Shown: in pieces, positions 1-64,000 of the stretch
How positions within the stretch are numbered: position 1 is the first letter of the stretch
Layout: the number at the start of each line of letters is the position of its first letter
NCBI GenBank assembly: GCA_022572885.1
Contig: JACZVC010000004.1
Coordinates: 1 to 64,000, forward strand
DNA length: 64,000 nucleotides
Direction of reading: 5' to 3'
Origin: Pseudomonadota bacterium
Lineage (GTDB): Bacteria > Pseudomonadota > Gammaproteobacteria > Steroidobacterales > MnTg04
Notes under the pieces: model-generated
What the model was told of the DNA's origin: nothing
Database searches by the model: none
Seen by the model: the letters and a program-made list of their open reading frames with translations, nothing else
Translations under genes and position numbers: made by a program

Positions 1-193
1 TGATAGCAACCGGTGATGGACCTTCGACGTCGACCCGCTTGATGCGGGATCCGGTGACCTCGATAAGTCCCTGTTCAGCAACGTCCTCGTCGTCCTGGGC
101 AAAAGCCATGGACGGTATACTCGCAAAGGATGCTGCCACACCGGCCGTCAATGCGTAACGCACTGCGTCCTGGATGGGATTTCGCTCTTTCAT
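1..193 (-). CDS. TonB-dependent receptor, N-terminal part (cut by window edge)
   Basis: The 64 visible codons encode an N-terminal export signal (hydrophobic stretch ALTAGVAASFASIPSMAFA, followed by QDDED) and then the start of a plug domain, recognisable from VTGSRIKRVDVEGPSPV. This is the typical beginning of outer-membrane TonB-dependent receptors that import siderophores, oligosaccharides or peptides. The ATG at 193 is preceded by a strong AGGAGG ribosome binding site. The remaining receptor, including the barrel, lies beyond position 1, so the substrate cannot be judged. The gene is read away from the rest of the window and is separated from the methyltransferase by about 440 bases. Confidence 0.85.
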   Translation of the reverse strand, partial: MKERNPIQDAVRYALTAGVAASFASIPSMAFAQDDEDVAEQGLIEVTGSRIKRVDVEGPSPVAI

Positions 194-635
194 AAGTCCT
201 CCTCAGGGAGAGGTTAGTAGTTTTGATAACGACGGAAGATTCCGCTATTACCCCTAAGCCAACTAAGAAAACGCCGAATTCAAAAAACAACGGATTCCGT
301 AGTTGCGGCGATACTAGCACAACAAAGCCAGAAAGAAATAACTTGTGGTAAAAAAATTACAAGCCTTGAGACCCAGTCAAAATCAGGCAACCGAGGCACT
401 CGCTGGGGCAACTCATACCCGTGGCGTCAGCAACTGTACGCCAATTGAGAAACTTGGCAAAGGCCTTTTAATTCAATAACTAAGGAGTTCGATACGGGTT
501 TGGTTTTCGGTTGGGAATTCCACTCGAAGCAGATCGACAGACTTTGTTGCAGATAAGCAACAGCCGGCAAGAACCCACTGCGGAATTGGTTGCTGTGGCA
601 ACAAAGCAACATCCAGCGCGTTTTTCGCGCTCGAA
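194..635. other. Intergenic region upstream of the TonB receptor
   Basis: This 440-base gap is AT-richer than its surroundings and contains no credible gene on either strand. It should hold the promoter of the TonB receptor. A small stem-loop lies at 615-631, just past the methyltransferase stop. I see no recognisable Fur box or riboswitch. Confidence 0.5.
615..631 (-). terminator. Possible weak stem-loop after the methyltransferase gene
   Basis: On the minus strand AGCGCG, a five-base loop and CGCGCT form a 6-bp perfect stem right after the methyltransferase stop codon. There is no uridine run behind it, so intrinsic termination is uncertain. Confidence 0.3.
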
Positions 636-1628
636 TCAGGCGCCGATGGGGAGCGATGCCCGGAGCATCCTCCCGGCCAACAATTCCTGATCCTGGTAGA
701 TGTCCACCAGCGGCTCGGTCAGAAAACCCTGCGCCTCGAATAATGCGATGATCTCCTGGCCCTTTCGTTCGCTTACCGCGGCATTTTGCAAATCGTGCAA
801 GCGGGCCAGGTTGGCATCGAGCTGCAGCCGGTATCGGGCAAGCAAGGCAAGAACATCGGGACCCAGTTTCCGCTGCTGGCGAAAACAATCGCTGACCGAT
901 TTCAGCGCGTTTTGCAGGATCCGGGGATCGGGTGTTTGTGAGACCAGCGATTTCAGGTCGGTTGCCGATCGGTTTAGTCGTTCGCGGCTTTCTTCGGCCG
1001 CGGGGTCGCCGGCCAGCAAATGCGCCTGGTCGGCGGAAACATTGCTCATATGCTTTAGGAGATCGGCCGCGTGATCGAAAAATCCACTGTTTTCCAGTAG
1101 CTTGCCCAGCCTCAGTTCTTCGGCCGCGGTCTGCAGGACCACCGAGTCTGAGTGATGCATCACAAACAACAGGCGCGCTCCAGGGGCGCAAACCCGGGCC
1201 AGTTCGGCGACGGTTTGGCTAAGCGGCGTGTACTCCAGCGCATATTGGCCGCTGACCATATCGATACTGTTAGCGGGCAGGCCGCAGTCCTCGGCCGGCG
1301 TTTTTGAATAAAAACGGATCGCCGCCAGGCCGTCTGCATTCGATTTCACCATTGCCAGCGGGTCGATGTCCGCCTGATCGATCGCGTGTATCGAAAAACC
1401 GCTTTGCCGCTCGCCGGAAATGCGGCTGGCGATCAGCGCGATCGCCCCGTTGCCGGTCCCGATGTCCAGAATCGTCGCGTTGCCTTTGGCAGAGCGGAAA
1501 AATTCCTCCCAGACCTGGCGCAGCTTCCCCTGGTAATTACCGTCAAAGGCGTCTGCGCAGGAGGTCAGGAAGCCGTGACGCCAGTAATCGTCCCAATGCG
1601 ATGTATCCTTGTCTGCCGCCTTTGTCAT
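636..1628 (-). CDS. Class I SAM-dependent methyltransferase
   Basis: This 330-residue protein has the glycine-rich SAM-binding motif I (DIGTGNG, residues 55-61) and a following acidic segment (HAIDQADID). A methyltransferase-like QYALEY segment sits near the expected motif IV position. The C-terminal 150 residues are helical and do not match a subfamily I know, so the acceptor is unknown. It is the last gene of a minus-strand run: epimerase, aminotransferase, then this gene 54 bases downstream. That makes a sugar-linked methyl acceptor plausible, but this is inference from context. The fold assignment is firm; the substrate is not. Confidence 0.8.
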   Translation of the reverse strand: MTKAADKDTSHWDDYWRHGFLTSCADAFDGNYQGKLRQVWEEFFRSAKGNATILDIGTGNGAIALIASRISGERQSGFSIHAIDQADIDPLAMVKSNADGLAAIRFYSKTPAEDCGLPANSIDMVSGQYALEYTPLSQTVAELARVCAPGARLLFVMHHSDSVVLQTAAEELRLGKLLENSGFFDHAADLLKHMSNVSADQAHLLAGDPAAEESRERLNRSATDLKSLVSQTPDPRILQNALKSVSDCFRQQRKLGPDVLALLARYRLQLDANLARLHDLQNAAVSERKGQEIIALFEAQGFLTEPLVDIYQDQELLAGRMLRASLPIGA

Positions 1629-1682
1629 GTCTGTCCGGGCCGATCTCTGTGCGGCAAAAAACCGGCTCCTAAGATAGCACTA

Positions 1683-2795
1683 TCACCGGCTGGCCAGAAT
1701 CCGTGCCAGTTCGTCAGCCACCGTTATCTGCTGCCGTTCCGTTATTGCGGGGAACAAAGGCAACGCAATCGTCCGGCCTGCTATGGCTTCCGTTGCCGGC
1801 AACGACCCCCGGGGGACCGGGTAGCGTTGGCGGTAGAAATCAAGCAAGTGAACGGCCGGGAAGTAATCCCCCAATTCAATGCCTTTGCGAGCCATCCCGG
1901 CGATTAGCCGATCGCGCCGCGGTCGCGGGGCGTCCAGGGTGAGGACATAGACAAACCAGGCAATGCGACCGTGCGCGCAGTCGCGCGGCGGCAGGCTGAC
2001 GCCGGGTAGTCCTTCGAGCAGCCGGTGGTAACGGGCTGCCGCTGTACTTCGTCGTTCCAGGAACTCATCCAGCCTTTCGAGCTGGCCCGCCCCAAGCGCA
2101 CAGGCGAGTTCGGCCAGCCGGTAATTATGGCCCAGCCGGTCTGCCAGGAAGCCGTCCGCTGTTCTTCCCTGGTTCCTGAGGGCGCGGCAGAGCGCCAGTA
2201 ATTCAAGGTTCCGGCTGACGATGGCGCCCCCTTCGCCGGTAGTGATGAGTTTGTTGGGATAGAAGCCAAAAACACCGCAATCGCCCACACTGCCGACCGG
2301 CCTCCCGTTGCTGCTTGCGCCCAGCGCTTCGCAGGCGTCTTCGATCAGTCGCAGATTGTGGGCCCGGCAAAACTCAAGTACCGGGTCCATGGCAACCGGC
2401 CGGCCAAACAAGTGGACAACGATAACAGCCCTGGTCCTGTCGCTGACGCAGCGCGCCAGGTCTGCGCAGTCCATGTTCATGGTGTCGCGGCAGATATCGA
2501 TAAAAACCGGTGTCGCGCCCCGCCTGACTATCGCATTGACCGTCGCGACGAAAGTAAAGGACGGCGTGATGACCTCGTCGCCGGGCCCGATATCCAACGC
2601 TTGCAGGCACAGATCCAATGCTGCGCTGCCCGAGCTGACCGCCACCGCACCCGGACAAGCGCAGCGTTCCGCGAGCGCGGCCTCGAATTCGTGCAACCTG
2701 GATCCCTGGCTCAGGCGGGTGCTACGCAACACCTCGGCAACGCCGGCAATCTCCGGCTCGGAGATATCGGGTTGCGCCAGGGGAATTTCAGCCAT
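1683..2795 (-). CDS. DegT/DnrJ/EryC1/StrS-family PLP aminotransferase
   Basis: The 370-residue protein is a full-length member of the sugar aminotransferase family, which converts a nucleotide-linked keto-sugar to an amino-sugar using glutamate or glutamine. Visible signatures are SSGSAALDLCL near residue 54, the PLP-ring aspartate in IEDACEALGA (D153), and the Schiff-base lysine in FYPNKLITTGEGG (K182). The start overlaps the 3' end of the epimerase gene by 8 bases, suggesting translational coupling. Paired with a NeuC/LegG-type epimerase it resembles the LegC or perosamine-synthase type step, but dehydratase, synthase and CMP-transferase genes are absent nearby. Confidence 0.88.
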   Translation of the reverse strand: MAEIPLAQPDISEPEIAGVAEVLRSTRLSQGSRLHEFEAALAERCACPGAVAVSSGSAALDLCLQALDIGPGDEVITPSFTFVATVNAIVRRGATPVFIDICRDTMNMDCADLARCVSDRTRAVIVVHLFGRPVAMDPVLEFCRAHNLRLIEDACEALGASSNGRPVGSVGDCGVFGFYPNKLITTGEGGAIVSRNLELLALCRALRNQGRTADGFLADRLGHNYRLAELACALGAGQLERLDEFLERRSTAAARYHRLLEGLPGVSLPPRDCAHGRIAWFVYVLTLDAPRPRRDRLIAGMARKGIELGDYFPAVHLLDFYRQRYPVPRGSLPATEAIAGRTIALPLFPAITERQQITVADELARILASR

Positions 2796-3990
2796 GGCCG
2801 GGATTGCGCTGTTCGGTCAGTACAGGGTCCGTGCAGGCGGGCACGTTTTTCTTTATCAGCAGTTCTTGTTTTTCCGGCAAACCGGCAATCAAGCTGGCGA
2901 TCTGGCGTCCGGCGGTGCCGTCGCCATAAGGGTTTTGCATGTCGTACAACGAGGCCCGGAAAGTTTCGCTGCTGGCTTTGTCGATCGCGGCACGGATTTG
3001 GTCCGCTTGCGCCGGGCAGTCGATGATGTTGTCCGCGCGTTCGCGCCCCTGCTGGCGTATACCGATGTTGACCGCCGGTAATTTCAACGCCGGCGTTTCC
3101 ATGATCCCGCTCGAGGAATTACCGATAAGAAAAAGGCTGTGCTTCAACAGCCCCCAGTAATCCAGGTGAGCCAGGTTCACAAACAGGCTGGCATTGGCGT
3201 TGCGCCGGCAGAAATCACGGGATTGCCGGATCAGCTTGCGGCTTCCCGCGTCCGCATTCGGGAAGCAGATGATCTTGGCAAGGGAAATATTTTCCAATGC
3301 GCCGAGCAAGGCAATGGCATCGGCTTCCGGGTCCGCCGCCAGCGTGACCGGGTGTACGGAAACCATGCAATAAGGCTGATCGAGATCGATTGCCAGTCTT
3401 TCACCGAGCTCGGCCGGGCCAGGGATCGTGGCTTCACGCAGGTGATCCAGTGACGGCGCACCGACCTGGTGTACGCGCCAGGCCTCTTCCCCCAGCGCCA
3501 GCACCCTTTGCTTTGCCATGGCCGTCGGCGTGAAATGGACGTGGCTAAGCTTGGTCAGGGCGTTGCGGACCGCATCGTCGATCGCGCCCTCGCTGATCTC
3601 GCCGCCCTCTATATGGGCGATCGGAATCCGCAGCGCCAGCGCGACGCTGGCCGGCGCCAGCATTTCGTATCGATCGGCGATGACCAGCACCAGGTCCGGC
3701 CGGTCGCGGGACAGTATTTCAGTCAGCCCCAGCGTCGCCAGTCCTATGGATTTGCTCATACCGACATCGCTGTCGGAACTGAGCAGGCACTCGACCGTTT
3801 CATCGACGGTAAAACCCTGGCGCTTGATTTCATCGGCGGTCGAGCCAAATTCGGGCGCCAGGTGGGCGCCCATAACGACCAGTTTCGGCTCGATCCGCGG
3901 GTGGGCCAGCATCTGCCGCAGCGGCCAGTGCAGGTGGCCAAAATCCGCTCTTGACGAGGTGATGACCGCGACTCTCACAGGCTGGCTCAT
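2788..3990 (-). CDS. NeuC/LegG-type hydrolysing UDP-N-acetylglucosamine 2-epimerase
   Basis: Enzymes of this family hydrolyse and epimerise UDP-GlcNAc or a diacetamido derivative, releasing UDP and the free ManNAc-type sugar used for nonulosonic acids. The protein begins MSQPVRVAVITSSRADFG, and SRADFG (13-18) is typical of NeuC-type members. HIEGGE (126-131) and a GNSSSG motif in the C-terminal half match the UDP-binding cleft of the GT-B fold. I chose the ATG at 3990, giving 400 residues, because the upstream extension to 4101 has no family resemblance and would overlap the amidohydrolase gene. It is co-oriented with the aminotransferase, which it overlaps by 8 bases. Confidence 0.88.
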   Translation of the reverse strand: MSQPVRVAVITSSRADFGHLHWPLRQMLAHPRIEPKLVVMGAHLAPEFGSTADEIKRQGFTVDETVECLLSSDSDVGMSKSIGLATLGLTEILSRDRPDLVLVIADRYEMLAPASVALALRIPIAHIEGGEISEGAIDDAVRNALTKLSHVHFTPTAMAKQRVLALGEEAWRVHQVGAPSLDHLREATIPGPAELGERLAIDLDQPYCMVSVHPVTLAADPEADAIALLGALENISLAKIICFPNADAGSRKLIRQSRDFCRRNANASLFVNLAHLDYWGLLKHSLFLIGNSSSGIMETPALKLPAVNIGIRQQGRERADNIIDCPAQADQIRAAIDKASSETFRASLYDMQNPYGDGTAGRQIASLIAGLPEKQELLIKKNVPACTDPVLTEQRNPGHG

Positions 3991-4051
3991 CTCAGGTCCG
4001 TTGCCCGCGCGCGCTGGTGTTCCACGGGTATGGGAAGGCGCCATCCTCGAT

Positions 4052-5413
4052 CTATCGTAGCGCCCAAAAGGCCAGTCCCTGGCTGATCTGCTCATGGTCA
4101 AGCCACTGGCCCTTGAGCATGACGCCCCTGATTTTTCGTGTATTGCTGATATCTGCGAACGGATTGGCTTCGAGCAGGATCAGATTCGCAGACAATCCCA
4201 CCCGGACACGGCCAAACTGGTCTTCGGCGCCGAAGTAGCGGGCTGGATTGACAGTTCCGGTCCGCAACGCCTGGTAAGGCGTCAGACCCGCAGCGACCAG
4301 CAATTCGAGTTCCTGGTGAGCAGCGACTCCGGGCACGTTAAAAACCTGGGGGGCGTCAGAACCCAGCAACAGGCCCGCGCCCTGGTCGTGCAGGGCTTTG
4401 ATGAGCTTGCGGCGGAGCGCGATAAACTGCTCCGCGGCCGCCCGATCGTAACCGGGATCGTTGAGTATCGCGTTTTTGCTCTTCGACCAGCTCGCGAGTG
4501 TAGCCGCCGGGACATAGGCCATTTCCGGCCACAGGGACATTTCCGAGGCAGCCGGCGGCAGGACCCAGTGCTCCAGAAATGTTTGTGTCGGGACGATCCA
4601 GACACCCGCCTTCGCGGTCGCACTGGCCAGCGGCTCGATCCGGGCTTCGTCGATCAGGCCTGCCAGCCCCAAACCGAACAAGCCATTGGCTGCGTCGGGA
4701 TAGGCCGTGTCTTCCGGAACCAGCGCCTGCAGGTAGCCGTCCAGGTGATCGATGCTGGCCTGGCCCAGCCGCAACGCTTCGGGCACGCCGACCAGCAAGC
4801 CGACATGACCGGCGTAGGGGATGCCGAGTTCGTCGGCCACGCGATCGATCGCCCTGAATTCGCGCAGATTCAGCCCGGGGTGAAGTTTGACGAAGTCAAA
4901 GCCCGCGGCCTGCTGTTGCCTGACCTTGCTGCCCGCGTCCGCGGGGCCGTTAACGCTGCGGCCGTTCAGCGATGGCCCGGAGGTGTAAAGTCGAGGGCCG
5001 AATCTGTGCCCCAGCGCCAGTTGCCGCCTGAGATCCAGGTGATCCGCCGCGCCCAGCATGCCCCTGACTACAGTGATGCCGTGGGCGACATTGAGAAAAA
5101 GGATTCGGTCCAGGTTGTCCGGATCGGCCAGCCCCGGAATATGTGCGTGCATTTCCGCCAGCCCCGGCATCAGGTAGAGGTCATCGCCGCGGATTTTCCG
5201 CGTCCCCGGGGGCAGCGGGATTTCATCGGCCGGACCCATTTTGCTGATGCGGCCTTCTTCGATGATTACCGTTTGCGATGCCAACACGACTTCGCTATCC
5301 ATCGTCAAAACATTGACATTGACGAACGCAAATGGCACAGACGCGGCGCTGGCGTAATCGCTGCCGAAGGCCGCAATACCCAGCAGGAAAACAGTCAGCA
5401 ACCGAAAAATCAT
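4052..5413 (-). CDS. Exported amidohydrolase (imidazolonepropionase-like)
   Basis: This 453-residue protein starts with a signal peptide (hydrophobic LLTVFLLGIAAFG, likely cut after ASA near residue 24). It carries the metal-binding HxH of the amidohydrolase superfamily (GLAEMHAHIPG, H89/H91) and a late GSDAP aspartate motif in the metal centre. The N-terminal beta-sandwich (FVNVNVLTMDS...VIIEEGRI) and C-terminal FGRVRVGLSANLILLEANPF are typical of secreted imidazolonepropionase-like enzymes acting on cyclic amides, peptides or xenobiotics. The substrate cannot be assigned. It lies between an OmpA-like gene upstream and the epimerase gene 61 bases downstream, with no obvious functional link to the latter. 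Confidence 0.85.
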   Translation of the reverse strand: MIFRLLTVFLLGIAAFGSDYASAASVPFAFVNVNVLTMDSEVVLASQTVIIEEGRISKMGPADEIPLPPGTRKIRGDDLYLMPGLAEMHAHIPGLADPDNLDRILFLNVAHGITVVRGMLGAADHLDLRRQLALGHRFGPRLYTSGPSLNGRSVNGPADAGSKVRQQQAAGFDFVKLHPGLNLREFRAIDRVADELGIPYAGHVGLLVGVPEALRLGQASIDHLDGYLQALVPEDTAYPDAANGLFGLGLAGLIDEARIEPLASATAKAGVWIVPTQTFLEHWVLPPAASEMSLWPEMAYVPAATLASWSKSKNAILNDPGYDRAAAEQFIALRRKLIKALHDQGAGLLLGSDAPQVFNVPGVAAHQELELLVAAGLTPYQALRTGTVNPARYFGAEDQFGRVRVGLSANLILLEANPFADISNTRKIRGVMLKGQWLDHEQISQGLAFWALR

Positions 5414-5441
5414 GGCCTGGGTCTCACCGCAAGTACAAAGA

Positions 5442-5468
5442 GCCCCGGCGGCCAGACGCCACCGGGGC
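5442..5468 (-). terminator. Stem-loop terminator after the OmpA-like gene
   Basis: GCCCCGG (5442-5448) pairs with CCGGGGC (5462-5468), with an inner GGC/GCC pair. On the minus strand it is followed by the U-rich CTCTTTGTACTT. It sits just after the OmpA-like stop codon and before the amidohydrolase start, so it probably separates the two transcripts. Confidence 0.55.
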
Positions 5469-5482
5469 CGAACGCATAGCGC

Positions 5483-6664
5483 CTACTCGCCGAGTATGCG
5501 CAAGGTAACCCGGCGATTTTCTGCGCGGCCCGCGGCCGTCGCATTGCTGGCGATCGGGTTGCTTTCGCCATAACCCCTGGCGCTCAGCATGCCGGCGTCG
5601 ACCCCATGGCTGACGAGGTAGTTCATGACAGACTGGGCCCGGCGCCCGGACAGGTTCTGGTTATACGCGGCCGATCCGGAACTGTCGGTGTAACCGGCAA
5701 CTTCGACTCGCAGATCGCTGTTCTTCAGTAGCGTGGCCGCGGCGTCATCGAGACGCGCCGACGAATCGGCGGTCAGGTCAGCGGAATTGGTCTCGAAATT
5801 AACCCCCCGCAGGTGGATTTCCTCCTGCAATTCGCAACCGCGATTGTCGACCCGCGTGCCAGCCGGCGTGCCCGGGCAGTTGTCCATATAGTCGGCCACG
5901 CCATCGCCATCGCTGTCGAGAGGGCATCCGCGCCCATCGACCGGTGCACCGGACGGCGTATCCGGGCAGCGGTCAGCGCCATCGACCACCCCATCGCCGT
6001 CGGCGTCATATTCGCATCCGTTCGCCTTGACGGCTCTGCCGCGTGGCGTGCCCGGGCATCGATCAGCGCCATCGGCCACGCCATCGCCATCCGCATCGCT
6101 GGGTGCGCTCGGCGCGGGCTCTGCGTGGGGAGAGCCAAAAGGAATCTGCAGACCGATCATCGCAACCAAATCGTTGGTCGAGCCGTTCGGGGCGAAGAAC
6201 TTTCTCAGTCTCAGTTCAGGGCGCAACGAGACGGTGCCGCCGCGGCCCAGATCGATCAGCAAGCCCATGCCGATCGAACCTGTTTTTTCACGAAAATTAA
6301 GGGCCGGATCGGTACTGTCGATATTCATGGCGCCCAGCCCCAGCAAAAAATAGGGCGACCAGCTTGCGTCACGGAACCAGACTCGCAGGAAGTTCAGCTC
6401 CAGCTCGCGGATATCCTGATCCGCGCCCCCGCTGCCGGGGTGATTGACACTGGTGTACATCAGTTCCAGATTCACTTTGTCGGTCAGGGCGCGGCCAAAG
6501 CCAACGGCAAAACCGGACTCGTCTTCCCGCGGTTGGCCGTCGGCTACCCATACGCCGATGGCTGCGGGTGTCAGATACCACTGCCCGGCCTTTTCCTCGG
6601 CCAATGTCACGTTTGCCCAGATCAGGCCGATGCACAAAAACGCAAGAATTCTGGAAAGTTTCAT
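5483..6664 (-). CDS. OmpA-family outer-membrane protein with thrombospondin type 3 repeats
   Basis: The 393-residue protein has a signal peptide (MKLSRILAFLCIGLIWANVTLA), then a probable eight-stranded barrel up to about residue 180. Three calcium-binding TSP3 repeats follow (DADGDGVADGADRCP-type, each with acidic loops and paired cysteines), and then a C-terminal OmpA peptidoglycan-binding domain. The last contains VEVAGYTDSSGS and the SGRRAQSVMNYL helix. It likely tethers the outer membrane to the wall. A GGGGAG ribosome site precedes the ATG. A terminator-like hairpin follows the gene. Confidence 0.92.
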   Translation of the reverse strand: MKLSRILAFLCIGLIWANVTLAEEKAGQWYLTPAAIGVWVADGQPREDESGFAVGFGRALTDKVNLELMYTSVNHPGSGGADQDIRELELNFLRVWFRDASWSPYFLLGLGAMNIDSTDPALNFREKTGSIGMGLLIDLGRGGTVSLRPELRLRKFFAPNGSTNDLVAMIGLQIPFGSPHAEPAPSAPSDADGDGVADGADRCPGTPRGRAVKANGCEYDADGDGVVDGADRCPDTPSGAPVDGRGCPLDSDGDGVADYMDNCPGTPAGTRVDNRGCELQEEIHLRGVNFETNSADLTADSSARLDDAAATLLKNSDLRVEVAGYTDSSGSAAYNQNLSGRRAQSVMNYLVSHGVDAGMLSARGYGESNPIASNATAAGRAENRRVTLRILGE

Positions 6665-6780
6665 TGGGTAGCTCCCCGGCTGTTGCAGGTGATGGTGTCC
6701 CGCAATCTGTGTGTTGCGATGGCGCCAACAGTCATTGATGGCGTGATAATAACCGAATTTTCTTGCCGGTACAGCGTGGA

Positions 6781-8688
6781 TCAGGGCGAGAGAATTTCGG
6801 CCCAGTTATTGATCAGGCTGTCACGGCGCCTCAGCAAGGCGCGAATCTGGTCGCGGTTGATATAAGCGCCGAGTTCGGCGCTCAACTGCTCGGCATCCAG
6901 CGCGGCAAGCCGGTCGGCCATTTCCCGGGGCATCTTCAGCTCGCGCTCGCGCACGTACGGCGGTTTGTTGCGATAGGTTCGGAAACTGCGCGACTGGTCT
7001 ATCAGTTTGAGCATCCAGTCGCCTTGCGTGTAAGTGACATTCTGTTGCGTGCGATCATCGTTATAGATCAGCGTGTCCCAGACATACATCAGGTCGTGTT
7101 GTGGTTGCAGCGGACACCAGCCATTGGCCTTGATCTTCTCGCGGTTTTTTTTCAGCAGGCTGATCAATCCATCCATCCAGAAAATCAGCGCGCCATCTTC
7201 GCCGTTTATGTTGCGCTCGACCGCAACCGGGACCATATCGAGACCCAGCATGCGGTCCAGCCGGTAAGCGGCGATTTCATACTGCCAGCGGTCTGAGACG
7301 TTCAGCATGCGGTTTTTATTGGGTCCGCGGCCGCGGCGAATTTCGGTCGACTCGGTCTTGAATATCGCGTCCAGTTGAACGCCGTCTTTTTCCAGGGTCA
7401 GGCGAGTCGGCAGGGTGACGCCAACGGGGATTGCCTCGCTGCCGATTACGCTCGCGGTACGCAAGAATTCCGCCAGCTCGTCATCCGACATATTGTTGGG
7501 CCGGGCGCCCACTTTTCTTGTTTGCACGTACGGGGATTCGAGGCCTTCCCGATCGAGGTAGCGGACCCGCAGACCATGCTCGTCGATAATCAGTGCGGCG
7601 GCGCTGCCGCCGTAGTGCGAAGTCAGCATGCCGGTATCCAGCAGGACGATTCTGCCGTCATCCCGGCTTTCAACTTTTCGGCTCGTTGTTGGCGTGTGTC
7701 CGAGTACCGCGCGTTGCACCTGCTGAGTCTCCAGCGCTCGCCTGGTGTTGCTGCTTTCGCTGAGTGGATAGCACAGCGCGCTGCCGCGATACCAGAGCGG
7801 GCCGTCGGCGTTGAGTGCCACGCCTTCATTGGCAGCCAACAGGCTGCTGGCGGCGAGACGAAACTCTTCCCTAACATCTTCGTCGGCTGCCAGGATCGTC
7901 GCAATGGCGATTACATCCGGGACGTTTTGTTTCGAAGAGACAAAACCTGCTTTGTTCAATGCATGCCATGCTTCCGCGTATAGTCGAATTTCCGCCAACA
8001 TGGTTTGGTTCAGTTCGCCTAACGGCATTTCGCCGATCACCGGGGCCAGCCCGCCGTGCACGAAAAGCGTATCGTTGACGACGAGTACTACGGATTGTTC
8101 AAGCAGCCAGTTGCCGTACTTGCCCTGCGGCGAGAAAGCCTCAAGACGGGCAAAATATCCGGCCGGGAATTGTCGATCGAACTCCGCCCTTGTTTGATCG
8201 CTGGACAGGGTCGCCTGATCACGCTGGCGCTGATAATTGGCGTATGCGGCCTGGCGTTGTGCCACTGTTTCCTCGCCGGCAAATTCGGCAATCTCCTGTT
8301 CAGACACGTATCGCCAGTCACCGATCATGTTCATTACTTCGTGATTGCCCAGTGCCAGCAATACTTTGCCGCCGGCTTTGCCAGCCTGTGTCTGCAATGA
8401 CATCAGCAGATCCAATGCCGCGCGCGATGCCGGACCGCGATCCACGATATCGCCAAGGCTGACCAGATAACTGTCGCCGCCGGACCAGTTGCCCTCGTCG
8501 TCGATGATGTCGGTTTGCCTCAAGATGCTGGCCATGTCCTCGTAGGCACCCGAAACATCGGCAATGACGACCACGCGGGATACACCGGAATACCTCGCTT
8601 CTGGATTATCCTCGGCGATTGCCTGGCCAACGGCCAGCACCATGATCGCTAGATGGAGGAACAGATTGAGCAATGGTCTGCGGGTCAT
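6781..8688 (-). CDS. Exported PPP-type phosphatase fused to a Fam20/HipA-like kinase domain
   Basis: The start at 8688 gives a clear signal peptide (MTRRPLLNLFLHLAIMVLAV) and 635 residues. The first half is a PPP-family phosphoesterase of the Shewanella-like type: GDIVDRG (79-85), GNHE (114-117), VHGG (210-213) and GHTP (330-333). The first metal motif reads ADVSG instead of GDxHG, so one metal-ligand histidine is replaced by serine. The second half (about 415-635) resembles Fam20/HipA-type kinases: a candidate ATP lysine in AIFKT (K444), AAYRLDRMLGLDMVP, NDDRTQQN (543-550) and LIDQSRSF (562-569). The kinase assignment rests on motif resemblance. Substrates are unknown; the signal peptide places both domains outside the cytoplasm. 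Confidence 0.8.
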   Translation of the reverse strand: MTRRPLLNLFLHLAIMVLAVGQAIAEDNPEARYSGVSRVVVIADVSGAYEDMASILRQTDIIDDEGNWSGGDSYLVSLGDIVDRGPASRAALDLLMSLQTQAGKAGGKVLLALGNHEVMNMIGDWRYVSEQEIAEFAGEETVAQRQAAYANYQRQRDQATLSSDQTRAEFDRQFPAGYFARLEAFSPQGKYGNWLLEQSVVLVVNDTLFVHGGLAPVIGEMPLGELNQTMLAEIRLYAEAWHALNKAGFVSSKQNVPDVIAIATILAADEDVREEFRLAASSLLAANEGVALNADGPLWYRGSALCYPLSESSNTRRALETQQVQRAVLGHTPTTSRKVESRDDGRIVLLDTGMLTSHYGGSAAALIIDEHGLRVRYLDREGLESPYVQTRKVGARPNNMSDDELAEFLRTASVIGSEAIPVGVTLPTRLTLEKDGVQLDAIFKTESTEIRRGRGPNKNRMLNVSDRWQYEIAAYRLDRMLGLDMVPVAVERNINGEDGALIFWMDGLISLLKKNREKIKANGWCPLQPQHDLMYVWDTLIYNDDRTQQNVTYTQGDWMLKLIDQSRSFRTYRNKPPYVRERELKMPREMADRLAALDAEQLSAELGAYINRDQIRALLRRRDSLINNWAEILSP

Positions 8689-8824
8689 AAAATTCAACCG
8701 TCGGTAAGCCGTTATTGATAACGTCACTGAGTAAGGCTAGGCGAAGCGAAGCGTTTTTGCCATAGTCTGGACGGCTGCGGGCGGATTTGGAGCGCAGGTG
8801 AGCTGATATGAGGATGGATTCACT

Positions 8825-9571
8825 ATGAACCGAGTAATCGTTTTGCTGCTTTTAGGTCTTGCGGCCTGCGTTTCGCTGGCGGAACCGGTCAATGTTAAGG
8901 TCCGCGTCCTCGCTAACGACGCCAAGTTCGTCGGCACCAGCATGGGCGGCGTCAGGGTTGTCATTAGCGACATCGAAAATGGCGTCGTGCTGGCCACTGG
9001 GATCACCCGGGGCGAGACCGGGGACACCGGGCTGATCATGCACCAGCCACGGGCGAGAGGCGCGTCCATCATCACCGACGGAGCCGCGGTTTTTAGCGCC
9101 AGTATCGATATCAGCCGGCCGACCAGGGTTCTGGTCGAGGCCAGCGGCCCGCTGGGGTTCCCGAATTCCATGGCGCAGATCAGCGCAACCCACTGGCTGA
9201 TCCCCGGCCATGACGTCGCCGATGGGTGGACCATGACTTTGCCGGGTTTTGTCCTCAAACTGATCGATATCCCGCGCAAGGCCGGCCGGGGTGACGATAT
9301 CCCGGTCCATGTGAAGCTGGTCATGATGTGCGGTTGTCCGACCGAGCCAGGTGGGCTGTGGGATTCCGATCAGTACACGATCAAGGGCCAGATATGGAGC
9401 GGAGACACGGTGGTTTCTGAAGCCGACCTGGAGTACACGGGGAAAACCAGCCATTATCGCGCTGCCATAACGGCGACAGAGCCTGGCGTGCTGGAACTGC
9501 TGGTTTATGCTGTGGATACCAGCACCGGGAACACGGCCGTTGTGAAAGCGCCGCTGCTGGTTGATGAATAA
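8825..9571 (+). CDS. Secreted protein of unknown function (possible lipoprotein)
   Basis: The 248-residue product begins with a hydrophobic export signal (MNRVIVLLLLGLAACVSLAEP). LAAC could be a lipobox with C15 modified, or cleavage could follow SLA. The mature part is beta-rich, with a CGCP cluster near residue 164 and an all-beta C-terminal segment. I do not recognise the family. A GAGGATGG sequence precedes the ATG. A 308-codon open frame on the other strand is taken as a shadow because it has no signal, ribosome site or domain. The next gene starts inside its last codons. Confidence 0.7.
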   Translation: MNRVIVLLLLGLAACVSLAEPVNVKVRVLANDAKFVGTSMGGVRVVISDIENGVVLATGITRGETGDTGLIMHQPRARGASIITDGAAVFSASIDISRPTRVLVEASGPLGFPNSMAQISATHWLIPGHDVADGWTMTLPGFVLKLIDIPRKAGRGDDIPVHVKLVMMCGCPTEPGGLWDSDQYTIKGQIWSGDTVVSEADLEYTGKTSHYRAAITATEPGVLELLVYAVDTSTGNTAVVKAPLLVDE

Positions 9572-9926
9572 GCCACCGAGATTTTTTTTGTGGCCTGTAA
9601 TCGGCATGTCGGTGGCCGTGTTGGTGGTTGGCTGCGAGTCCATAGGGCGCACCGACTTTGAACGCCATAGCATGAGCAGTCTGAAAGTCCTGCCCGGTAG
9701 TGACGATGGCCTGCTCCTATTCGAAGCCAACACCAGCGCCCAATACCCAGACAGCCCCAGCGGGGATATCCAGCGCATGAAGTGGGCGGCCGACTGGATG
9801 GAAATCCGGGGATTTTGTCCGCACGGTTTTGCGGTGGAATCGCGTCGGCGCTATACGCCTGCGGATGACAACCCGTTTCGATACCACTTGCGTTACGAGC
9901 TGCGCTGCCTGTCGCCGGCCGAATAG
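9564..9926 (+). CDS. Small lipoprotein of unknown function
   Basis: This 120-residue protein starts at the ATG within TTGATGAATAAG and overlaps the end of the preceding gene by 8 bases, so the two are probably translated together. It carries a lipoprotein signal, VAVLVVGC, ending in the lipobox cysteine and followed by ESIG. Four cysteines are present in all, including FCPHG and LRCLSP in the mature part, which could form a disulphide in the periplasm. I recognise no domain. Confidence 0.65.
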   Translation: MNKPPRFFLWPVIGMSVAVLVVGCESIGRTDFERHSMSSLKVLPGSDDGLLLFEANTSAQYPDSPSGDIQRMKWAADWMEIRGFCPHGFAVESRRRYTPADDNPFRYHLRYELRCLSPAE

Positions 9927-9974
9927 CGACGATTCATGAATCAGCTGCCCGGGCCCTCACCAGGAATCCGCGAT

Positions 9975-9995
9975 CCTTGGTCAAATATACGGGCT
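9975..9995 (+). repeat. Dispersed intergenic repeat, copy 1
   Basis: The core CCTTGGTCAAATATACGGGC recurs in three other gaps of this window (25724, 35173, 56411), always in the same orientation. Copies 1 and 4 share a longer block that begins at GCCCGGGCCC (about 9947) and includes an identical GGAATCCGCGAT. The copy lies between convergent genes. Confidence 0.55.
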
Positions 9996-10806
9996 ATTGC
10001 AGGTATTTTTCGAGCAAGGCTGCATAGCTGCCATCGCTCTTTTGCTCCCGCAAGGCGACGTTGATCGCGTCGACAAGCGATTGCTCGACCGATGCTTTTG
10101 CGAACATCAACCGTACCTCCCTGGTCTTGACGGCGATTGAATGGGCTTCTACTTCTTCGGCCAGCCCTTTCTTGCGAATGACCGCGGCGGCGACGAATGG
10201 GTCCTCGAGGAAGCCGTCCGCCTCAAAATTGATCAGGTTTGAGAAATTCATTTCCGAGATCGGTACGCTGATAAACAGGTCCTCGTATTCAGGGTGGTCC
10301 TGCAAAGCTGTAATTTCCTCACCATAAAGGTATTGGGATACCACGCCAATCCTGAAACCCTGCTCAAGCAGATCGCCCAGGTTGTCAGCCTGGAATCGTC
10401 CTTTTTCTCCGGCGCGGACAAAGAGCACGAAAGTCTCATCGCGATAGGGGTCCGAGAACATGGCGAATTCGGCTCTGCCCTCGGTCCTGGTTGCGCCCGG
10501 CAGCATATTGATATCGCCCTTCTTCAGCATTTCGAGCAGACTGGCCCAGTCACTGGCCAGGAACCTGGTCTTGCAGCCGATTCTGGCGGCAATTCCCCTG
10601 ATCAACTCGACATCCAGTCCACGCAGCTCGCCGCCGAGATCCTGGTACTGGTATGGCTCCCACGGGTTCCAGCCTACGACCAGCGTACAATCTTCCGCGG
10701 GTTCCGGCGCGGGCACGGCTTTGCCCGGGCTGGGGTCAACGCCATCGCATGCGGCCAGTGTGAGCAAGAAAGCAATAATTAACGAACAGTCGGCGATTCG
10801 TCGCAT
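9994..10806 (-). CDS. Periplasmic solute-binding lipoprotein, family 3
   Basis: The 270-residue product has a lipoprotein signal (IIAFLLTLAACDG, lipobox cysteine near residue 20). It has the bilobed family-3 amino-acid-binding layout: LVVGWNPWEPYQY at the start of lobe 1, GLDVELIRGIAARIG, then MLKKGDINMLPGATRTEGRA and DPYRDETFVLFVR. No permease or ATPase gene is adjacent. It may therefore serve a transporter elsewhere or act as an extracytoplasmic sensor partner. A GGAGG site precedes the ATG with good spacing. Confidence 0.87.
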   Translation of the reverse strand: MRRIADCSLIIAFLLTLAACDGVDPSPGKAVPAPEPAEDCTLVVGWNPWEPYQYQDLGGELRGLDVELIRGIAARIGCKTRFLASDWASLLEMLKKGDINMLPGATRTEGRAEFAMFSDPYRDETFVLFVRAGEKGRFQADNLGDLLEQGFRIGVVSQYLYGEEITALQDHPEYEDLFISVPISEMNFSNLINFEADGFLEDPFVAAAVIRKKGLAEEVEAHSIAVKTREVRLMFAKASVEQSLVDAINVALREQKSDGSYAALLEKYLQ

Positions 10807-10933
10807 AGTGGCCTCCAGGATTCATCAGACACCGACAGTAGTATCCCTTTTGTGCTTTTTTCTGCCCTGCGATCGTGACTACTGCTGATACCAAGTATAG
10901 GACACAGACTAATGATTTTGGGGTGCCCGGCCA

Positions 10934-10947
10934 TTGATCTGCGTTGA
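10934..10947 (+). promoter_or_regulatory. Degenerate FNR/Anr-like box before the hemN relic
   Basis: TTGATCTGCGTTGA has a perfect left half (TTGAT), four spacer bases and a right half GTTGA where the consensus is (A/G)TCAA. Its position about 35 bases before the hemN relic fits, since hemN genes are commonly FNR/Anr-controlled. The site looks decayed. Confidence 0.35.
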
Positions 10948-10981
10948 CATGGGCAGTCTTGGCGGACAGCAGGATTCTTTC

Positions 10982-11062
10982 ATGAGCGATGCAGCATTTG
11001 ATGCGGATCTGATTTGCCGCTATGGCGGTCAGGAGCCCCGCTATTCATTTTCCAGGCGGTAG
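10982..11062 (+). pseudogene. hemN 5' relic (26 codons)
   Basis: The short frame MSDAAFDADLICRYGGQEPR, followed by YSFSRR and a stop, matches the start of oxygen-independent coproporphyrinogen III oxidase, which typically has a DLIxRY..xGPRYTSYPTA segment here. An AGGA ribosome site lies 8 bases upstream of the ATG, and a degenerate FNR-type box lies further upstream. The similarity ends where PRYTSYPTA is expected. Nothing like the radical-SAM core follows before the next gene at 11158. I read it as the promoter and first codons of a lost hemN gene. The match is short, so chance cannot be excluded. Confidence 0.5.
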
Positions 11063-11157
11063 CAGTGTTTTAACGACGGATTCCGTCCAGATACCGCAAT
11101 TAGGGAGTATTCGGTCTGCTCGCTTGCTATGTTGGCCAGGACCAGACGGGAAGAAAC

Positions 11158-11781
11158 ATGAAAAAGTCGCGAGCCCTTTTTCCAATAGCACTGCTGCTGC
11201 TGTCGCCGGCAATTTACGCGGTCAGTGTTCCGGCAATCCATGCCGGCCTTTATCCCAGCGAACGCCACGCCCGCATGGCGGACCTCGATTACCTCGTTGG
11301 AATCTGGGAGATGACCAGCCGGGAGACGATTTCCGGCGGCCAGTATGCCGAAGCGAGCGGTATCCGGTCTTGTGTGTGGGTGCTCGATCGCACGGCAATT
11401 CGGTGCGATGACATATTTACCCATGTTCGTGCGACCAACGGGTTTCCCGATCTTTACGAACCCAGGGACAGGCTTTTCTATATCACGTTCAATGAGCAGG
11501 ACGGCAATTACGAGTTTCTTTACATGAGCGCGCTGAGCGCCGAAAAAAACATTTTCCCGGCCGAGTTCGATATCGGCAGCAAGACCTTGTTGCACGAAAT
11601 TCCCGGTGAGTCCCCCGGGCAAAGCGGGGAGGCCATGCAAGGTACGTGGCAAAAACTTATCGATGACAACCAGATTCGCGAAGAATACTGGATGATGTCC
11701 GGCGACGGCGGCACCATGGAATCGATAGAAATTACGTTGCGGAGAATGGTCGGCGGCGACAGGGACGGATTATTTTTCTGA
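11158..11781 (+). CDS. Secreted DUF1579-like / lipocalin-like protein
   Basis: This 207-residue protein has a signal peptide (MKKSRALFPIALLLLSPAIYA) and then DYLVGIWEMTSRE, which resembles the first strand of DUF1579-type calycin-like barrels. Two cysteines in the mature part (SCVWV, IRCDD) may pair. Alternating hydrophobic strands follow to a VGGDRDGLFF end. The ligand and role are unknown. It faces the DUF192 gene tail to tail with only 12 bases between stop codons. Confidence 0.65.
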   Translation: MKKSRALFPIALLLLSPAIYAVSVPAIHAGLYPSERHARMADLDYLVGIWEMTSRETISGGQYAEASGIRSCVWVLDRTAIRCDDIFTHVRATNGFPDLYEPRDRLFYITFNEQDGNYEFLYMSALSAEKNIFPAEFDIGSKTLLHEIPGESPGQSGEAMQGTWQKLIDDNQIREEYWMMSGDGGTMESIEITLRRMVGGDRDGLFF

Positions 11782-11793
11782 TCGCCGGTCCGG

Positions 11794-12309
11794 TCAGTCG
11801 CTGCCAAAGTACCTGCTGATCACCCGATCGCCCGGCTGAATTCCGTATTTGTCCGCTACGCCGGCGTTGAGTTCGAGCACTGCCAATACCGGTTCGCCAG
11901 ACACAATGCTGTCAAGAGCATATGGCTCGGTTTCTTTTTCGATCCGGGCAATGGTGCCGTCCCGCCTGATAAACAACATGTCCAGCGACAACAGGGTGTT
12001 TTTCATCCACATGCTGATATTGTGAGGTTGTTGATATACGAACAGCATCCCCTGGCGTTCGCCAAGCTCATCGACAAACATCAGGCCACGCGCCTGCTGT
12101 TTCCCCGACAAGGCAAGAAATACGGATATTTCCAGGCTGCGGCCAGCCCGAGTCTCGATCCGGATCGTCGTTTGCGTGAAGCCCTCGATACCATCGGCGT
12201 CGGCCGGGCATGCCAGCAGAAAAAAAACGCCAGCCACCACGATAAAAGTGCGGCTGACGTTCCTTGCAAGAGTCTTTTTGTGCTCGAATCGATTGCTCGC
12301 TTTAGTCAT
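11794..12309 (-). CDS. DUF192 family protein
   Basis: The 171-residue protein has a membrane-anchor or signal segment (FIVVAGVFFLLACPADA) and a complete DUF192 domain. Visible hallmarks are SGKQQARGLMFVDELGERQGMLFVY, then ISMWMKNTLLSLDMLFI and the closing VLELNAGVADKYGIQPGDRV. DUF192 proteins are small exported beta-rich proteins of unsettled function. The gene sits alone on the minus strand between two plus-strand genes. A small open frame directly upstream is not convincing as a gene. Confidence 0.92.
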   Translation of the reverse strand: MTKASNRFEHKKTLARNVSRTFIVVAGVFFLLACPADADGIEGFTQTTIRIETRAGRSLEISVFLALSGKQQARGLMFVDELGERQGMLFVYQQPHNISMWMKNTLLSLDMLFIRRDGTIARIEKETEPYALDSIVSGEPVLAVLELNAGVADKYGIQPGDRVISRYFGSD

Positions 12310-12542
12310 TCCCCGATTCTACCAGCAGCGTCTTGGCGACGCGTCCCCGCATCGTGCCCAGCCCCCTGGCGCCGTGCATAACCAGGGTCAGCATGCCAAT
12401 AGTGTAAACCGGCCGGCGCGGCATGCGGACGCCGTGAAATGATCCATTAATTCTCCCTTCCACCGGCGACCGGACTTTGCCTGCCGCAGGAAACAGCAAA
12501 TTTCGGGTGGCCGGGGTTTCGTTCTGAGGCTAGAGTAAGGCT

Positions 12543-13385
12543 ATGAATCAACCAGTGACTAACCTTGACCCAAGAAACCACGAGCGCATCGCCGCCGCGA
12601 TCGGATTTATCCTGGACCATTACCAGGATCAGCCGCGGCTGGAGGATATCGCGAAACATGTGGGTCTGAGCAGCTGGCACTTTAACCGTCTCTTCAGGAG
12701 CTGGTCCGGGGTCACGCCGAAGCAGCTGGTGCAGTTCCTGTCGCTGCGCGCCGCCAAAGAAAGCCTCGACCGGCAAGCCAGTATCCTGTCGGCATCGCTG
12801 AATGCCGGTCTGTCGGGACCCGGCCGCCTGCATGACTTGTTTGTCACCATAGAGGCTATGACCCCCGGCGAATACAAAAATGGCGGCGCCGGCCTGGTTT
12901 TGGACTATGGATTCTCGGCAAGCCCTTTTGGCGATGTGTTGCTGGCCGGTACGCGGCGCGGTCTGAGTCACTTGTCGTTTGTCGATCAAGGCGCGGATGG
13001 CGCTGCCGATGAGCTGGGCAAAGCCTGGCCGAATGCGACGCTGGCAAGAAATGACCAAAGCATGTCCGCGCTTGCCCGGCAGATTTTTTCAGGCGGGGGG
13101 AATGCGTTGCATCTGCGGCTCAAGGGTACGAACTTTCAGCTGCAGGTCTGGCAGGCGCTGCTGAAAATCCCCAGCGGCAACCAGACCAGTTACAGCGAAC
13201 TGGCCAAGACCATTGGCAGACCGAACAGCCACCGTGCGGTTGCCAATGCGGTCGGCAGAAACCCGGTGGCCTGGCTGATCCCCTGTCACCGGGTGCTGCG
13301 GGCGAGCGGCGCGCTGGGCGGATACCGGTGGGGAGTGGACCGCAAGGCGGAAATCCTGACCTGGGAGCTGGCACAAAAGGTATGA
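12543..13385 (+). CDS. Ada-like AraC-HTH / O6-methylguanine-DNA methyltransferase fusion
   Basis: The 280-residue protein joins an AraC-type helix-turn-helix region (about 14-110, with LEDIAKHVGLSSWHFNRLFRSW) to a methylated-DNA-cysteine methyltransferase domain containing the acceptor cysteine in IPCHRV (C248) and the GYRWGVDRK tail. It repairs O6-methylguanine by suicidal methyl transfer. The N-terminal zinc domain of E. coli Ada, which carries the methylphosphotriester-acceptor cysteine and makes Ada a methylation-activated regulator, is absent. The Ada-type switch is therefore not expected. AAGG lies before the ATG. Confidence 0.93.
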   Translation: MNQPVTNLDPRNHERIAAAIGFILDHYQDQPRLEDIAKHVGLSSWHFNRLFRSWSGVTPKQLVQFLSLRAAKESLDRQASILSASLNAGLSGPGRLHDLFVTIEAMTPGEYKNGGAGLVLDYGFSASPFGDVLLAGTRRGLSHLSFVDQGADGAADELGKAWPNATLARNDQSMSALARQIFSGGGNALHLRLKGTNFQLQVWQALLKIPSGNQTSYSELAKTIGRPNSHRAVANAVGRNPVAWLIPCHRVLRASGALGGYRWGVDRKAEILTWELAQKV

Positions 13386-13476
13386 GGCCACGATGAGCCG
13401 TGCTCGCTTGGTCAACTGGCGAAATGGCCGGTCGGCTGCTATTTTTAGGCAGTAGCGATAAAAAAAAGGCCAGGTC

Positions 13477-14418
13477 ATGATTTACCCGGATATTCTCGCC
13501 ACCGTCGGCAACACACCGGTGGTCCGTATCAACAAACTCGCGCCCAAGCACGTTGATATGTACGTCAAGTGTGAGGCATTCAACCCGCTGTCTTCGGTCA
13601 AGGATCGTTTGGCGATGGGGGTCATCAACGACGCGGAGCGCAAAGGCAAATTAAAGCCGGGCCAGACCGTTATCGAGGCAACCTCGGGAAACACCGGGAT
13701 CTCGCTGGCGATGGTTTGTGCGGTCCGCGGTTATCCCTTCGTCGCGGTGATGGCCGAGAGTTTTTCGGTTGAGCGGCGCAAGCTGATGAAAGCCCTCGGG
13801 GCGAAGGTCATTTTGACGCCAGCGGAGTTACGCGCGACCGGCATGGTAAAATTGGCTGAAGAACTCGCGGAAAAAAACGGCTGGTTTTACACCGAGCAAT
13901 TCGATAATCCAGCCAATCCGGAATACCACCGCAATACCACCGGCCCGGAGATACTCAGGGATTTTGCCGATATGCCTCTGGATTACTGGGTCACCGGTTA
14001 TGGGACCGGTGGGACGATAACCGGCGCCGGCCAGATTTTGAGGGCGGCGCGGCCGGGAATAAAAATCATTGCGGCGGAACCTGAAAATGCGGCATTGCTC
14101 GGCGGAGGCGAATGGCAGCCACACACCATCCAGGGGTGGACGCCGGACTTCATGCCCTCGGTACTCGACAGGAAAGTCATCGATGAAGTGGTCACGATAG
14201 GCGATGTCGAGGCCAGGGAAATGGCGCTCGAGCTGGCGCAAAAGGAGGGAATTTTCTGCGGAATTTCAAGCGGAGCGACCTTATGCGCTGCATTGAAAGT
14301 TGCCGAAAAGGCTGACGAGGGATCGGTTCTTCTGGCCATGCTGCCCGATACGGGCGAACGGTATTTGTCCACGGTATTGTTTGAAAACATCACCGAGGAA
14401 TCGGATACGCTGGACTGA
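13477..14418 (+). CDS. cysK: Cysteine synthase (O-acetylserine sulfhydrylase)
   Basis: This 313-residue PLP enzyme makes cysteine from O-acetylserine and sulfide. It shows the N-terminal TVGNTPVVRI, the Schiff-base lysine in SSVKDR (K42), the substrate loop TSGNTG (69-74), the phosphate-binding GTGGTITG, and the late GISSGAT and PDTGERY motifs. Length and motifs fit CysK/CysM. The choice between A and B isozymes is not certain from sequence alone. It stands alone, 90 bases after the ada-like gene and 126 before the exporter operon. Confidence 0.92.
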   Translation: MIYPDILATVGNTPVVRINKLAPKHVDMYVKCEAFNPLSSVKDRLAMGVINDAERKGKLKPGQTVIEATSGNTGISLAMVCAVRGYPFVAVMAESFSVERRKLMKALGAKVILTPAELRATGMVKLAEELAEKNGWFYTEQFDNPANPEYHRNTTGPEILRDFADMPLDYWVTGYGTGGTITGAGQILRAARPGIKIIAAEPENAALLGGGEWQPHTIQGWTPDFMPSVLDRKVIDEVVTIGDVEAREMALELAQKEGIFCGISSGATLCAALKVAEKADEGSVLLAMLPDTGERYLSTVLFENITEESDTLD

Positions 14419-14544
14419 CAGACAATTCGATACTCGAAGTCAGTCAATACCGACTCCGATTTTCAGTTATGTTTTTTCCATGTCTGGGCGTTCGAATGCG
14501 TGTAGAACAACCCTAAGTCCGCCAGGCTCCTAAAGGGGAACTGC

Positions 14545-15678
14545 ATGAGAAAAGGTTTCAAACGACTTTTATGGATTGCTCCGGTCATCGCCCTGGTGTT
14601 CGTTTTTGTGGTTTTGTCACGGCCTGGCCCACTGAAAGTCGCGGTTGCCGAGGTCGAGCGCAGCGATGTCAGGTCTTCGGTGGCCAATACCCGGGCTGGT
14701 ACCGTTGTCGCCTGCAGGCGGGCATTGCTGGCGCCGCAAATCGGCGGGCAGATAGCCAATTTGTACGTTACGGAAGGAGATGTGGTCAAGCAGGGCGAGC
14801 TTCTTCTGGAACTGTGGAACGATGACCGCAAGGCGGAATTGCTGCTGGCGGAAAGAAGTATCCGGGCCAGCCGGGTCCGGGCGGAAGAGGCGTGCACGAT
14901 CGCCGCCACGGCAGACAAGGAAGCGAAGCGGCTGACGCGTCTGCTGAGCCAGGGGCTGGCATCGCAGGAAGATACCGAGGCGGCAGTGGGTCGCGCCGAT
15001 GCAACCGAAGCCGGTTGCCGTGCGGCCCGGGCGTTGATCGATGTGAGTGAAGCGACGCGGGATATTGCGACCGCATCACTGGCGAAGACCCGGCTCAAGG
15101 CGCCATTCGCGGGTACCGTCGCCGAGATCAATGGTGAAATCGGCGAATTTGTTACGCCATCACCGGTGGGTATTCCCACACTGCCGGCCGTCGACCTGGT
15201 CGACAACTCGTGCCTGTACATATCCGCCCCGATAGACGAGGTCGATGCACCGGCCATACGGGTTGGCATGCCGGCGCGTATCACGATGGATGCGTTTCCC
15301 GGACAGTTTTTCGCGGGTCATGTCCGGCGGGTGGCGCCGTATGTGCTCGACCTCGAAAAACAGGCGAGAACCGTCGAAGTGGAGGCGGAAATCGATACCA
15401 TCCCGGCGGACCAGGTGTTGTTGCCGGGATACAGCGCTGACCTGGAGATTGTCCTGGCCGAGCGTAAAGCTACCCTGCGGATTCCAACGCAAGCCATCGA
15501 CGACGGCCGAGTGCTGGTGCTGGGAGACGACGGCATCTTGCGGGAAAGATCGATTTCGACCGGTATCGGTAACTGGGAATATACCGAAATCCTCGACGGC
15601 CTGGAGGCCGGGGAGCGAGTCGTCGTTAGCGTGGATCGTGCCGGTGTCGTAGCGGGCGCGGTCGCCCAGGCGGAGTAA
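14545..15678 (+). CDS. MacA/HlyD-type periplasmic adaptor of an ABC exporter
   Basis: The 377-residue protein has one N-terminal membrane anchor (LLWIAPVIALVFVFVVLS). A lipoyl-like half domain follows (GTVVACRRALLAPQIGGQI), then a long coiled-coil hairpin (about residues 90-165), the second lipoyl half (KTRLKAPFAGTVAEINGEIGEFV), and beta-barrel and membrane-proximal domains. It would bridge the inner-membrane ABC unit to an outer-membrane channel. It is the first gene of a four-gene operon; the ATPase starts 9 bases after its stop. The AGGGGAA site and ATG at 14545 are well placed. Confidence 0.9.
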   Translation: MRKGFKRLLWIAPVIALVFVFVVLSRPGPLKVAVAEVERSDVRSSVANTRAGTVVACRRALLAPQIGGQIANLYVTEGDVVKQGELLLELWNDDRKAELLLAERSIRASRVRAEEACTIAATADKEAKRLTRLLSQGLASQEDTEAAVGRADATEAGCRAARALIDVSEATRDIATASLAKTRLKAPFAGTVAEINGEIGEFVTPSPVGIPTLPAVDLVDNSCLYISAPIDEVDAPAIRVGMPARITMDAFPGQFFAGHVRRVAPYVLDLEKQARTVEVEAEIDTIPADQVLLPGYSADLEIVLAERKATLRIPTQAIDDGRVLVLGDDGILRERSISTGIGNWEYTEILDGLEAGERVVVSVDRAGVVAGAVAQAE

Positions 15679-15687
15679 CCGAGCAGT

Positions 15688-16380
15688 ATGATCCACCTCG
15701 AGAAAATCAACCGGATATTTCAGGTTGGCGATCAACAGGTCAGGGCGTTGCACGATATCGACCTGACAATCAGGAGCGGGGAGTACTTGTCGATCATGGG
15801 GCCGTCCGGTTCCGGCAAGTCCACTTTGCTCAATATCCTGGGATTGCTCGATCAGCCCAGCTCGGGGAAATACCAGCTCGATGGCCAGGAAACCACGCAG
15901 ATGGGTGACGAACAAATGGCCCGAATACGCGGCGGGAAAATCGGTTTTGTATTCCAGTTTTTTCACCTGATCGGCCGTCTCAGCGCCGCGGAGAACATAG
16001 AATTGCCGCTAATAATTGCGGAAGAGGCGCCCGCGAAACGAAAACCGAAGGTACAGGAAATATTGCACAAGGTTGGCCTGGAGGACCGTGCCGACCACCG
16101 GCCCGACCAGCTTTCCGGTGGCCAGCGTCAACGGGTCGCGATAGCCAGGGCGACCATCACCAGGCCCGATATGCTGCTGGCCGACGAACCGACGGGAAAC
16201 CTGGACAGCGTCTCGGGTACCGAGGTCATTCAGTTGATGGAAGAGATGAATAACAGCGGGCTAACTGTGCTTGTCGTTACCCACGACCCGAATGTCGGCG
16301 ATCGCGCACGCCGGAAGATCGAAATGATAGATGGCGCGATCGTTGCCGATACCTCGCAGCGGGCCCATGAGAATACCTGA
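15688..16380 (+). CDS. ABC transporter ATP-binding protein (MacB/LolD type)
   Basis: The 230-residue ATPase carries Walker A GPSGSGKS (38-45), the Q-loop in FVFQFFHLIGRLSA, the signature LSGGQRQRVAIARA, Walker B MLLADEPTGNLDS and the H-loop VVTHDP. This is the LolD/MacB/FtsE subfamily, which works with permeases bearing large periplasmic domains. Its stop overlaps the start of the first permease by 14 bases, so expression is coupled. With the adaptor upstream it should power export or lipid/peptide extrusion by a MacAB-like mechanism. Confidence 0.93.
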   Translation: MIHLEKINRIFQVGDQQVRALHDIDLTIRSGEYLSIMGPSGSGKSTLLNILGLLDQPSSGKYQLDGQETTQMGDEQMARIRGGKIGFVFQFFHLIGRLSAAENIELPLIIAEEAPAKRKPKVQEILHKVGLEDRADHRPDQLSGGQRQRVAIARATITRPDMLLADEPTGNLDSVSGTEVIQLMEEMNNSGLTVLVVTHDPNVGDRARRKIEMIDGAIVADTSQRAHENT

Positions 16381-17575
16381 CTTGTTGCAGCTTGCGTCAG
16401 GCGCCTTGCTGCGCAGGGGAGCCCGCGCTGGAATGATTCTACTCGCGATGGCGATTGGCGTGGCAGCGGTCATCGTACTGACCGGGCTGGGAGAGGGTGC
16501 GAGACGATATGTCAGCGATGAGTTTGCCTCGCTTGGAACCCATTTGCTCATCGTCATACCGGGCCGCGCCGAAACCACCGGGGCAGGCGCTGCCCTGCTC
16601 GTCGGCGAAACACCCAGAGACCTGACCTTGGACGACGCCCGCGCGCTGGGTCGCAGCCACGCCATCGAAAAATATGCGCCCCTGGTTGTGGGCTCGGCAG
16701 CCGTCAGTTACCTGGGGCTGGACAGAGAGGCGCCGGTCCTGGGATCGACAGCGGAACTGCTCGAGGTCCGCAACTGGAAAATGGCGCAGGGCCGGTTTCT
16801 GCCGGACGGCGATATCGATCGCCCCCAGTCCGTTGCCGTTATCGGCGCCAACATCAAACGAGAACTGTTTGTAAATACCAACGCGCTTGGCAAATGGCTG
16901 CGCGTGGGTGACCGCCGATTCAGGGTCATCGGGGTCTTGTCTTCCGAGGGCCGGGCGATCGGGATCGACGTCGAGGAGCTGGTTATCGTGCCGGTCGCCT
17001 CGGCGCAGATGCTTTTCAACAGTGCGTCCTTGTTCCGAATTCTGGTTCAGGCACGGTCGCGGGACGCAATGCCTGCAGCGAAAAAATTCATCCTTGCAAC
17101 GATAGCGCGCAGGCACCAGGGCGAAGAGGACATTACCGTCATTACCCAGGACGCTGTACTCAAGACCTTCGATAAAATTTTTGTCGCGCTAACCATGACG
17201 CTCGGCGGCATCGCGGCGGTCAGTTTGTTGGTTGCCGGTATCCTGGTGATGAACGTCATGCTGGTCGCGGTTACCCAGCGTACGGCGGAAGTGGGTTTGC
17301 TAAAGGCCATCGGTGCCCGGTCGCGTCAGGTTCAGCGCCTGTTTCTTACCGAAGCCCTTTTGTTGTCGTTTACCGGTGGTTTACTCGGGCTGGTGATTGG
17401 CTACGGCGGCGCCTGGTTTCTGGGTATCGTCTACCCCGCGCTAACCTTCATGCCGCCATGGTGGGCGGTCGTGGCGGCAATGGTGACGGCTCTTTTCAGC
17501 GGCCTGTTTTTCGGTTTGCTGCCAGCCCGCCGGGCTGCAAAAATGGACCCGGTGCAGGCGCTTCGGGGCGGTTGA
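16367..17575 (+). CDS. MacB/FtsX-type ABC permease (first of two)
   Basis: Starting at the ATG at 16367 gives 402 residues. It has an N-terminal transmembrane helix (AGMILLAMAIGVAAVIVLTGL), a large periplasmic MacB core domain (about 45-270) and a C-terminal FtsX domain with three helices. The conserved cytoplasmic loop TQRTAEVGLLKAIGAR is present, and LPARRAAKMDPVQALR ends the protein. It is co-translated with the ATPase (14-base overlap). The second permease begins one base after its stop, so the two probably form a heterodimer. Confidence 0.9.
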   Translation: MRIPDLLQLASGALLRRGARAGMILLAMAIGVAAVIVLTGLGEGARRYVSDEFASLGTHLLIVIPGRAETTGAGAALLVGETPRDLTLDDARALGRSHAIEKYAPLVVGSAAVSYLGLDREAPVLGSTAELLEVRNWKMAQGRFLPDGDIDRPQSVAVIGANIKRELFVNTNALGKWLRVGDRRFRVIGVLSSEGRAIGIDVEELVIVPVASAQMLFNSASLFRILVQARSRDAMPAAKKFILATIARRHQGEEDITVITQDAVLKTFDKIFVALTMTLGGIAAVSLLVAGILVMNVMLVAVTQRTAEVGLLKAIGARSRQVQRLFLTEALLLSFTGGLLGLVIGYGGAWFLGIVYPALTFMPPWWAVVAAMVTALFSGLFFGLLPARRAAKMDPVQALRGG

Positions 17576-17576
17576 G

Positions 17577-18776
17577 ATGAGAACCGCGGATATGGCACGG
17601 CTTGCAGGTAGCGCAGTGACGGCGCATCGCCTGCGCTCGGCGCTGACCACGCTCGGAATCGCAATCGGGATTTTTGCGGTGGTCCTGTTGACTTCCATCG
17701 GCGAGGGCATTCATCGCTTTGTGATGTCCGAGTTCACGCAGTTTGGCACCAATATCATTGGCATCAATCCCGGCAAGGCGACGACCATGGGTGCGTCGAT
17801 CGGCGTTTTTGGCAGTGTTCGTCCGTTGTCCATCGATGATGCCGAAGCGTTGCGGCGCCTGCCTTATGTCGAGAGTGTCGTGGCCATGGTTCAGGGCAAT
17901 GCCGAAATTGAGTTTGGCCGGTTGCAGCGTCGAACAACCGTTTACGGCGTTTCACCGGATTTTCCGACAGTGTTCCGGTTCAACGTCGCCAGCGGCAGTT
18001 TTTTGCCGCCGGATGATCCCCGCAATCCGCGTGCGGTAGCGGTACTCGGTAGTAAGCTGGCCAACGAGTTGTTCCCGAAAGAGAGCCCGGTGGGTGCGCG
18101 AATCCGGGTCGGTGGTGACCGCTACCGGGTTGTCGGTGTCATGGAGCCAAAGGGCACGATGCTGGGTTTCGATCTGGACGATACGATTTTCCTGCCGGCT
18201 TCCCGTGGCCTTGACCTTTTCGGCCGCGAAGGGTTGATGGAAATCGATATTCTGTACGCTGAAAATACACCGGTAGACGAGCTGGTCTCCGGCATCAGGC
18301 GGCTGTTGATTGCACGTCACGGTGGGGAAGACGTGACCATTACGACGCAGCAGCAAATGATGGACGTGCTTGGCTCGGTTCTGGGCGTGCTGACCTTCGC
18401 GGTCGGCGCGTTGGGTGGTATTTCCCTGCTGGTCGGTGGGGTCGGAATATTCAGCATAATGACGATATCGGTAAGCGAGAGAACCAACGAAGTGGGATTG
18501 CTCAGGGCGTTGGGAGCCAGTGAAGGACAGATACTCACGCTGTTCCTCGGCGAGGCCATTCTGTTGGCGGCTGCGGGCGGGTTTGCGGGGTTGGTGCTCG
18601 GTTGGGGTGGCGCGTGGATGATCAACCTGCTGATTCCCTCGATGCCGGTCCACACACCGCTGTATTTCGTTTTTCTGGCAGAGTTTGCCGCGATCCTTAT
18701 CGGGTTGGTAGCTGGTGTTGCGCCTGCACGCCGCGCCGCTGCGATGGTCCCGGTGGAAGCGCTACGGACCGAATGA
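17577..18776 (+). CDS. MacB/FtsX-type ABC permease (second of two)
   Basis: This 399-residue paralogue of the preceding permease has the same plan: helix 1 (LTTLGIAIGIFAVVLLTSIGEG), a MacB periplasmic core with GTNIIGINPG, and a FtsX C-terminal domain with SERTNEVGLLRALGA and the closing APARRAAAMVPVEALR. The pair of distinct permeases with one ATPase and one adaptor indicates a heterodimeric tripartite exporter. The cargo is not evident from the neighbours. Its stop lies 18 bases from the convergent signalling gene. Confidence 0.9.
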   Translation: MRTADMARLAGSAVTAHRLRSALTTLGIAIGIFAVVLLTSIGEGIHRFVMSEFTQFGTNIIGINPGKATTMGASIGVFGSVRPLSIDDAEALRRLPYVESVVAMVQGNAEIEFGRLQRRTTVYGVSPDFPTVFRFNVASGSFLPPDDPRNPRAVAVLGSKLANELFPKESPVGARIRVGGDRYRVVGVMEPKGTMLGFDLDDTIFLPASRGLDLFGREGLMEIDILYAENTPVDELVSGIRRLLIARHGGEDVTITTQQQMMDVLGSVLGVLTFAVGALGGISLLVGGVGIFSIMTISVSERTNEVGLLRALGASEGQILTLFLGEAILLAAAGGFAGLVLGWGGAWMINLLIPSMPVHTPLYFVFLAEFAAILIGLVAGVAPARRAAAMVPVEALRTE

Positions 18777-18793
18777 ACAGGCCCTGGCAGTCG

Positions 18794-20863
18794 TTATTTT
18801 GACGGGACAATCTGATCGATAGGCAACGGCCGGCTGATTGCATATCCCTGCGCAAAGTCCAGTTTTAATTTTTGCAGTCTTTTGATGACTTTTTCGGACT
18901 CCACATGCTCGGCAATCGTTTTCTTCTGCATGGCATGACTGATTTCGTTGATCGATTTAACCATCTGCCAGTCTATTTCGTCGTCCCCCATACTGCGCAC
19001 AAAGACGCCATCGATCTTGACATAGTCAACGGCAAGATTTTTCAGATAGGCGAAGGAAGAAATTCCATTGCCAAAATTATCGAGTGCAAACTCACATTCC
19101 TGGCCCTTCAGTTTGCTTATGAACCGGTTGGTTGCCGAAAGATTTTCCGTAGCGATGTTTTCGGAAATCTCAAAGCACAATTTCCGGCCGGGGATGCCAC
19201 TTTCGCTGATTTGCCTGGATAACGAGTCGGCAAAACCCTTGTCGGCAATCGAATCAGCCGACAGGTTTATGAAGAACTTGCTGTTGTCGTTCATCAGCCG
19301 GCTGTTTTCCGTCAGCCAGGCCAGCGCCTTGATGATAATCCAGCGGTCCATGCGAATGGACAGGTTGTAGCGTTCGACTGCCGGGAAGAAAGCGCCTGGC
19401 GGGATTTCCCGGCCGTCCTCATCCAGCATCCTGACCAACAACTCATAATGGAAAAAATCGGCGTTATCTGCCAGCGGCTTGATCGGCTGCGCTGCCAGAT
19501 GAAAGCGGTTTTCCTGCAGCGCTTGCTTGACTCTGGCCACCCAGCCGAGTTCACCCATTCTTTGCAGAGCAGTGGAGTCGTCCTCGACGAAAAGATGGAC
19601 ACGGTTTCTTCCGGAATCCTTGGCGCGGTAACAGGCTGCGTCGGCAGCGCCCATAACTTCGCTGAGACGCCTCCGCTCTGGCGAGATGGGCACGATTCCG
19701 ATGCTGGCGCCGATCGTATGAATCTGACCACTCCAGGAAAAGCGGAGTTCATCGACCATAGTCCTCAGGCCTTCGGCAACGCGAACCGCGTCCTCTTCGC
19801 CGCAGTCGTGAAGTATCAGCGCAAACTCGTCGCCACCCAGTCTACTGAGCGTATCGCCGTGCCGGACCCGAGACTGCAGTTGCTCGGCGACCTGCCGCAG
19901 CAATTCATCGCCCGCAACATGGCCGCAGTTGTCGTTGATTTCCTTGAAACGATCAAGATCCATATAGCAGACTGCGTGCGGCCCTGGCTGGACGTGAATG
20001 TTATCCAGCAAGCTCTGCAGGCGGCGCTCGAATTCACGCCTGTTGAACACGCCGGTCAAAGGGTCGTGACTCGCTTCATAGGAAAGTTGGGCCGACTGCT
20101 CGTGAGTTTCCGTAATATCTGTCAGTGTTCCCTCGAAATAAGTCAGCCGGCCTTGTTCATCGGTTTCTGCGCGCGAATTCTCGAGTACGACAATCTTGCT
20201 GCCGTCTTTTTTTCTCAGGACCAACTCCGCGTTGCGTATCTTCCCATCCTCGTCAATTGCCTTGCGCCAGTTGGTCCGGTCTTCGGGATACATATATACA
20301 TCCCGGGTAATATCCAGTGCGAGCAATTCATCTTCGGAGTCATAGCCCAGCATTCTGACCAGTGCCGGGTTGGCTGAAATAAAGCGGCCTTCAGGGCTGG
20401 TTTGGAAGACACCGGCGACGACGGATTCGAACAATTCCCGATACTTGGTTTCCGATGCCTGCAGTTGCTTGAGCGTATGTGTTCTCTCCGTCGTATAACG
20501 CAAACTGCGGGTAATCAGGTCCTGGGTCGCCGTCTGCCAGTTGATGTACTCGATGGCGCCCTTGGCGACCGTATTCTCGCCAAGCGCTTCTTCCTGCTTG
20601 CCGACCAGCGTAATCACCGGGATCTTTGCCGACCAGGACTGGAGCATCATGTAAGTTGACAGCCCCTGGCTGTCAGGAAGATTGATATCGAGTAGTACGA
20701 CCGCCGGGTCATGGTCTGTCAGGCTGCCGAGCGCCTCGTCCAGCGTACCGCTCATTTCAATTTGGTAGTCTCGACCGGCCGGTGTCTCGAGCGCACCGAC
20801 CACCAGGTCCTTGACCCTCCGGTTGTCTGTAATCAACAGGACTAGGGACTGCTCTTGCTGCAC
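18794..20863 (-). CDS. Receiver-PAS-GGDEF-EAL cyclic-di-GMP signalling protein
   Basis: The 689-residue protein starts at a GTG. It has a response-regulator receiver (about 5-125, phospho-acceptor D59 in VVLLDINLP), a PAS domain (about 138-255), a GGDEF domain with intact RLGGDEF (343-347) and an RxxD inhibition site (RHGD, 334-337), and an EAL domain. The EAL domain keeps ExLxR as ELLVR, plus FEISE and VKID, but the usual DDFG is DNFG (595-598), which may lower phosphodiesterase activity. No histidine kinase gene is adjacent. It is divergent from the wHTH-TPR regulator. Confidence 0.92.
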   Translation of the reverse strand: MQQEQSLVLLITDNRRVKDLVVGALETPAGRDYQIEMSGTLDEALGSLTDHDPAVVLLDINLPDSQGLSTYMMLQSWSAKIPVITLVGKQEEALGENTVAKGAIEYINWQTATQDLITRSLRYTTERTHTLKQLQASETKYRELFESVVAGVFQTSPEGRFISANPALVRMLGYDSEDELLALDITRDVYMYPEDRTNWRKAIDEDGKIRNAELVLRKKDGSKIVVLENSRAETDEQGRLTYFEGTLTDITETHEQSAQLSYEASHDPLTGVFNRREFERRLQSLLDNIHVQPGPHAVCYMDLDRFKEINDNCGHVAGDELLRQVAEQLQSRVRHGDTLSRLGGDEFALILHDCGEEDAVRVAEGLRTMVDELRFSWSGQIHTIGASIGIVPISPERRRLSEVMGAADAACYRAKDSGRNRVHLFVEDDSTALQRMGELGWVARVKQALQENRFHLAAQPIKPLADNADFFHYELLVRMLDEDGREIPPGAFFPAVERYNLSIRMDRWIIIKALAWLTENSRLMNDNSKFFINLSADSIADKGFADSLSRQISESGIPGRKLCFEISENIATENLSATNRFISKLKGQECEFALDNFGNGISSFAYLKNLAVDYVKIDGVFVRSMGDDEIDWQMVKSINEISHAMQKKTIAEHVESEKVIKRLQKLKLDFAQGYAISRPLPIDQIVPSK

Positions 20864-21071
20864 CGCACATTATCCCTTTGTTGAGCATGCCGATCGGGTG
20901 TTCCGGGTCTGAGCATACCGAATTCCCCTTTAAATGCGACCCAATTTTCCTTTTCCAACAAGGGTCCTCAGGCATCCGGTGGTTGTACGCCGTACTGCAT
21001 CCACTGCTGTCGCCCGCAAGTCGCTGGGTTAACTGCTATGCTTAAATATCTGAGCGTGCAGGATCAAAAAC

Positions 21072-23459
21072 GTGCGGAACTCATTATTGCACGGATTTTA
21101 TCTGGGTGATTTGCTGGTCGAACCACTGAAAGGGCGAGTGACAGGCCAGGGCCCTCCCCGACATTTGCCATCAAAGGCATCTGAAGTGTTACTGAATCTT
21201 GCCAGCCGGTCGGGCGAACTGTATACGCGCCAGGAATTGCTCGACAAAGTCTGGGGCGACGGCCGCGGCAGCGATGAAGCGCTGGGTCATGCGATTAGCG
21301 AATTGCGGCATGCGCTGGATGACCATCCGGACGATCCGAAATATATTCAGACGGTCCCGACCCGTGGTTACCGGCTGGTTGCCGATGTCCGGGTGGCGAA
21401 CGCATTGCCGAATGATGCCGCCGGTGCGGAGTTTCTCGAGATTCCCGGCGCCGGTCGCAATTTTCCCTTGTTCAATTCTTTGTTGCGCAGGGGTGTAGTC
21501 AGGGCGGGGCTCACCTATCTTGTCATCGGCTGGTTGTTGCTGCAGGTTGCCGATGTGGTCGTTGACAGGATACCGTGGCTGCCGACGTGGTCGGCGACCT
21601 TTATGATCTACATGGTGGTTGGCGGGCTTCCCATCGCGCTCCTGCTGACTTGGTTCCTGGAGTTTGCTGAAGGTCGCTGGACCATCGATAAGGGGGCCGG
21701 GCAGTACCCCGATAAGAAGTCTTTCAATCAAAGTTACATCATTTTGCTGGTTTCTGTAGTCATTGCCGGCGCATTGCTCTCCGCTTACCAGTTGTTTGTC
21801 AAGCCTCTGCCATTCGTACAATCGCAAGCTGAATTCAGACTGGCCCCGGTCGCCGAGATACCGGTTGAGCCTCATACGATTGCGGTCCTGCCGTTTCTGA
21901 ATATCGACGGTAGTGATGACGGGCGCGTATTCAGCGAAGGGCTGGCCGAGGATGTGCTTGACCGTCTTGCCCGCATCCCGGGCCTCAGGGTTTCGTCACG
22001 CGGTGATGCATGGTCGCTGGCGGCCAACTCCACATCGCAGGAGGTGCGCTCACGGCTAAAGGTCGCGCATTTCCTGGAAGGCAGCGTCCGCGTAGTCGAG
22101 GATCGGCTGCGGGTTGTCGTTCAGTTGATCAATTCGGAAACCGGGTTTCACCTGTTTTCGAGGCGCTTCGATCGCAGGCTGAACGAATGGTTTGAAGTTC
22201 AGGATGAAATCACGCGACTGACGGTAGCCAACCTGCGGGTAGCCTTGCCGTCGCAAACGCTGGAGCTGTCCGCATCCTTGTCTTACGACGATAATCTTGA
22301 CGCCTACGCACTTTACAGGCGAGGCATGCGAGCTTTTTACCAGCCGAAAAGCAGGCAGAGCATCGCCGAAGCCCTGGATTGGTTTGCACAGGCGCTGGTG
22401 GAAGACCCGGAATATGCGGCGGCCTACGCGGGTCTTTGCAAAACCTATACAGCCGGTTACCTGGCGATCGATGAGTCGGCTTTTATCGCCAAAGCCGAAA
22501 CAGCCTGTGCAAACGCGCTGGCCATTAACCCGAATCTGTATGTGGTGTACGAGGCATTGGGGGATCTTTACCACCAGACCGGAAAGGACGCGGAGGCGGA
22601 ATCCAGCTATCGCAGGGCGCTGTCTATAAACGAAAAAGATGTTCCTGCGCTTATCGGGCTGGGCAGGGTTTACTCCCGGATACAGCGGCTCGACGAAGCG
22701 GAAGCGTATTTTCTAAAGGCTGTGGCCCTGCAGCCGGGGAACTGGTCCAGTTACAACGCTCATGGCGGCTTCCTCTACCACAACGGCAGGTACACCGATG
22801 CGGCGAGACAATATCGGAAAATCGTGTCTTTGGACTCGAAAAACTCGACTGGCTACACCAACCTGGGTACAGCCCTGATGCTGTCCGGCGATTTTCCTCA
22901 GGCCATCGCAGCGTTTACCCAGGCGCTGGAGATCGGGCCGCATCGCACAACCTATTCCAACCTGGGGCTGCAGTATTACTATCTGCATCGGTATGAGGAG
23001 GCAGTTTCCGCTCACCAGGAGGCGGTTCGTTTGGCGCCGGATAATCACCTGGTCTGGGCAAATCTGGGTGACGCCTGGTATTTCGCGGAGGGCCAGCGCA
23101 ATGCAACCAGCGCTTTTGGCAAAGCCGAGGAATTGGTCGATCAGCGATTGAGCGTCAATCCCAATGATCCGTCGGTACTTATGGATGCTGCCTGGATAAA
23201 GACAATGCTGGGCAAGCCGAATGAAGCGAATGAACTGACAGCTGCCGCTGTGGCAATAATGCCGTCCAATCCTTACCTTGTGTTCGCAAGAGCGCTGATC
23301 AATCTCAGGCAGAATCGAGTATCCGCAGCGCTGGCAGACCTGGAAACAGCGGTGGCAATGGGCTACTCAGTCAAAATAATTGCTGCCGAGCCCTATTTGG
23401 AGTCGTTGCGAATTGAACCACGGTTTACGGCTCTGCTCAAAAGTTCGGAGAAAAATTAG
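21072..23459 (+). CDS. Membrane-bound winged-helix regulator with TolB-like and TPR domains
   Basis: The 795-residue protein begins at GTG (AGGA 8 bases upstream). Residues 5-115 are an OmpR/CadC-type winged helix (RQELLDKVWGDGR...HAISELRHALDD...IQTVPTRGYRLV). Three hydrophobic helices span roughly 150-255. A TolB/FlgO-like domain follows (IAVLPFLNIDGSDDGRVFSEGLAEDVLDRL...FLEGSVRVVEDRLRVVVQL), and then at least eight TPR units to about 760. This CadC-like plan couples an envelope signal to DNA binding by a membrane-anchored regulator. The target is unknown; the small lipoprotein gene just downstream may be co-transcribed. Confidence 0.9.
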   Translation: MRNSLLHGFYLGDLLVEPLKGRVTGQGPPRHLPSKASEVLLNLASRSGELYTRQELLDKVWGDGRGSDEALGHAISELRHALDDHPDDPKYIQTVPTRGYRLVADVRVANALPNDAAGAEFLEIPGAGRNFPLFNSLLRRGVVRAGLTYLVIGWLLLQVADVVVDRIPWLPTWSATFMIYMVVGGLPIALLLTWFLEFAEGRWTIDKGAGQYPDKKSFNQSYIILLVSVVIAGALLSAYQLFVKPLPFVQSQAEFRLAPVAEIPVEPHTIAVLPFLNIDGSDDGRVFSEGLAEDVLDRLARIPGLRVSSRGDAWSLAANSTSQEVRSRLKVAHFLEGSVRVVEDRLRVVVQLINSETGFHLFSRRFDRRLNEWFEVQDEITRLTVANLRVALPSQTLELSASLSYDDNLDAYALYRRGMRAFYQPKSRQSIAEALDWFAQALVEDPEYAAAYAGLCKTYTAGYLAIDESAFIAKAETACANALAINPNLYVVYEALGDLYHQTGKDAEAESSYRRALSINEKDVPALIGLGRVYSRIQRLDEAEAYFLKAVALQPGNWSSYNAHGGFLYHNGRYTDAARQYRKIVSLDSKNSTGYTNLGTALMLSGDFPQAIAAFTQALEIGPHRTTYSNLGLQYYYLHRYEEAVSAHQEAVRLAPDNHLVWANLGDAWYFAEGQRNATSAFGKAEELVDQRLSVNPNDPSVLMDAAWIKTMLGKPNEANELTAAAVAIMPSNPYLVFARALINLRQNRVSAALADLETAVAMGYSVKIIAAEPYLESLRIEPRFTALLKSSEKN

Positions 23460-23529
23460 TCGTAAGAAACGAGCGGCGCACAGCCGGGCTTACCCGGGTA
23501 AACACAAGTACCGCTCAAGGAGGCACATA

Positions 23530-23955
23530 ATGAACAGAATAGCCATTTTGATCGCCGCGCTTTTGCTGGTGCTGAGTGGGTGCGGTAAGAACGACGGGTC
23601 GAGACCGGGGTTTCAATATCCGCCCCCAACAGAAAAACAATGTCTGCACGCGTTTGCGACCATTAATACAATGGCCCCGAAAATACAGGTCCACCCGGAA
23701 ACTGTAGTCGTACAAATGGAATGTAAATTAATACTTCAAATTGTGCCGCCACGGAAGATAATGGGTGATGTCACAATTAAGCATGAGGATTCCCCAAATG
23801 CCGCCCCAAGTAACTGGCTCGACAAAACAAATGACGGCAGCACAGACCTCATCCTGATCGACGTTCCAAAAAATGCCGCAGAAGGCATACACAAATACTC
23901 AGTTTCTATTCCTGGCTTCGAAAAACTGGATCCGCGTGCAGATGTAATTCCCTGA
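23530..23955 (+). CDS. Small lipoprotein of unknown function
   Basis: The ATG at 23530 follows an excellent AAGGAGG site. The 141-residue product has a lipoprotein signal (IAILIAALLLVLSGCGK, cysteine at 18). The mature part is rich in beta-prone stretches (IQVHPETVVVQM, KLILQIVPP, YSVSIPGF) and has two cysteines besides the lipidated one. It may be a small Ig-like or cupredoxin-like fold, but I recognise no family. It lies 70 bases after the wHTH-TPR regulator and faces the thioredoxin-like gene. Confidence 0.75.
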   Translation: MNRIAILIAALLLVLSGCGKNDGSRPGFQYPPPTEKQCLHAFATINTMAPKIQVHPETVVVQMECKLILQIVPPRKIMGDVTIKHEDSPNAAPSNWLDKTNDGSTDLILIDVPKNAAEGIHKYSVSIPGFEKLDPRADVIP

Positions 23956-23979
23956 TAGAGGACGCGGACTAGCGGAGGC

Positions 23980-25587
23980 TCAGGCTTCGTCCAGAAAGGA
24001 ATCGCAGGTGGCGCGCGACTCATCGATTTCAGGAATCGACGAGCAAATGGCTTGCATTTTCATGCGAATCAGCCGAATGCTGTTGTCGTTCGCGCCATCT
24101 GCATTCCACTCGCGGAATTTCGAATCGAGCTTGACCAGTCGTTTCTTGGTACGCTGATAAAAAGCGTTCCCGTGCCCATCGAGTTCATCAAGAACACGGA
24201 TGGTTTCTTCTTCTATCAGGCTGATATCGGTCGGCACCAGATCAAGCAGGCCGACCAGGTAATTAAATCCCCACTGGAATCGTGTGGCGGAACCGCTTGA
24301 CTCGTCATAGGCCCGCCGTAGCCAGTCGACCGCTTCGTCTGTCCGGCCTGCGCGCTCGGCGAGTTCCGCCAGATCGAGCATAAAGTAGTACGGCGAATGC
24401 GATTTTTGGAGTTCACGAGTGAGCAACTCAGTTGCTTTTTCATCCATACCCGCTTCGGACAGGATATTCCAGGCCGCGTTAATGACCGCCTGGCGCTCAA
24501 AAGGGTTGGTCACCTGCGCGTCGGCCCAGTCGACATGATTGGCGATCTGCTGTTGGAATTCGGGCGACAGCGGTTTGTCGGGGTCATCTGCCCGCGCCAT
24601 CCGGATGCGGCCGCGACTGGTATACAGTCTTTCCATTACTGAAATCCCTGGATCGGCCGCGACGATTTTCAGGGCCTGGCCCCACAGACCGAGCAGCGAG
24701 GCGCGGCGGGGACTTTCTGAGGCTGTAAATGCCCGCGCCATCTCGCCGGATGAAAAAAGGACGAATTCGAGATTGGCAAGGACCAATTTCCTTTCCCCCA
24801 GCAGGGTGCGGAGTGTTTTCAATGCTTCATTTTTCAGATTTTCACTTGGCGTGAATGGTTGGTCGTCGTCAGCAATAGCTTCGGCAATCGCGGACAGGTA
24901 TTCAGTGTCGATTCGGCTGCAAATTTCGGTCAGCGGTTGCGGACAGATTGAAGACAAGGTTTCGAACAGTTCGAGTTTGTTTTTGCCGGCCAGTACTCTC
25001 TCGTTGTCCTGCCCCCAGCTGTAATAAGCCAGCAGACGGTATTCTTTTTCGTTTAACGCCGGCCCATGCCCGGTAACGCGGTCGATGAGTCTTGCCACTG
25101 GTTGAATATTGCTCAGGGCCAGGTCCAGTACGCTGTTATAACGCTGGATATCGATGCCGCCGGGAATGCGAGTCACTTCCACGCCTTGCGGTGAAAATAT
25201 AATCATCGTTGGGTAGCCCATGACGCCGAATCCCTCGCCGATGCGTTGGGCGTTGACGGTATCGCCATCCAGATAGACTGGAACAAACAACGAAGATTTC
25301 GCAACAAACTCCTGACGATTAAAGATAGTGGCCTTGATCTGGTTGCATGGCGGGCACCAGTCCGCACCCCAGTAGAGGAATATCGGCTTGTCTTGTTTTT
25401 CGGCCGCGGCAAAAGCTTCCTCGGGAGAACCCTCGAACCACTGGATTTTGCCGACTGTAACCTGGTTCGATGAATTGCCTGCCGCGTCATCCGGCGTTTC
25501 CGAGTCGTTGCTGCCGCTGCATCCGGCCAGACCCATCGCCGTTAGGAGGAGCAGGATCGCTGGCAGTGTCATTTGCTTTGGGATCAT
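23980..25587 (-). CDS. Thioredoxin-fold lipoprotein with long helical C-terminal region
   Basis: The 535-residue protein has a lipoprotein signal (LLLLTAMGLAGC, C23) and a thioredoxin-like domain (about 43-165). The active-site motif is WGADWCPPC (C78/C81), with a cis-proline region GVMGYPTMIIFSPQG. Such domains reduce or isomerise disulphides in the periplasm. The remaining 370 residues are predominantly helical and resemble TPR-like repeats (YYFMLDLAELAERAGRTDEAVDWLRRAYDES). They may bind clients. The family is near DsbD-gamma/thioredoxin_7 proteins, and its exact substrate is unknown. Confidence 0.85.
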   Translation of the reverse strand: MIPKQMTLPAILLLLTAMGLAGCSGSNDSETPDDAAGNSSNQVTVGKIQWFEGSPEEAFAAAEKQDKPIFLYWGADWCPPCNQIKATIFNRQEFVAKSSLFVPVYLDGDTVNAQRIGEGFGVMGYPTMIIFSPQGVEVTRIPGGIDIQRYNSVLDLALSNIQPVARLIDRVTGHGPALNEKEYRLLAYYSWGQDNERVLAGKNKLELFETLSSICPQPLTEICSRIDTEYLSAIAEAIADDDQPFTPSENLKNEALKTLRTLLGERKLVLANLEFVLFSSGEMARAFTASESPRRASLLGLWGQALKIVAADPGISVMERLYTSRGRIRMARADDPDKPLSPEFQQQIANHVDWADAQVTNPFERQAVINAAWNILSEAGMDEKATELLTRELQKSHSPYYFMLDLAELAERAGRTDEAVDWLRRAYDESSGSATRFQWGFNYLVGLLDLVPTDISLIEEETIRVLDELDGHGNAFYQRTKKRLVKLDSKFREWNADGANDNSIRLIRMKMQAICSSIPEIDESRATCDSFLDEA

Positions 25588-25723
25588 GGGGTATTCCGGT
25601 TTTCAACGATAATGCAAGCAGCTTATTGGATTATTTACGTTTGTAAAGACCAGATCGGCAAGCAATGGTTACATCCAGGCCACTCTTGACATAGGCTGGA
25701 GGAAAGCATAGTCGGGGGGCTAG

Positions 25724-25744
25724 CCTTGGTGAAGTATGCGGGCC
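25724..25744 (+). repeat. Dispersed intergenic repeat, copy 2
   Basis: CCTTGGTGAAGTATGCGGGC matches copy 1 (9975) at 17 of 20 bases. It lies in the 270-base divergent gap between the thioredoxin-like gene and the DUF819 gene. Confidence 0.55.
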
Positions 25745-25857
25745 AGCAGTTTCCAAGGTATGATCGCTCGCCTTTGCCGATGCATTGACTGTTTATCGAA
25801 GACCGGTTTGCCGGCGCCAAATCAAAGGAAGAAAAATCAGCGGGAGCAGGTACAGCT

Positions 25858-27015
25858 ATGATTCAATCACCGATAGGCGTCTTGTTCGCGCTGGTTTCCG
25901 TGGCCGCTTTTTTCTTTTATCTGGAAAAAAGCACCGGATGGAAAGTCTTCAACCTGTTTCCGCCGCTGCTTTTTATATATGCCACGCCGGTGCTGTTGAA
26001 TAACCTTGGCGTCATGCCTGCCGATTCGGTTGTGTACACGGGTATGCGCGATTTTGGCCTGCCGGTTTTTATTACCCTGATGCTGTTGTCGGTTGATATC
26101 GGAGCTGCGGTACGGGTGATGGGCAAGGGTGTCCTGGTTATGTTGCTCGGTAGCGTCGGGGTGGTCGTCGGCGGCGTTGTTTCTTTTATGGTCGTACACG
26201 GCTGGCTGGCGGAAGATGCCTGGAAGGGGTGGGGTGCACTCGCTGGAAGCTGGATCGGCGGCACCGGTAACATGGCGGCCGTGGCCGGCGCGTTGGACAC
26301 ACCACCCGAGCAACTGGGTCTGGCGGTTCTCGCAGACAATCTCGTTTATGTAGTCTGGTTACCGATCTTGCTGGGGTCCAAGGCATTCGCCGAACGCTTC
26401 AACCGCTGGACCAAGGTGTCGGAAAATCGGGTGGCCGAGATGGAAAAGGCGGCCATGGAACTGCACAAAAATGACGCGACACCGGAAATGCGAGACTACC
26501 TGTTCCTGGCATTTATCGCCTTTGGCGTCACCTGGCTCGCGGCCTGGATCGCGCCGCTGCTGCCCGAATTCCAACCGGTACTGTCTACATCGACCTGGAA
26601 TTTGCTGCTGGTCACGACTTTCGCACTGGCCTTGTCCTTTACCGGCGCCAGGAAGATAGCCGGATCGCACAACGTCGCGATGGCAATTATCTATATATTC
26701 GTTGCCAGCATGGGTGCGAGAGCATCGATGGAAGGACTCGGGCAAGCGCCGGCGTTTGTCCTCGGCGCCTTTATCTGGATCAGTATTCACGGCGCGTTTT
26801 GCCTGGCTGGCGCCTGGCTGTTCCGGGTCGACGTGCACAGCGCGGCAATTGCCTCGGCCGCCAATATAGGGGGCGCCGCTTCGGCGCCAGTCGTTGCCGC
26901 ATATCACAGGCAGAGCCTTGTGCCGGTCGCGATACTGATGGCCCTGATTGGTTATGCGATCGGAAATTACCTGGCTTTGCTGACTGCCCGCCTGGCTTTT
27001 TGGGTCGGCAGTTGA
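25858..27015 (+). CDS. DUF819 family integral membrane protein
   Basis: The 385-residue protein is hydrophobic throughout with about ten predicted helices. Features of the DUF819 (YjcL-like) family are the early LFPPLLFIYATPVLLNNLGVMP, the GSWIGGTGNMAAVAGAL segment and the late NIGGAASAPVVAAYH segment. These repeated glycine-rich re-entrant-like elements suggest an inverted-repeat transporter, but no substrate is established for the family. The rhomboid gene starts 9 bases after its stop, so they form a two-gene operon. Confidence 0.88.
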   Translation: MIQSPIGVLFALVSVAAFFFYLEKSTGWKVFNLFPPLLFIYATPVLLNNLGVMPADSVVYTGMRDFGLPVFITLMLLSVDIGAAVRVMGKGVLVMLLGSVGVVVGGVVSFMVVHGWLAEDAWKGWGALAGSWIGGTGNMAAVAGALDTPPEQLGLAVLADNLVYVVWLPILLGSKAFAERFNRWTKVSENRVAEMEKAAMELHKNDATPEMRDYLFLAFIAFGVTWLAAWIAPLLPEFQPVLSTSTWNLLLVTTFALALSFTGARKIAGSHNVAMAIIYIFVASMGARASMEGLGQAPAFVLGAFIWISIHGAFCLAGAWLFRVDVHSAAIASAANIGGAASAPVVAAYHRQSLVPVAILMALIGYAIGNYLALLTARLAFWVGS

Positions 27016-27024
27016 GAGCAGGCC

Positions 27025-27954
27025 ATGAGCTGGCAACAGGAACACCGGCCATTACCCGATGACAGCGACTGGGTCGTAGTGTTCGAATGCCGGTCGGCGG
27101 CTGGCTGCCGGGAACTGGCGCTGGTCCTGCAGGCGCAGAATATACACTGCAAAGTATCCGGTGAGTCTCACCGTTTGCTGTTGGTGCCAAGTGCGGATCT
27201 CAGCCGGGCGAACGCGGAACTTCTTGCCTACCTCGATGAGGAAAGCAAGCCAGTCCCGACACCGCCCCCGGCGCCAAAGCAGTCCAGCGGCATCGCCGGT
27301 GTTGTTGCTTATGTCTCGCTGCTTTTGATGTTCGCCTATTGGCAGAGCCACCAGAGTTTCGGTGTCGACTGGCTGGCCAGTGGACGGATTGATTCCACCG
27401 CCGTGTTGTCCGGCCAGTGGTGGCGGAGCGTAACGGCCCTGACCCTGCACCTGGATCTGGCCCACCTGACTGCGAACCTGGTGTTTGGCGCCGCGTTTGG
27501 CTATTTTGCGGCACAGCTTTTTGGTAACGGGCTGGCGTGGGCCGGTATTTTGCTTGGTGGTTCGCTCGGAAATTACCTGAATGTCTGGTTGCAAGGGCCG
27601 GGTCACCGCTCCATCGGCGCGTCTACCGCTATATTTGCGGCGCTGGGGCTGTTATCCGCGTTCACCTGGAGGCGATGGCGCAGACCCGGTGAAAAACTGC
27701 TCAGACGCTGGTCGCCAATACTTGCCGGTATCGCACTGCTTGCCTATACCGGCGCAGGCGGCGAGCGAACCGACGTGTTGGCTCACCTGACAGGCTTTGT
27801 CTGCGGTCTGCTGATAGGAGTCGCCTACGGTGCGGCGGGAAAGCGAATCCTGCTGAGTGCAGCGGCGCAAAGGATATTGGTGATGTTGGCTTTGTTTGCC
27901 CTGGCGCTGAGCTGGATGCTGGCGATTCAGTCGAATTCGGGGCGCCTGATCTGA
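27025..27954 (+). CDS. Rhomboid-family intramembrane serine protease
   Basis: The 309-residue protein has a soluble N-terminal domain (1-88, ferredoxin-like, ending in a proline-rich linker) and a six-helix rhomboid core. Catalytic residues are intact: S200 in HRSIGASTAIFA and H254 in VLAHLTGFVCG, with the oxyanion-hole asparagine N151 in HLTANLVFG. It should cleave transmembrane segments in the inner membrane. It follows the DUF819 gene by 9 bases. Its last 28 bases overlap the end of the convergent coiled-coil gene. Confidence 0.93.
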   Translation: MSWQQEHRPLPDDSDWVVVFECRSAAGCRELALVLQAQNIHCKVSGESHRLLLVPSADLSRANAELLAYLDEESKPVPTPPPAPKQSSGIAGVVAYVSLLLMFAYWQSHQSFGVDWLASGRIDSTAVLSGQWWRSVTALTLHLDLAHLTANLVFGAAFGYFAAQLFGNGLAWAGILLGGSLGNYLNVWLQGPGHRSIGASTAIFAALGLLSAFTWRRWRRPGEKLLRRWSPILAGIALLAYTGAGGERTDVLAHLTGFVCGLLIGVAYGAAGKRILLSAAAQRILVMLALFALALSWMLAIQSNSGRLI

Positions 27955-29732
27955 ACAGTGGCCGCGATCTCACCGCCGCTCTCGCTGCCTGTATCGGGCT
28001 GACCGCTTGCGCTGGCTTGCGCCGCTGAAGATTCATCGGTTCTGAACGTATTGGACCTCGGCATGGCGATTGTATTGTCGTCCCGGTCTTGACTGGCCAG
28101 TTTGTGAAAGCGATTGCGCAAGTCAACCAACGATTTCTGTACTACCTTCATAGAAAGTTCTTTTTTCGCCAGCTGCCCTTTGAGCTCTGCGATTTGAAGT
28201 TGCTGCTCCTTGCCGGCGACCTGGTCTGCCGCCGCCAACTGATCTGCATTCAGCTTGAATGTCTGCGTCTCGTCGCTGGAATCCAAGTGTCCTGATTTGT
28301 CTATACCGTCTGTTTTCTGATTGAGAATTTCCGAATGCAGGCTTTCAATCAATTTCTGCTTCTCTTCAAGCTTGGCTTTGTACTGTGAAATCTGGACATC
28401 ACTCTTTCTGTGCTGGCCGCGCTCCAAGTTATGTTTGTCTATGTCGCCTTGCAACTCTTCGACCAATTTTTGTTGCGCCTTGTTACTGGTTTCCAGGTCC
28501 TGGTACCGTCGCGTGGCGTCTTTCACTGCATTCTGTAACTTGTCCAGGTCTTGGCGTTGATTGCCGAGTTTTACCCGCAGTTCTTCATTCTGGATCTGGA
28601 AGCGAATGTCGCGAGACTGAATCGCGCTCATGCTCAGCGTGTCCTCACCCGCTGATTCTTCACCGGCTCGGGCTTGTGCCAAACGAGCTTCCGCCATTCG
28701 GACTTTGACCTTTATTTCCTCAACGGTTTGTTTTAGCCCGCTGATCTTGGTCCGGGCCTCCGCTTTCTCTTTGAGAAAGAGGTCTGTACCTTTCTTCAGC
28801 GCTCTATTATTAAACTCGAGCGATTCGATTTTTTTCCGAAGTTCGATCGCCGTTTGGTCGGCTGTCTGAATCGTGCCCTCCATATTGGAAAGCATGTCAA
28901 GTTGCTTGCGGGCGAGCTTAAGTTCGTCGCGAAGCTTCTGTGTTTTCTTTTCATTTACCTCGAACTCGCTGTGGTTGTTTTTCTGCTTGTCGAGTTGCTC
29001 GCGCGCCTGTACGAGTTCACCGCGGAGCTCCTGTACCTTTTTCTCGTTGACCCCGAACGCTTTGTTGTCTCTTGCCTGCTTGTCCAGCTGTACACGGGCC
29101 TGCTCGAGTTCGCTGTGCAGTTCCTGGACCTTTTTCTCATGGGTATCGAAAGCGCCGTGGTCTCTTAGCTGTTTGTCCAACGAAGACTGCAACTCGTCCA
29201 GTTTTCGCTCCAGCGCCTGTCTGTCCGTCCGCCGTTCAATCAGGTCCTTGCGTAGACGGCTTATCTGCTCGGCTTGTTCCCGGGAAAATGTTTTCTCGGT
29301 TTCGAGTTCGGCCTTGACCGCATCAGCTACTGCAGTCAATTCCATACCGGAAGAATCAACCGCGTTCCTAGATGTTGTCTCCAGCCGGGATATTTCTTTT
29401 ACCTTCTTTTTCAGGTCTTTCTGCAATCGTGACGATTCGGCTTTCCAGTCGTCGCGATTTTCCTCGGCGAGCTTGCGATCGTTTTTGTATTTTTTTGCAT
29501 TGTTTTTCAGGCCATCAATTTTCCCGTTGAGGAAATCGATTTGCTCGTCGGTCGGCAGGTGTTTTACTTGCTTACGCAGTTCTCGGGTCAGTGATTGCTG
29601 ATCGCTGAGATCGGCCTTGAGCGCGGAGATCAGCGTTTCCCATTCACCAAAGGTACGAGACAGGCGCGACAATGCTTTTCTCGCCGCGCGGCGAACGTCT
29701 TCTACAGTCTTTGCTCGTTCCATCCCATCCAT
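27927..29732 (-). CDS. Long coiled-coil protein of unknown function
   Basis: Nearly the whole protein (601 residues from the ATG at 29732; an upstream GTG at 29786 would add 18) is charged heptad-repeat coiled coil. There is no signal peptide or membrane helix. Three tandem 31-residue repeats starting LDKQ lie at 28902-29180. The last 80 residues are low-complexity and Ser/Gly-rich. I recognise no specific family; it could be a cytoplasmic structural or SMC-like scaffold protein. AAGGACAGG lies ahead of the chosen ATG. The 3' end overlaps the rhomboid gene by 28 bases. Confidence 0.75.
   Translation of the reverse strand: MDGMERAKTVEDVRRAARKALSRLSRTFGEWETLISALKADLSDQQSLTRELRKQVKHLPTDEQIDFLNGKIDGLKNNAKKYKNDRKLAEENRDDWKAESSRLQKDLKKKVKEISRLETTSRNAVDSSGMELTAVADAVKAELETEKTFSREQAEQISRLRKDLIERRTDRQALERKLDELQSSLDKQLRDHGAFDTHEKKVQELHSELEQARVQLDKQARDNKAFGVNEKKVQELRGELVQAREQLDKQKNNHSEFEVNEKKTQKLRDELKLARKQLDMLSNMEGTIQTADQTAIELRKKIESLEFNNRALKKGTDLFLKEKAEARTKISGLKQTVEEIKVKVRMAEARLAQARAGEESAGEDTLSMSAIQSRDIRFQIQNEELRVKLGNQRQDLDKLQNAVKDATRRYQDLETSNKAQQKLVEELQGDIDKHNLERGQHRKSDVQISQYKAKLEEKQKLIESLHSEILNQKTDGIDKSGHLDSSDETQTFKLNADQLAAADQVAGKEQQLQIAELKGQLAKKELSMKVVQKSLVDLRNRFHKLASQDRDDNTIAMPRSNTFRTDESSAAQASASGQPDTGSESGGEIAATVQIRRPEFD
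28902..29180 (-). repeat. Three tandem 93-bp repeats inside the coiled-coil gene
   Basis: The repeats encode 31 residues each, all starting LDKQ and containing NEKKVQEL- or HEKKVQEL-type cores followed by GEL..AR.Q. The units are diverged, so the duplication is not recent. Confidence 0.8.
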
Positions 29733-29980
29733 ACTGGGCCTGTCCTTGGTCAGGTCTGCCGGCGTGTGCCGGCGCAACGGCTTCACCGCCCGTCCCTGGC
29801 TGATTGATTATGACAAATATTGTATTAGCCGCGGTCGCAGTGATGCGATGCTTGTCACATTTTTAGCAGTCGGTCGGCATGGGGAAAGGCTTGAAAAACA
29901 GCCTGTTTAGCCCTCACGTCAGCAAGACGGGAGCCGCCCGGGCCTGCGCCTGGAAACAGCGATTCCCGGTGAGCAGCGGG

Positions 29981-31096
29981 TTAGTCCGACTTTCTGTCCG
30001 GGAATTCTTTTATATAGAGATCCTGCTTGGCAAACGGAATCTCGATCTGGTGTTTATTGAATTCCTTGTAGATTTGCTGGTGCAACTGGTCCAGGATACG
30101 ACCGCGAAGCACCGGCTGCTCGACCCACCCCAATAGCTCGAATTCAAGGCCCGATGGGCCGAATCGGCGGAAGCGGACCCGAGCTTCCGGTTTTCGACAA
30201 AGATCGGAGCAGTCGTGCGCGATGTCCATCAGCACTTTTCTCACCAGGTCGATATCGCAGCCGTAGGCTGCACTGACCGCGACCCGGATGCGATATTTCT
30301 CATGAGGGCCGCCGCTTTCATTGAAAATCTTGCTGTTGCCCATGACCCCGTTGGGGATGGTGATTTCGACGTCGTCCCTGGTCAACAGCCGTGTGCTGCG
30401 CATGCCGATGTGCGTTACTTCGCCACGCTCGCCTGAATCCAAGACAATGAAGTCGCCGATCTTGTAAGGCGCATCCACGAGTATGGACATGCCGGCGAAA
30501 AAGTTGGCCAACGTGTCCTTGGCGGCAAAGCTCAGGGCCAGCCCGATGATTCCGGCGGACGCCAGCCAGGCCGTGACATTGATATTCCATGCCAGCATAA
30601 CCATGTAAATCCCGATTGCGACCAAGGCGATGACGGCCAGGTTGATCAGTAGAGGCTGGGTACGTGGCTGAACGATGTTGAACGCATGCTGCTTATTGCC
30701 CAGGTACCCGATCAGCATGCGGGCGAATTGCATGAAGAATTGCAGCCAGACGATAATAGCGATGGTCTTGAGTAGGGCCAGCGTCGCGAATGTCGGGGTG
30801 GCAGGCATTTTGAGCCACAAGGTGGCGACGCCCAGACCGGTGAGAATAACCGCCAGCCGCAGCGGCCGATGCAGGATCTCGATCAGGCTGTCGTCAAAGG
30901 TATTCTTCGTCCGCGATGTCCAGCGCCCGATGACCCGTGACAGGACACGATCAACGATGCGCGACAGTATCCATGACAGCAGGACGATGACCGCGGCTTG
31001 GACCAAGCGGTACGGACCCAGTACCGAAAACAAAGGCAGAAGTTTGTCCGACAGGAAGTCCACCAGGGGGTTTCCGCTCGGATCAGTCTGTTCCAT
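29981..31096 (-). CDS. MscS-family mechanosensitive channel
   Basis: From the ATG at 31096 (AAGGAG 8 bases upstream) the product has 371 residues. It has transmembrane helices in the N-terminal half. The pore-lining helix and beta domain follow: SFAAKDTLANFFAGMSILVDAPYKIGDFIVL, the signature RSTRLLTRDDVEITIPNGVMGNSKIFN, and a C-terminal alpha/beta domain. It would release solutes on osmotic down-shock. The start overlaps the 3' end of the Asp/Asn-hydroxylase gene by 14 bases, so the two are likely co-translated. Confidence 0.93.
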   Translation of the reverse strand: MEQTDPSGNPLVDFLSDKLLPLFSVLGPYRLVQAAVIVLLSWILSRIVDRVLSRVIGRWTSRTKNTFDDSLIEILHRPLRLAVILTGLGVATLWLKMPATPTFATLALLKTIAIIVWLQFFMQFARMLIGYLGNKQHAFNIVQPRTQPLLINLAVIALVAIGIYMVMLAWNINVTAWLASAGIIGLALSFAAKDTLANFFAGMSILVDAPYKIGDFIVLDSGERGEVTHIGMRSTRLLTRDDVEITIPNGVMGNSKIFNESGGPHEKYRIRVAVSAAYGCDIDLVRKVLMDIAHDCSDLCRKPEARVRFRRFGPSGLEFELLGWVEQPVLRGRILDQLHQQIYKEFNKHQIEIPFAKQDLYIKEFPDRKSD

Positions 31097-32435
31097 TTTC
31101 ATTCTCCTTAGAGGCTGATTCGCTGCCAGGCTGGCAGCGCCGCAGCCACTCGGCCCGCTTGCGGAAAAACATCTGCAGGCCGTCAATCTCGGCTTGCCGA
31201 ATATCCGGATGCCATGCTTCGAATATCAGCACGATACGTTCGCAGTCGCCGCGGTTCCAGGCTTCATGCTCGAAGCTGTCATCGAAGGCCAGAATTTTAC
31301 CGGTTTCCCAGTGCCGGGTTTCTTCGCCAACGCGGATTCCACAGCCGTCCGGAATGATCAGCCCGAGGTGGATGGTCAGTCTAAAATTCATTTGGCCGTA
31401 ATGGGGAATGATGTGGCCGCCAGGCTGCAACCGTGAAAAGAAGATTTCGGGCATGTAGTTTTCGGCTTCGGGGTAAGGCAGCGATTCCATGACTGCCATC
31501 GTTTTTGGGCAGCGCGTGTAATTCTCGGAAATCACGCCGGCCTTGGTCATATGGAAGGATGTCCACACGGGCGAGCCGACCAGCGAGGAAAAGTCAGTGC
31601 CCGCCCGGGTCTTGCTGTGGTCCGCGCCTTCCTCGTTGGCCACTATATAAGGGGAAAACTCTGCCTGTTCTTCGAGCAAGGCGTCCAGTTCGCCACGAAT
31701 ATCATCGTAGGCGGCTTCCACCCGCGACACCCAGTCGAATTCCTCGCTTTCGAACCAAGGCGTCGCCTGCATGCCCGGAATCAGGATGAACTCTGGCCGC
31801 TGCATCGGGTGGTTGTATTCGGGCTGCTCCTCGCGATACAAGATCCGCATGGCCCGTTCGAACCTGTCGCGCTCCTTCGCCGGGTATTTGCCTGCAAGTT
31901 CGTCGAGAATCTGCTGGTTCATCCGCTTGTAATGCTTGTTCAGCGCCCGCAGCGCAGAACCGATTTCCTGCCGGGCCGCCGGGGTCATTTTCGTATTGGT
32001 GGCTGCCTGATCCAGCGCCGGCTCGGTCAATACCGCGCGCTGCAGCAGTTCTGCGCCGGCTTCTGTCCGTCCCTTGGCGGTATACAGCATGCCGGCCTTG
32101 ATCATGGCGGAAACATTCTCCGGATCCAGGCGGGCAGTATGGGCAAAATTGTCAGCAGCCTTCTCGTTCATGCCCAGATGCCGCTGAACGAAGGCCAGCC
32201 GATACCGATAGGCGGCTACATTAGGCTCTGCCTCCGTTGCGTCATCCAGCAGGCTCAAGCTGGAGTCGGTATCGCCGCGGCGGAACGCGAGCATTGCGAG
32301 CCTGAAGCAAGCCGGGGCAAACGGCGGCTGCGTCGCAGCGAGTTCCTGCAAGCGCTGCTCCGCCTGTCGCTGCCGGCCTTCGCGCAGGTCTTTTTCCGCC
32401 GCCGCAAAGGCTTCCTGTACTGATTCGGCGCTCAT
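31083..32435 (-). CDS. TPR protein with aspartyl/asparaginyl beta-hydroxylase domain
   Basis: The 450-residue protein has TPR-like repeats (about 1-150), a linker, and a C-terminal Asp/Arg hydroxylase (jelly-roll, Fe(II)/2-oxoglutarate) domain. Visible hydroxylase features are HIIPHYGQMNFRLTIHLGL and FDDSFEHEAWN, which provide the iron-binding histidines, and the HWETGKILAFDD strand. Such enzymes hydroxylate Asp/Asn or related residues in proteins, or free substrates. The TPR part probably recruits the target. It lies 40 bases after the 2OG-oxygenase gene and overlaps MscS, suggesting one operon. Confidence 0.88.
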   Translation of the reverse strand: MSAESVQEAFAAAEKDLREGRQRQAEQRLQELAATQPPFAPACFRLAMLAFRRGDTDSSLSLLDDATEAEPNVAAYRYRLAFVQRHLGMNEKAADNFAHTARLDPENVSAMIKAGMLYTAKGRTEAGAELLQRAVLTEPALDQAATNTKMTPAARQEIGSALRALNKHYKRMNQQILDELAGKYPAKERDRFERAMRILYREEQPEYNHPMQRPEFILIPGMQATPWFESEEFDWVSRVEAAYDDIRGELDALLEEQAEFSPYIVANEEGADHSKTRAGTDFSSLVGSPVWTSFHMTKAGVISENYTRCPKTMAVMESLPYPEAENYMPEIFFSRLQPGGHIIPHYGQMNFRLTIHLGLIIPDGCGIRVGEETRHWETGKILAFDDSFEHEAWNRGDCERIVLIFEAWHPDIRQAEIDGLQMFFRKRAEWLRRCQPGSESASKENENGTD

Positions 32436-32475
32436 GGCTCGTGGTATCGGTCCTTGTTCCTCGCGGTAGCAGCGA

Positions 32476-33132
32476 TCAGCAGTCTTCGTCGCTGACCAGG
32501 TCCAGGTTAAAAGTAATGCCGACCCTGGGGATGTCGTTTTGTTGCATTTCCACCCAGTGCTCGAGGTAAGACGGAAACATGACGATCAGCCCGGTTTGCG
32601 GTTGCACTGAGAACTCCAGGTTGCTGAATATGGTCTGCCCGGTTTGGCCACCTGGCTCGTGCATGCGAAAACCGGCTTTTGGGTCGAGAAAAGAGATTCG
32701 GGCAGAGGTCTTGTTTGCTGAAACGTAATAGGTGCCGCTGATCAGGCTGTTCCGGTGACGATGCACTTCGTGGTAGCAGCCCTTGACGGTGATAGTCCCG
32801 AACATGGTTATAAGGTTCAGCGGCGGATCCTCGGTCGAAAAGCCGATGCTCCGCGCAAAGCAGCGGCCGTGGCGCAGTATTTGCCCGCCAATCTCGGCGA
32901 ATTCCGCGTCCTTTTGAATCTGGTTGCGGCTAAAAAAAGAGGTATAGCCGGTCCGGTACTCCTTTTTGCAGATTTCCACACCTTCCGGATCCGAATTCCT
33001 CAGCGTTTCGACCTTCTGTACCAGTTCCCGGTTGAATTCCCTGTCGTCGGTCAGGCGATTGATATAGATAGGCACCGGGAAAACCGGGAACATCGCTTTC
33101 TTGTTGTTTTCGGGCGTAGAAAATTTTGTCAT
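32476..33132 (-). CDS. Putative 2OG-Fe(II) oxygenase (TIGR02466 type)
   Basis: The 218-residue protein resembles the 2OG-FeII_Oxy_5/TIGR02466 family: MFPVFPVPIYINRL at the N-terminus, HRHRNSLISGTYYVSA (candidate iron ligand) and FPSYLEHWVEMQQNDIPRVGITFN (second His and the arginine for 2-oxoglutarate). It probably hydroxylates an unknown small molecule or peptide. It is the first gene of a run with the TPR-hydroxylase and MscS, so two iron/2OG hydroxylases are encoded side by side. The catalytic triad assignment is by inspection only. Confidence 0.82.
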   Translation of the reverse strand: MTKFSTPENNKKAMFPVFPVPIYINRLTDDREFNRELVQKVETLRNSDPEGVEICKKEYRTGYTSFFSRNQIQKDAEFAEIGGQILRHGRCFARSIGFSTEDPPLNLITMFGTITVKGCYHEVHRHRNSLISGTYYVSANKTSARISFLDPKAGFRMHEPGGQTGQTIFSNLEFSVQPQTGLIVMFPSYLEHWVEMQQNDIPRVGITFNLDLVSDEDC

Positions 33133-33316
33133 GGCCTTTTCCCCGGTTATGCCTGGCGGGTGCGTACAGGATAACCCCTGGCTGCCGCGCTGGAAAACAT
33201 CGTTTTGTCAGATTTGCCCAACGCGCCACCGTATATTGCTGCCTATAGCTCCGCTTCCTGTGATAGTCTGCCGGCCTTTATCCGGGCGCCAGCCATTGCC
33301 TGCGAAGGGGACAAAC

Positions 33317-35122
33317 ATGAAAATCGCTCGATTTACCAGCCTGTTTTTTGCGTTGATTCTGGCCGCATGTGACGGGACGGGACATGATCAGGATCAAATG
33401 ACGGCGGAGGCCGTTGCGGATGCGAGTGAGAAAATCGTTCAGCTCAATGAGTTGTACGAGGAATGTTTCGATCGCTCGATGGAGCTGAACCCGATTTACG
33501 CGACTTTCATCGGCGACAATCGATACAACGACCGTTTCGCCAACAGCATCGGCCCTGAGCATATCGAAAAAAAATCCGCATTGACGCACGAGTGTCTCGA
33601 TCGCTTGCTGGTGATCGGTTCCGACGGGCTGAGCGGTCAGGATTTGCTCAGTTTCCAGATTTTCCAGCGCAACCAGGAAGAAAACCTGGCCGGCGAGAAA
33701 TTCCCGGGGGAGCTAATGCCGTTGAACCAGTTCAGGAGCACGCCGAATTTCTTCGCGCAAATGGGGTCAGGCGCCAGCCTGCACCCGTTCAAGACGGTCA
33801 AGGACTACCAGGATTTCCTGGGGCGCATCGACGGTTTTGTAATCTGGATGCACCAGGCACGGGACAACATGCGGGCAGGCATGGAAAAAGGGCTGGTGCA
33901 GCCTCGAGTGCTGATGGAAAAGGTCGTGCCGCAACTGGACGCGCACCTGGTAGCCGATATCGAGGAAAGCCTGTTTTACCGGCCAATTCAAAATATGCCG
34001 GAATCGTTTAGCGAAAATGAAAAAACGGCATTGACCACGGCGTATCGCAATGCGATTGCAAACAAGTTGATCCCGGTTTACCTCATGCTGCGGGATTTCG
34101 TCCGCGACGAGTATCTTCCGGCCACCCGCGAGAGCGTCGGCTTGAAAGACTTGCCCGGTGGTGATGCATGGTATGCGTATCTCATTGCGACCACGACGAC
34201 CACCGATCTGTCGGCGCAAGCCATTCATGAGATTGGTCTTGCCGAGGTCGAGCGTATTCATGGCTCGATGCAAGCGGTCATGGATGAAGTCGGCTTCGAC
34301 GGCACGCTCAAGGAATTTTTCGAGTTCCTGAATTCCGACCCGCAGTTTTATTATGACGAGCGGGATCAGCTCATCGATGGCTACAAGGCGCTGCGCGAGG
34401 AAGTGCACGCAAAGGCGCTCAAGATTTTTGATCGCCTGCCAAAAGCGGACTACGAGATTCGTGCGGTCGAGCCGTTTCGCGAAAAGACTGCCTCGGGCGG
34501 TTCCTACATGAGGCCATCGCCAGACGGCTCCCGCCCCGGCGTTTTTTATGCGAATGCCTACGATCTGAAGGCGCGGCCGAAATGGGCCATGCAATCGCTG
34601 TTCCTGCATGAGGCGATTCCGGGCCATCATTTTCAGGGCGCGCTGACACTGGAAATCGAGGATATGCCGCGTTTCAGGAAATTTGGCGGTTACACGGCTT
34701 ACAGCGAAGGCTGGGGCCTGTACGCCGAGTCACTGGGCAAGGAAATCGGCATGTACGCGGATCCCTACCAGTATTTCGGGGCGCTCAATGCAGAGCTGTG
34801 GCGGGCGATTCGCCTGGTGGTCGATACCGGCCTGCATTACCTGGGCTGGACCCGGCAGCAGGTGCTGGATTTCATGTATGCCAATTCGGCAACGAATGAG
34901 GCGAAAGCCGTTGCCGAGGCCGAACGCTATATTGCCATTCCGAGCCAGGCGCTGGCCTATAAGATCGGTCAGCTCAAGATATCCGAGTTGCGCGCCCGTG
35001 CTGAATCCGCGCTGGGCGAGCGATTCGATATCAAGGCTTTCCATCGGCAAGTGCTGGAAGACGGCCCGCTGCCGCTGAGTGTGCTCGATGCCAAGATCGA
35101 TCGCTGGATCGCCAGCCACTGA
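33317..35122 (+). CDS. DUF885 family zinc-peptidase-like lipoprotein
   Basis: The ATG at 33317 follows AGGGGAC and opens a lipoprotein signal (FFALILAACDG). The 601-residue protein is a typical DUF885 member with helical N-terminal half and the metal-binding HEAIPGHH (431-438), followed by YSEGWGLYAESLG, the other conserved family motif. These are gluzincin-like, probably carboxypeptidase-type enzymes working outside the cytoplasm on peptides. It has a strong terminator just downstream and is followed by a secreted S9 peptidase, which supports a peptide-degrading role. Confidence 0.92.
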   Translation: MKIARFTSLFFALILAACDGTGHDQDQMTAEAVADASEKIVQLNELYEECFDRSMELNPIYATFIGDNRYNDRFANSIGPEHIEKKSALTHECLDRLLVIGSDGLSGQDLLSFQIFQRNQEENLAGEKFPGELMPLNQFRSTPNFFAQMGSGASLHPFKTVKDYQDFLGRIDGFVIWMHQARDNMRAGMEKGLVQPRVLMEKVVPQLDAHLVADIEESLFYRPIQNMPESFSENEKTALTTAYRNAIANKLIPVYLMLRDFVRDEYLPATRESVGLKDLPGGDAWYAYLIATTTTTDLSAQAIHEIGLAEVERIHGSMQAVMDEVGFDGTLKEFFEFLNSDPQFYYDERDQLIDGYKALREEVHAKALKIFDRLPKADYEIRAVEPFREKTASGGSYMRPSPDGSRPGVFYANAYDLKARPKWAMQSLFLHEAIPGHHFQGALTLEIEDMPRFRKFGGYTAYSEGWGLYAESLGKEIGMYADPYQYFGALNAELWRAIRLVVDTGLHYLGWTRQQVLDFMYANSATNEAKAVAEAERYIAIPSQALAYKIGQLKISELRARAESALGERFDIKAFHRQVLEDGPLPLSVLDAKIDRWIASH

Positions 35123-35140
35123 GCCACCGATGGTTTGACA

Positions 35141-35165
35141 GGGCGGCGCATGCCGCCCTTTTTTT
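35141..35165 (+). terminator. Rho-independent terminator after the DUF885 gene
   Basis: GGGCGGC and GCCGCCC pair perfectly around a GCAT loop and are followed by seven T residues on the plus strand. It sits 18 bases after the DUF885 stop codon. Confidence 0.9.
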
Positions 35166-35172
35166 GCCTCCC

Positions 35173-35193
35173 GGCCGGTGAAATATGCGGGCT
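35173..35193 (+). repeat. Dispersed intergenic repeat, copy 3
   Basis: GGTGAAATATGCGGGCT shares the core of copies 1, 2 and 4. The copy lies directly after the DUF885 terminator. Confidence 0.5.
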
Positions 35194-35295
35194 CGCGTGC
35201 CTGTGCCGGCGCCTGATCACGGCTGGTGGCCTTGCCACTTGCGGCGGTGGGTTCGCTGAATTTATGCTGCTGCCCGGGCGCAGACGGAGAGAGTG

Positions 35296-37698
35296 ATGAA
35301 AGTACGTTTTGCTTTGTTGACCGCGTTAGCCTGGCTTGCCTGCAGCGCAGCGATTGCCGGACCCGCCCTCGAGCAGATCATGGCGGACCCCGACTGGATC
35401 GGCAACCAGCCCGAAGGAGCTTACTGGAACGATTCCGGCGAGTCGGTTTTCTATAGCCAGAAACGCCGCGGCGAACGAATCCGCGACTGGTACCGTGTTT
35501 CGGTGGACGGCGGCGAGATCCAGGAGCCCGACGCCCGGGGTCTGACTGCGAGTTCGAATGCCAGCCGCGTTTACAACGGTGATCGTACCCGGGTGAGCTG
35601 GATTCACGCAGGCGATGTCTGGATTCGTGACCTGCCGGCAGGGGAGTCGCGGCAGCTGACCGCGACCGCAGACCCGGAAAGCGCACCGGTATTCATGGCC
35701 GACGGCAACCGGCTTGCCTGGGTTGGCGATGGCGCCTATCGGGTCCACGATTTCGATACCGGGTTGACTCGCCAGCTTGCCGATATCCGGTTGGAGAAAA
35801 GCCCCGGGGACGATCCGGAGTTTGACATGCTGCGCGAGCAGCAGATGCGGACCTACGAGACGCTTCGCGAGGACAGGCGCCTGGCCGATTCCCTGGAGAA
35901 ACACGAGGAGGAGGTACATCGGGCGGATGCCAGCCGCACGCCGCTGCCGATCTACCTGGGCTCGGATCTGCGTGAAGTCACGCGCAGCCTGTCGCCATCG
36001 GGTCGTTACCTGATGCTGGTCGTCGAGAACGAAAAAGACGAGCCAGGACAAAGCGGGAAAATGCCCAACTATGTGACCGAGAGCGGTTACACAGAGATTC
36101 GCGATACCCGACCGAGGGTAAATCGCAACCCGCCGGCCGGCCAGGATATATTGCTGGTCGATTTGGGAGAAGGGTCGTTTGAAAAGCTGGACCTGGGCGT
36201 ATTGCCGGGGATCAAAAAGGACCCACTGAGAAAAATCCGCAAGGCCGCGATCGAATGGCATGTCGAGCGCGGGGCCGATAAAGAGCAAGTCGAAGAAAAA
36301 CTCAAGGCGCCGGATCAACGCACGCTGACGGTCCTCGAGATTAGCTGGAATGCCAACGGTAGCCAGGTCTTGCTGCAAATGGCGGCCAACGACAACAAGG
36401 ATCGCTGGATAGCGACTGTCGATTTCGAAAATTCCGCCCTGGTGCCGCAGCACCGGCTGACCGACGGCGCCTGGATAAACTGGGACAACAATGAGCATGG
36501 CTGGATGCCTGATGGCGAAACCTTCTGGTACTTATCCGAGGAATCCGGCTATTCGCATCTTTTTCTCAAATCCATCGACCAGAAAAAATCCCGGCAATTG
36601 ACCCGCGGTTCATTCGTCGTGACCGAACCCGAAGTCGACGCATCCGGTATGAGCTTTTATGTTCGAGCCAATCGCACTCACCCCGGTAACTACGAGATCT
36701 ACAAGGTGCCGGCTGCTGGCGGCGAGTTGGCGCAGATAAGCGCGCTAGGCGGTGTGAACGGTTTTAGTTTGTCGCCCGACGGGCAACGCCTGCTGATCAC
36801 GCACTCATCCTTGGACCGCCACCCAGACTTGTTCGTGCAGGATGCCGAGGCGGGCGCCGACCCGTTGCGGCTGACCGACACAGTTTCTGCGCAATACAAG
36901 GCTATCGACTGGGTCATACCCGAGATCGTCGAAGTGCCATCGAGCCACGTGGACCGGCCTGTCTATTCGAAGCTTTACCTGCCCGTCGATTACGATCCGG
37001 CCAGGCAATACCCGGCCGTGATGTTCGTGCACGGCGCTGGATACACTCAGAATGCGCACATGGGCTGGCCATATTATTTTCGCGAATTCATGTTTCACAC
37101 ACTGTTGACGCAAAACGGCTATATCGTCATCGATATGGATTACCGCGCATCCAAAGGTTATGGGCGCGAGTGGCGAACGGCCATCTATCGCAACATGGGG
37201 CATCCGGAGCTCGAGGATTTTATCGATGGCGTGGATTTTCTGGTGGAAAACTACAATGTGGACCGCGGCCGGGTCGGTATCTACGGGGGCTCGTATGGCG
37301 GGTTCATGACCTTCATGGCGCTGTTCCGCGCGCCCGAACTTTTCGCCGCGGGCGCCGCGCTCAGGCCCGTCGTTGACTGGCGGCATTACAACCATGGCTA
37401 TACGTCGCGCATGCTCAACACGCCCGAGATCGACCCGATGGCTTTCGAGCGCAGCTCGCCGATCGAGTTCGCCGAGGGTTTGCGGAAACCACTGCTGATC
37501 GCCGCGGGCATGCAGGACGACAACGTTTTTTTCCAGGATTCGGTCATGCTGGTGCAGCGTCTGATCGAACTGCAAAAGGAAGATTTTGAAATCGCGATTT
37601 ATCCGCTGGACCCGCACAGCTTCGTGCATGCGGATTCCTGGCTGGACGAGTACCGCCGCGTATTCAAATTGATGGAGCGACACCTGAAACCGGATTGA
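35296..37698 (+). CDS. Secreted S9-family (prolyl oligopeptidase-like) peptidase
   Basis: The 800-residue protein has a signal peptide (MKVRFALLTALAWLACSAAIAG), an N-terminal WD40-like/beta-propeller region, and a C-terminal alpha/beta hydrolase. The nucleophile is in GGSYGG (S666), the acid in AAGMQDDNVFF, and the histidine in DPHSFVHADSW. Such enzymes cleave short peptides in the periplasm. The ATG at 35296 follows GGAGAGAG; a GTG immediately before it is less likely. It is separated from the DUF885 gene by that gene's terminator, so it probably has its own promoter. Confidence 0.92.
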   Translation: MKVRFALLTALAWLACSAAIAGPALEQIMADPDWIGNQPEGAYWNDSGESVFYSQKRRGERIRDWYRVSVDGGEIQEPDARGLTASSNASRVYNGDRTRVSWIHAGDVWIRDLPAGESRQLTATADPESAPVFMADGNRLAWVGDGAYRVHDFDTGLTRQLADIRLEKSPGDDPEFDMLREQQMRTYETLREDRRLADSLEKHEEEVHRADASRTPLPIYLGSDLREVTRSLSPSGRYLMLVVENEKDEPGQSGKMPNYVTESGYTEIRDTRPRVNRNPPAGQDILLVDLGEGSFEKLDLGVLPGIKKDPLRKIRKAAIEWHVERGADKEQVEEKLKAPDQRTLTVLEISWNANGSQVLLQMAANDNKDRWIATVDFENSALVPQHRLTDGAWINWDNNEHGWMPDGETFWYLSEESGYSHLFLKSIDQKKSRQLTRGSFVVTEPEVDASGMSFYVRANRTHPGNYEIYKVPAAGGELAQISALGGVNGFSLSPDGQRLLITHSSLDRHPDLFVQDAEAGADPLRLTDTVSAQYKAIDWVIPEIVEVPSSHVDRPVYSKLYLPVDYDPARQYPAVMFVHGAGYTQNAHMGWPYYFREFMFHTLLTQNGYIVIDMDYRASKGYGREWRTAIYRNMGHPELEDFIDGVDFLVENYNVDRGRVGIYGGSYGGFMTFMALFRAPELFAAGAALRPVVDWRHYNHGYTSRMLNTPEIDPMAFERSSPIEFAEGLRKPLLIAAGMQDDNVFFQDSVMLVQRLIELQKEDFEIAIYPLDPHSFVHADSWLDEYRRVFKLMERHLKPD

Positions 37699-37727
37699 TT
37701 TCCAGCCGGGTTTCAGCAGATGCAAAG

Positions 37728-37759
37728 GCGCCGGTGACCGCATGAGCGGGCACCGGCGC
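37728..37759. terminator. Long inverted repeat between convergent genes
   Basis: GCGCCGGTG (37728-37736) pairs with CACCGGCGC (37751-37759). An inner CCGC/GCGG stem closes an ATGA loop. No U-run follows on either strand, so it may be a Rho-assisted or mRNA-stabilising hairpin serving both converging genes. Confidence 0.5.
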
Positions 37760-37790
37760 GTGTCTGAGAGGCTGGCTCCTCGGCGCTGGT

Positions 37791-39257
37791 TTATTCGCTG
37801 TCGCTTTCCGCGTTAAAAGCGACCAGGGTCCCGGCCGCCAGGCAGCCGCTTGCCAGGAACTCGCCATAGGCGTGGATACCCAGGCCGGTCTGCAGGTCTG
37901 CCAGCTCAACGCGTTCAATGGTCTGGGTATTTTCGTCTAAATTTCGAGTGATCAACAGAATGCGCGTTTCACCGGTGGTCACGATACAACGATCACCGAT
38001 CTCGCTACTGATAACCAGGCTGCCACTTGCCAGGTCGATATTCAAAATAATGCCTTTGAGGCGGTCGATAACATCGGCCGTGCGTTTCAGGATCACCAGT
38101 GCCGACTTGACCAGGGCTGGCGAGCCGGGGGACAGGCTGATCACGCCATCGACCAGGCCACGATATTCCGCTCGAATCTCGCTGGCATCCAGCTCCACTC
38201 CATCGAGTGCGAAGATGCGCGTTCCTGCCTGTAGTTGAACCTGGACTGCCGATCCGGGCGTGAATCCCTGGTTAGGGGCGAGCAGGAAGCCAAACTGGCC
38301 GGTGGCAGGATCGACCCCGGTTGCGGTGATTCCACGCAGGTGGGCGAATGTGCCACGGCGGCCGAGTTCTATCGTGACCGTGTCCAGTGCGATGTGCCGG
38401 CGGGTATCGGCATCGTCGCCGGCGATCACGCCGGCAAAAGGCGCCGGGAATCCGATTGCCGTTAGTTCCTGCCCGCGAGTCAACTGTTCGAACCTGGCTG
38501 GGTCGCCCTGCTGATCGAAGATCCCGGTGTTTTCAGACGCCCGGACCACGATGCAATGACCAAAATTCAGATCGTCGTCGCTATGGTCCGCATCGGCAAT
38601 GACATGCCTGGGGCAAAGCACGAAGCGCTGATTGTCACTATCGAGACGGACGATCAGGCCGTGAACGCGGGCGAGTTTGCCGAGACGCGTAAAGCGATCG
38701 ATGCGTATGAAAATTACCGGGCGAACGGTCACTTCACCGTTTGTCGTCGACACGGTAATCGATTTTTCCGCATCAAAATCCAGTTCGATATGCAGCAGGC
38801 CGTCAGCGAGGACCTGGATCGGTTCGCTTGGGAAAAGGTCGATACGACCATCGACCGGCAGTGGTGGAGTGATCCTGACGGCGATATCGCCGTTCTCGTC
38901 ATACTCGATCAGCTCGAGATCGGTCAGAATCATACGGATTCTTCCGTACTGGCCTGCCGGCACATCCTCGATGGCGATTATGTCGGCGACGTTGCCCAGG
39001 CTCAGCAGATTGATGGTCACGGGATCCGACAAGACACTGACCGGACCATCCGGCCCGATCAACAAGATTGCGGCGATGCTTGCGTTTACCTCATCGAAAC
39101 GAAAATCCGGGGCATCGGTCAGCGAAATCGCAACAGTCCCGATTTGCGCTGATAGAGGCGGCTGGTTCGCTGTACTGGTATCGTCGACCTCGCCACAGGC
39201 GGCCAACATGGCGGCCAGCAACACACTGGTGAGGATTTTGAGTTGAAAATGACGCAT
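37791..39257 (-). CDS. DUF4382 domain lipoprotein
   Basis: The 488-residue product has a lipoprotein signal (ILTSVLLAAMLAACGE). The DUF4382 domain starts at TVAISLTDAPDFRFDEVNASIAAI and continues with NLLSLGNVADIIAIEDVPAGQYGRIRM, a domain common in marine bacterial lipoproteins. The second half has repeated beta modules resembling DUF5666 (RVHGLIVRLDSDNQRFVL...; LRGITATGVDPATGQFGF...; LKGIILNIDLASGSLVI...). It likely acts at the cell surface; no enzymatic motif is visible. AAGGAAGA precedes the ATG. Confidence 0.88.
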   Translation of the reverse strand: MRHFQLKILTSVLLAAMLAACGEVDDTSTANQPPLSAQIGTVAISLTDAPDFRFDEVNASIAAILLIGPDGPVSVLSDPVTINLLSLGNVADIIAIEDVPAGQYGRIRMILTDLELIEYDENGDIAVRITPPLPVDGRIDLFPSEPIQVLADGLLHIELDFDAEKSITVSTTNGEVTVRPVIFIRIDRFTRLGKLARVHGLIVRLDSDNQRFVLCPRHVIADADHSDDDLNFGHCIVVRASENTGIFDQQGDPARFEQLTRGQELTAIGFPAPFAGVIAGDDADTRRHIALDTVTIELGRRGTFAHLRGITATGVDPATGQFGFLLAPNQGFTPGSAVQVQLQAGTRIFALDGVELDASEIRAEYRGLVDGVISLSPGSPALVKSALVILKRTADVIDRLKGIILNIDLASGSLVISSEIGDRCIVTTGETRILLITRNLDENTQTIERVELADLQTGLGIHAYGEFLASGCLAAGTLVAFNAESDSE

Positions 39258-39418
39258 GAGATCTTCCTTTTTCTACCTGGGCGGTTCGCCAATCGGACTT
39301 GCGACGGCTGGCCGCTATTGAGCGGGTTTATGGATTTAACGCAGAGTTGCGCCCATGGTTGACCTCGGGCGGATAAAAAAAGGACATCTGCCGTCTGCTT
39401 GCTGACAAAAGCTGGAAA

Positions 39419-40876
39419 TTGAATGGGGGCGTACGCTTGCTCGATGAACTGGCAAAACTCGAAGAAACCGCACGACGGCTCGAACCGGATCAGGAGCAGC
39501 GCGCCGCGCTGAACCGTGATGTCGAGGCGTATGCCAACCAATTCCTGAACGCTTTACCCGGCCTGAAGACTTATGTGGCGGACGACCCGTCGACGACGCC
39601 GCAGCCACCCGCCATTGCGGACGAACCGGCCGGGCTTGCAAAGGCGCTCGCCTACCTGTCATCCGCTGTCGACCGGACCGGGATCAACCCGGCCTCCGGT
39701 GGCCACATCGGTTATATACCGGGTGGCGGGGTATACACGGCCGCCCTGGGCGATTACCTGGCCGATGTCTTCAATCGTTACGCTGGGATACTGTTTGCAG
39801 GCCCCGGTGCGGTGCGCCTGGAAAAAAGCCTGTTACGCTGGATGGGCTCGCTGATCGGTTTTCCGGAAGGGGCGGCCGGCGACCTGACATCGGGTGGCAG
39901 CATGGCCAACCTCACCGGTATTGTCGCCGGCCGGGAGGCGCACGAGGTGAGGGCCGCCGATATACCGCGGACCGTGGTTTATCTCAGTGAGCAGGCACAT
40001 CATTCGGTAGAAAAAGCGCTGCGGGTAGCCGGACTCGGCGAGTGCGTGTTGCGTTTTCTGGAAATGGATGAGCGCTACCGGATCAGGCCGGAAGCGCTGG
40101 CGGCGGCGATAGAGACCGACCGGGCGGGTGCGTTGATTCCGTGGCTGGTCGTCGCCTCGGCTGGCACCACCGATGTCGGCGCCGTGGACCCGCTCGATGC
40201 CCTGGCCGATATTTGCCAGCAGCAGCACCTGTGGTTGCATATCGATGCCGCCTATGGGGGTTTCTTCGTACTTTGCGACGCGGCAAAGGAATTGCTCGGC
40301 GGCATGTCACGCGCGGATTCGGTGGTCATGGATCCGCACAAGGGATTGTTTCTTCCCTATGGCAGCGGCGCGGTGCTGGTGCGCGATCAGGCCGCCATGC
40401 ACAGGGCTTTTAATTACCAGGCCCATTACATGCAGGATGCCACCCTGGATGTCGCGATGATGTCACCCGCCGATCTGTCGCCCGAGCTGAGCCGGCCGTT
40501 TCGGGGTCTGCGCCTGTGGCTGCCGCTGATGATCCACGGCCTCGCGCCGTTTCGCGCCGCACTGGACGAAAAACTGCTGCTGGCCAAATATTTCCACGAG
40601 GAAATCCAGAAAGTGGCTGGTTTTGCAGCGGGACCGGAGCCGCAATTGAGTGTGGCGACCTATCGCTATGTTCCAAAAAGCGGCGACGCCGACCGGTTCA
40701 ACAAGCAACTGGTCGACGAAGTAAAAAAAGACGGCCGGGTTTTTATCTCCTCAACCCGCATTAATGGCCGGTTCGTCCTGCGCGCTGCAATACTGAATTT
40801 CCGCACCCACCGCGACACGGTAGATCTGACGATAGAAATCCTGGCCGATGCGGCGATGCGGCTGGCAAAAACCTAA
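39419..40876 (+). CDS. PLP-dependent group II amino-acid decarboxylase
   Basis: The frame opens at TTG 39419 (485 residues). A TTG at 39437 with GGGGG upstream is an alternative start and would remove six residues. No ATG is available. The protein has the aromatic-L-amino-acid/glutamate decarboxylase layout: the HIDAAYGGFF motif and the Schiff-base lysine in MDPHKGLFLPYG (K308). SGGSMANLTG lies in the first half. Substrate specificity cannot be read from the sequence. It produces an amine from an amino acid. It lies 45 bases upstream of the phospholipase D operon, co-oriented, and may be its first gene. Confidence 0.87.
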   Translation: MNGGVRLLDELAKLEETARRLEPDQEQRAALNRDVEAYANQFLNALPGLKTYVADDPSTTPQPPAIADEPAGLAKALAYLSSAVDRTGINPASGGHIGYIPGGGVYTAALGDYLADVFNRYAGILFAGPGAVRLEKSLLRWMGSLIGFPEGAAGDLTSGGSMANLTGIVAGREAHEVRAADIPRTVVYLSEQAHHSVEKALRVAGLGECVLRFLEMDERYRIRPEALAAAIETDRAGALIPWLVVASAGTTDVGAVDPLDALADICQQQHLWLHIDAAYGGFFVLCDAAKELLGGMSRADSVVMDPHKGLFLPYGSGAVLVRDQAAMHRAFNYQAHYMQDATLDVAMMSPADLSPELSRPFRGLRLWLPLMIHGLAPFRAALDEKLLLAKYFHEEIQKVAGFAAGPEPQLSVATYRYVPKSGDADRFNKQLVDEVKKDGRVFISSTRINGRFVLRAAILNFRTHRDTVDLTIEILADAAMRLAKT

Positions 40877-40921
40877 CCCGGCTTAATCATGAATAGTCCG
40901 GGCTGGTGGCAGGGGGTATCG

Positions 40922-43018
40922 ATGACACGACAATATCGGTCATTAAAAATCATCGGTTTGCTTGCTCTGGTCTGTTTGCTGTCCGCGTGTGCAGCACGAC
41001 CCGATTATCATGGCACGGTGCCTGAGGAAGCGCGACTCGATCTGGAAGCCAACCTCGGACTGGTGCGCGTCTGGGAGCATCTGGACATCGTCAGTGCAGC
41101 GGTACGCGATGACAGTTTGTTGCTCCATCTGAAACTCGATGGCAGGCCTTTTCACGGTCAGGCCACTCCTTCTACGCAGTTCGATATCAATATTCACACA
41201 GACTGGTTGCCGGTATTTTTTATCGAGGAAATCAGCCGGGAGAGTGTAGACGAAGAAAATAACGGCGAAACCAGCATTCCGGTGTTCGACGAGGTTCAGT
41301 GGCAGGAAATTTCCCGGCGAGTCGTCGAATCGTTTACACCGAGCCAGCCTTTACAGGGGGTAGTTATTAATTCCCGCGATACCGCGGTATATGCATACCG
41401 GAACCACGACGGCAGCATCGTGACCGAGACCGATCGCTCGAAATGGCCGACCGGGATTCCGCTGACCAATGTGCTGCGGCTGGAGAAGCAGGCGGACACC
41501 TTGCTTGAAATCATTGGTTCTTATCTCGATGAGACCGGCGTACGCAGCAGCCAGGTGCTGTTCAAGACCGGCGAGCTCGGGCCCCACGCCAGGCCGCTGG
41601 TCATCGTCGACCGATCACGCGGCCAGATCGGATTCCTGTCGTTGGAGCCGTTTACCTTTGGCAGCACCCCGACCAGCTTGGTGACCAGCGCCGGCAAGAC
41701 CGGCTGGCAGATCGTACGCAGTTATTACATCGAACCGTTAAACCGGCCGGTCAGTTTTGTTTCGCGCTTGTTTTTTTTCGTGCTGGATACCGCATGGGAC
41801 ATCACCGAGCAATTATTCATCAACACTTTTTCCTATCGTTCCCTGAAGAATAAACCGATACCGCCGCTCAACGACGGTCCGGGTATGGACCTGGTTGCGT
41901 GGGAATCCACTCTCGACAGGATGTTCGGGGCGAAACGCGTCACCGGTATGGCGGAGTTCCTGATCGATGGCGATGAGTTTTTTCCATACTTTATCGATGC
42001 GATAAACAAGGCCGAGAAATCGGTCAAGATTCGAACCTATATTTTTGACCGGGATGACTTCGCTCTTGAGATTGCCGACCTGTTGAAAAAACGGTCAGCG
42101 GATGTCGAGATCAAGATAACCGTGGACGGCATTGGCAACCAGATGGCGCAAAAGGCAGAGGCCGGAACCACGCCGGCCGGATATCGGGCGCCGCCTGAAA
42201 TCACGCGCTATCTCAGAGACGGATCCAGGGTTAAAACACGGGTGCTGACCAATCCATGGATGGCCGGCGACCATGTCAAGACTTCGATTATCGATGGCAA
42301 GATTGCGTTCATCGGCGGTATGAACATCGGCAGGGAATACCGCTGGGAGTGGCACGACCTGATGCTGAAGCTGACCGGCCCCGTGGTTAACCTGATCGAA
42401 TACGATTTCGATGGGAAATGGGAGCACTCGTCCATCCTGGGCGATCTCGCGCTGGCCGCGCATTGGATGCGGAAAAAACGCGAATTGCCGGCGCCCGAGG
42501 AGTTTGAGATGCGGATATTGCGCACCAAGCCGGCGAAATCCGAGATCTACCGTGCCCAGCGCCAGGCGATACGCAGGGCGCAGAAATACATCTATATCGA
42601 GAACGCCTATTTCTCCAGCTCAGCCATTCTCTACGAACTGGTAAAGGCACGCATGCGCGGTGTCGATGTCAGGGTCATCATACCGATGGAAGGCAATCAC
42701 GGGATCATGAATCTGGCAAACGTCGTGTCTGCCAACACCTTGTTAAAATATGGCGCGCGCGTCTATATTTACCCTGGCATGTCGCATGTCAAGGCGGCCA
42801 TTTATGACGGCTGGTTGTGCTTTGGCTCAGCCAACATAGACAAAATGAGTTTCCGGGTTCAGCGTGAGATGAACATCGCCAGTTCCGATCCGGAGTTTGC
42901 AAGGCTGGCCATCGAAAAAGTATTTGACAAGGATTTCGCGGTAGCGGAAGAATTGACCAGCCCCTTGCCGGAAGACTGGAAAAACACGCTGGCCAGGATA
43001 GTCGCCAGCCAGCTTTAA
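40922..43018 (+). CDS. Phospholipase D-family lipoprotein with two HKD motifs
   Basis: I chose the ATG at 40922 (AGGGGG six bases upstream) over the one at 40889. The 698-residue product has a lipoprotein signal (LLALVCLLSACAA). Two HKD motifs are complete: HVKTSIIDGKIAFIGGMN (H451) and HVKAAIYDGWLCFGSAN (H622). This is the cardiolipin synthase/phospholipase D fold. Members hydrolyse or transfer phosphodiester bonds in phospholipids. The N-terminal 350 residues are a large extra domain I cannot assign, with a hydrophobic patch FVSRLFFFVLDTAW. The stop shares one base with the next start (TAATG). Confidence 0.9.
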   Translation: MTRQYRSLKIIGLLALVCLLSACAARPDYHGTVPEEARLDLEANLGLVRVWEHLDIVSAAVRDDSLLLHLKLDGRPFHGQATPSTQFDINIHTDWLPVFFIEEISRESVDEENNGETSIPVFDEVQWQEISRRVVESFTPSQPLQGVVINSRDTAVYAYRNHDGSIVTETDRSKWPTGIPLTNVLRLEKQADTLLEIIGSYLDETGVRSSQVLFKTGELGPHARPLVIVDRSRGQIGFLSLEPFTFGSTPTSLVTSAGKTGWQIVRSYYIEPLNRPVSFVSRLFFFVLDTAWDITEQLFINTFSYRSLKNKPIPPLNDGPGMDLVAWESTLDRMFGAKRVTGMAEFLIDGDEFFPYFIDAINKAEKSVKIRTYIFDRDDFALEIADLLKKRSADVEIKITVDGIGNQMAQKAEAGTTPAGYRAPPEITRYLRDGSRVKTRVLTNPWMAGDHVKTSIIDGKIAFIGGMNIGREYRWEWHDLMLKLTGPVVNLIEYDFDGKWEHSSILGDLALAAHWMRKKRELPAPEEFEMRILRTKPAKSEIYRAQRQAIRRAQKYIYIENAYFSSSAILYELVKARMRGVDVRVIIPMEGNHGIMNLANVVSANTLLKYGARVYIYPGMSHVKAAIYDGWLCFGSANIDKMSFRVQREMNIASSDPEFARLAIEKVFDKDFAVAEELTSPLPEDWKNTLARIVASQL

Positions 43019-44085
43019 TGATTTTATTACGCGGTATTAGCAGAAAAAAACAAAAAATGGCGCGAAAAAAACAACCTGCCTGGGCCGCCTTCGCGGATCG
43101 TGAATTGCTCGATCTGCGTTTTTGTGATCTGGGTTTATCGCTAACAGGCACGGTGCTCGAGGTGCGGGTCGAGCGTCTTTACGAAGAACTCGCCGATCGG
43201 GAGATCGAATTCCGGCCGCACTGCTGGCTGAGCGAGGAGTGGTTTTCGCCCGATGGCGTGCCTGGTATCGCGATCGCTTTTTATCTCGCTCATCCGCGGC
43301 TGATGAAGCTGGAACGAAAGATGATGATGGAGGTCGAGGGCGGCAGCGAGAGCTGGTGCCTGAAATTGCTGAGGCATGAAACGGGCCACGCCCTGGATAC
43401 GGCATATGGGTTGAGCCGCCGCGTTCGCTGGCGCAGGGTTTTCGGCAATCCGCGCAAGCCTTACCCGAAAACGTACCGGCCAAAGCCAACCAGCATGCGT
43501 TATGTGCAACACCTGGCGTTGTGGTATGCGCAGGCGCACCCGGCCGAGGATTTTGCCGAGACATTCGCCGTGTGGCTCAAACCGCGCTCGCGCTGGCGTC
43601 ACGATTACCGGTCCTGGCCTGCGTTGGGCAAGCTCGAATATGTGAATGAGTTGATGGGTGATATCGCCGGGCGCAAGGCGAAAGTCTGTAGCCGCCGGCA
43701 CGTCGCTTCGATCAGAAATCTCAAGTTGACGCTGCGCGATCACTATGCGGAAAAGCGCGCGCTGTACGCGATCGATCATGCCGAACTGCACGACCAGGAA
43801 TTACGCCGGTTATTCGTGGACAATCACCGGGCGAAAAAAAACGCCATGACGGCCGCAACTTTTTTGCGCCGTAACCGCCGCCAGTTGTGTGAGGTCGTGG
43901 CATTCTGGACCGGGCAGAATTCCTATGGCGTACACCAGGTGCTCCGCGATATGCAGCAACGCTGCCTTGAATTGGGTCTGCGGGTCGGGCAGCAGGAGGA
44001 AGTCGCCATGCAACAGGCGGTTGCCATGTTGTCTACCCACATTATCAACTATCTGCACAGCGGCAGGTACAGGATCGCCGTATGA
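43018..44085 (+). CDS. Putative zinc metallopeptidase
   Basis: The 355-residue protein carries HETGH (H120, E121, H124) in LKLLRHETGHALDTAYGL and a downstream acidic helix HPAEDFAETFAVWLK that may supply the third ligand. This matches the putative zinc-binding metallopeptidase families sometimes encoded next to ATP-grasp ligases. There is no signal peptide, so it is likely cytoplasmic. Its start at 43018 overlaps the PLD stop by one base, and its end overlaps the ATP-grasp start (ATGA). A later ATG at 43057 is possible. Function is inferred only at the level of a peptidase. Confidence 0.8.
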   Translation: MILLRGISRKKQKMARKKQPAWAAFADRELLDLRFCDLGLSLTGTVLEVRVERLYEELADREIEFRPHCWLSEEWFSPDGVPGIAIAFYLAHPRLMKLERKMMMEVEGGSESWCLKLLRHETGHALDTAYGLSRRVRWRRVFGNPRKPYPKTYRPKPTSMRYVQHLALWYAQAHPAEDFAETFAVWLKPRSRWRHDYRSWPALGKLEYVNELMGDIAGRKAKVCSRRHVASIRNLKLTLRDHYAEKRALYAIDHAELHDQELRRLFVDNHRAKKNAMTAATFLRRNRRQLCEVVAFWTGQNSYGVHQVLRDMQQRCLELGLRVGQQEEVAMQQAVAMLSTHIINYLHSGRYRIAV

Positions 44086-45107
44086 AGAAGTTGCGCGTCC
44101 TGGTTTTGGTGCACGAGGATCTGATCCCGCCAGACCATGACTCGGATTTGGACGAATCGGCGATGCTGGTTTGCCAGACCGAGTACGACGTTTGCGCCAC
44201 GGTGCGTGAGGTCGGGCACGATGTCAGGGTACTCGGCCTGCGTTATGACCTGGGCGTGCTGCGCAAGACCCTGGTGGGATGGGAGCCGCACATTACCTTC
44301 AACCTGCTCGAGGAATTTCACGATGTAACGGCCTACGATCATCATGTCGTCGCCTACCTGGAGTTAATGAAACAGCGTTACACCGGTTGCAACCCAAGTG
44401 GGTTGTTCCTGTCGCGGGACAAGGCGCTGAGCAAGAAGATCATGATTTTTCATCGCATACCGACAGCGCGTTTCACCATCGGCAAGGCAGGGCGGCGAAT
44501 TGCAGGACTGGGAAAACTTCGTTACCCGTTAATGATCAAGTCTGCGACGGAGGATGCTTCACTGGGGATCGCACAGGCCTCACGGGTCACGGACGCAGAC
44601 AAAGTGCGTGAACGAGTCGCGTTTATTCATGAGCAAACCGGTACCGACGCCCTGATCGAGGAATACATAGACGGACGCGAACTGTATGTCGGCGTCATTG
44701 GGAATCACCGGCTGAAGACTTTTCCGGTCTGGGAAATGGATTTCGGCAGACTGCCTGCCGATAGCGCGCGGGTGGCGACGCGCAAGGTCAAGTGGGATCT
44801 CGCGTACCGCAAGAAATACGGCATCAGCAGCAAGCGGGCAACCGACCTGCCGCCGGAACTGGAAAAACGCATTCAAAAAATTGGCCGGCGCGTATACAAG
44901 GCCTTGCAACTAAGCGGTTACGCGCGCATCGATCTTCGCCTGACCGATGACGAAAAGGTTTTCGTGCTGGAAGCGAATGCCAACCCCGAGCTGTCTTATG
45001 GCGACGACTTCGCCGAAAGCGCGGAAGCGGCTGGCTATTCCTACCGCGATTTGCTCGAGCAGATCATCCGCATGGGGATGGGCTATCGGGCCGCCTGGCG
45101 CCATTAA
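44082..45107 (+). CDS. ATP-grasp ligase (D-Ala-D-Ala ligase-like)
   Basis: The 341-residue product has the three-domain ATP-grasp plan: a Rossmann-like start (VLVLVHEDLIPPD), a central ATP-binding region with YPLMIKSATEDASLGIAQAS and LIEEYIDGRELYVGVIGN, and the Mg-binding C-terminal motif FVLEANANPELSYGDDFAESA. Such enzymes join a carboxylate to an amine or thiol through an acylphosphate. It starts within the peptidase stop (ATGA overlap). Coupling to a peptidase suggests peptide or amide assembly and turnover rather than cell-wall D-Ala-D-Ala synthesis. That function is inference. Confidence 0.86.
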   Translation: MKKLRVLVLVHEDLIPPDHDSDLDESAMLVCQTEYDVCATVREVGHDVRVLGLRYDLGVLRKTLVGWEPHITFNLLEEFHDVTAYDHHVVAYLELMKQRYTGCNPSGLFLSRDKALSKKIMIFHRIPTARFTIGKAGRRIAGLGKLRYPLMIKSATEDASLGIAQASRVTDADKVRERVAFIHEQTGTDALIEEYIDGRELYVGVIGNHRLKTFPVWEMDFGRLPADSARVATRKVKWDLAYRKKYGISSKRATDLPPELEKRIQKIGRRVYKALQLSGYARIDLRLTDDEKVFVLEANANPELSYGDDFAESAEAAGYSYRDLLEQIIRMGMGYRAAWRH

Positions 45108-45124
45108 CAGCCTGTTAGCAACCG

Positions 45125-47176
45125 TCATTCGTCGTTCTCCGTTTCCCCGTTGTGGCGCGCAAACCAGTCGAGAATATTCGCCGCCTTGGCGATCAACTGG
45201 CTGGGTCTGATCGCGATACCGTGCGAGGCCCCGGGGACCCGGACCAGCGCAGTATCGATTTTTCTCAGTTTCAGTGCCTGGTAAAACTGCTCGCTTTCAG
45301 AAATCGGCGTGCGCAGGTCTTGCTCACCGGTCAACAGCATGGTTGGTGTGCTCACATTGCCGACCAGCGATAACGGCGAGCGCCGCATGTATTCGTCCTG
45401 GTGTTCCCATGGCGGGCCCGGGAACCAGTACCGGTAAACGAAACTGTAAATATCCGCGGTCAGCGCAAAGCTGTACCAGTTGATCACCGGTTTGGCAGCT
45501 ACCGCCGCCCGGAAACGATCCGTCTTGCCGACGATCCACGCGGTCAACACGCCGCCACCGCTGCCGCCGGTGACATAAAGCTGATCCGGATCGACATAGC
45601 CTTTGGCCAGCACTGCGTCCACACCCGACATCAGGTCATCGTAATCGTTGCCCGGGTAGGCATGATGAATCAGGTTGCCGAATTCCTGGCCATAGGAAGT
45701 GCTGCCGCGAGGGTTGGTATAGAGCACCACATAGCCGGCGCTGGCATAAAGCTGGATCTCGGCTGCAAACCGCGGCCCATAATTGGCAAACGGCCCGCCG
45801 TGAATTTCCAGGATCAGCGGGTATTTCCTTGCCGGGTCGAAGCCTGGCGGCTTGACGATCCAGCCATGCACCGGCCGTTGATCGAAACTGCTCTCAAACC
45901 AGATCTCCTCGACCTGTCCCAGTTCCTTGCGGGCAAACAAATCGTCATTGACCGCCGTCAGTCTGCGGGCCTTGCCACCGCGACCATCGATAACCGCGAG
46001 GTCAGCCGGGCGATACGTGCTGACCTGGGTAAACGCGATCCGGTCGTGACCGGCGATACTGAAACTCGATGCGCTGTATGGACGCCCCAGCGTGGTGCCA
46101 CCGAGCGAATCGGTTACCTGGCGCAGTTTTCCGGACAACGACAGATACCCGATGCGCGTGTTGCCCTGGTCGTCGTACTGAAAATAGATGCCTTTGCCAT
46201 CGCGGCTGAAGCGCGGGTTTCGCAGATTGCGGTCGAAGTCCTCGCTGAGGGCCCGCGAACCGGTGCCATCGGCATTCATGACATACAATCGCGCATTGTC
46301 ATAGCCTTGCAGGTGGTCATCGAAGCCGGTGTAGGCGATCAGCCGGCCATTACGCGAGATCGCCAGGCTGCCATCGGGGCCTTGACGATCGGTCAGCGCC
46401 TGGATTTCGCCGTCATCGACGCTGATCTTGTAGATCTCAGTATTGAGGGGGTCGTACTCCCAATCGTCATGGCGATTTGCGGAGATCAGGATGTGCATGC
46501 CATCGGGTGTCCAGTGTATGGGCGTTTCGTGATCAAAGTCGCCGTTGGTGATTTGTCGCGGCGTGCCGCCTTCTGCGGGAACCACAAAGACTTGCGTGTA
46601 CCCTTGCTCGAGAAAGCCCCGGCCATCGAAGCGATAAGTCAGGCTATCGATCACTCGCACCGGATCCGCCCAATTCGCACCTTTCGGCTTGGCGGGCATT
46701 TTCGCGCCGCTATTCGCTTTCATCGACACATGCAGCGTAAAAGCCAGTTGCCGGCCATCGGGTGACCAGGACAGATTGCCCGCGCTGTGGGTCAGTCGTG
46801 TGATCCTGGCCGTCTGGCCGCTGTCCAGCCAGCGCAGCATGATTTCCATGTGGCCGTCGATCCGGGCCAGGTAGGCCAGACGCGTGCCATCGGGCGACCA
46901 ACGCGGCGAAGTGTGGTTGACCAGCCCGGTGGTCAGTGGCCGCAGGTCGCCGCCGTCGTAGTCGATGATCCACAAGTTCGATTTCGCGCGGTCATTCATG
47001 ATGTCCATGAAATTGCGCACGAAGATGACTTTGTCGCCATCGGGGGAGACTTGCGGATCGCTGACGAATTCAAGTTCGAATATATCACGTGCCGTGAAGC
47101 GCTCGGAGGCCTGGAGCGGCGCCACGAAAGCCGCCAGGACCAAGAGAATATTTAAAGCGATCGTTGGTGCATTCAT
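45125..47176 (-). CDS. Secreted S9-family peptidase with beta-propeller
   Basis: From the ATG at 47176 the protein has 683 residues and a signal peptide (MNAPTIALNILLVLAAFVAP). The N-terminal region contains TolB/PD40-like repeats (SPDGDKVIFVRN, SPDGTRLAYLARI, SPDGRQLAFTLHV). The C-terminal hydrolase has the nucleophile in GGSGGGVL (S539), the acid in GEQDLRTP and the histidine in GASHGI. It resembles acylaminoacyl-peptidase-type S9C enzymes. It is convergent with the ATP-grasp gene (17 bases apart) and lies downstream of a stem-loop/T-run on its own strand. Confidence 0.92.
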   Translation of the reverse strand: MNAPTIALNILLVLAAFVAPLQASERFTARDIFELEFVSDPQVSPDGDKVIFVRNFMDIMNDRAKSNLWIIDYDGGDLRPLTTGLVNHTSPRWSPDGTRLAYLARIDGHMEIMLRWLDSGQTARITRLTHSAGNLSWSPDGRQLAFTLHVSMKANSGAKMPAKPKGANWADPVRVIDSLTYRFDGRGFLEQGYTQVFVVPAEGGTPRQITNGDFDHETPIHWTPDGMHILISANRHDDWEYDPLNTEIYKISVDDGEIQALTDRQGPDGSLAISRNGRLIAYTGFDDHLQGYDNARLYVMNADGTGSRALSEDFDRNLRNPRFSRDGKGIYFQYDDQGNTRIGYLSLSGKLRQVTDSLGGTTLGRPYSASSFSIAGHDRIAFTQVSTYRPADLAVIDGRGGKARRLTAVNDDLFARKELGQVEEIWFESSFDQRPVHGWIVKPPGFDPARKYPLILEIHGGPFANYGPRFAAEIQLYASAGYVVLYTNPRGSTSYGQEFGNLIHHAYPGNDYDDLMSGVDAVLAKGYVDPDQLYVTGGSGGGVLTAWIVGKTDRFRAAVAAKPVINWYSFALTADIYSFVYRYWFPGPPWEHQDEYMRRSPLSLVGNVSTPTMLLTGEQDLRTPISESEQFYQALKLRKIDTALVRVPGASHGIAIRPSQLIAKAANILDWFARHNGETENDE

Positions 47177-47631
47177 AAGCATACGGTTTCGGGTTTGGCG
47201 ATCAACTCGCGGCTGGATTCGCAAGCCGCGTTGCAGGATGCCGATATTGCCACAGCAATGGTTCCAGTGTGCTTTTCAGGACGGGCAAGGGGGAAAAAAA
47301 GAACCCGCCTGCGCGGCGGGTCCAAATATTTATGGTTTTTTTTATTATGCGGCCAATATTCACTTTGGCTGAAAGGAAAACTTGTCAAATAATGATGCAG
47401 AATTCGTGCCGTAAGAAGGATTTATCAGGAAAACAACGGTTTACGGAGCGCGCAGCAAAGCCCGAGGCAGCGAGTTGTAAAGAAAATCGACAGATTTTCG
47501 GGTTTGAGCGAAAGCCGGCGAGCCCTCGTTTCCATTTATGCGGGTTTTTTTCGCGTCCCCTCCGTCGATAATGGGATTAACCGCGGCTGTCCTCTTGGAG
47601 TATGCTGATTGCACTGGAGGCTTAAGGGTTG
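47177..47631. other. 455-base gap upstream of the S9 peptidase gene
   Basis: I see no credible protein gene here. It contains a minus-strand stem-loop and T-tract at 47291-47321. A TTGACA-like hexamer reads on the minus strand at 47387-47392, without a clear -10 partner, and there is a stretch of mixed composition up to 47600. The terminator could end an unannotated minus-strand transcript or lie in the leader of the S9 gene. Confidence 0.4.
47291..47321 (-). terminator. Terminator-like hairpin on the minus strand upstream of the S9 gene
   Basis: ACCCGCC and GGCGGGT form a perfect 7-bp stem with a five-base loop, and seven T residues follow on the minus strand. No minus-strand gene is seen directly upstream of it, which is why it is notable. 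Confidence 0.6.
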
Positions 47632-47936
47632 ACGCTCGGCACGGTGGTGAAGCTACCGTGTGTAACGACGCCGGATAACTCCCTGCCGGGTGACTTGTCT
47701 TGCGTGAATGGCGTCAAACCAGCTTTTCAAGGGCAGGGCTATGCGGCCCGGTTGTGATCGAGGGGTTCCGCCGCTTATCCGCAGCGGACGGTCATTCACA
47801 AGCAGTTGTCCTGAGTACCGAAGATCCGAACAATCTGCGTTTTTTTAAGAAAATGGGTTCGCATATTGTTGCCGGTGCCAAAGTCGGTGAATTGCATACA
47901 TGGTGCCTGGCGCTTCCGCTGCCCGGGCCAGAGTAA
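47632..47936 (+). pseudogene. Remnant of a GNAT-family acetyltransferase (frameshifted)
   Basis: Two frames are needed to follow one protein. The first, ending at a TGA at 47755, reads VNGVKPAFQGQGYAARL, the GNAT acetyl-CoA-binding pattern (Q/RxxGxG/A). The second, in another frame from about 47748, continues with VVLSTEDPNNLRFFKKMGS, the typical C-terminal GNAT segment, and ends with a TAA at 47934. The join suggests a one- or two-base indel near 47750. The N-terminal half of the fold is missing. I read it as a decayed gene. Confidence 0.6.
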
Positions 47937-47948
47937 GGGTGGCGACTC

Positions 47949-48323
47949 TTGTTAGAGAGCTTTCAGAAATTTGCTTTGTTTCTGCGGCCGGTCAAGCCGC
48001 TGGCTTTTGCCGGGTTGTTTCTTTTTGCCGGGATGTTCGCCTGGAATACAATTTGGGCTGCAGATGGATCAGGGGAACAATGGGTGATTCCGTCCATTGT
48101 GGGCTTTCTCTGGGCGCTGTCGGTTTACAGTTTTATTGCCGGTTTCCAGCATGTACCCCTCAAAGCGGATTCACAGGCTTCCTTGCTGGCCAAGCTAAAG
48201 GCTGTTTTTCGCCGCGCGCCTTACTGGGTCCTGGCTTTCCTGGCGCTGACCAGCAGCGTGGTTGTGTTGATCCTGTCTTATCGCCTGTTTTCGATCTGGC
48301 TCCGCGATTTCGGTATTCACTAA
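47949..48323 (+). CDS. Small membrane protein, three predicted helices
   Basis: The frame opens at TTG 47949 with AGGG just upstream and encodes 124 residues. Three hydrophobic helices are clear: KPLAFAGLFLFAGMFAWN, IPSIVGFLWALSVYSFIAGF and APYWVLAFLALTSSVVVLIL. I do not recognise the family. The gene begins 12 bases after the GNAT remnant and ends 4 bases into the convergent PaiB remnant. Confidence 0.6.
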   Translation: MLESFQKFALFLRPVKPLAFAGLFLFAGMFAWNTIWAADGSGEQWVIPSIVGFLWALSVYSFIAGFQHVPLKADSQASLLAKLKAVFRRAPYWVLAFLALTSSVVVLILSYRLFSIWLRDFGIH

Positions 48324-48508
48324 GCCACCGGCCATAGACTTCGAGCCATGCACTGGTTTTTCTCCCGGTCGAGCAGCAAGGGCAGGTGGGTGATGTGGCA
48401 TTCATCCCCCGCTGGAGCAACGAGTGTTGCAAAACCATAATTTTCGATCACCGTCAGCGCCGCTGCGGAATTCGGCGCCGCGAATCGCTGCGGGACGTAC
48501 ATCGTCAT
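48320..48508 (-). pseudogene. Truncated PaiB-like FMN-binding protein (first 62 codons)
   Basis: MYVPQRFAAPNSAA and FATLVAPAGDECHITHLPLLLD match the N-terminal part of PaiB/FMN-binding negative regulators, which are about 200 residues long. Here the frame stops after 62 codons (MARSLWPVA). The HGHxARANP segment expected next in the family is partly visible in another frame as VHGSKSMA. The start overlaps the AlaX stop (ATGA), so it was probably co-transcribed with alaX. It runs into the 3' end of the membrane-protein gene. It is almost certainly inactive. Confidence 0.65.
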
Positions 48509-49218
48509 TGGTCTGCCAGCTCCAGGTATACGCGCCGATTGCGCTTACCCTTTTTCTCGGTTTTACTGATGATTACCCGGCCGATCTCGTTGCTGTTTTT
48601 CACGTGGGTGCCAGCGCAGGGTTGCAGGTCGAGGTCGCCGATTTTGAGTAGCCTGATTCTTTCTGAAGTACGCGGCGGTTTGACTGACAGCGTGCGGATC
48701 AGGTCCGGCCGCTTGTCCAGCTCCTCCCAGTCAGTCCAGATGGTTTCTGCCTGGTGCCCGCCCGCAATGAGCTGGTTGATTTTTTCACTCACCGCTTCTT
48801 TGTCAATCGGTTCCTGCATGTCAAAATCGAGCCGGCTTCGTCGTTCACCGATGGAGCCACCAGTGACGCCGTAGGGCAGCGCGACGCCGAGAAAGTGCAG
48901 GCTCGTGTGCATACGCATCAGCCGATAACGGCGCTCCCAATCGATCTCTATTTCTACCGCATCCCCTTCCGCAGGCAATTCATGACCCGCTTCCGGCACA
49001 TGCAGCACTTCATGCGTGGGTCCGTAAATGGTATCGGTAATCGGCAACAGACGGCCACTGGCCAGTTTGATTGTGCCAGTGTCACCGGGCTGGCCACCGC
49101 CTCGCGGATAAAAAACTGTTTGCCCGAGCACGATTCCGAGCTCGCTGACTCGCTGCACCCTGGTTTGACAGGTCTTGAGATACGCATCCTGCAAATACAG
49201 CAATTCGGTCATCGTCAA
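48505..49218 (-). CDS. Alanyl-tRNA editing hydrolase (AlaX type)
   Basis: The 237-residue protein is a free-standing relative of the AlaRS editing domain that removes Ser or Gly from mischarged tRNA-Ala. Zinc ligands are visible: HxxxH in MHTSLHFL (H104, H108) and CxxxH in PCAGTHV (C201, H205). It also has the FYPRGGGQPGDTG loop. Its length suggests AlaX-M. The stop codon overlaps the start of the PaiB remnant. It remains intact while genes on both sides are decayed. Confidence 0.93.
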   Translation of the reverse strand: MTMTELLYLQDAYLKTCQTRVQRVSELGIVLGQTVFYPRGGGQPGDTGTIKLASGRLLPITDTIYGPTHEVLHVPEAGHELPAEGDAVEIEIDWERRYRLMRMHTSLHFLGVALPYGVTGGSIGERRSRLDFDMQEPIDKEAVSEKINQLIAGGHQAETIWTDWEELDKRPDLIRTLSVKPPRTSERIRLLKIGDLDLQPCAGTHVKNSNEIGRVIISKTEKKGKRNRRVYLELADQ

Positions 49219-49355
49219 CTCCGGAATTCATGGCGAGCCGGCTGGTTTGGTAAATACTTGTGCCAAACCTATGCTATACGCAAGCTTGGGGGGAAGAAAT
49301 GGCTGCGCCATCGAAACAGCGTCTGATACTTTGAGCCATCGCCATACTTTTCCCG

Positions 49356-49562
49356 ATGGCCGCAAGTTTCCGGCTAACTCCGCTGTTGTACTGCCTGATG
49401 GCTGTTCATGCATTGCTGGTGACGGTGGGCGGTCATTACACCTATGCCGATGCACCGCTGGGTTTTTGGGTGCGGGATTTGTTCGATCTCGCGCTGAGCG
49501 GCGCGATCACGGCTCGATTGTTGCTCGCCCGCGTCCAGGATAGGCAGCTCGAAGCCCTATAG
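49356..49562 (+). pseudogene. Fragment of a DUF2238 (YjdF-like) membrane protein
   Basis: A 68-codon frame reads RLTPLLYCLMAVHALLVTVG, followed by GHYTYADAPLGFWVRDLFDL. This is the diagnostic middle segment of DUF2238 proteins. Full members are about 200 residues and continue with NHYDRxGH after this segment. Here the similarity ends at FDLA, and nothing corresponding to the first two helices is found upstream, where a TGA lies at 49332. I consider it a relic. Confidence 0.5.
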
Positions 49563-49628
49563 CCTGCGTGTCACCGGGGTCCCGGTTTCCAATGCCGTCT
49601 CGCGTCCGCCTGCCATGGCCCGAAAAAG

Positions 49629-49644
49629 TGTGATCTGAGTCACA
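49629..49644 (+). promoter_or_regulatory. CRP-type operator (perfect palindrome)
   Basis: TGTGATCTGAGTCACA is a perfect TGTGA-N6-TCACA site. It lies 122 bases upstream of the GGDEF-EAL gene start (49766). It suggests control by CRP or a relative. Confidence 0.65.
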
Positions 49645-49765
49645 AAAATGCGCCCGTCTGGGCCCTTCATCCCAAAGCTGTGAACGACCGCACAATCAGA
49701 CATGGCGGGCGCTGGCACTGTGTCGGGTGCGGTAGTGGGAAAATCTATTACGGAAAACAAAGGAC

Positions 49766-52594
49766 ATGGCGCTTGACAGAAATTACATGCGCAGTACCGT
49801 CGCTCGCCGCGTGTTCACGCTGTTCGTGCTGGCCGCGTTGCTGCCGGTAACAGTCGCTGGGGTCTGGTCGCTGATCACCGTAAGTCGCCTGCTGGCCGAG
49901 CAGGCAGAGGAGCAACTCAAGGACCACGCGAAAACCCTGGGAGTTTCAGTGTACGAAAGGCTGGGGATGGCGGAAATGACGCTGAAAGAGCTGGCCCGGC
50001 AATATCAAATCGATCACCTCCATTCCGGAACCCCCTTTGGCCAGCAGCAGTTCAGCGCCATTGCCGTACTCGACGACGCGGGGCTGACCGGCATCAGAGG
50101 CGACCTTGACAGTATTCCCGCATTGAGCGAGGAAGGTCTCGAACATATCGCAAGCGGGCTTCCTCTCTTGCTCAGTCAGCATTCGGCGGAACATTTCGAA
50201 CTGCTGTTGCTGACGGCAGCCGGAGACAATGGCGAAATCCTGGTTGCGCAACTGTTGCCGGAATACATTTGGGGCAATTCCTACTATCTCCCGGACCAGC
50301 ACCAGATGTGCGTGCTGTGGAGCGATCGCAGCCCGCTGTATTGTTCCAGCGAAGAAATGAAACTGGCCTTGACCGAAGCAATGCCGGATAGCCTTGCCCA
50401 GGATACCGATGCCCCGATTCACTGGCGGCAAAATAACCGGAAACTCCTCGGCCAGACCTGGCAGGTTGCGCTCGAACCTCACTTCGCACACGAGCCCTGG
50501 GTGCTGCTGATCGGCAAGGCCGATCATGAGGTGCTGGCCGATGTCACCGATTTCCGCATAGTTTTTGTCACGGTTTTTCTTAGCGCTTTGCTGGTCGCGG
50601 CGTTAATCAGCAGATCGCAAATCAGAAAGAGAATGGTGCCGCTTGAGAAATTAACCACTTATGCAGGTCACGTCTCAAACAAGAGGTTCCATGAGTCGCT
50701 CGATGTGGATAGCGGCGACGAATTCGAAAGCCTGGCGGACAGCCTGCGTAAAATGTCCCGCGGTCTGGCCAGCCATTTTTCCATTCTCGCCACGATGTCG
50801 GAGGTCGATCGAAATATTCTGAGTTCGCCGGAGCCGGGTGCGGTAGTCGATATCGTTTTGGCACGGCTGCGAGAAATCGTGCCTTGCCACAACGCAGTGG
50901 TGACCGTGCTGGACCGTGCGGCGCCGAAAATGGCGCAAAACTACCTGCTATTCGCCGGCGAGAAGCAAAGTAAAACCAAACGAATAAAGATTGACCGGGA
51001 TCTCGAGCTGATGTTCTCTGACGCACAGGCAGGAATTTTCCTGGACAGGGAAAAGCCGCCAGGTTTTTGCCAGGATTTGATCAACGATGGCGCTGTCAGC
51101 ATGTTCTGTGTGCCAATTATCAAAGGTGAAAAGATTTATGGTGTTTTGACCCTGGGTTACAGCGAGGTGCCGGAACTGGATGGCGAACTGATGCGTCAGT
51201 CATCGGAGATTTGCGGGCGCCTTGCGTTGGCGATGGCGACGGTTGAGCGCGACGAGCAGTTGTATCACCAGGCACACTTCGACAATCTGACGGGTCTGGC
51301 CAACAGGCAGCTTTTCGCGCAGCGTCTCAACATGGAAATCCGCCGGGCGGAACGCGACCGTGGCTTGCTCGCACTGTTGTTTATCGACCTCGACAATTTC
51401 AAGATCATCAATGACGTCCGCGGGCACAGTGCAGGCGATCAGTTAATTCGCAAGGTTGCGGAGCGGCTTGGCAAGCGTGTCCGGGACAGCGATCTGATAT
51501 CACGATTAGGTGGCGACGAATTTACCATCCTGCTTTCCTCGATCGATGGAGAAGAGGATGTCAGCCGTATTGCCAAGGAAATTCTCGAAAGCCTGCAAAA
51601 GCCGTTTACAATCGATGGCAGCCAGCATTTCATAAGCGCAAGTATCGGGGTCACCCTGTATCCGGGTGACGGCAGAACAGTGGAAGAATTGCTGCGCAAC
51701 GCTGACACTGCGATGTATCGCGCCAAGGAAGCTGGTCGTGATCAGTGCATGTTCTTCCAGGAAGAAATGAATCTTGCGGCGGTGCGCAGGGTAAAACTGG
51801 AAAGCCAGTTGCGTACCGTTGTGGAGAGCGGCGGGATGAAAATGCATTTTCAACCGCTACTGGATTCGCAAACACTGGAGGTTGTCGGGGCGGAGGCGCT
51901 GATGCGCTGGCCGGTTTCCAGCGAGCGAGCGAGCTCGCCCGATGAGTTTATTCCAGTGGCCGAAGAGACCGGCCTGATCGTGCCAATGGGCTATGCCGCG
52001 CTGGAAGAGGCATGCCGGGCGATGATGGTTTGGCGAACCAAGGGTATCGAATTGGCAAGTATCGCCGTAAATGTATCACCACGACAGTTTAATGAGCCCG
52101 GTTTTGTCAGCGAAGTCCTGGCCATTCTTGGTCGCCATGGACTCGAGCCCCGGTTTCTGGAGCTCGAGATCACTGAAAGATTGCTCCTTGAAGAGGTGCA
52201 GCGCATCCGCATGGTGCTCGAAGAGCTGTGCCGCCACGAAATTCGCCTGGCTATCGATGACTTTGGAACGGGCTATTCAGCGCTGGGCTATTTGCGCCGT
52301 TATCCTGTCCAGACCATCAAAATCGATCGCAGTTTCGTGCATGAGATCGACCAGGCTGAAAGCCCGCAAAAACTCACCCGCGCAATTATCGCCATGAGTC
52401 ATGGTCTTGGGAAAAGGGTGGTCGCCGAGGGGGTGGAAAATCAGAAACAATACGAGGTGCTGGCAGCGCAAGGTTGCGATCTGGTGCAAGGCCACTTGTT
52501 CAGCCATGCAATGCCGATCGATACATTTGCCAGCTATGTAAGGAAACAGAATGGCAAAGTGATGATGAAGGCTCTGATGGCCGGCGATACATAG
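49766..52594 (+). CDS. Membrane GGDEF-EAL protein with HAMP and GAF domains
   Basis: The 942-residue protein has a membrane helix near 17-37, a periplasmic sensor region (about 40-260), a second helix (about 265-282), HAMP (about 283-340), GAF (about 345-490), GGDEF and EAL. The GGDEF motif is intact (582-586) with an RxxD inhibition site (RDSD, 573-576). The EAL domain has EALMR (710-714), NVSPRQF, ELEITE and DDFGTG (831-836), so both catalytic domains look competent. It probably tunes cyclic-di-GMP to an envelope signal. A perfect CRP-type site lies upstream. A second c-di-GMP protein lies 29 kb away on the minus strand. Confidence 0.95.
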   Translation: MALDRNYMRSTVARRVFTLFVLAALLPVTVAGVWSLITVSRLLAEQAEEQLKDHAKTLGVSVYERLGMAEMTLKELARQYQIDHLHSGTPFGQQQFSAIAVLDDAGLTGIRGDLDSIPALSEEGLEHIASGLPLLLSQHSAEHFELLLLTAAGDNGEILVAQLLPEYIWGNSYYLPDQHQMCVLWSDRSPLYCSSEEMKLALTEAMPDSLAQDTDAPIHWRQNNRKLLGQTWQVALEPHFAHEPWVLLIGKADHEVLADVTDFRIVFVTVFLSALLVAALISRSQIRKRMVPLEKLTTYAGHVSNKRFHESLDVDSGDEFESLADSLRKMSRGLASHFSILATMSEVDRNILSSPEPGAVVDIVLARLREIVPCHNAVVTVLDRAAPKMAQNYLLFAGEKQSKTKRIKIDRDLELMFSDAQAGIFLDREKPPGFCQDLINDGAVSMFCVPIIKGEKIYGVLTLGYSEVPELDGELMRQSSEICGRLALAMATVERDEQLYHQAHFDNLTGLANRQLFAQRLNMEIRRAERDRGLLALLFIDLDNFKIINDVRGHSAGDQLIRKVAERLGKRVRDSDLISRLGGDEFTILLSSIDGEEDVSRIAKEILESLQKPFTIDGSQHFISASIGVTLYPGDGRTVEELLRNADTAMYRAKEAGRDQCMFFQEEMNLAAVRRVKLESQLRTVVESGGMKMHFQPLLDSQTLEVVGAEALMRWPVSSERASSPDEFIPVAEETGLIVPMGYAALEEACRAMMVWRTKGIELASIAVNVSPRQFNEPGFVSEVLAILGRHGLEPRFLELEITERLLLEEVQRIRMVLEELCRHEIRLAIDDFGTGYSALGYLRRYPVQTIKIDRSFVHEIDQAESPQKLTRAIIAMSHGLGKRVVAEGVENQKQYEVLAAQGCDLVQGHLFSHAMPIDTFASYVRKQNGKVMMKALMAGDT

Positions 52595-52615
52595 GCCAGG
52601 CAAGTCAGAGTTTCC

Positions 52616-52641
52616 CTGACTGGCGAGCCTGACTGGCGAGC
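52616..52641. repeat. Two tandem 13-bp units
   Basis: CTGACTGGCGAGC is repeated perfectly in tandem between the converging GGDEF-EAL and GldG-like genes. The first CTGAC also pairs with an upstream GTCAG (52604-52608) to form a small hairpin. Confidence 0.7.
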
Positions 52642-52642
52642 C

Positions 52643-54523
52643 TCATTGCCGGCGTCTTCGAAACGCGATCAGGGCAAGCGTCAGCAGTGTAACCAGCGAG
52701 GGGACCAGGGCGATATTGATCAGCCGCAGGTTGCGCCCGAGTTTTTCAATGTTTCTGTCGAGGTCGTGTCTGACCTGGCGCAATTCTTTTCGGATCTCCG
52801 CTCGATCGGCGATGTACCGGTCGATCTCCACTCTTTGCTCGTCGCTGAGCGTAAGGATTTGTCCATCTGATTGGTCCGCCTGTAATTCGCTCAGCGCTGT
52901 CTCGGTTTCTTCGAGTTTTGCCTGCAGTTCCTGCTCTTTCGCGCGGAACTGCTGATCCGCTATCCGCCGCAGCGTTTCTACCCTTTCGAACGGGCGGGAA
53001 AAACTGGCGCTGCCTCTAATGCTGATCAGGGCTTCGCTGCCACTGAGATTATCGAGCGCATTGGCGACAAAATCGCCGTTGTTGGCAAATTTCGACAGCA
53101 TTCGCTGACCGAAGAAATTGCTGACTTGCACCCACAGGTGGTTTGCCAGCATGTCCGCATCACCGACGAGAATGATATTGACCGGCTCAAGGGATTGCGC
53201 CAGGTGCGCGGTTTCGGCGGTATCGTCGTCGTTATCGGGCGGAGTGTCGCCGAAAGCGGAGCGCACTTGGCCGCTGAGCCGCGCGGCGATAACATATGGT
53301 TGCCCGGAGGGTTCATAGCCATCTCGCAGGCTGTCCACATCCTGCAGATAAAAAAACCGGCCAATCGGGAGCAAAGCAGAATCCTCGGTCGTTGACAGTA
53401 AGGGCTGCAAAGTCGTGGTTGCGTCATCGGCCAGTGTGAAATGCCCGCTCAAGGCGACGTTGACGCTGCTCAGCAAACCGGTCAGCACGTCCTCGTCATT
53501 CAATTGCGCAGCGCCGAGCCCGAGCATGCCGATGTGCTCAATCGGCCGCGGCCCGCCCGTACTGACGGTCAGTGCAAGCTGCCGGTCAACCACGACCTGT
53601 GCCGGGTCGAACTGCACGCCCCAGGCGGCAAATAACTTCGGAATACCTGAGCTTTGGTCGCCCAGCATTTCATTGAACGGATTCTGCAGATCGGCGGCGG
53701 CGGTATCGGTTTCCGCCAGCGGATCGACAAACACGATCAGGCGCCCACCCTTGAGGACGAACTGATCGATCGCGTAAAGGGTGGTGGTGGGGAGTTGCTT
53801 GGGATGCACCAACATCAGTACATCGATATCCGGCTCGATCTGCAGGCCGTTTTTCGGCAACGCGCGAATCTCGAACATTTCGCTGATCGCTCCATGCACG
53901 GCCCAGGGCTGCTCCGGCGATCGGGTCGCCGGATTCCAGCCACCGGCGAGCGGCAGCTCGCTAAGCAAGCCGATGACGGCACGTTGCGGGTGGCTCAGCG
54001 TGTAGATCAGTTTGCTCAGGTCGTATTCGAGGAATTGCTCGTTGCGTTGCTGGAACGCAGGTACGATGATCACGTCATCGAAATCGTTGGTGCCTACCAG
54101 CCCGAAGTAAACAGAACCGATTCCGCGGCCTGCCTGCATCGCTTGCAGACCATAGTTCATCGCCTGGTCTTCTTCCTCGGAAAACGGCAGTGGATCGATG
54201 ACCTGTAACTCGATCATGCCACCCGAGCGCCGTACGTATTCCTCGAGCATTTCCCTGACGCGGTTTGCATAGATCCTGATGCCGGGGAGTTTTCTGGTCG
54301 CTTCGTCGGAGAAAAAGAAGCGCAGGGTCAACGGTTGATCGATTGTCGCGAGAATCTCCGCGGTGCCTGCCGATACGCTGTACAGGCTGTTTTCCGTCAA
54401 ATCCAGGCGCAAACCCTTGAGAAAGGTATTGCTCAGCAGGATCAATAAAACAAAACCAGCCGCTAGTGCAAGCAGCGAGAGCGCTCCCGTTGTTTTTTGT
54501 GCCATTGCTTTGCTGTCGCTCAT
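52643..54523 (-). CDS. GldG-like ABC auxiliary membrane protein
   Basis: The 626-residue protein has an N-terminal helix (LSLLALAAGFVLLILLSNTFL) and a large exported domain of the GldG/ABC-auxiliary type. Recognisable segments are LDLTENSLYSVSAGT, DPLPFSEEEDQAMNYGLQ, VGTNDFDDVIIVPAF, LDVLMLVHPKQLP-type and LIVFVDPLAETD. A C-terminal helix follows a coiled coil (about 545-600). It is encoded with an ABC-2 permease and ATPase: the permease stop lies 3 bases upstream of this gene. The trio resembles GldA-GldF-GldG, which is also common in bacteria that do not glide. Cargo is unknown. Confidence 0.88.
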   Translation of the reverse strand: MSDSKAMAQKTTGALSLLALAAGFVLLILLSNTFLKGLRLDLTENSLYSVSAGTAEILATIDQPLTLRFFFSDEATRKLPGIRIYANRVREMLEEYVRRSGGMIELQVIDPLPFSEEEDQAMNYGLQAMQAGRGIGSVYFGLVGTNDFDDVIIVPAFQQRNEQFLEYDLSKLIYTLSHPQRAVIGLLSELPLAGGWNPATRSPEQPWAVHGAISEMFEIRALPKNGLQIEPDIDVLMLVHPKQLPTTTLYAIDQFVLKGGRLIVFVDPLAETDTAAADLQNPFNEMLGDQSSGIPKLFAAWGVQFDPAQVVVDRQLALTVSTGGPRPIEHIGMLGLGAAQLNDEDVLTGLLSSVNVALSGHFTLADDATTTLQPLLSTTEDSALLPIGRFFYLQDVDSLRDGYEPSGQPYVIAARLSGQVRSAFGDTPPDNDDDTAETAHLAQSLEPVNIILVGDADMLANHLWVQVSNFFGQRMLSKFANNGDFVANALDNLSGSEALISIRGSASFSRPFERVETLRRIADQQFRAKEQELQAKLEETETALSELQADQSDGQILTLSDEQRVEIDRYIADRAEIRKELRQVRHDLDRNIEKLGRNLRLINIALVPSLVTLLTLALIAFRRRRQ

Positions 54524-54526
54524 GCC

Positions 54527-55261
54527 TTAGTCCGCTTTCTTCAGGTTGAGTACGATGGTGCTCGCATAAAGCCAGCTTGCAATGAGCACGGCAAAAAAGA
54601 CGATATCCCGCAAATCGATCACGCCTTTGGACAGCGCCTGGAAGTGCGTCAAGAAACTGAATGAGGCAACGGTGTCTACGATTAGCTGGGGGAGCCAGCC
54701 GTGCAGGACATCGAGAACCAGCCCGAAGCCACTGAGCAGGAAAAGAAAGCACACGACAACGGTAATGATGAACGCGATAACCTGGTTGCGCGTCGCGGCC
54801 GATATGCAAACGCCGATCGCCATGAAACCGCCTGCCATCAGCAAGCTGCCCAGGTAGGCCGTAGCGATGGCGCCATTATCCGGCTGACCCAGATAGTTCA
54901 CGGTAATCCAGATCGGGAATGTCAGCGCCAGCGCGATTGCTGAGAACGTCCAGGCCGCGAGAAATTTCCCCAAGGTCGCCTGCCAAAGCGTAAGCGGCAG
55001 ACAAAGCAGCAACTCGATGCTGCCGCTGCTGCGTTCCTCGGCCCACAAGCGCATCGATATTGCCGGGATCAGGAACAGGTATAACCAGGGATGAAAGCTG
55101 AAAAAGGACGCCAGGTCGGCTTGGCCTCGCTCAAAAAAATTACCCAGGTAGAAAGTGAAGGCGCCCGAAAGCAGTTGGAAGATAACGATGAAAACGAAAG
55201 CCAGCGGCGTCGAAAAATAGGCTGCGAGTTCTCTTTTGAAAATGACCCTGATCTGGCTCAT
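54527..55261 (-). CDS. ABC-2 type permease (GldF-like)
   Basis: From the ATG at 55261 the protein has 244 residues and six predicted helices. It opens with MSQIRVIFKRELAAYFSTPLAF and has the family element MRLWAEERSSGSIELLLCLPLTLWQ, typical of GldF/ABC-2 permeases. The start overlaps the ATPase stop by four bases (ATGA), and the GldG-like gene follows after 3 bases. I rejected the longer frame starting at 55339 because its extra 26 residues lie inside the ATPase gene and have no family resemblance. Confidence 0.9.
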   Translation of the reverse strand: MSQIRVIFKRELAAYFSTPLAFVFIVIFQLLSGAFTFYLGNFFERGQADLASFFSFHPWLYLFLIPAISMRLWAEERSSGSIELLLCLPLTLWQATLGKFLAAWTFSAIALALTFPIWITVNYLGQPDNGAIATAYLGSLLMAGGFMAIGVCISAATRNQVIAFIITVVVCFLFLLSGFGLVLDVLHGWLPQLIVDTVASFSFLTHFQALSKGVIDLRDIVFFAVLIASWLYASTIVLNLKKAD

Positions 55262-56190
55262 GCGCCGTGCCCCGTCGTAATATTCCTGAACACCTCTTCC
55301 ATGCGACCGCTTTCCAGATGTAATTCCTTGAGGTTCCAATTCTTGTCGCTGGCAAGGCGGCTGATGTCCGGTAACAACGGTTGATTGCCTGCCGGGAAAG
55401 CTGTGATCCGCCCGGTTGCCTGATCCAGTTCAACCGATGCGACCCGGGGAAGCGCCGCAAGATCCGTTTTGATTTGGTCCACGCTGCCGGTGACCAGCGA
55501 GAGACTGACGGCGTTGTGGTAACGCGAACGGGCGATCAGGCCGTCCGGCGTGTCATCCGCCAACAGCCGGCCGCGCGCGATTATCATGACCCGGTTACAG
55601 ACCGCATCCACCTCTTCGAGTATATGGGTCGAAATGACGATGATCTTGTCGGCCGCCATGTCCTGTATCAGTTGTCGCACTTCCTGCTTTTGGTTGGGGT
55701 CGAGACCATCGGTCGGTTCGTCCAGGATCAGAACCTGTGGATCGTGAATAATGGCCTGTGCCAGGCCGACCCGCCGGCGGAATCCCTTGGACAAGGTTTC
55801 CAGCCGCTGGCGCAATACCGGTGCAAGATGCAAACGCTCGATAACATCGCCCAGGCGCGAACGTCGGAAATCGCCGCCCAGACCCCGGATATCGGCGATA
55901 AAGCGCAGAAAGCCTTGTACCGTCATTTCGTCGTATCCGGGCGCCCCTTCGGGCAAATACCCCATACAGGCTTGTGCCGCGACAGGATTGGCGGTCAGCG
56001 AGTGGCCGCAGACGCTGACCGTTCCCGCGCTCGGCGTTATGAACCCCGCGATCATGCGCATGGTGGTGGTTTTGCCCGCGCCATTCGGTCCGAGAAAACC
56101 CAGCACCTGGCCAGGCTCGACGGTGATCGAAAGTGAGTCGACGGCGACCAGGTCACCATAGCGGCGAGTAAGATTTTCCGTTTTGATCAT
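55258..56190 (-). CDS. ABC transporter ATPase (GldA-like)
   Basis: The 310-residue protein has a complete ATPase domain: Walker A GPNGAGKTT near 34, the signature LSKGFRRRVGLAQAI (the Q-like SKG form), Walker B VLILDEPTDGLDP, and the switch HIL. A C-terminal extension of about 90 residues follows, as in ABC-2 drug/gliding-type ATPases. It is the first gene of the three-gene operon with the permease and the GldG-like protein. The gene is preceded by a 568-base gap that should carry the promoter. Confidence 0.92.
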   Translation of the reverse strand: MIKTENLTRRYGDLVAVDSLSITVEPGQVLGFLGPNGAGKTTTMRMIAGFITPSAGTVSVCGHSLTANPVAAQACMGYLPEGAPGYDEMTVQGFLRFIADIRGLGGDFRRSRLGDVIERLHLAPVLRQRLETLSKGFRRRVGLAQAIIHDPQVLILDEPTDGLDPNQKQEVRQLIQDMAADKIIVISTHILEEVDAVCNRVMIIARGRLLADDTPDGLIARSRYHNAVSLSLVTGSVDQIKTDLAALPRVASVELDQATGRITAFPAGNQPLLPDISRLASDKNWNLKELHLESGRMEEVFRNITTGHGA

Positions 56191-56758
56191 GAAACTATTA
56201 TTCCCACGCCAATGACAGGCTCAGGCCAATCTGGCTGCGAGGCGGAATTTAACCACATGACCCGGAACAGAGAAAGGGGAGACGATGCATGGCAAATCCT
56301 CCGGGACTTCGCAGGCTTCGTATTGCTCCGGTTACGGCCACGGCGGCCCGGTGGGCAGCCAACCCATGAAGCTGTCGTCGATCGCCCGAGCCCACACCCG
56401 GAATCCGCGATTCTTGGCAAAAATATGCGGGTTGGAGTGTGATCCATGTCGTGGTCAGGACAAGAACCGGGTGCGATGCTGGTCACGTGGAGTTGACGAA
56501 CTTATGGACGACATCGAATATTCAGGTTCCCAACGTATAATCTTGCCGAAAGACATCTTCAATCGCCCGCAGGTCTACCTTGGCGGGGCGATGGAGGATG
56601 TCGAGGTGAGCTGTGACCTTGAGCTCGATGGGTTCTCGACGCCAGTTTATGTCAAATTGACGGTCTGGTGTCTGCTCGTCCTGATGGGCTGTCTGATTCC
56701 TTCAGCCGCCGGATAGGCGCCTGAGGAATACCTAATTCCGACAGGCTCCCCATGCGCC
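56191..56758. other. 568-base gap with a short repeat and no clear gene
   Basis: This stretch lies between the ABC operon and the TPR gene, both on the minus strand. It contains copy 4 of the dispersed repeat (56411-56433). A plus-strand frame from 56504 to 56716 encodes about 70 residues with a hydrophobic end (VWCLLVLMGCLI). It shows no family resemblance and no good ribosome site, so I do not call it a gene. Confidence 0.4.
56411..56433 (+). repeat. Dispersed intergenic repeat, copy 4
   Basis: TTCTTGGCAAAAATATGCGG followed by GTT matches copy 1 with one indel. Upstream, GGAATCCGCGAT (56400-56411) is identical to copy 1, and the block extends back to GCCCGAGCCC (about 56384). Confidence 0.55.
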
Positions 56759-58300
56759 TTATTCCCGATCGACGACCACCGGTTCTGACTCGCGCAGCGC
56801 AGCTCTCGCCTTGCGGCGTACGAAAGCGTATTGGTATTGGTCGAAAGAACTGTATTCGATGGCCTTCTTGTAATACTGGTGCGCCAGAGCCGTTTTCCCG
56901 TCACGCATATAGGCGGTCGCCAGCAGGTTGAGAAGATAGGGATTTTCCGAGCTGACGTTTTTCAGGAAAAGGATCGCTTGTCCCGGCTCGCCCGAGGCCA
57001 GGTGAACTTCGCCTTGAAGTTGCGCAATCTTTTGCTCGAGGTTCGCGTCGTTGTCTGGTGACAGCGTGCGGCTCAGTTTAACGATTAGCCGTCGGGCCTT
57101 GCGAACATCGTTCCTGACCAATGCGACCCTGGCCGTGTTGAACATATAGGCGCTCTCGATCGCGACCAGGCCGCGCTCATCGCCGGCCGACTCCTCGCAG
57201 ATTCTAAGGATGTTGTCATAGACGTCCTGGGCCGAGCCGTGGTCGCCGTATTCAAGATAGGTATCTCCCAGGCGGTGCAGAAAATAAATATCGCCGCCGC
57301 GCGCCTGCCGGTCGATGATCGGGTTGTCACTGCCACTGATCGATGTCTTTCGGTAAAGCACACTCAAGTGCTTGATCGCCTCCGGGAAATTGCCGTCATC
57401 GATCAGAGAATCGACCAACGCGACCTGGTATTCGAGGTCTTGCGCCGGATCGGATTCAGCATCGAGTCTTGCAATCAGTATTTCCTGGGCAATCTTTGAA
57501 TCGCCGCTCAGCGTCAGCGCGTTGGCCATCAAGACATAGCCTTGCCAACGACCCGGGTCTATCCTGATCGCGTTCTCCGCCATGCGCATGGCTTTATCGT
57601 ATTTCCAGGTCTTGAGATAAAAACCACCGAGCGCCAGGTAGGCTTCGGCACGATCCGGGATCAGCGATCTTTCCTTTTCAAACGCGATATAGGCACGGTA
57701 ATGATCCTTCAGCGCCAGGTACTGGTTGGCCAGGCTTTGCCAGGCGAGCGCCGAAACCGGGTATTTTTTTACCGCGGCGAGATGCGCATCCCTGGCCGCC
57801 GGAACCAGGCCGCCCTGGTTGAGCGATCGTCCCAGGTACAACAGCACCTCGGCGTCGTTAGGATAGGTTGCAGACAGTTCGAGCAGCAGATCCTTTCGCA
57901 GGCGGTTTTTCAGAAGTAATTTAACGAACCGGCGTTCGTTTTTTGGCAGCAGATAAAGATTCGCACCGGCCCTGACCCGATGCCAGTTCGCTTTCGGTAC
58001 ATCCAGGATACCGAGTTGCAAGTGAGCGCGGACAAACTCAGGATCCAGCTTCAGCGCTTTACGATAAAGACGAATGGCGCTATCGATATCAAAATTCCAT
58101 TGTTTGTGACGTGCGTGTCTGAAGTACTCCCGGGCTTTCGAACTGCTGGTCGTGATCGGCAGCGTTGCCGGCTGCTGTGCGGGGATCGTACCGATGTCGA
58201 GGGTCTGCTCCACCAGTCCATCGAGTTCCGGGATGCCGGCCACTGCCCAGCTTCCGGCCAGGACCGGGAGCAGGAAAAGGGTAGGCAGAATCCGGTTCAT
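56759..58300 (-). CDS. Secreted TPR protein
   Basis: The 513-residue protein has a signal peptide (MNRILPTLFLLPVLAGSWAVAG) and then almost continuous TPR-like helices. Examples are FDIDSAIRLYRKALKLDPEFVRAHLQLGILD and KYDKAMRMAENAIRIDPGRWQGYVLMANAL. No catalytic domain is seen. It is probably a periplasmic scaffold or part of an envelope assembly. It is separated from the EF-G-like gene upstream by 175 bases. I recognise no specific ortholog. Confidence 0.85.
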   Translation of the reverse strand: MNRILPTLFLLPVLAGSWAVAGIPELDGLVEQTLDIGTIPAQQPATLPITTSSSKAREYFRHARHKQWNFDIDSAIRLYRKALKLDPEFVRAHLQLGILDVPKANWHRVRAGANLYLLPKNERRFVKLLLKNRLRKDLLLELSATYPNDAEVLLYLGRSLNQGGLVPAARDAHLAAVKKYPVSALAWQSLANQYLALKDHYRAYIAFEKERSLIPDRAEAYLALGGFYLKTWKYDKAMRMAENAIRIDPGRWQGYVLMANALTLSGDSKIAQEILIARLDAESDPAQDLEYQVALVDSLIDDGNFPEAIKHLSVLYRKTSISGSDNPIIDRQARGGDIYFLHRLGDTYLEYGDHGSAQDVYDNILRICEESAGDERGLVAIESAYMFNTARVALVRNDVRKARRLIVKLSRTLSPDNDANLEQKIAQLQGEVHLASGEPGQAILFLKNVSSENPYLLNLLATAYMRDGKTALAHQYYKKAIEYSSFDQYQYAFVRRKARAALRESEPVVVDRE

Positions 58301-58475
58301 TCTAAAAAGGTGCTTTTCGATCCACGAAATATACTCGGGAGTGACGCCGATGACGTATTAATAACCGTTTGGACGGCCACGGAAAAGGGCGGTTGGTGGT
58401 CCTTGAGACCAGCGGTGGTCCTGGCGCGCTGAGGTGCAGGACCCCCGGTTCTGTCAGAGTGTCCCGCTTTGCAGC

Positions 58476-60527
58476 TCAGGCGTTGTCAGCGACCTGAAAA
58501 GAAGTCGACATCTCTTTCTGGAGGGGCGCCGGCACTGGCTGATAATGACTAAAAGCCATCGTGAAGCTGCCGACACCGCCAGTCAAAGAGCCCAGCCTGG
58601 TCTGGTAATTTTCCAGCTCGGCCAGCGGCACTTCTCCGTCTATACGGACCTGGTTGCCGGTGAGAACTTCGTTGCCGTTGATGCGACCACGACGCGAGGA
58701 CAAATCGCCGGCGATATCGCCCATGTGATCGCCCGGCACGGTGATTTCAATCTTGACGATGGGTTCGAGGATGATCGGCTTGGCCTGCTTGATGGCTTTA
58801 ACGAACGCTTTTTTCCCTGCCGCGACGAACGCAACTTCTTTGGAGTCAACGGGATGGTATTTGCCATCGTAAACGGTAACCCGAATATCTTGCATTGCGT
58901 ATCCGGCGATCGCACCGGATGTCAGTATCTGGCGCACTCCTTTTTCGACCGCCGGTATGAACTGGTATGGAATCGAACCACCAACGACCTTGTTGACGAA
59001 TTCGAAACCCTGGTCCCTCGGTAGTGGCTCGATGCGCAGAAAAACTTCGCCAAACTGGCCGGCACCGCCAGTTTGTTTCTTGTGACGGTGGTGACCCTCG
59101 GCCTTGCGGGTGATGGTTTCGCGATAAGGGATACTGGGCGGCCGGGTGTTGACCTCGACGTGAAAGCGCTCTTTCATGCGCTCCATTATCGCGCGCAGGT
59201 GAAGTTCGCCACTGCCGCGCAGGACAGTTTCGTTGGCGGCCGCATGGTGCTCCACGACGAGGCTGGGGTCTTCCGCCGAAAGTTTTGCAAGCGCTTCGGA
59301 CAATTTTTGTTCGTCACCCCGTCGTTTTGGCGTGATCGCAACACCATGCATCGGTGGTGGACTGCTAACGGCCTCCAGATGGAAGCGATCCTCGTCATGC
59401 GAATCATGCAGCACCGAGTCGAATTCGATTTCATCCACTTTTGCTACCGCACAAATATCGCCAGGTATGCCTCTGACCATTTCGACATGCTCTTTCCCCT
59501 GCAGGCGATACAAATGGGATACCTTGAACGGCTTTCGCGCATCGCCGATAAAAAGCTGGGTATTTGGCGAGATCGTACCCTGGTGAATACGGAAAATTCC
59601 CATGCGTCCGATAAACGGGTCAACGATGACTTTGAACACATGGGCGATCACATGTTTATCCGCATCCGGCTCCACCTTTACTGCCTCGGCATTGTCTCCC
59701 TCGCCCTTGATAAACGGTGGCGGGTTGCCCTCCATTGGATTTGGCATCAGCTGCGCAAATATATTGAGCAACTGGTTGATTCCCGCCCCGGTTTCCGCCG
59801 ACACGAAACAGACCGGGACCAGGTGGCCGCGGCGCATGGCTTTTTCGAAAACGTCATGTAACTGCGACGGGTTCATGTCCTGTCCCTGTTCGAGGTATAC
59901 CTCCATCAGTTCCTCATCGAGTTCAACAACCTGGTCGATAATTTCAGTGTGCGCCTCCTCTACAGATGAGAAATCGACGGCTTCTTCGTTTTTCGGCTCG
60001 AAATAACAGTCAATGACCTTTTTCGCGTCATCGGCTGGCAGGTTGACGGGCAGACATTCGTTGCCGAATGTCTCCCTGATATCGTTCATCAACTGCTGCA
60101 GGTCTATGCCCGGCACATCAATGTGGTTGATGATGATCATACGGCACAGACCGTCTTTGGCTGCGGCTTCCATCATCCTTCGGGTCACCAGTTCGATACC
60201 GTGTTCCGCGTGGATAACCACGGCCACGGTCTCGACGGCCGGTAAAATCGCGATACTGCGCCCGGCAAAGTCCGGGTATCCGGGAGTGTCTATCAGGTTG
60301 ATGTGGGCGCCTTCATGCTCAAGCGAGCAAACGGCGGTTTCCAGCGAATGGCCCAGTTCTTTTTCGTGGGGATCGAAATCACAAACCGTGCTGCCTCGCT
60401 CCACGGTTCCTCGCGAGCGGATGGTCCCGGTTTTTTCCATCAATGCTTCGGCCAGCGTGGTTTTGCCGGCCGCGCTGTGGCCGACAAGGGCTATGTTGCG
60501 GATATCCGCAGATTGATAACTGCTCAC
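58476..60527 (-). CDS. EF-G-like translational GTPase (EF-G2 type) with altered G4 motif
   Basis: The 683-residue protein starts at GTG (AAGGAAG 9 bases upstream). It has G1 GHSAAGKT (16-23), G3 DTPGY (80-84), domains II-V of elongation factor G and a late EF-G domain IV/V region (GSIPYQFIPAVEKGV, GDISSRRG-like). Two departures matter. The catalytic histidine position of DTPGH is tyrosine, as in EF-G2/FusA2-type paralogues. G4 reads NHID (134-137) instead of NKxD. The latter could change guanine binding. It may act in ribosome recycling or stress translation rather than ordinary elongation. It is not the housekeeping FusA. Confidence 0.9.
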   Translation of the reverse strand: MSSYQSADIRNIALVGHSAAGKTTLAEALMEKTGTIRSRGTVERGSTVCDFDPHEKELGHSLETAVCSLEHEGAHINLIDTPGYPDFAGRSIAILPAVETVAVVIHAEHGIELVTRRMMEAAAKDGLCRMIIINHIDVPGIDLQQLMNDIRETFGNECLPVNLPADDAKKVIDCYFEPKNEEAVDFSSVEEAHTEIIDQVVELDEELMEVYLEQGQDMNPSQLHDVFEKAMRRGHLVPVCFVSAETGAGINQLLNIFAQLMPNPMEGNPPPFIKGEGDNAEAVKVEPDADKHVIAHVFKVIVDPFIGRMGIFRIHQGTISPNTQLFIGDARKPFKVSHLYRLQGKEHVEMVRGIPGDICAVAKVDEIEFDSVLHDSHDEDRFHLEAVSSPPPMHGVAITPKRRGDEQKLSEALAKLSAEDPSLVVEHHAAANETVLRGSGELHLRAIMERMKERFHVEVNTRPPSIPYRETITRKAEGHHRHKKQTGGAGQFGEVFLRIEPLPRDQGFEFVNKVVGGSIPYQFIPAVEKGVRQILTSGAIAGYAMQDIRVTVYDGKYHPVDSKEVAFVAAGKKAFVKAIKQAKPIILEPIVKIEITVPGDHMGDIAGDLSSRRGRINGNEVLTGNQVRIDGEVPLAELENYQTRLGSLTGGVGSFTMAFSHYQPVPAPLQKEMSTSFQVADNA

Positions 60528-60700
60528 GGCGCTTCTTCCTTTTTTTATGTTCTACAGCATCAGCTTGACCCGTCGTCGGCGGAAACAATCGGATCCGGCA
60601 AACGCCTTTCTGTCTCGCGGTCCGTTGGCGAAGCATCATGCACGCTGACGGGCCGGACTGGGAACTGACCGATCAGATCGCCCTGACCGGTATTCCAATA

Positions 60701-60970
60701 TTAATTTGATTTAAGTACGGCGTATATGCGGTCTTTGTGCAGCAGACGTTTCTTCTTAACGTCTTCGCAATATTGATTATTGCGGGGCTCGACACCTTGT
60801 TCTATACGTATAACTTCGCGATTCAGCCGGGTGTAATCATCGGCGAGGTGGGCAAAGGTCTCGTCTGATTCCCAAAGTTTGTCTATCAACTCAGAAAACT
60901 CCGGGAATTCGTGCTGAAGATCGTGATTCTGGCCCATTATTGAGTCGATATTGATTAGATCTGCACTCAT
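60701..60970 (-). CDS. DUF465/YdcH-family small protein
   Basis: The 89-residue protein matches the YdcH/DUF465 family: HDLQHEFPEFSELIDKLWESDETFAHLADDYTRLNREVIRIE and the closing KKKRLLHKDRIYAVLKS. It is a small soluble helical hairpin protein of unknown role. It is on the minus strand, 173 bases upstream of the EF-G-like gene, so it may have its own transcript. Confidence 0.92.
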   Translation of the reverse strand: MSADLINIDSIMGQNHDLQHEFPEFSELIDKLWESDETFAHLADDYTRLNREVIRIEQGVEPRNNQYCEDVKKKRLLHKDRIYAVLKSN

Positions 60971-61222
60971 CGGCGTCTACCCCCTGTAGATAGGTCTGGA
61001 ATGTGGATTAAGGTATTCGTTTGCTTCTCCTGGCGTGCCTGGCGCTGGTCGTCGGACCAGGGCCTTGTCGGGTTACGAGACCAATATAGCGCGCACGGAG
61101 CAGACCTGCATTCCTGCAATGCAGCAATTGAAAAAAACCCTTGATTACAAGGAGTTGAATTTTGGGGGAGGCGCTTTTGGGAGCAGTAGAGGGGACGAGG
61201 GGCGAAAGCAGGCGCAACGGGC

Positions 61223-61423
61223 CTATTCTTGGTTTTCGACTTCTTTGAGCGCCCGCATGATGCCGTCAAGACCCACTATTCTGTCTTTGTCTTTCTTCTT
61301 GCAACTGCGGAAGTATTTGCTAAAAGCCGCGACCTGGCCAGGTTCCGCCTGGCGCAGATAGGACAGGACATCCGTATAGGTACGATCTTCTTTATCGCCG
61401 ATTGTTGGATTTTGCGCTGCCAT
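61223..61423 (-). CDS. Small protein of unknown function
   Basis: The ATG at 61423 follows GGGAG six bases upstream. The 66-residue product is hydrophilic and helical, with several lysines and a KKKDKD run near the middle. I see no recognised domain. It stands alone on the minus strand between the YdcH gene and the EamA transporter. Confidence 0.55.
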   Translation of the reverse strand: MAAQNPTIGDKEDRTYTDVLSYLRQAEPGQVAAFSKYFRSCKKKDKDRIVGLDGIMRALKEVENQE

Positions 61424-61535
61424 AACGGGCTCCCTACCCATTGCCGTGTCTGTACCATAGCCCGTGGTCGGATTGGCCCACCGTGAACCAGTTCGCAGTT
61501 CGGGAAATTGCTGTAATGGTTGAAAACAGGGGCTT

Positions 61536-62420
61536 TCAGGTGGCCGCCGGTGGTGTGGCAGCGCGAGGTTTGCGGATCTGGCGCATCAGGATCAGCAGGA
61601 CTCCCAGCAGGGTACAGCTGCCACCGGCTATCATGCGCGGCGTCAACTGGTCACCCATCAAAGTTACGCCGAAGATCACCGCGAAAACCGTGGCCAGCAA
61701 AAACGTGGGCATGACCAGCGACAGATCATAGCGCTGGATCAGGTAATACATGCCGCTGTGGGCGAGAACGCTGGCAGCCAGCGCCGTAAAAAGAACTGCT
61801 CCCCAGACCGACAGATCGGCCTGCAGCAAAATCGCAAACTGCCCGGGCTCAACTGCCAGGGACAGGCCGAGGAGTAGCGGCCAGCTGATCATCGCGATCC
61901 AGCTTTGTAGTTCAAAAACACCGACGCCGGTCAATTTCTTGGCGACCAGCAGCCCGCTGGCGCCGAACAGTGAGCCGAGAACCACCAGGGCGAGGGCGTT
62001 TCGATAGGCGAAGACTTGCGGGTCGAAACTTATCAGCATGATGCCGCCAAAAGCCATCGACAGGCCCAGCCAGCGCCAGAACCTGATTTTCTCGCCGAGA
62101 AACAGCATCGACAACACCGTCGCAAAAGGAATGCCAAGCTGCATCGCGATGGCAACGCTGGATACATCTGCGGCCATCGCGAGCCCGGTATAGGTCAGCG
62201 CAAAATGTATGCCGCCGGTAGCGACCGCGACAAAAATGACGGCGGGCATCTGGCCTCGATGGATTTTAAGAACCGGTAGCAGCACTATCGCGACGATGGC
62301 GAAGCGCAGGAAAGTAAACAGGATGGGTGGGATCTGCCCAACGCCATATTTGGCGACGACCACATTTAGGCCCCAGATCAGGTTGATCAGCAGGATCAGG
62401 AGTAGGTCTTTAGCAGCCAA
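61536..62420 (-). CDS. EamA-family (DMT) transporter
   Basis: I chose the TTG at 62420 (AGGA about 7 bases upstream), giving 294 residues, the normal length for this family. An ATG at 62504 would overlap the divergent gene and add unrelated residues. Ten hydrophobic helices form two EamA repeats: NLIWGLNVVVAKYG with FLRFAIVAIVLLPVL, and the second repeat beginning YRNALALVVLGSLFGASGLLVAKK. Such proteins export metabolites or amino acids. The substrate is unknown. It is divergent from the DUF1232 gene. Confidence 0.88.
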   Translation of the reverse strand: MAAKDLLLILLINLIWGLNVVVAKYGVGQIPPILFTFLRFAIVAIVLLPVLKIHRGQMPAVIFVAVATGGIHFALTYTGLAMAADVSSVAIAMQLGIPFATVLSMLFLGEKIRFWRWLGLSMAFGGIMLISFDPQVFAYRNALALVVLGSLFGASGLLVAKKLTGVGVFELQSWIAMISWPLLLGLSLAVEPGQFAILLQADLSVWGAVLFTALAASVLAHSGMYYLIQRYDLSLVMPTFLLATVFAVIFGVTLMGDQLTPRMIAGGSCTLLGVLLILMRQIRKPRAATPPAAT

Positions 62421-62502
62421 GGAATATCCTGGAAGCTTATGCGAAACGGGGAAATATCCGTTATAGTCGCCTGCCTTTCCACAATACCGCAAGGGAAATT
62501 CC

Positions 62503-63024
62503 ATGCTAATGCGAATTAGTTTCGATCTCAGCGAAAGTGACCTGCGTCATTTCGACTTGATCATGAAGGAGGCTCGCAGTGCGGCGAAAAAATCGGCGCC
62601 TGAGCAAATCATAACGGCAACACGCGAATTGCTTGTCAAGTTGGCAAACTCGAAAGTACCGGCCTTCGTTGAGCAGCGGCTGGAGCTCTTGCAGACGATG
62701 GTGGCCATGGTCACCGACGATGAATTCAAACTGCCCGCACCCGAGGTCACGCGGGCGCTGAACGGCCTGGCGTATTTTGTCGAGCCGGACGACCTGATTC
62801 CCGACCACATTCCCGGTCTGGGGTTTCTGGATGATGCCATCATGATCGAACTGGTGGCTCGCGATCTAAAGCACGAGCTGGATGCTTATCGCGATTTTTG
62901 TCAGTTCCGCGAACAACGGCGACCCCCGGGCGAAAATGACGGGCGCGGCGGCTGGCTGGATTCCCGGCGACAGCGGTTGCTCGCGCGCATGCGCCGGCGG
63001 CGCGAGAAGAAACAGCGAAGTTGA
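62503..63024 (+). CDS. DUF1232 (YkvA-like) protein
   Basis: The 173-residue protein has an N-terminal helical part and the DUF1232 signature LAYFVEPDDLIPDHIPGLGFLDDAIMIELV (about 86-115), known from YkvA-type proteins. The C-terminus is strongly basic (SRRQRLLARMRRRREKKQRS). The function is not established for the family. AGGGA precedes the ATG. Its stop overlaps the start of the next gene (TTGA at 63021-63024), so the pair is likely co-transcribed. Confidence 0.88.
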   Translation: MLMRISFDLSESDLRHFDLIMKEARSAAKKSAPEQIITATRELLVKLANSKVPAFVEQRLELLQTMVAMVTDDEFKLPAPEVTRALNGLAYFVEPDDLIPDHIPGLGFLDDAIMIELVARDLKHELDAYRDFCQFREQRRPPGENDGRGGWLDSRRQRLLARMRRRREKKQRS

Positions 63025-64000
63025 TCGTACCGGAAGCAAGAGAACAGGAATTGCTGCTCGCTGCCGCGCGCATCGCGCGGGACCACTTTGGCATCGGCGG
63101 CAGCGCCAGTCGCCTGCATGGCTGCGAAGGACATATTTTCCGTGTCGGCGACGACGACGACAGGCTATGGGTGTTAAAGCTGAGCCCGGATGGCTCGACC
63201 GACTCCATCGAATTGCAGCGCAACGTCTTGCAGTTCCTGTCATCGAGAAATCCGGGTGTTGCGATCCAGTCGTTCAGACCCGCAATTGGCGGGAATCTGC
63301 CAAGAGTCCAATTTGACGGTGGGCATTGGCTGGCATGGGTGGTCAGTTTTCTGCCAGGGCCGGTTCAGGCTTTAACTCCCCGGGCGCAGCGCTCGCCCCG
63401 CGAGCTCGGATCGGTCATGGGCCGCCTGGACAAAATACTTGCTGATTTTGACGATGACAGGGTAAGGCGGTATCTACGCTGGGACCTCGCGCAAGGGAAG
63501 GATTTGCGGGCGGGTCGCGAAGCGATCCAGGATCCGGCACGCCGCGAACTGGCCGGCGGTATGCTCGAGCGCAGCCTGACGATGGTCGAGGGTCTGCAAG
63601 CGGACCTGAGAAAGTCGGTCATCCATGGGGATGCCAACGACTACAACCTGCTGACCAGCGGCGATGGCGCAAGCATCTCGGCGGTGATCGATTTTGGCGA
63701 CCTCGTCGAGAGCTGGCGAGTTGCCGAAGCGGCCATCGCGGCCGCATATGCTCTGCTCGATTCGGATGAACCGGTAGCGGTGGCGGTCGAAGTGCTGGCC
63801 GGTTATCACTCGGAGTGGCCGCTCAATGAAGCGGAAATCGAGGCTTTCATGCCGTTGGTCGAGCTTCGCCTTTGCATGACCGTAATTCACGCGGCGATGG
63901 CGGCAGATGACGGTGACGAGTATTCACAAATTCACGCGGATGCCGTATGGCGTGCGCTGGCTGCGCTCGAGGATAGAAATCTTTGCCGCGGGCATTACCA
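63021..64000 (+). CDS. Phosphotransferase-domain protein, 5' part (cut by window edge)
   Basis: An open frame from TTG 63021 runs to the window end with no stop (326 codons). It has an APH/choline-kinase-like domain: a nucleotide-lysine candidate in RLWVLKLSP, the catalytic loop HGDANDYNLL and the Mg-binding IDFGDLVESWR. The HGDxNDYN pattern with VIDFGD is what I expect for the phosphotransferase domain fused to a class III aminotransferase in some bacteria, sometimes with an M23 domain. The later parts lie outside. No stop, so completeness is unknown. The start overlaps the previous stop. Confidence 0.75.
   Translation, partial: MIVPEAREQELLLAAARIARDHFGIGGSASRLHGCEGHIFRVGDDDDRLWVLKLSPDGSTDSIELQRNVLQFLSSRNPGVAIQSFRPAIGGNLPRVQFDGGHWLAWVVSFLPGPVQALTPRAQRSPRELGSVMGRLDKILADFDDDRVRRYLRWDLAQGKDLRAGREAIQDPARRELAGGMLERSLTMVEGLQADLRKSVIHGDANDYNLLTSGDGASISAVIDFGDLVESWRVAEAAIAAAYALLDSDEPVAVAVEVLAGYHSEWPLNEAEIEAFMPLVELRLCMTVIHAAMAADDGDEYSQIHADAVWRALAALEDRNLCRGHY

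Follow-up and report, generated by a model that had tools for sequence, protein, structure and literature searches.

We describe an exported bacterial protein that carries a Shewanella-like phosphatase domain and a Fam20-like kinase-fold domain in one chain, and whose relatives with an intact kinase commonly adjoin a gene for a TLC-family ATP/ADP transporter. Our preferred reading (probability roughly 0.6) is that this phosphatase-kinase forms part of a bacterial module for extracytoplasmic phosphorylation that consists of a kinase, a phosphatase and an ATP supply. We give about even odds to the fuller claim that this would be a previously undescribed form of reversible extracytoplasmic phosphorylation, in which a Fam20-like kinase and a Shelph phosphatase would operate with an ATP-exporting TLC transporter and a CotH-like protein would take over from the kinase in some lineages. 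A Fam20-like kinase that is genetically tied to an ATP/ADP translocase offers a concrete and testable route to extracytoplasmic phosphorylation. If the reading holds, supplying ATP to the periplasm would be at least part of what TLC transporters do in free-living bacteria, and relatives of the kinases of the animal secretory pathway, fused to their own eraser, would be placed in bacteria. Kangiella, Lysobacter, Parahaliea and Aliikangiella are culturable carriers, so the proposal is testable now.

The periplasm is taught as an ATP-free compartment, and to our knowledge hardly any regulated phosphorylation is known beyond the cytoplasm of bacteria. AceK, HPrK/P and bacterial Pnkp are familiar cases of single polypeptides with opposing phosphate chemistry, although these bifunctional kinase/phosphatases are cytoplasmic and are either unrelated in fold or built around a shared active site. 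The protein described here shows a weak match to the phosphatase part of Pnkp. Its gene lies in the window, by which we mean the whole stretch of 64,000 nucleotides that was analyzed, and its host is a marine bacterium.

The gene runs on the minus strand from an ATG at position 8688 to a stop at 6781 (alternative start, GTG at 8727), and its features are collected in the table below. A signal peptide, a PPP phosphoesterase and a kinase-like domain had been read from the sequence in a preliminary description, and Pfam, phmmer, profile and fold comparisons as well as the homologues all agree with this composition. The AlphaFold2 model of the full-length two-domain protein has a pLDDT of 91.7 and a pTM of 0.88. 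The same two-domain order, for which a search in other genomes had been suggested in that description, recurs in about 140 full-length homologues in the window's order, where 236 of 396 sampled genomes have some match, and the arrangement is therefore no chance reading. A hydrophobic N-terminal segment is present in 98/100 fused homologues and in 37/39 stand-alone intact kinases. The same-strand gene downstream encodes an OmpA/TSP3 outer-membrane protein, and an OmpA-like neighbor is seen again at seven intact-kinase loci; it is a possible, weakly indicated candidate for a partner or substrate of the phosphatase-kinase. Divergent from the kinase gene, positions 8825-9571 (+) encode an exported protein of 248 residues with no Pfam match.

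Features of the phosphatase-kinase gene and its downstream neighbor in the window
Feature	Position	Strand	Evidence
Exported phosphatase-kinase gene, 635 aa	6781..8688	-	ORF, two-domain AlphaFold model, homologues
Signal peptide, residues 1-25, MTRRPLLNLFLHLAIMVLAVGQAIA, predicted cleavage after AIA	8614..8688	-	sequence; model helix 4-23
Shewanella-like (Shelph/SLP) PPP phosphatase domain, residues 31-390	7519..8598	-	Pfam Metallophos, phmmer, Foldseek
Ser46 (TCG) replacing the metal-binding His of GDxHG	8551..8553	-	codon, homologue comparison
Fam20-like kinase-fold domain, residues 396-635	6784..7503	-	profile vs FAM20A/B/C; Foldseek
Lys444 (AIFKT), at the position of the Fam20C ATP lysine (QALFKP)	7357..7359	-	HMMER alignment; invariant in intact group
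Asp466 (SDRWQYE), at the position of the acidic Mn2+ ligand, Glu of Fam20C ERHNAE	7291..7293	-	HMMER alignment; invariant in A2
Glu471 (YEIAAYRLDR), aligned with AEIAAFHLDR of Fam20	7276..7278	-	alignment
Asp545 (NDDR), at the position of the Fam20 catalytic Asp (NMDRHHYE)	7054..7056	-	alignment
Asp564 (LIDQSRSF), at the position of the Fam20 metal-binding Asp (LDNGRGF)	6997..6999	-	alignment
OmpA/TSP3 outer-membrane protein, downstream same-strand gene	5483..6664	-	Pfam

In the mechanism that we propose, the phosphatase-kinase would be exported by way of its signal peptide, which is consistent across the family. Judging from the alignment, the Fam20-like domain would bind ATP-metal through Lys444, Asp466 and Asp564, and Asp545 would drive the phosphorylation of an envelope or secreted target. 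The N-terminal Shelph domain would strip phosphate in the family at large, and the window member, with His46 lost, would act mainly as a writer. A TLC-type exchanger would move cytoplasmic ATP out across the inner membrane and carry the ADP of the kinase back. The association of TLC and kinase genes is an observation; we infer the direction of transport, because of the cell's gradients, and its substrate, as we do the activity, ATP flow and phosphorylation substrate of the module as a whole. Such a system would work like the Fam20 kinases of the animal secretory pathway, to which it would add an eraser on the same polypeptide and a neighboring carrier for ATP. The export signal, both folds, the active-site residues, Ser46 and the gene associations on which this proposal draws come from sequence comparison and structure prediction.

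Residues 396-635 of the window protein gave no match when searched alone against Pfam, and the relation to Fam20 came to light only with a profile built from 13 homologues whose motifs are intact. Against the PDB, this profile found FAM20A (E = 7.5e-9), FAM20B (1.1e-6) and FAM20C (4.5e-6), with an overall span to 9.5e-4. The AlphaFold2 model of the kinase half (pLDDT 88) had Fam20B, Fam20C and Fam20A as its top Foldseek matches, the best of which was 5xoo, a Hydra Fam20B with bound sugar (E = 9.5e-9, TMq 0.71). Type II PI4K (PI4KII) was the next fold after the Fam20 structures. AIFKT, NDDRTQQN and LIDQSRSF, which had been singled out as candidate kinase motifs, fall on the Fam20 lysine, catalytic aspartate and metal-binding aspartate. 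The kinase assignment had been made to depend on fold and active site, and both agree with it: the Fam20 fold ranks first and the key Lys and Asp residues are aligned. The second half is almost certainly a real kinase-fold domain. The position of Asp466 is Glu in Fam20C, Asp in FAM20B and Gln in the pseudokinase FAM20A, whose inactivity has been put down to a Glu-to-Gln change at the Mn ligand (PMC7948968); in our reading, the Gln aligned with Asp466 would be that very residue. We predict with good confidence that the domain is active as a kinase in the window species.

The foremost alternative concerns what such a kinase would act on. The target may not be a protein at all, and the kinase could phosphorylate an envelope glycan, a lipid or a sugar, as Fam20B does xylose, with the phosphatase acting on the same phosphate. 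This is suggested by the sugar bound in the best structural match, by PI4KII as the next fold and by the sugar-modification genes that Pfam identifies close by in the window (UDP-GlcNAc 2-epimerase and DegT aminotransferase). We nevertheless think it rather unlikely, since the Shelph phosphatases characterized to date are tyrosine phosphatases (PMC5658161) and no glycan gene recurs beside family loci beyond local synteny. When neighbors were clustered for a substrate gene shared across lineages, only local synteny was found besides the TLC genes and the CotH-like family.

The kinase half is Fam20-like and is not a member of the Fam20 family, because it has one cysteine in residues 396-635, short of the Fam20 disulfide set, and scores under the Pfam cut-off: the window protein has no match to Pfam Fam20C, and the best family member reaches E = 3.2e-4, under the gathering score. 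With animal FAM20A, FAM20B and FAM20C it shares the fold, the order of lysine, acidic metal ligand, DR aspartate and LD aspartate, and export, and both groups include pseudokinases; it differs in being bacterial and fused to a phosphatase. The FAM20 cluster has been treated as metazoan-specific in one survey (PMC9758233). HipA and VLK, named beside Fam20 in the preliminary description, did not hold up. The HipA_2 profile gave at best E = 2.4e-5 among family members, under its cut-off, and did not match the window protein. The setting is also unlike that of HipA, as the protein is exported and its neighbors encode the OmpA/TSP3 protein and an exported hypothetical protein, with no HipB antitoxin partner. 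VLK was absent among the 50 fold matches listed. The best named bacterial matches are HipA_2 and the SCO1664 family (TIGR03843), both far under their curated cut-offs; TIGR03843 was matched by 13/13 A2 members (best E = 4e-15), and the window protein scored 22.2 bits against a trusted cut-off of 172.4 bits.

A scan of genome contigs with the kinase profile yielded 80 named loci, located in Halieaceae, Kangiellaceae, Lysobacter, other Gammaproteobacteria, Acidobacteriota/Aminicenantes, one Myxococcota genome and one Chloroflexi record. For each protein, we listed the residues at the catalytic positions. Across the family, the phosphatase motifs hardly vary, and the kinase half occurs in two states, degenerate or with Lys, Glu/Asp, Asp and Asp all intact. 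Most of the family has an intact phosphatase, and in about half of it the kinase is degenerate. The state of the kinase shifts at least about seven times on the phosphatase tree, and three of these shifts are forced by well-supported branches. The kinase is intact in the window genus, where the kinase half is 91-93% identical, compared with about 76% for the phosphatase half. Both halves are under purifying selection in pairs that include the window protein (dN/dS of 0.05-0.12 in the kinase half and 0.17-0.19 in the phosphatase half).

The neighboring genes differ between loci of the two kinase states. A TLC-family gene lies within 600 bp at 48/71 intact-kinase loci as opposed to 3/45 degenerate-kinase loci. 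Its placement varies between same-strand downstream, same-strand upstream and convergent, and this is therefore not one inherited arrangement. Pfam confirms most of the sampled adjacent TLC proteins, with PF03219 above its cut-off; the transporters of loci L113, L136 and L140 match only MFS or He_PIG in Pfam, but fall inside the TLC tree. In the Aminicenantes operons, the TLC gene stands between the phosphatase and the kinases (PF03219 E = 1.8e-16 and 3.1e-17). At another locus (L150:1-3150), a TLC-HEAT-cyclic-nucleotide-binding fusion is encoded just upstream of a phosphatase-kinase gene that has an N-terminal extension of about 420 residues. No TLC gene adjoins the phosphatase-kinase gene of the window itself. 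The window genome does contain two TLC genes, compared with none in 14 control genomes. These genes, C31 (on a different contig, number 31) and C5, score 29.4 and 31.8 bits against the PF03219 gathering score of 21. The C31 transporter nests within the clade of kinase-adjacent transporters (SH-aLRT 97). Its close orthologues, non-adjacent cases included, were found in 12/14 sampled intact-kinase genomes and 4/26 degenerate-kinase genomes, where the division between close and distant was our own choice (roughly 37% identity across most of the gene, or across a gene that is truncated).

These counts of TLC genes, like those of CotH-like genes given below, are of loci and not of independent events, which limits their phylogenetic independence; when kinase state and TLC adjacency were tested for correlated evolution, there were too few independent pairs and the result was not significant. 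The association consequently rests on tight adjacency across different arrangements and phyla. From these gene neighborhoods, we consider it somewhat probable that the TLC transporter supplies ATP to the exported kinase, and this would be a candidate answer to the puzzle of ATP supply raised in the preliminary description, with TLC genes adjoining the kinase in relatives and present elsewhere in the window genome. An open-access literature search found no paper tying TLC transporters to exported kinases. There is a lesser chance that the TLC neighbor is unconnected with ATP supply and serves nucleotide import or some other exchange, with the phosphatase scavenging nucleotide phosphate. Characterized TLC proteins are importers of intracellular bacteria, those of free-living bacteria (NTT/TLC) being without known function (PMC5381601), and the three degenerate-kinase loci noted above retain their adjacent TLC gene. 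Against such a role, adjacency and close orthologues are concentrated in intact-kinase genomes, and the Aminicenantes operons place the transporter between phosphatase and kinases. Many TLC/NTT translocases of the kinase-adjacent type, and C31 (L180:469-2085), add a C-terminal He_PIG Ig-like domain to the translocase. Elsewhere, a giant open frame of 4893 aa (G453:C1:3248740-3256938) contains more than 20 He_PIG repeats that resemble this Ig domain.

Kinase and phosphatase can also be uncoupled. In one Kangiellaceae genome (L140:707-6084), two fused copies flank a TLC gene, and one keeps the phosphatase and the other the kinase. The second of these copies and the Thalassotalea protein L175 have an intact kinase and an apparently degenerate phosphatase half, the call for L175 being less certain because its motif residues are misaligned. 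In Aminicenantes, two or three separate intact kinases, all exported, follow the phosphatase, which either has a gene of its own or is joined to a degenerate kinase that has Cys in place of the catalytic Asp. Operons of an exported Shelph phosphatase, a degenerate kinase, a TLC transporter and then these exported Fam20-like kinases are seen at L156:781-7599, L142:2435-7592, L160, L165 and L170. The L140 copies and the Aminicenantes genes indicate that the opposing activities have repeatedly been separated and yet held in one locus. A lipoprotein with an SdiA-regulated/phytase-like propeller is encoded inside the Aminicenantes locus (L156:4087-4950; also L155, L160, L165, L166, L167 and L170).

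The possibility that one half is a pseudoenzyme had been raised in advance, and it is true of the family, as the kinase half is degenerate in much of it; in the window protein it is probably the phosphatase that is weak (H46S). Another reading would make the second half a nucleotide-binding, pseudokinase-like sensor of ATP/ADP that controls the phosphatase and transfers no phosphate. The loss of catalytic residues from about half of the kinase halves, next to intact phosphatase motifs, fits such a sensor, and FAM20A is a precedent for ATP binding without catalysis (PMC7948968). We judge it improbable, as the better conserved half in the window genus is the kinase, which has all its catalytic residues, and the window phosphatase lacks His46, and as Aminicenantes have separate intact kinases with no phosphatase attached.

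Pfam assigns the phosphatase half to Metallophos (E = 2.3e-10), phmmer relates it to 2z72, the cold-active PTPase of Shewanella (E = 9e-25), and the full AlphaFold2 model has the PPP fold (Foldseek against 1v73, E = 2e-19). It shares with these Shelph/SLP enzymes the GDxxDRG, GNHE, HGG, WYRG and GHT motifs, all of which are present. It departs from them in its fusion to a kinase, a domain that the Shewanella and Plasmodium enzymes lack, and in the metal-1 motif GDxHG, which reads ADVSG, as had correctly been noticed: codon 46 is TCG (8553-8551) in the window and CAC in three sister species. The histidine is kept in 98/98 homologues, a count that excludes the second Kangiellaceae copy and L175, so that Ser is unique to the window among 99 sequences. 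Wholesale degeneration of the phosphatase was rejected, since of 39 positions that at least 95% of the homologues share only one deviates, namely Ser46, and dN/dS is like that in the sister species. An assembly or sequencing artefact hiding a normal bifunctional enzyme, which the isolation of Ser46 and the clustering of the change (CACGGC has become TCGGGT, with four of the six bases altered) might suggest, is doubtful, because four clustered differences exceed the usual single sequencing error and the flanking sequence keeps its reading frame and shows purifying selection. The phosphatase of the window protein is probably impaired, that is, weakened or inactive through loss of its M1 metal ligand; the loss of activity is not certain because the rest of the half is fully conserved. 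With its kinase intact and His46 lost, the window protein is thus the opposite of the degenerate-kinase lineages.

In the latter, a different exported neighbor is found. A CotH-like protein of about 350 residues, in which GNTDxS, HN and PYDFD are nearly invariant, is encoded at 32/45 degenerate-kinase loci as opposed to 0/71 intact ones (L003:3438-4508 and 31 more among L197-L236). CotH is a distant relative of Fam20C (PMC7821199), and the spore-coat kinase itself acts in sporulation and is unfused. Pfam CotH (PF08757) matched 4/19 proteins of the CotH-like family (A4) weakly and under its cut-off (best E = 1.9e-4), and the L003 member likewise falls under the cut-off. Neither a second kinase copy nor a CotH-like kinase was found in the window genome. 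The simplest reading is that an unfused, putative CotH-like kinase replaces the degenerate Fam20-like one at these loci, and such neighbors would be a further form of the uncoupling described above.
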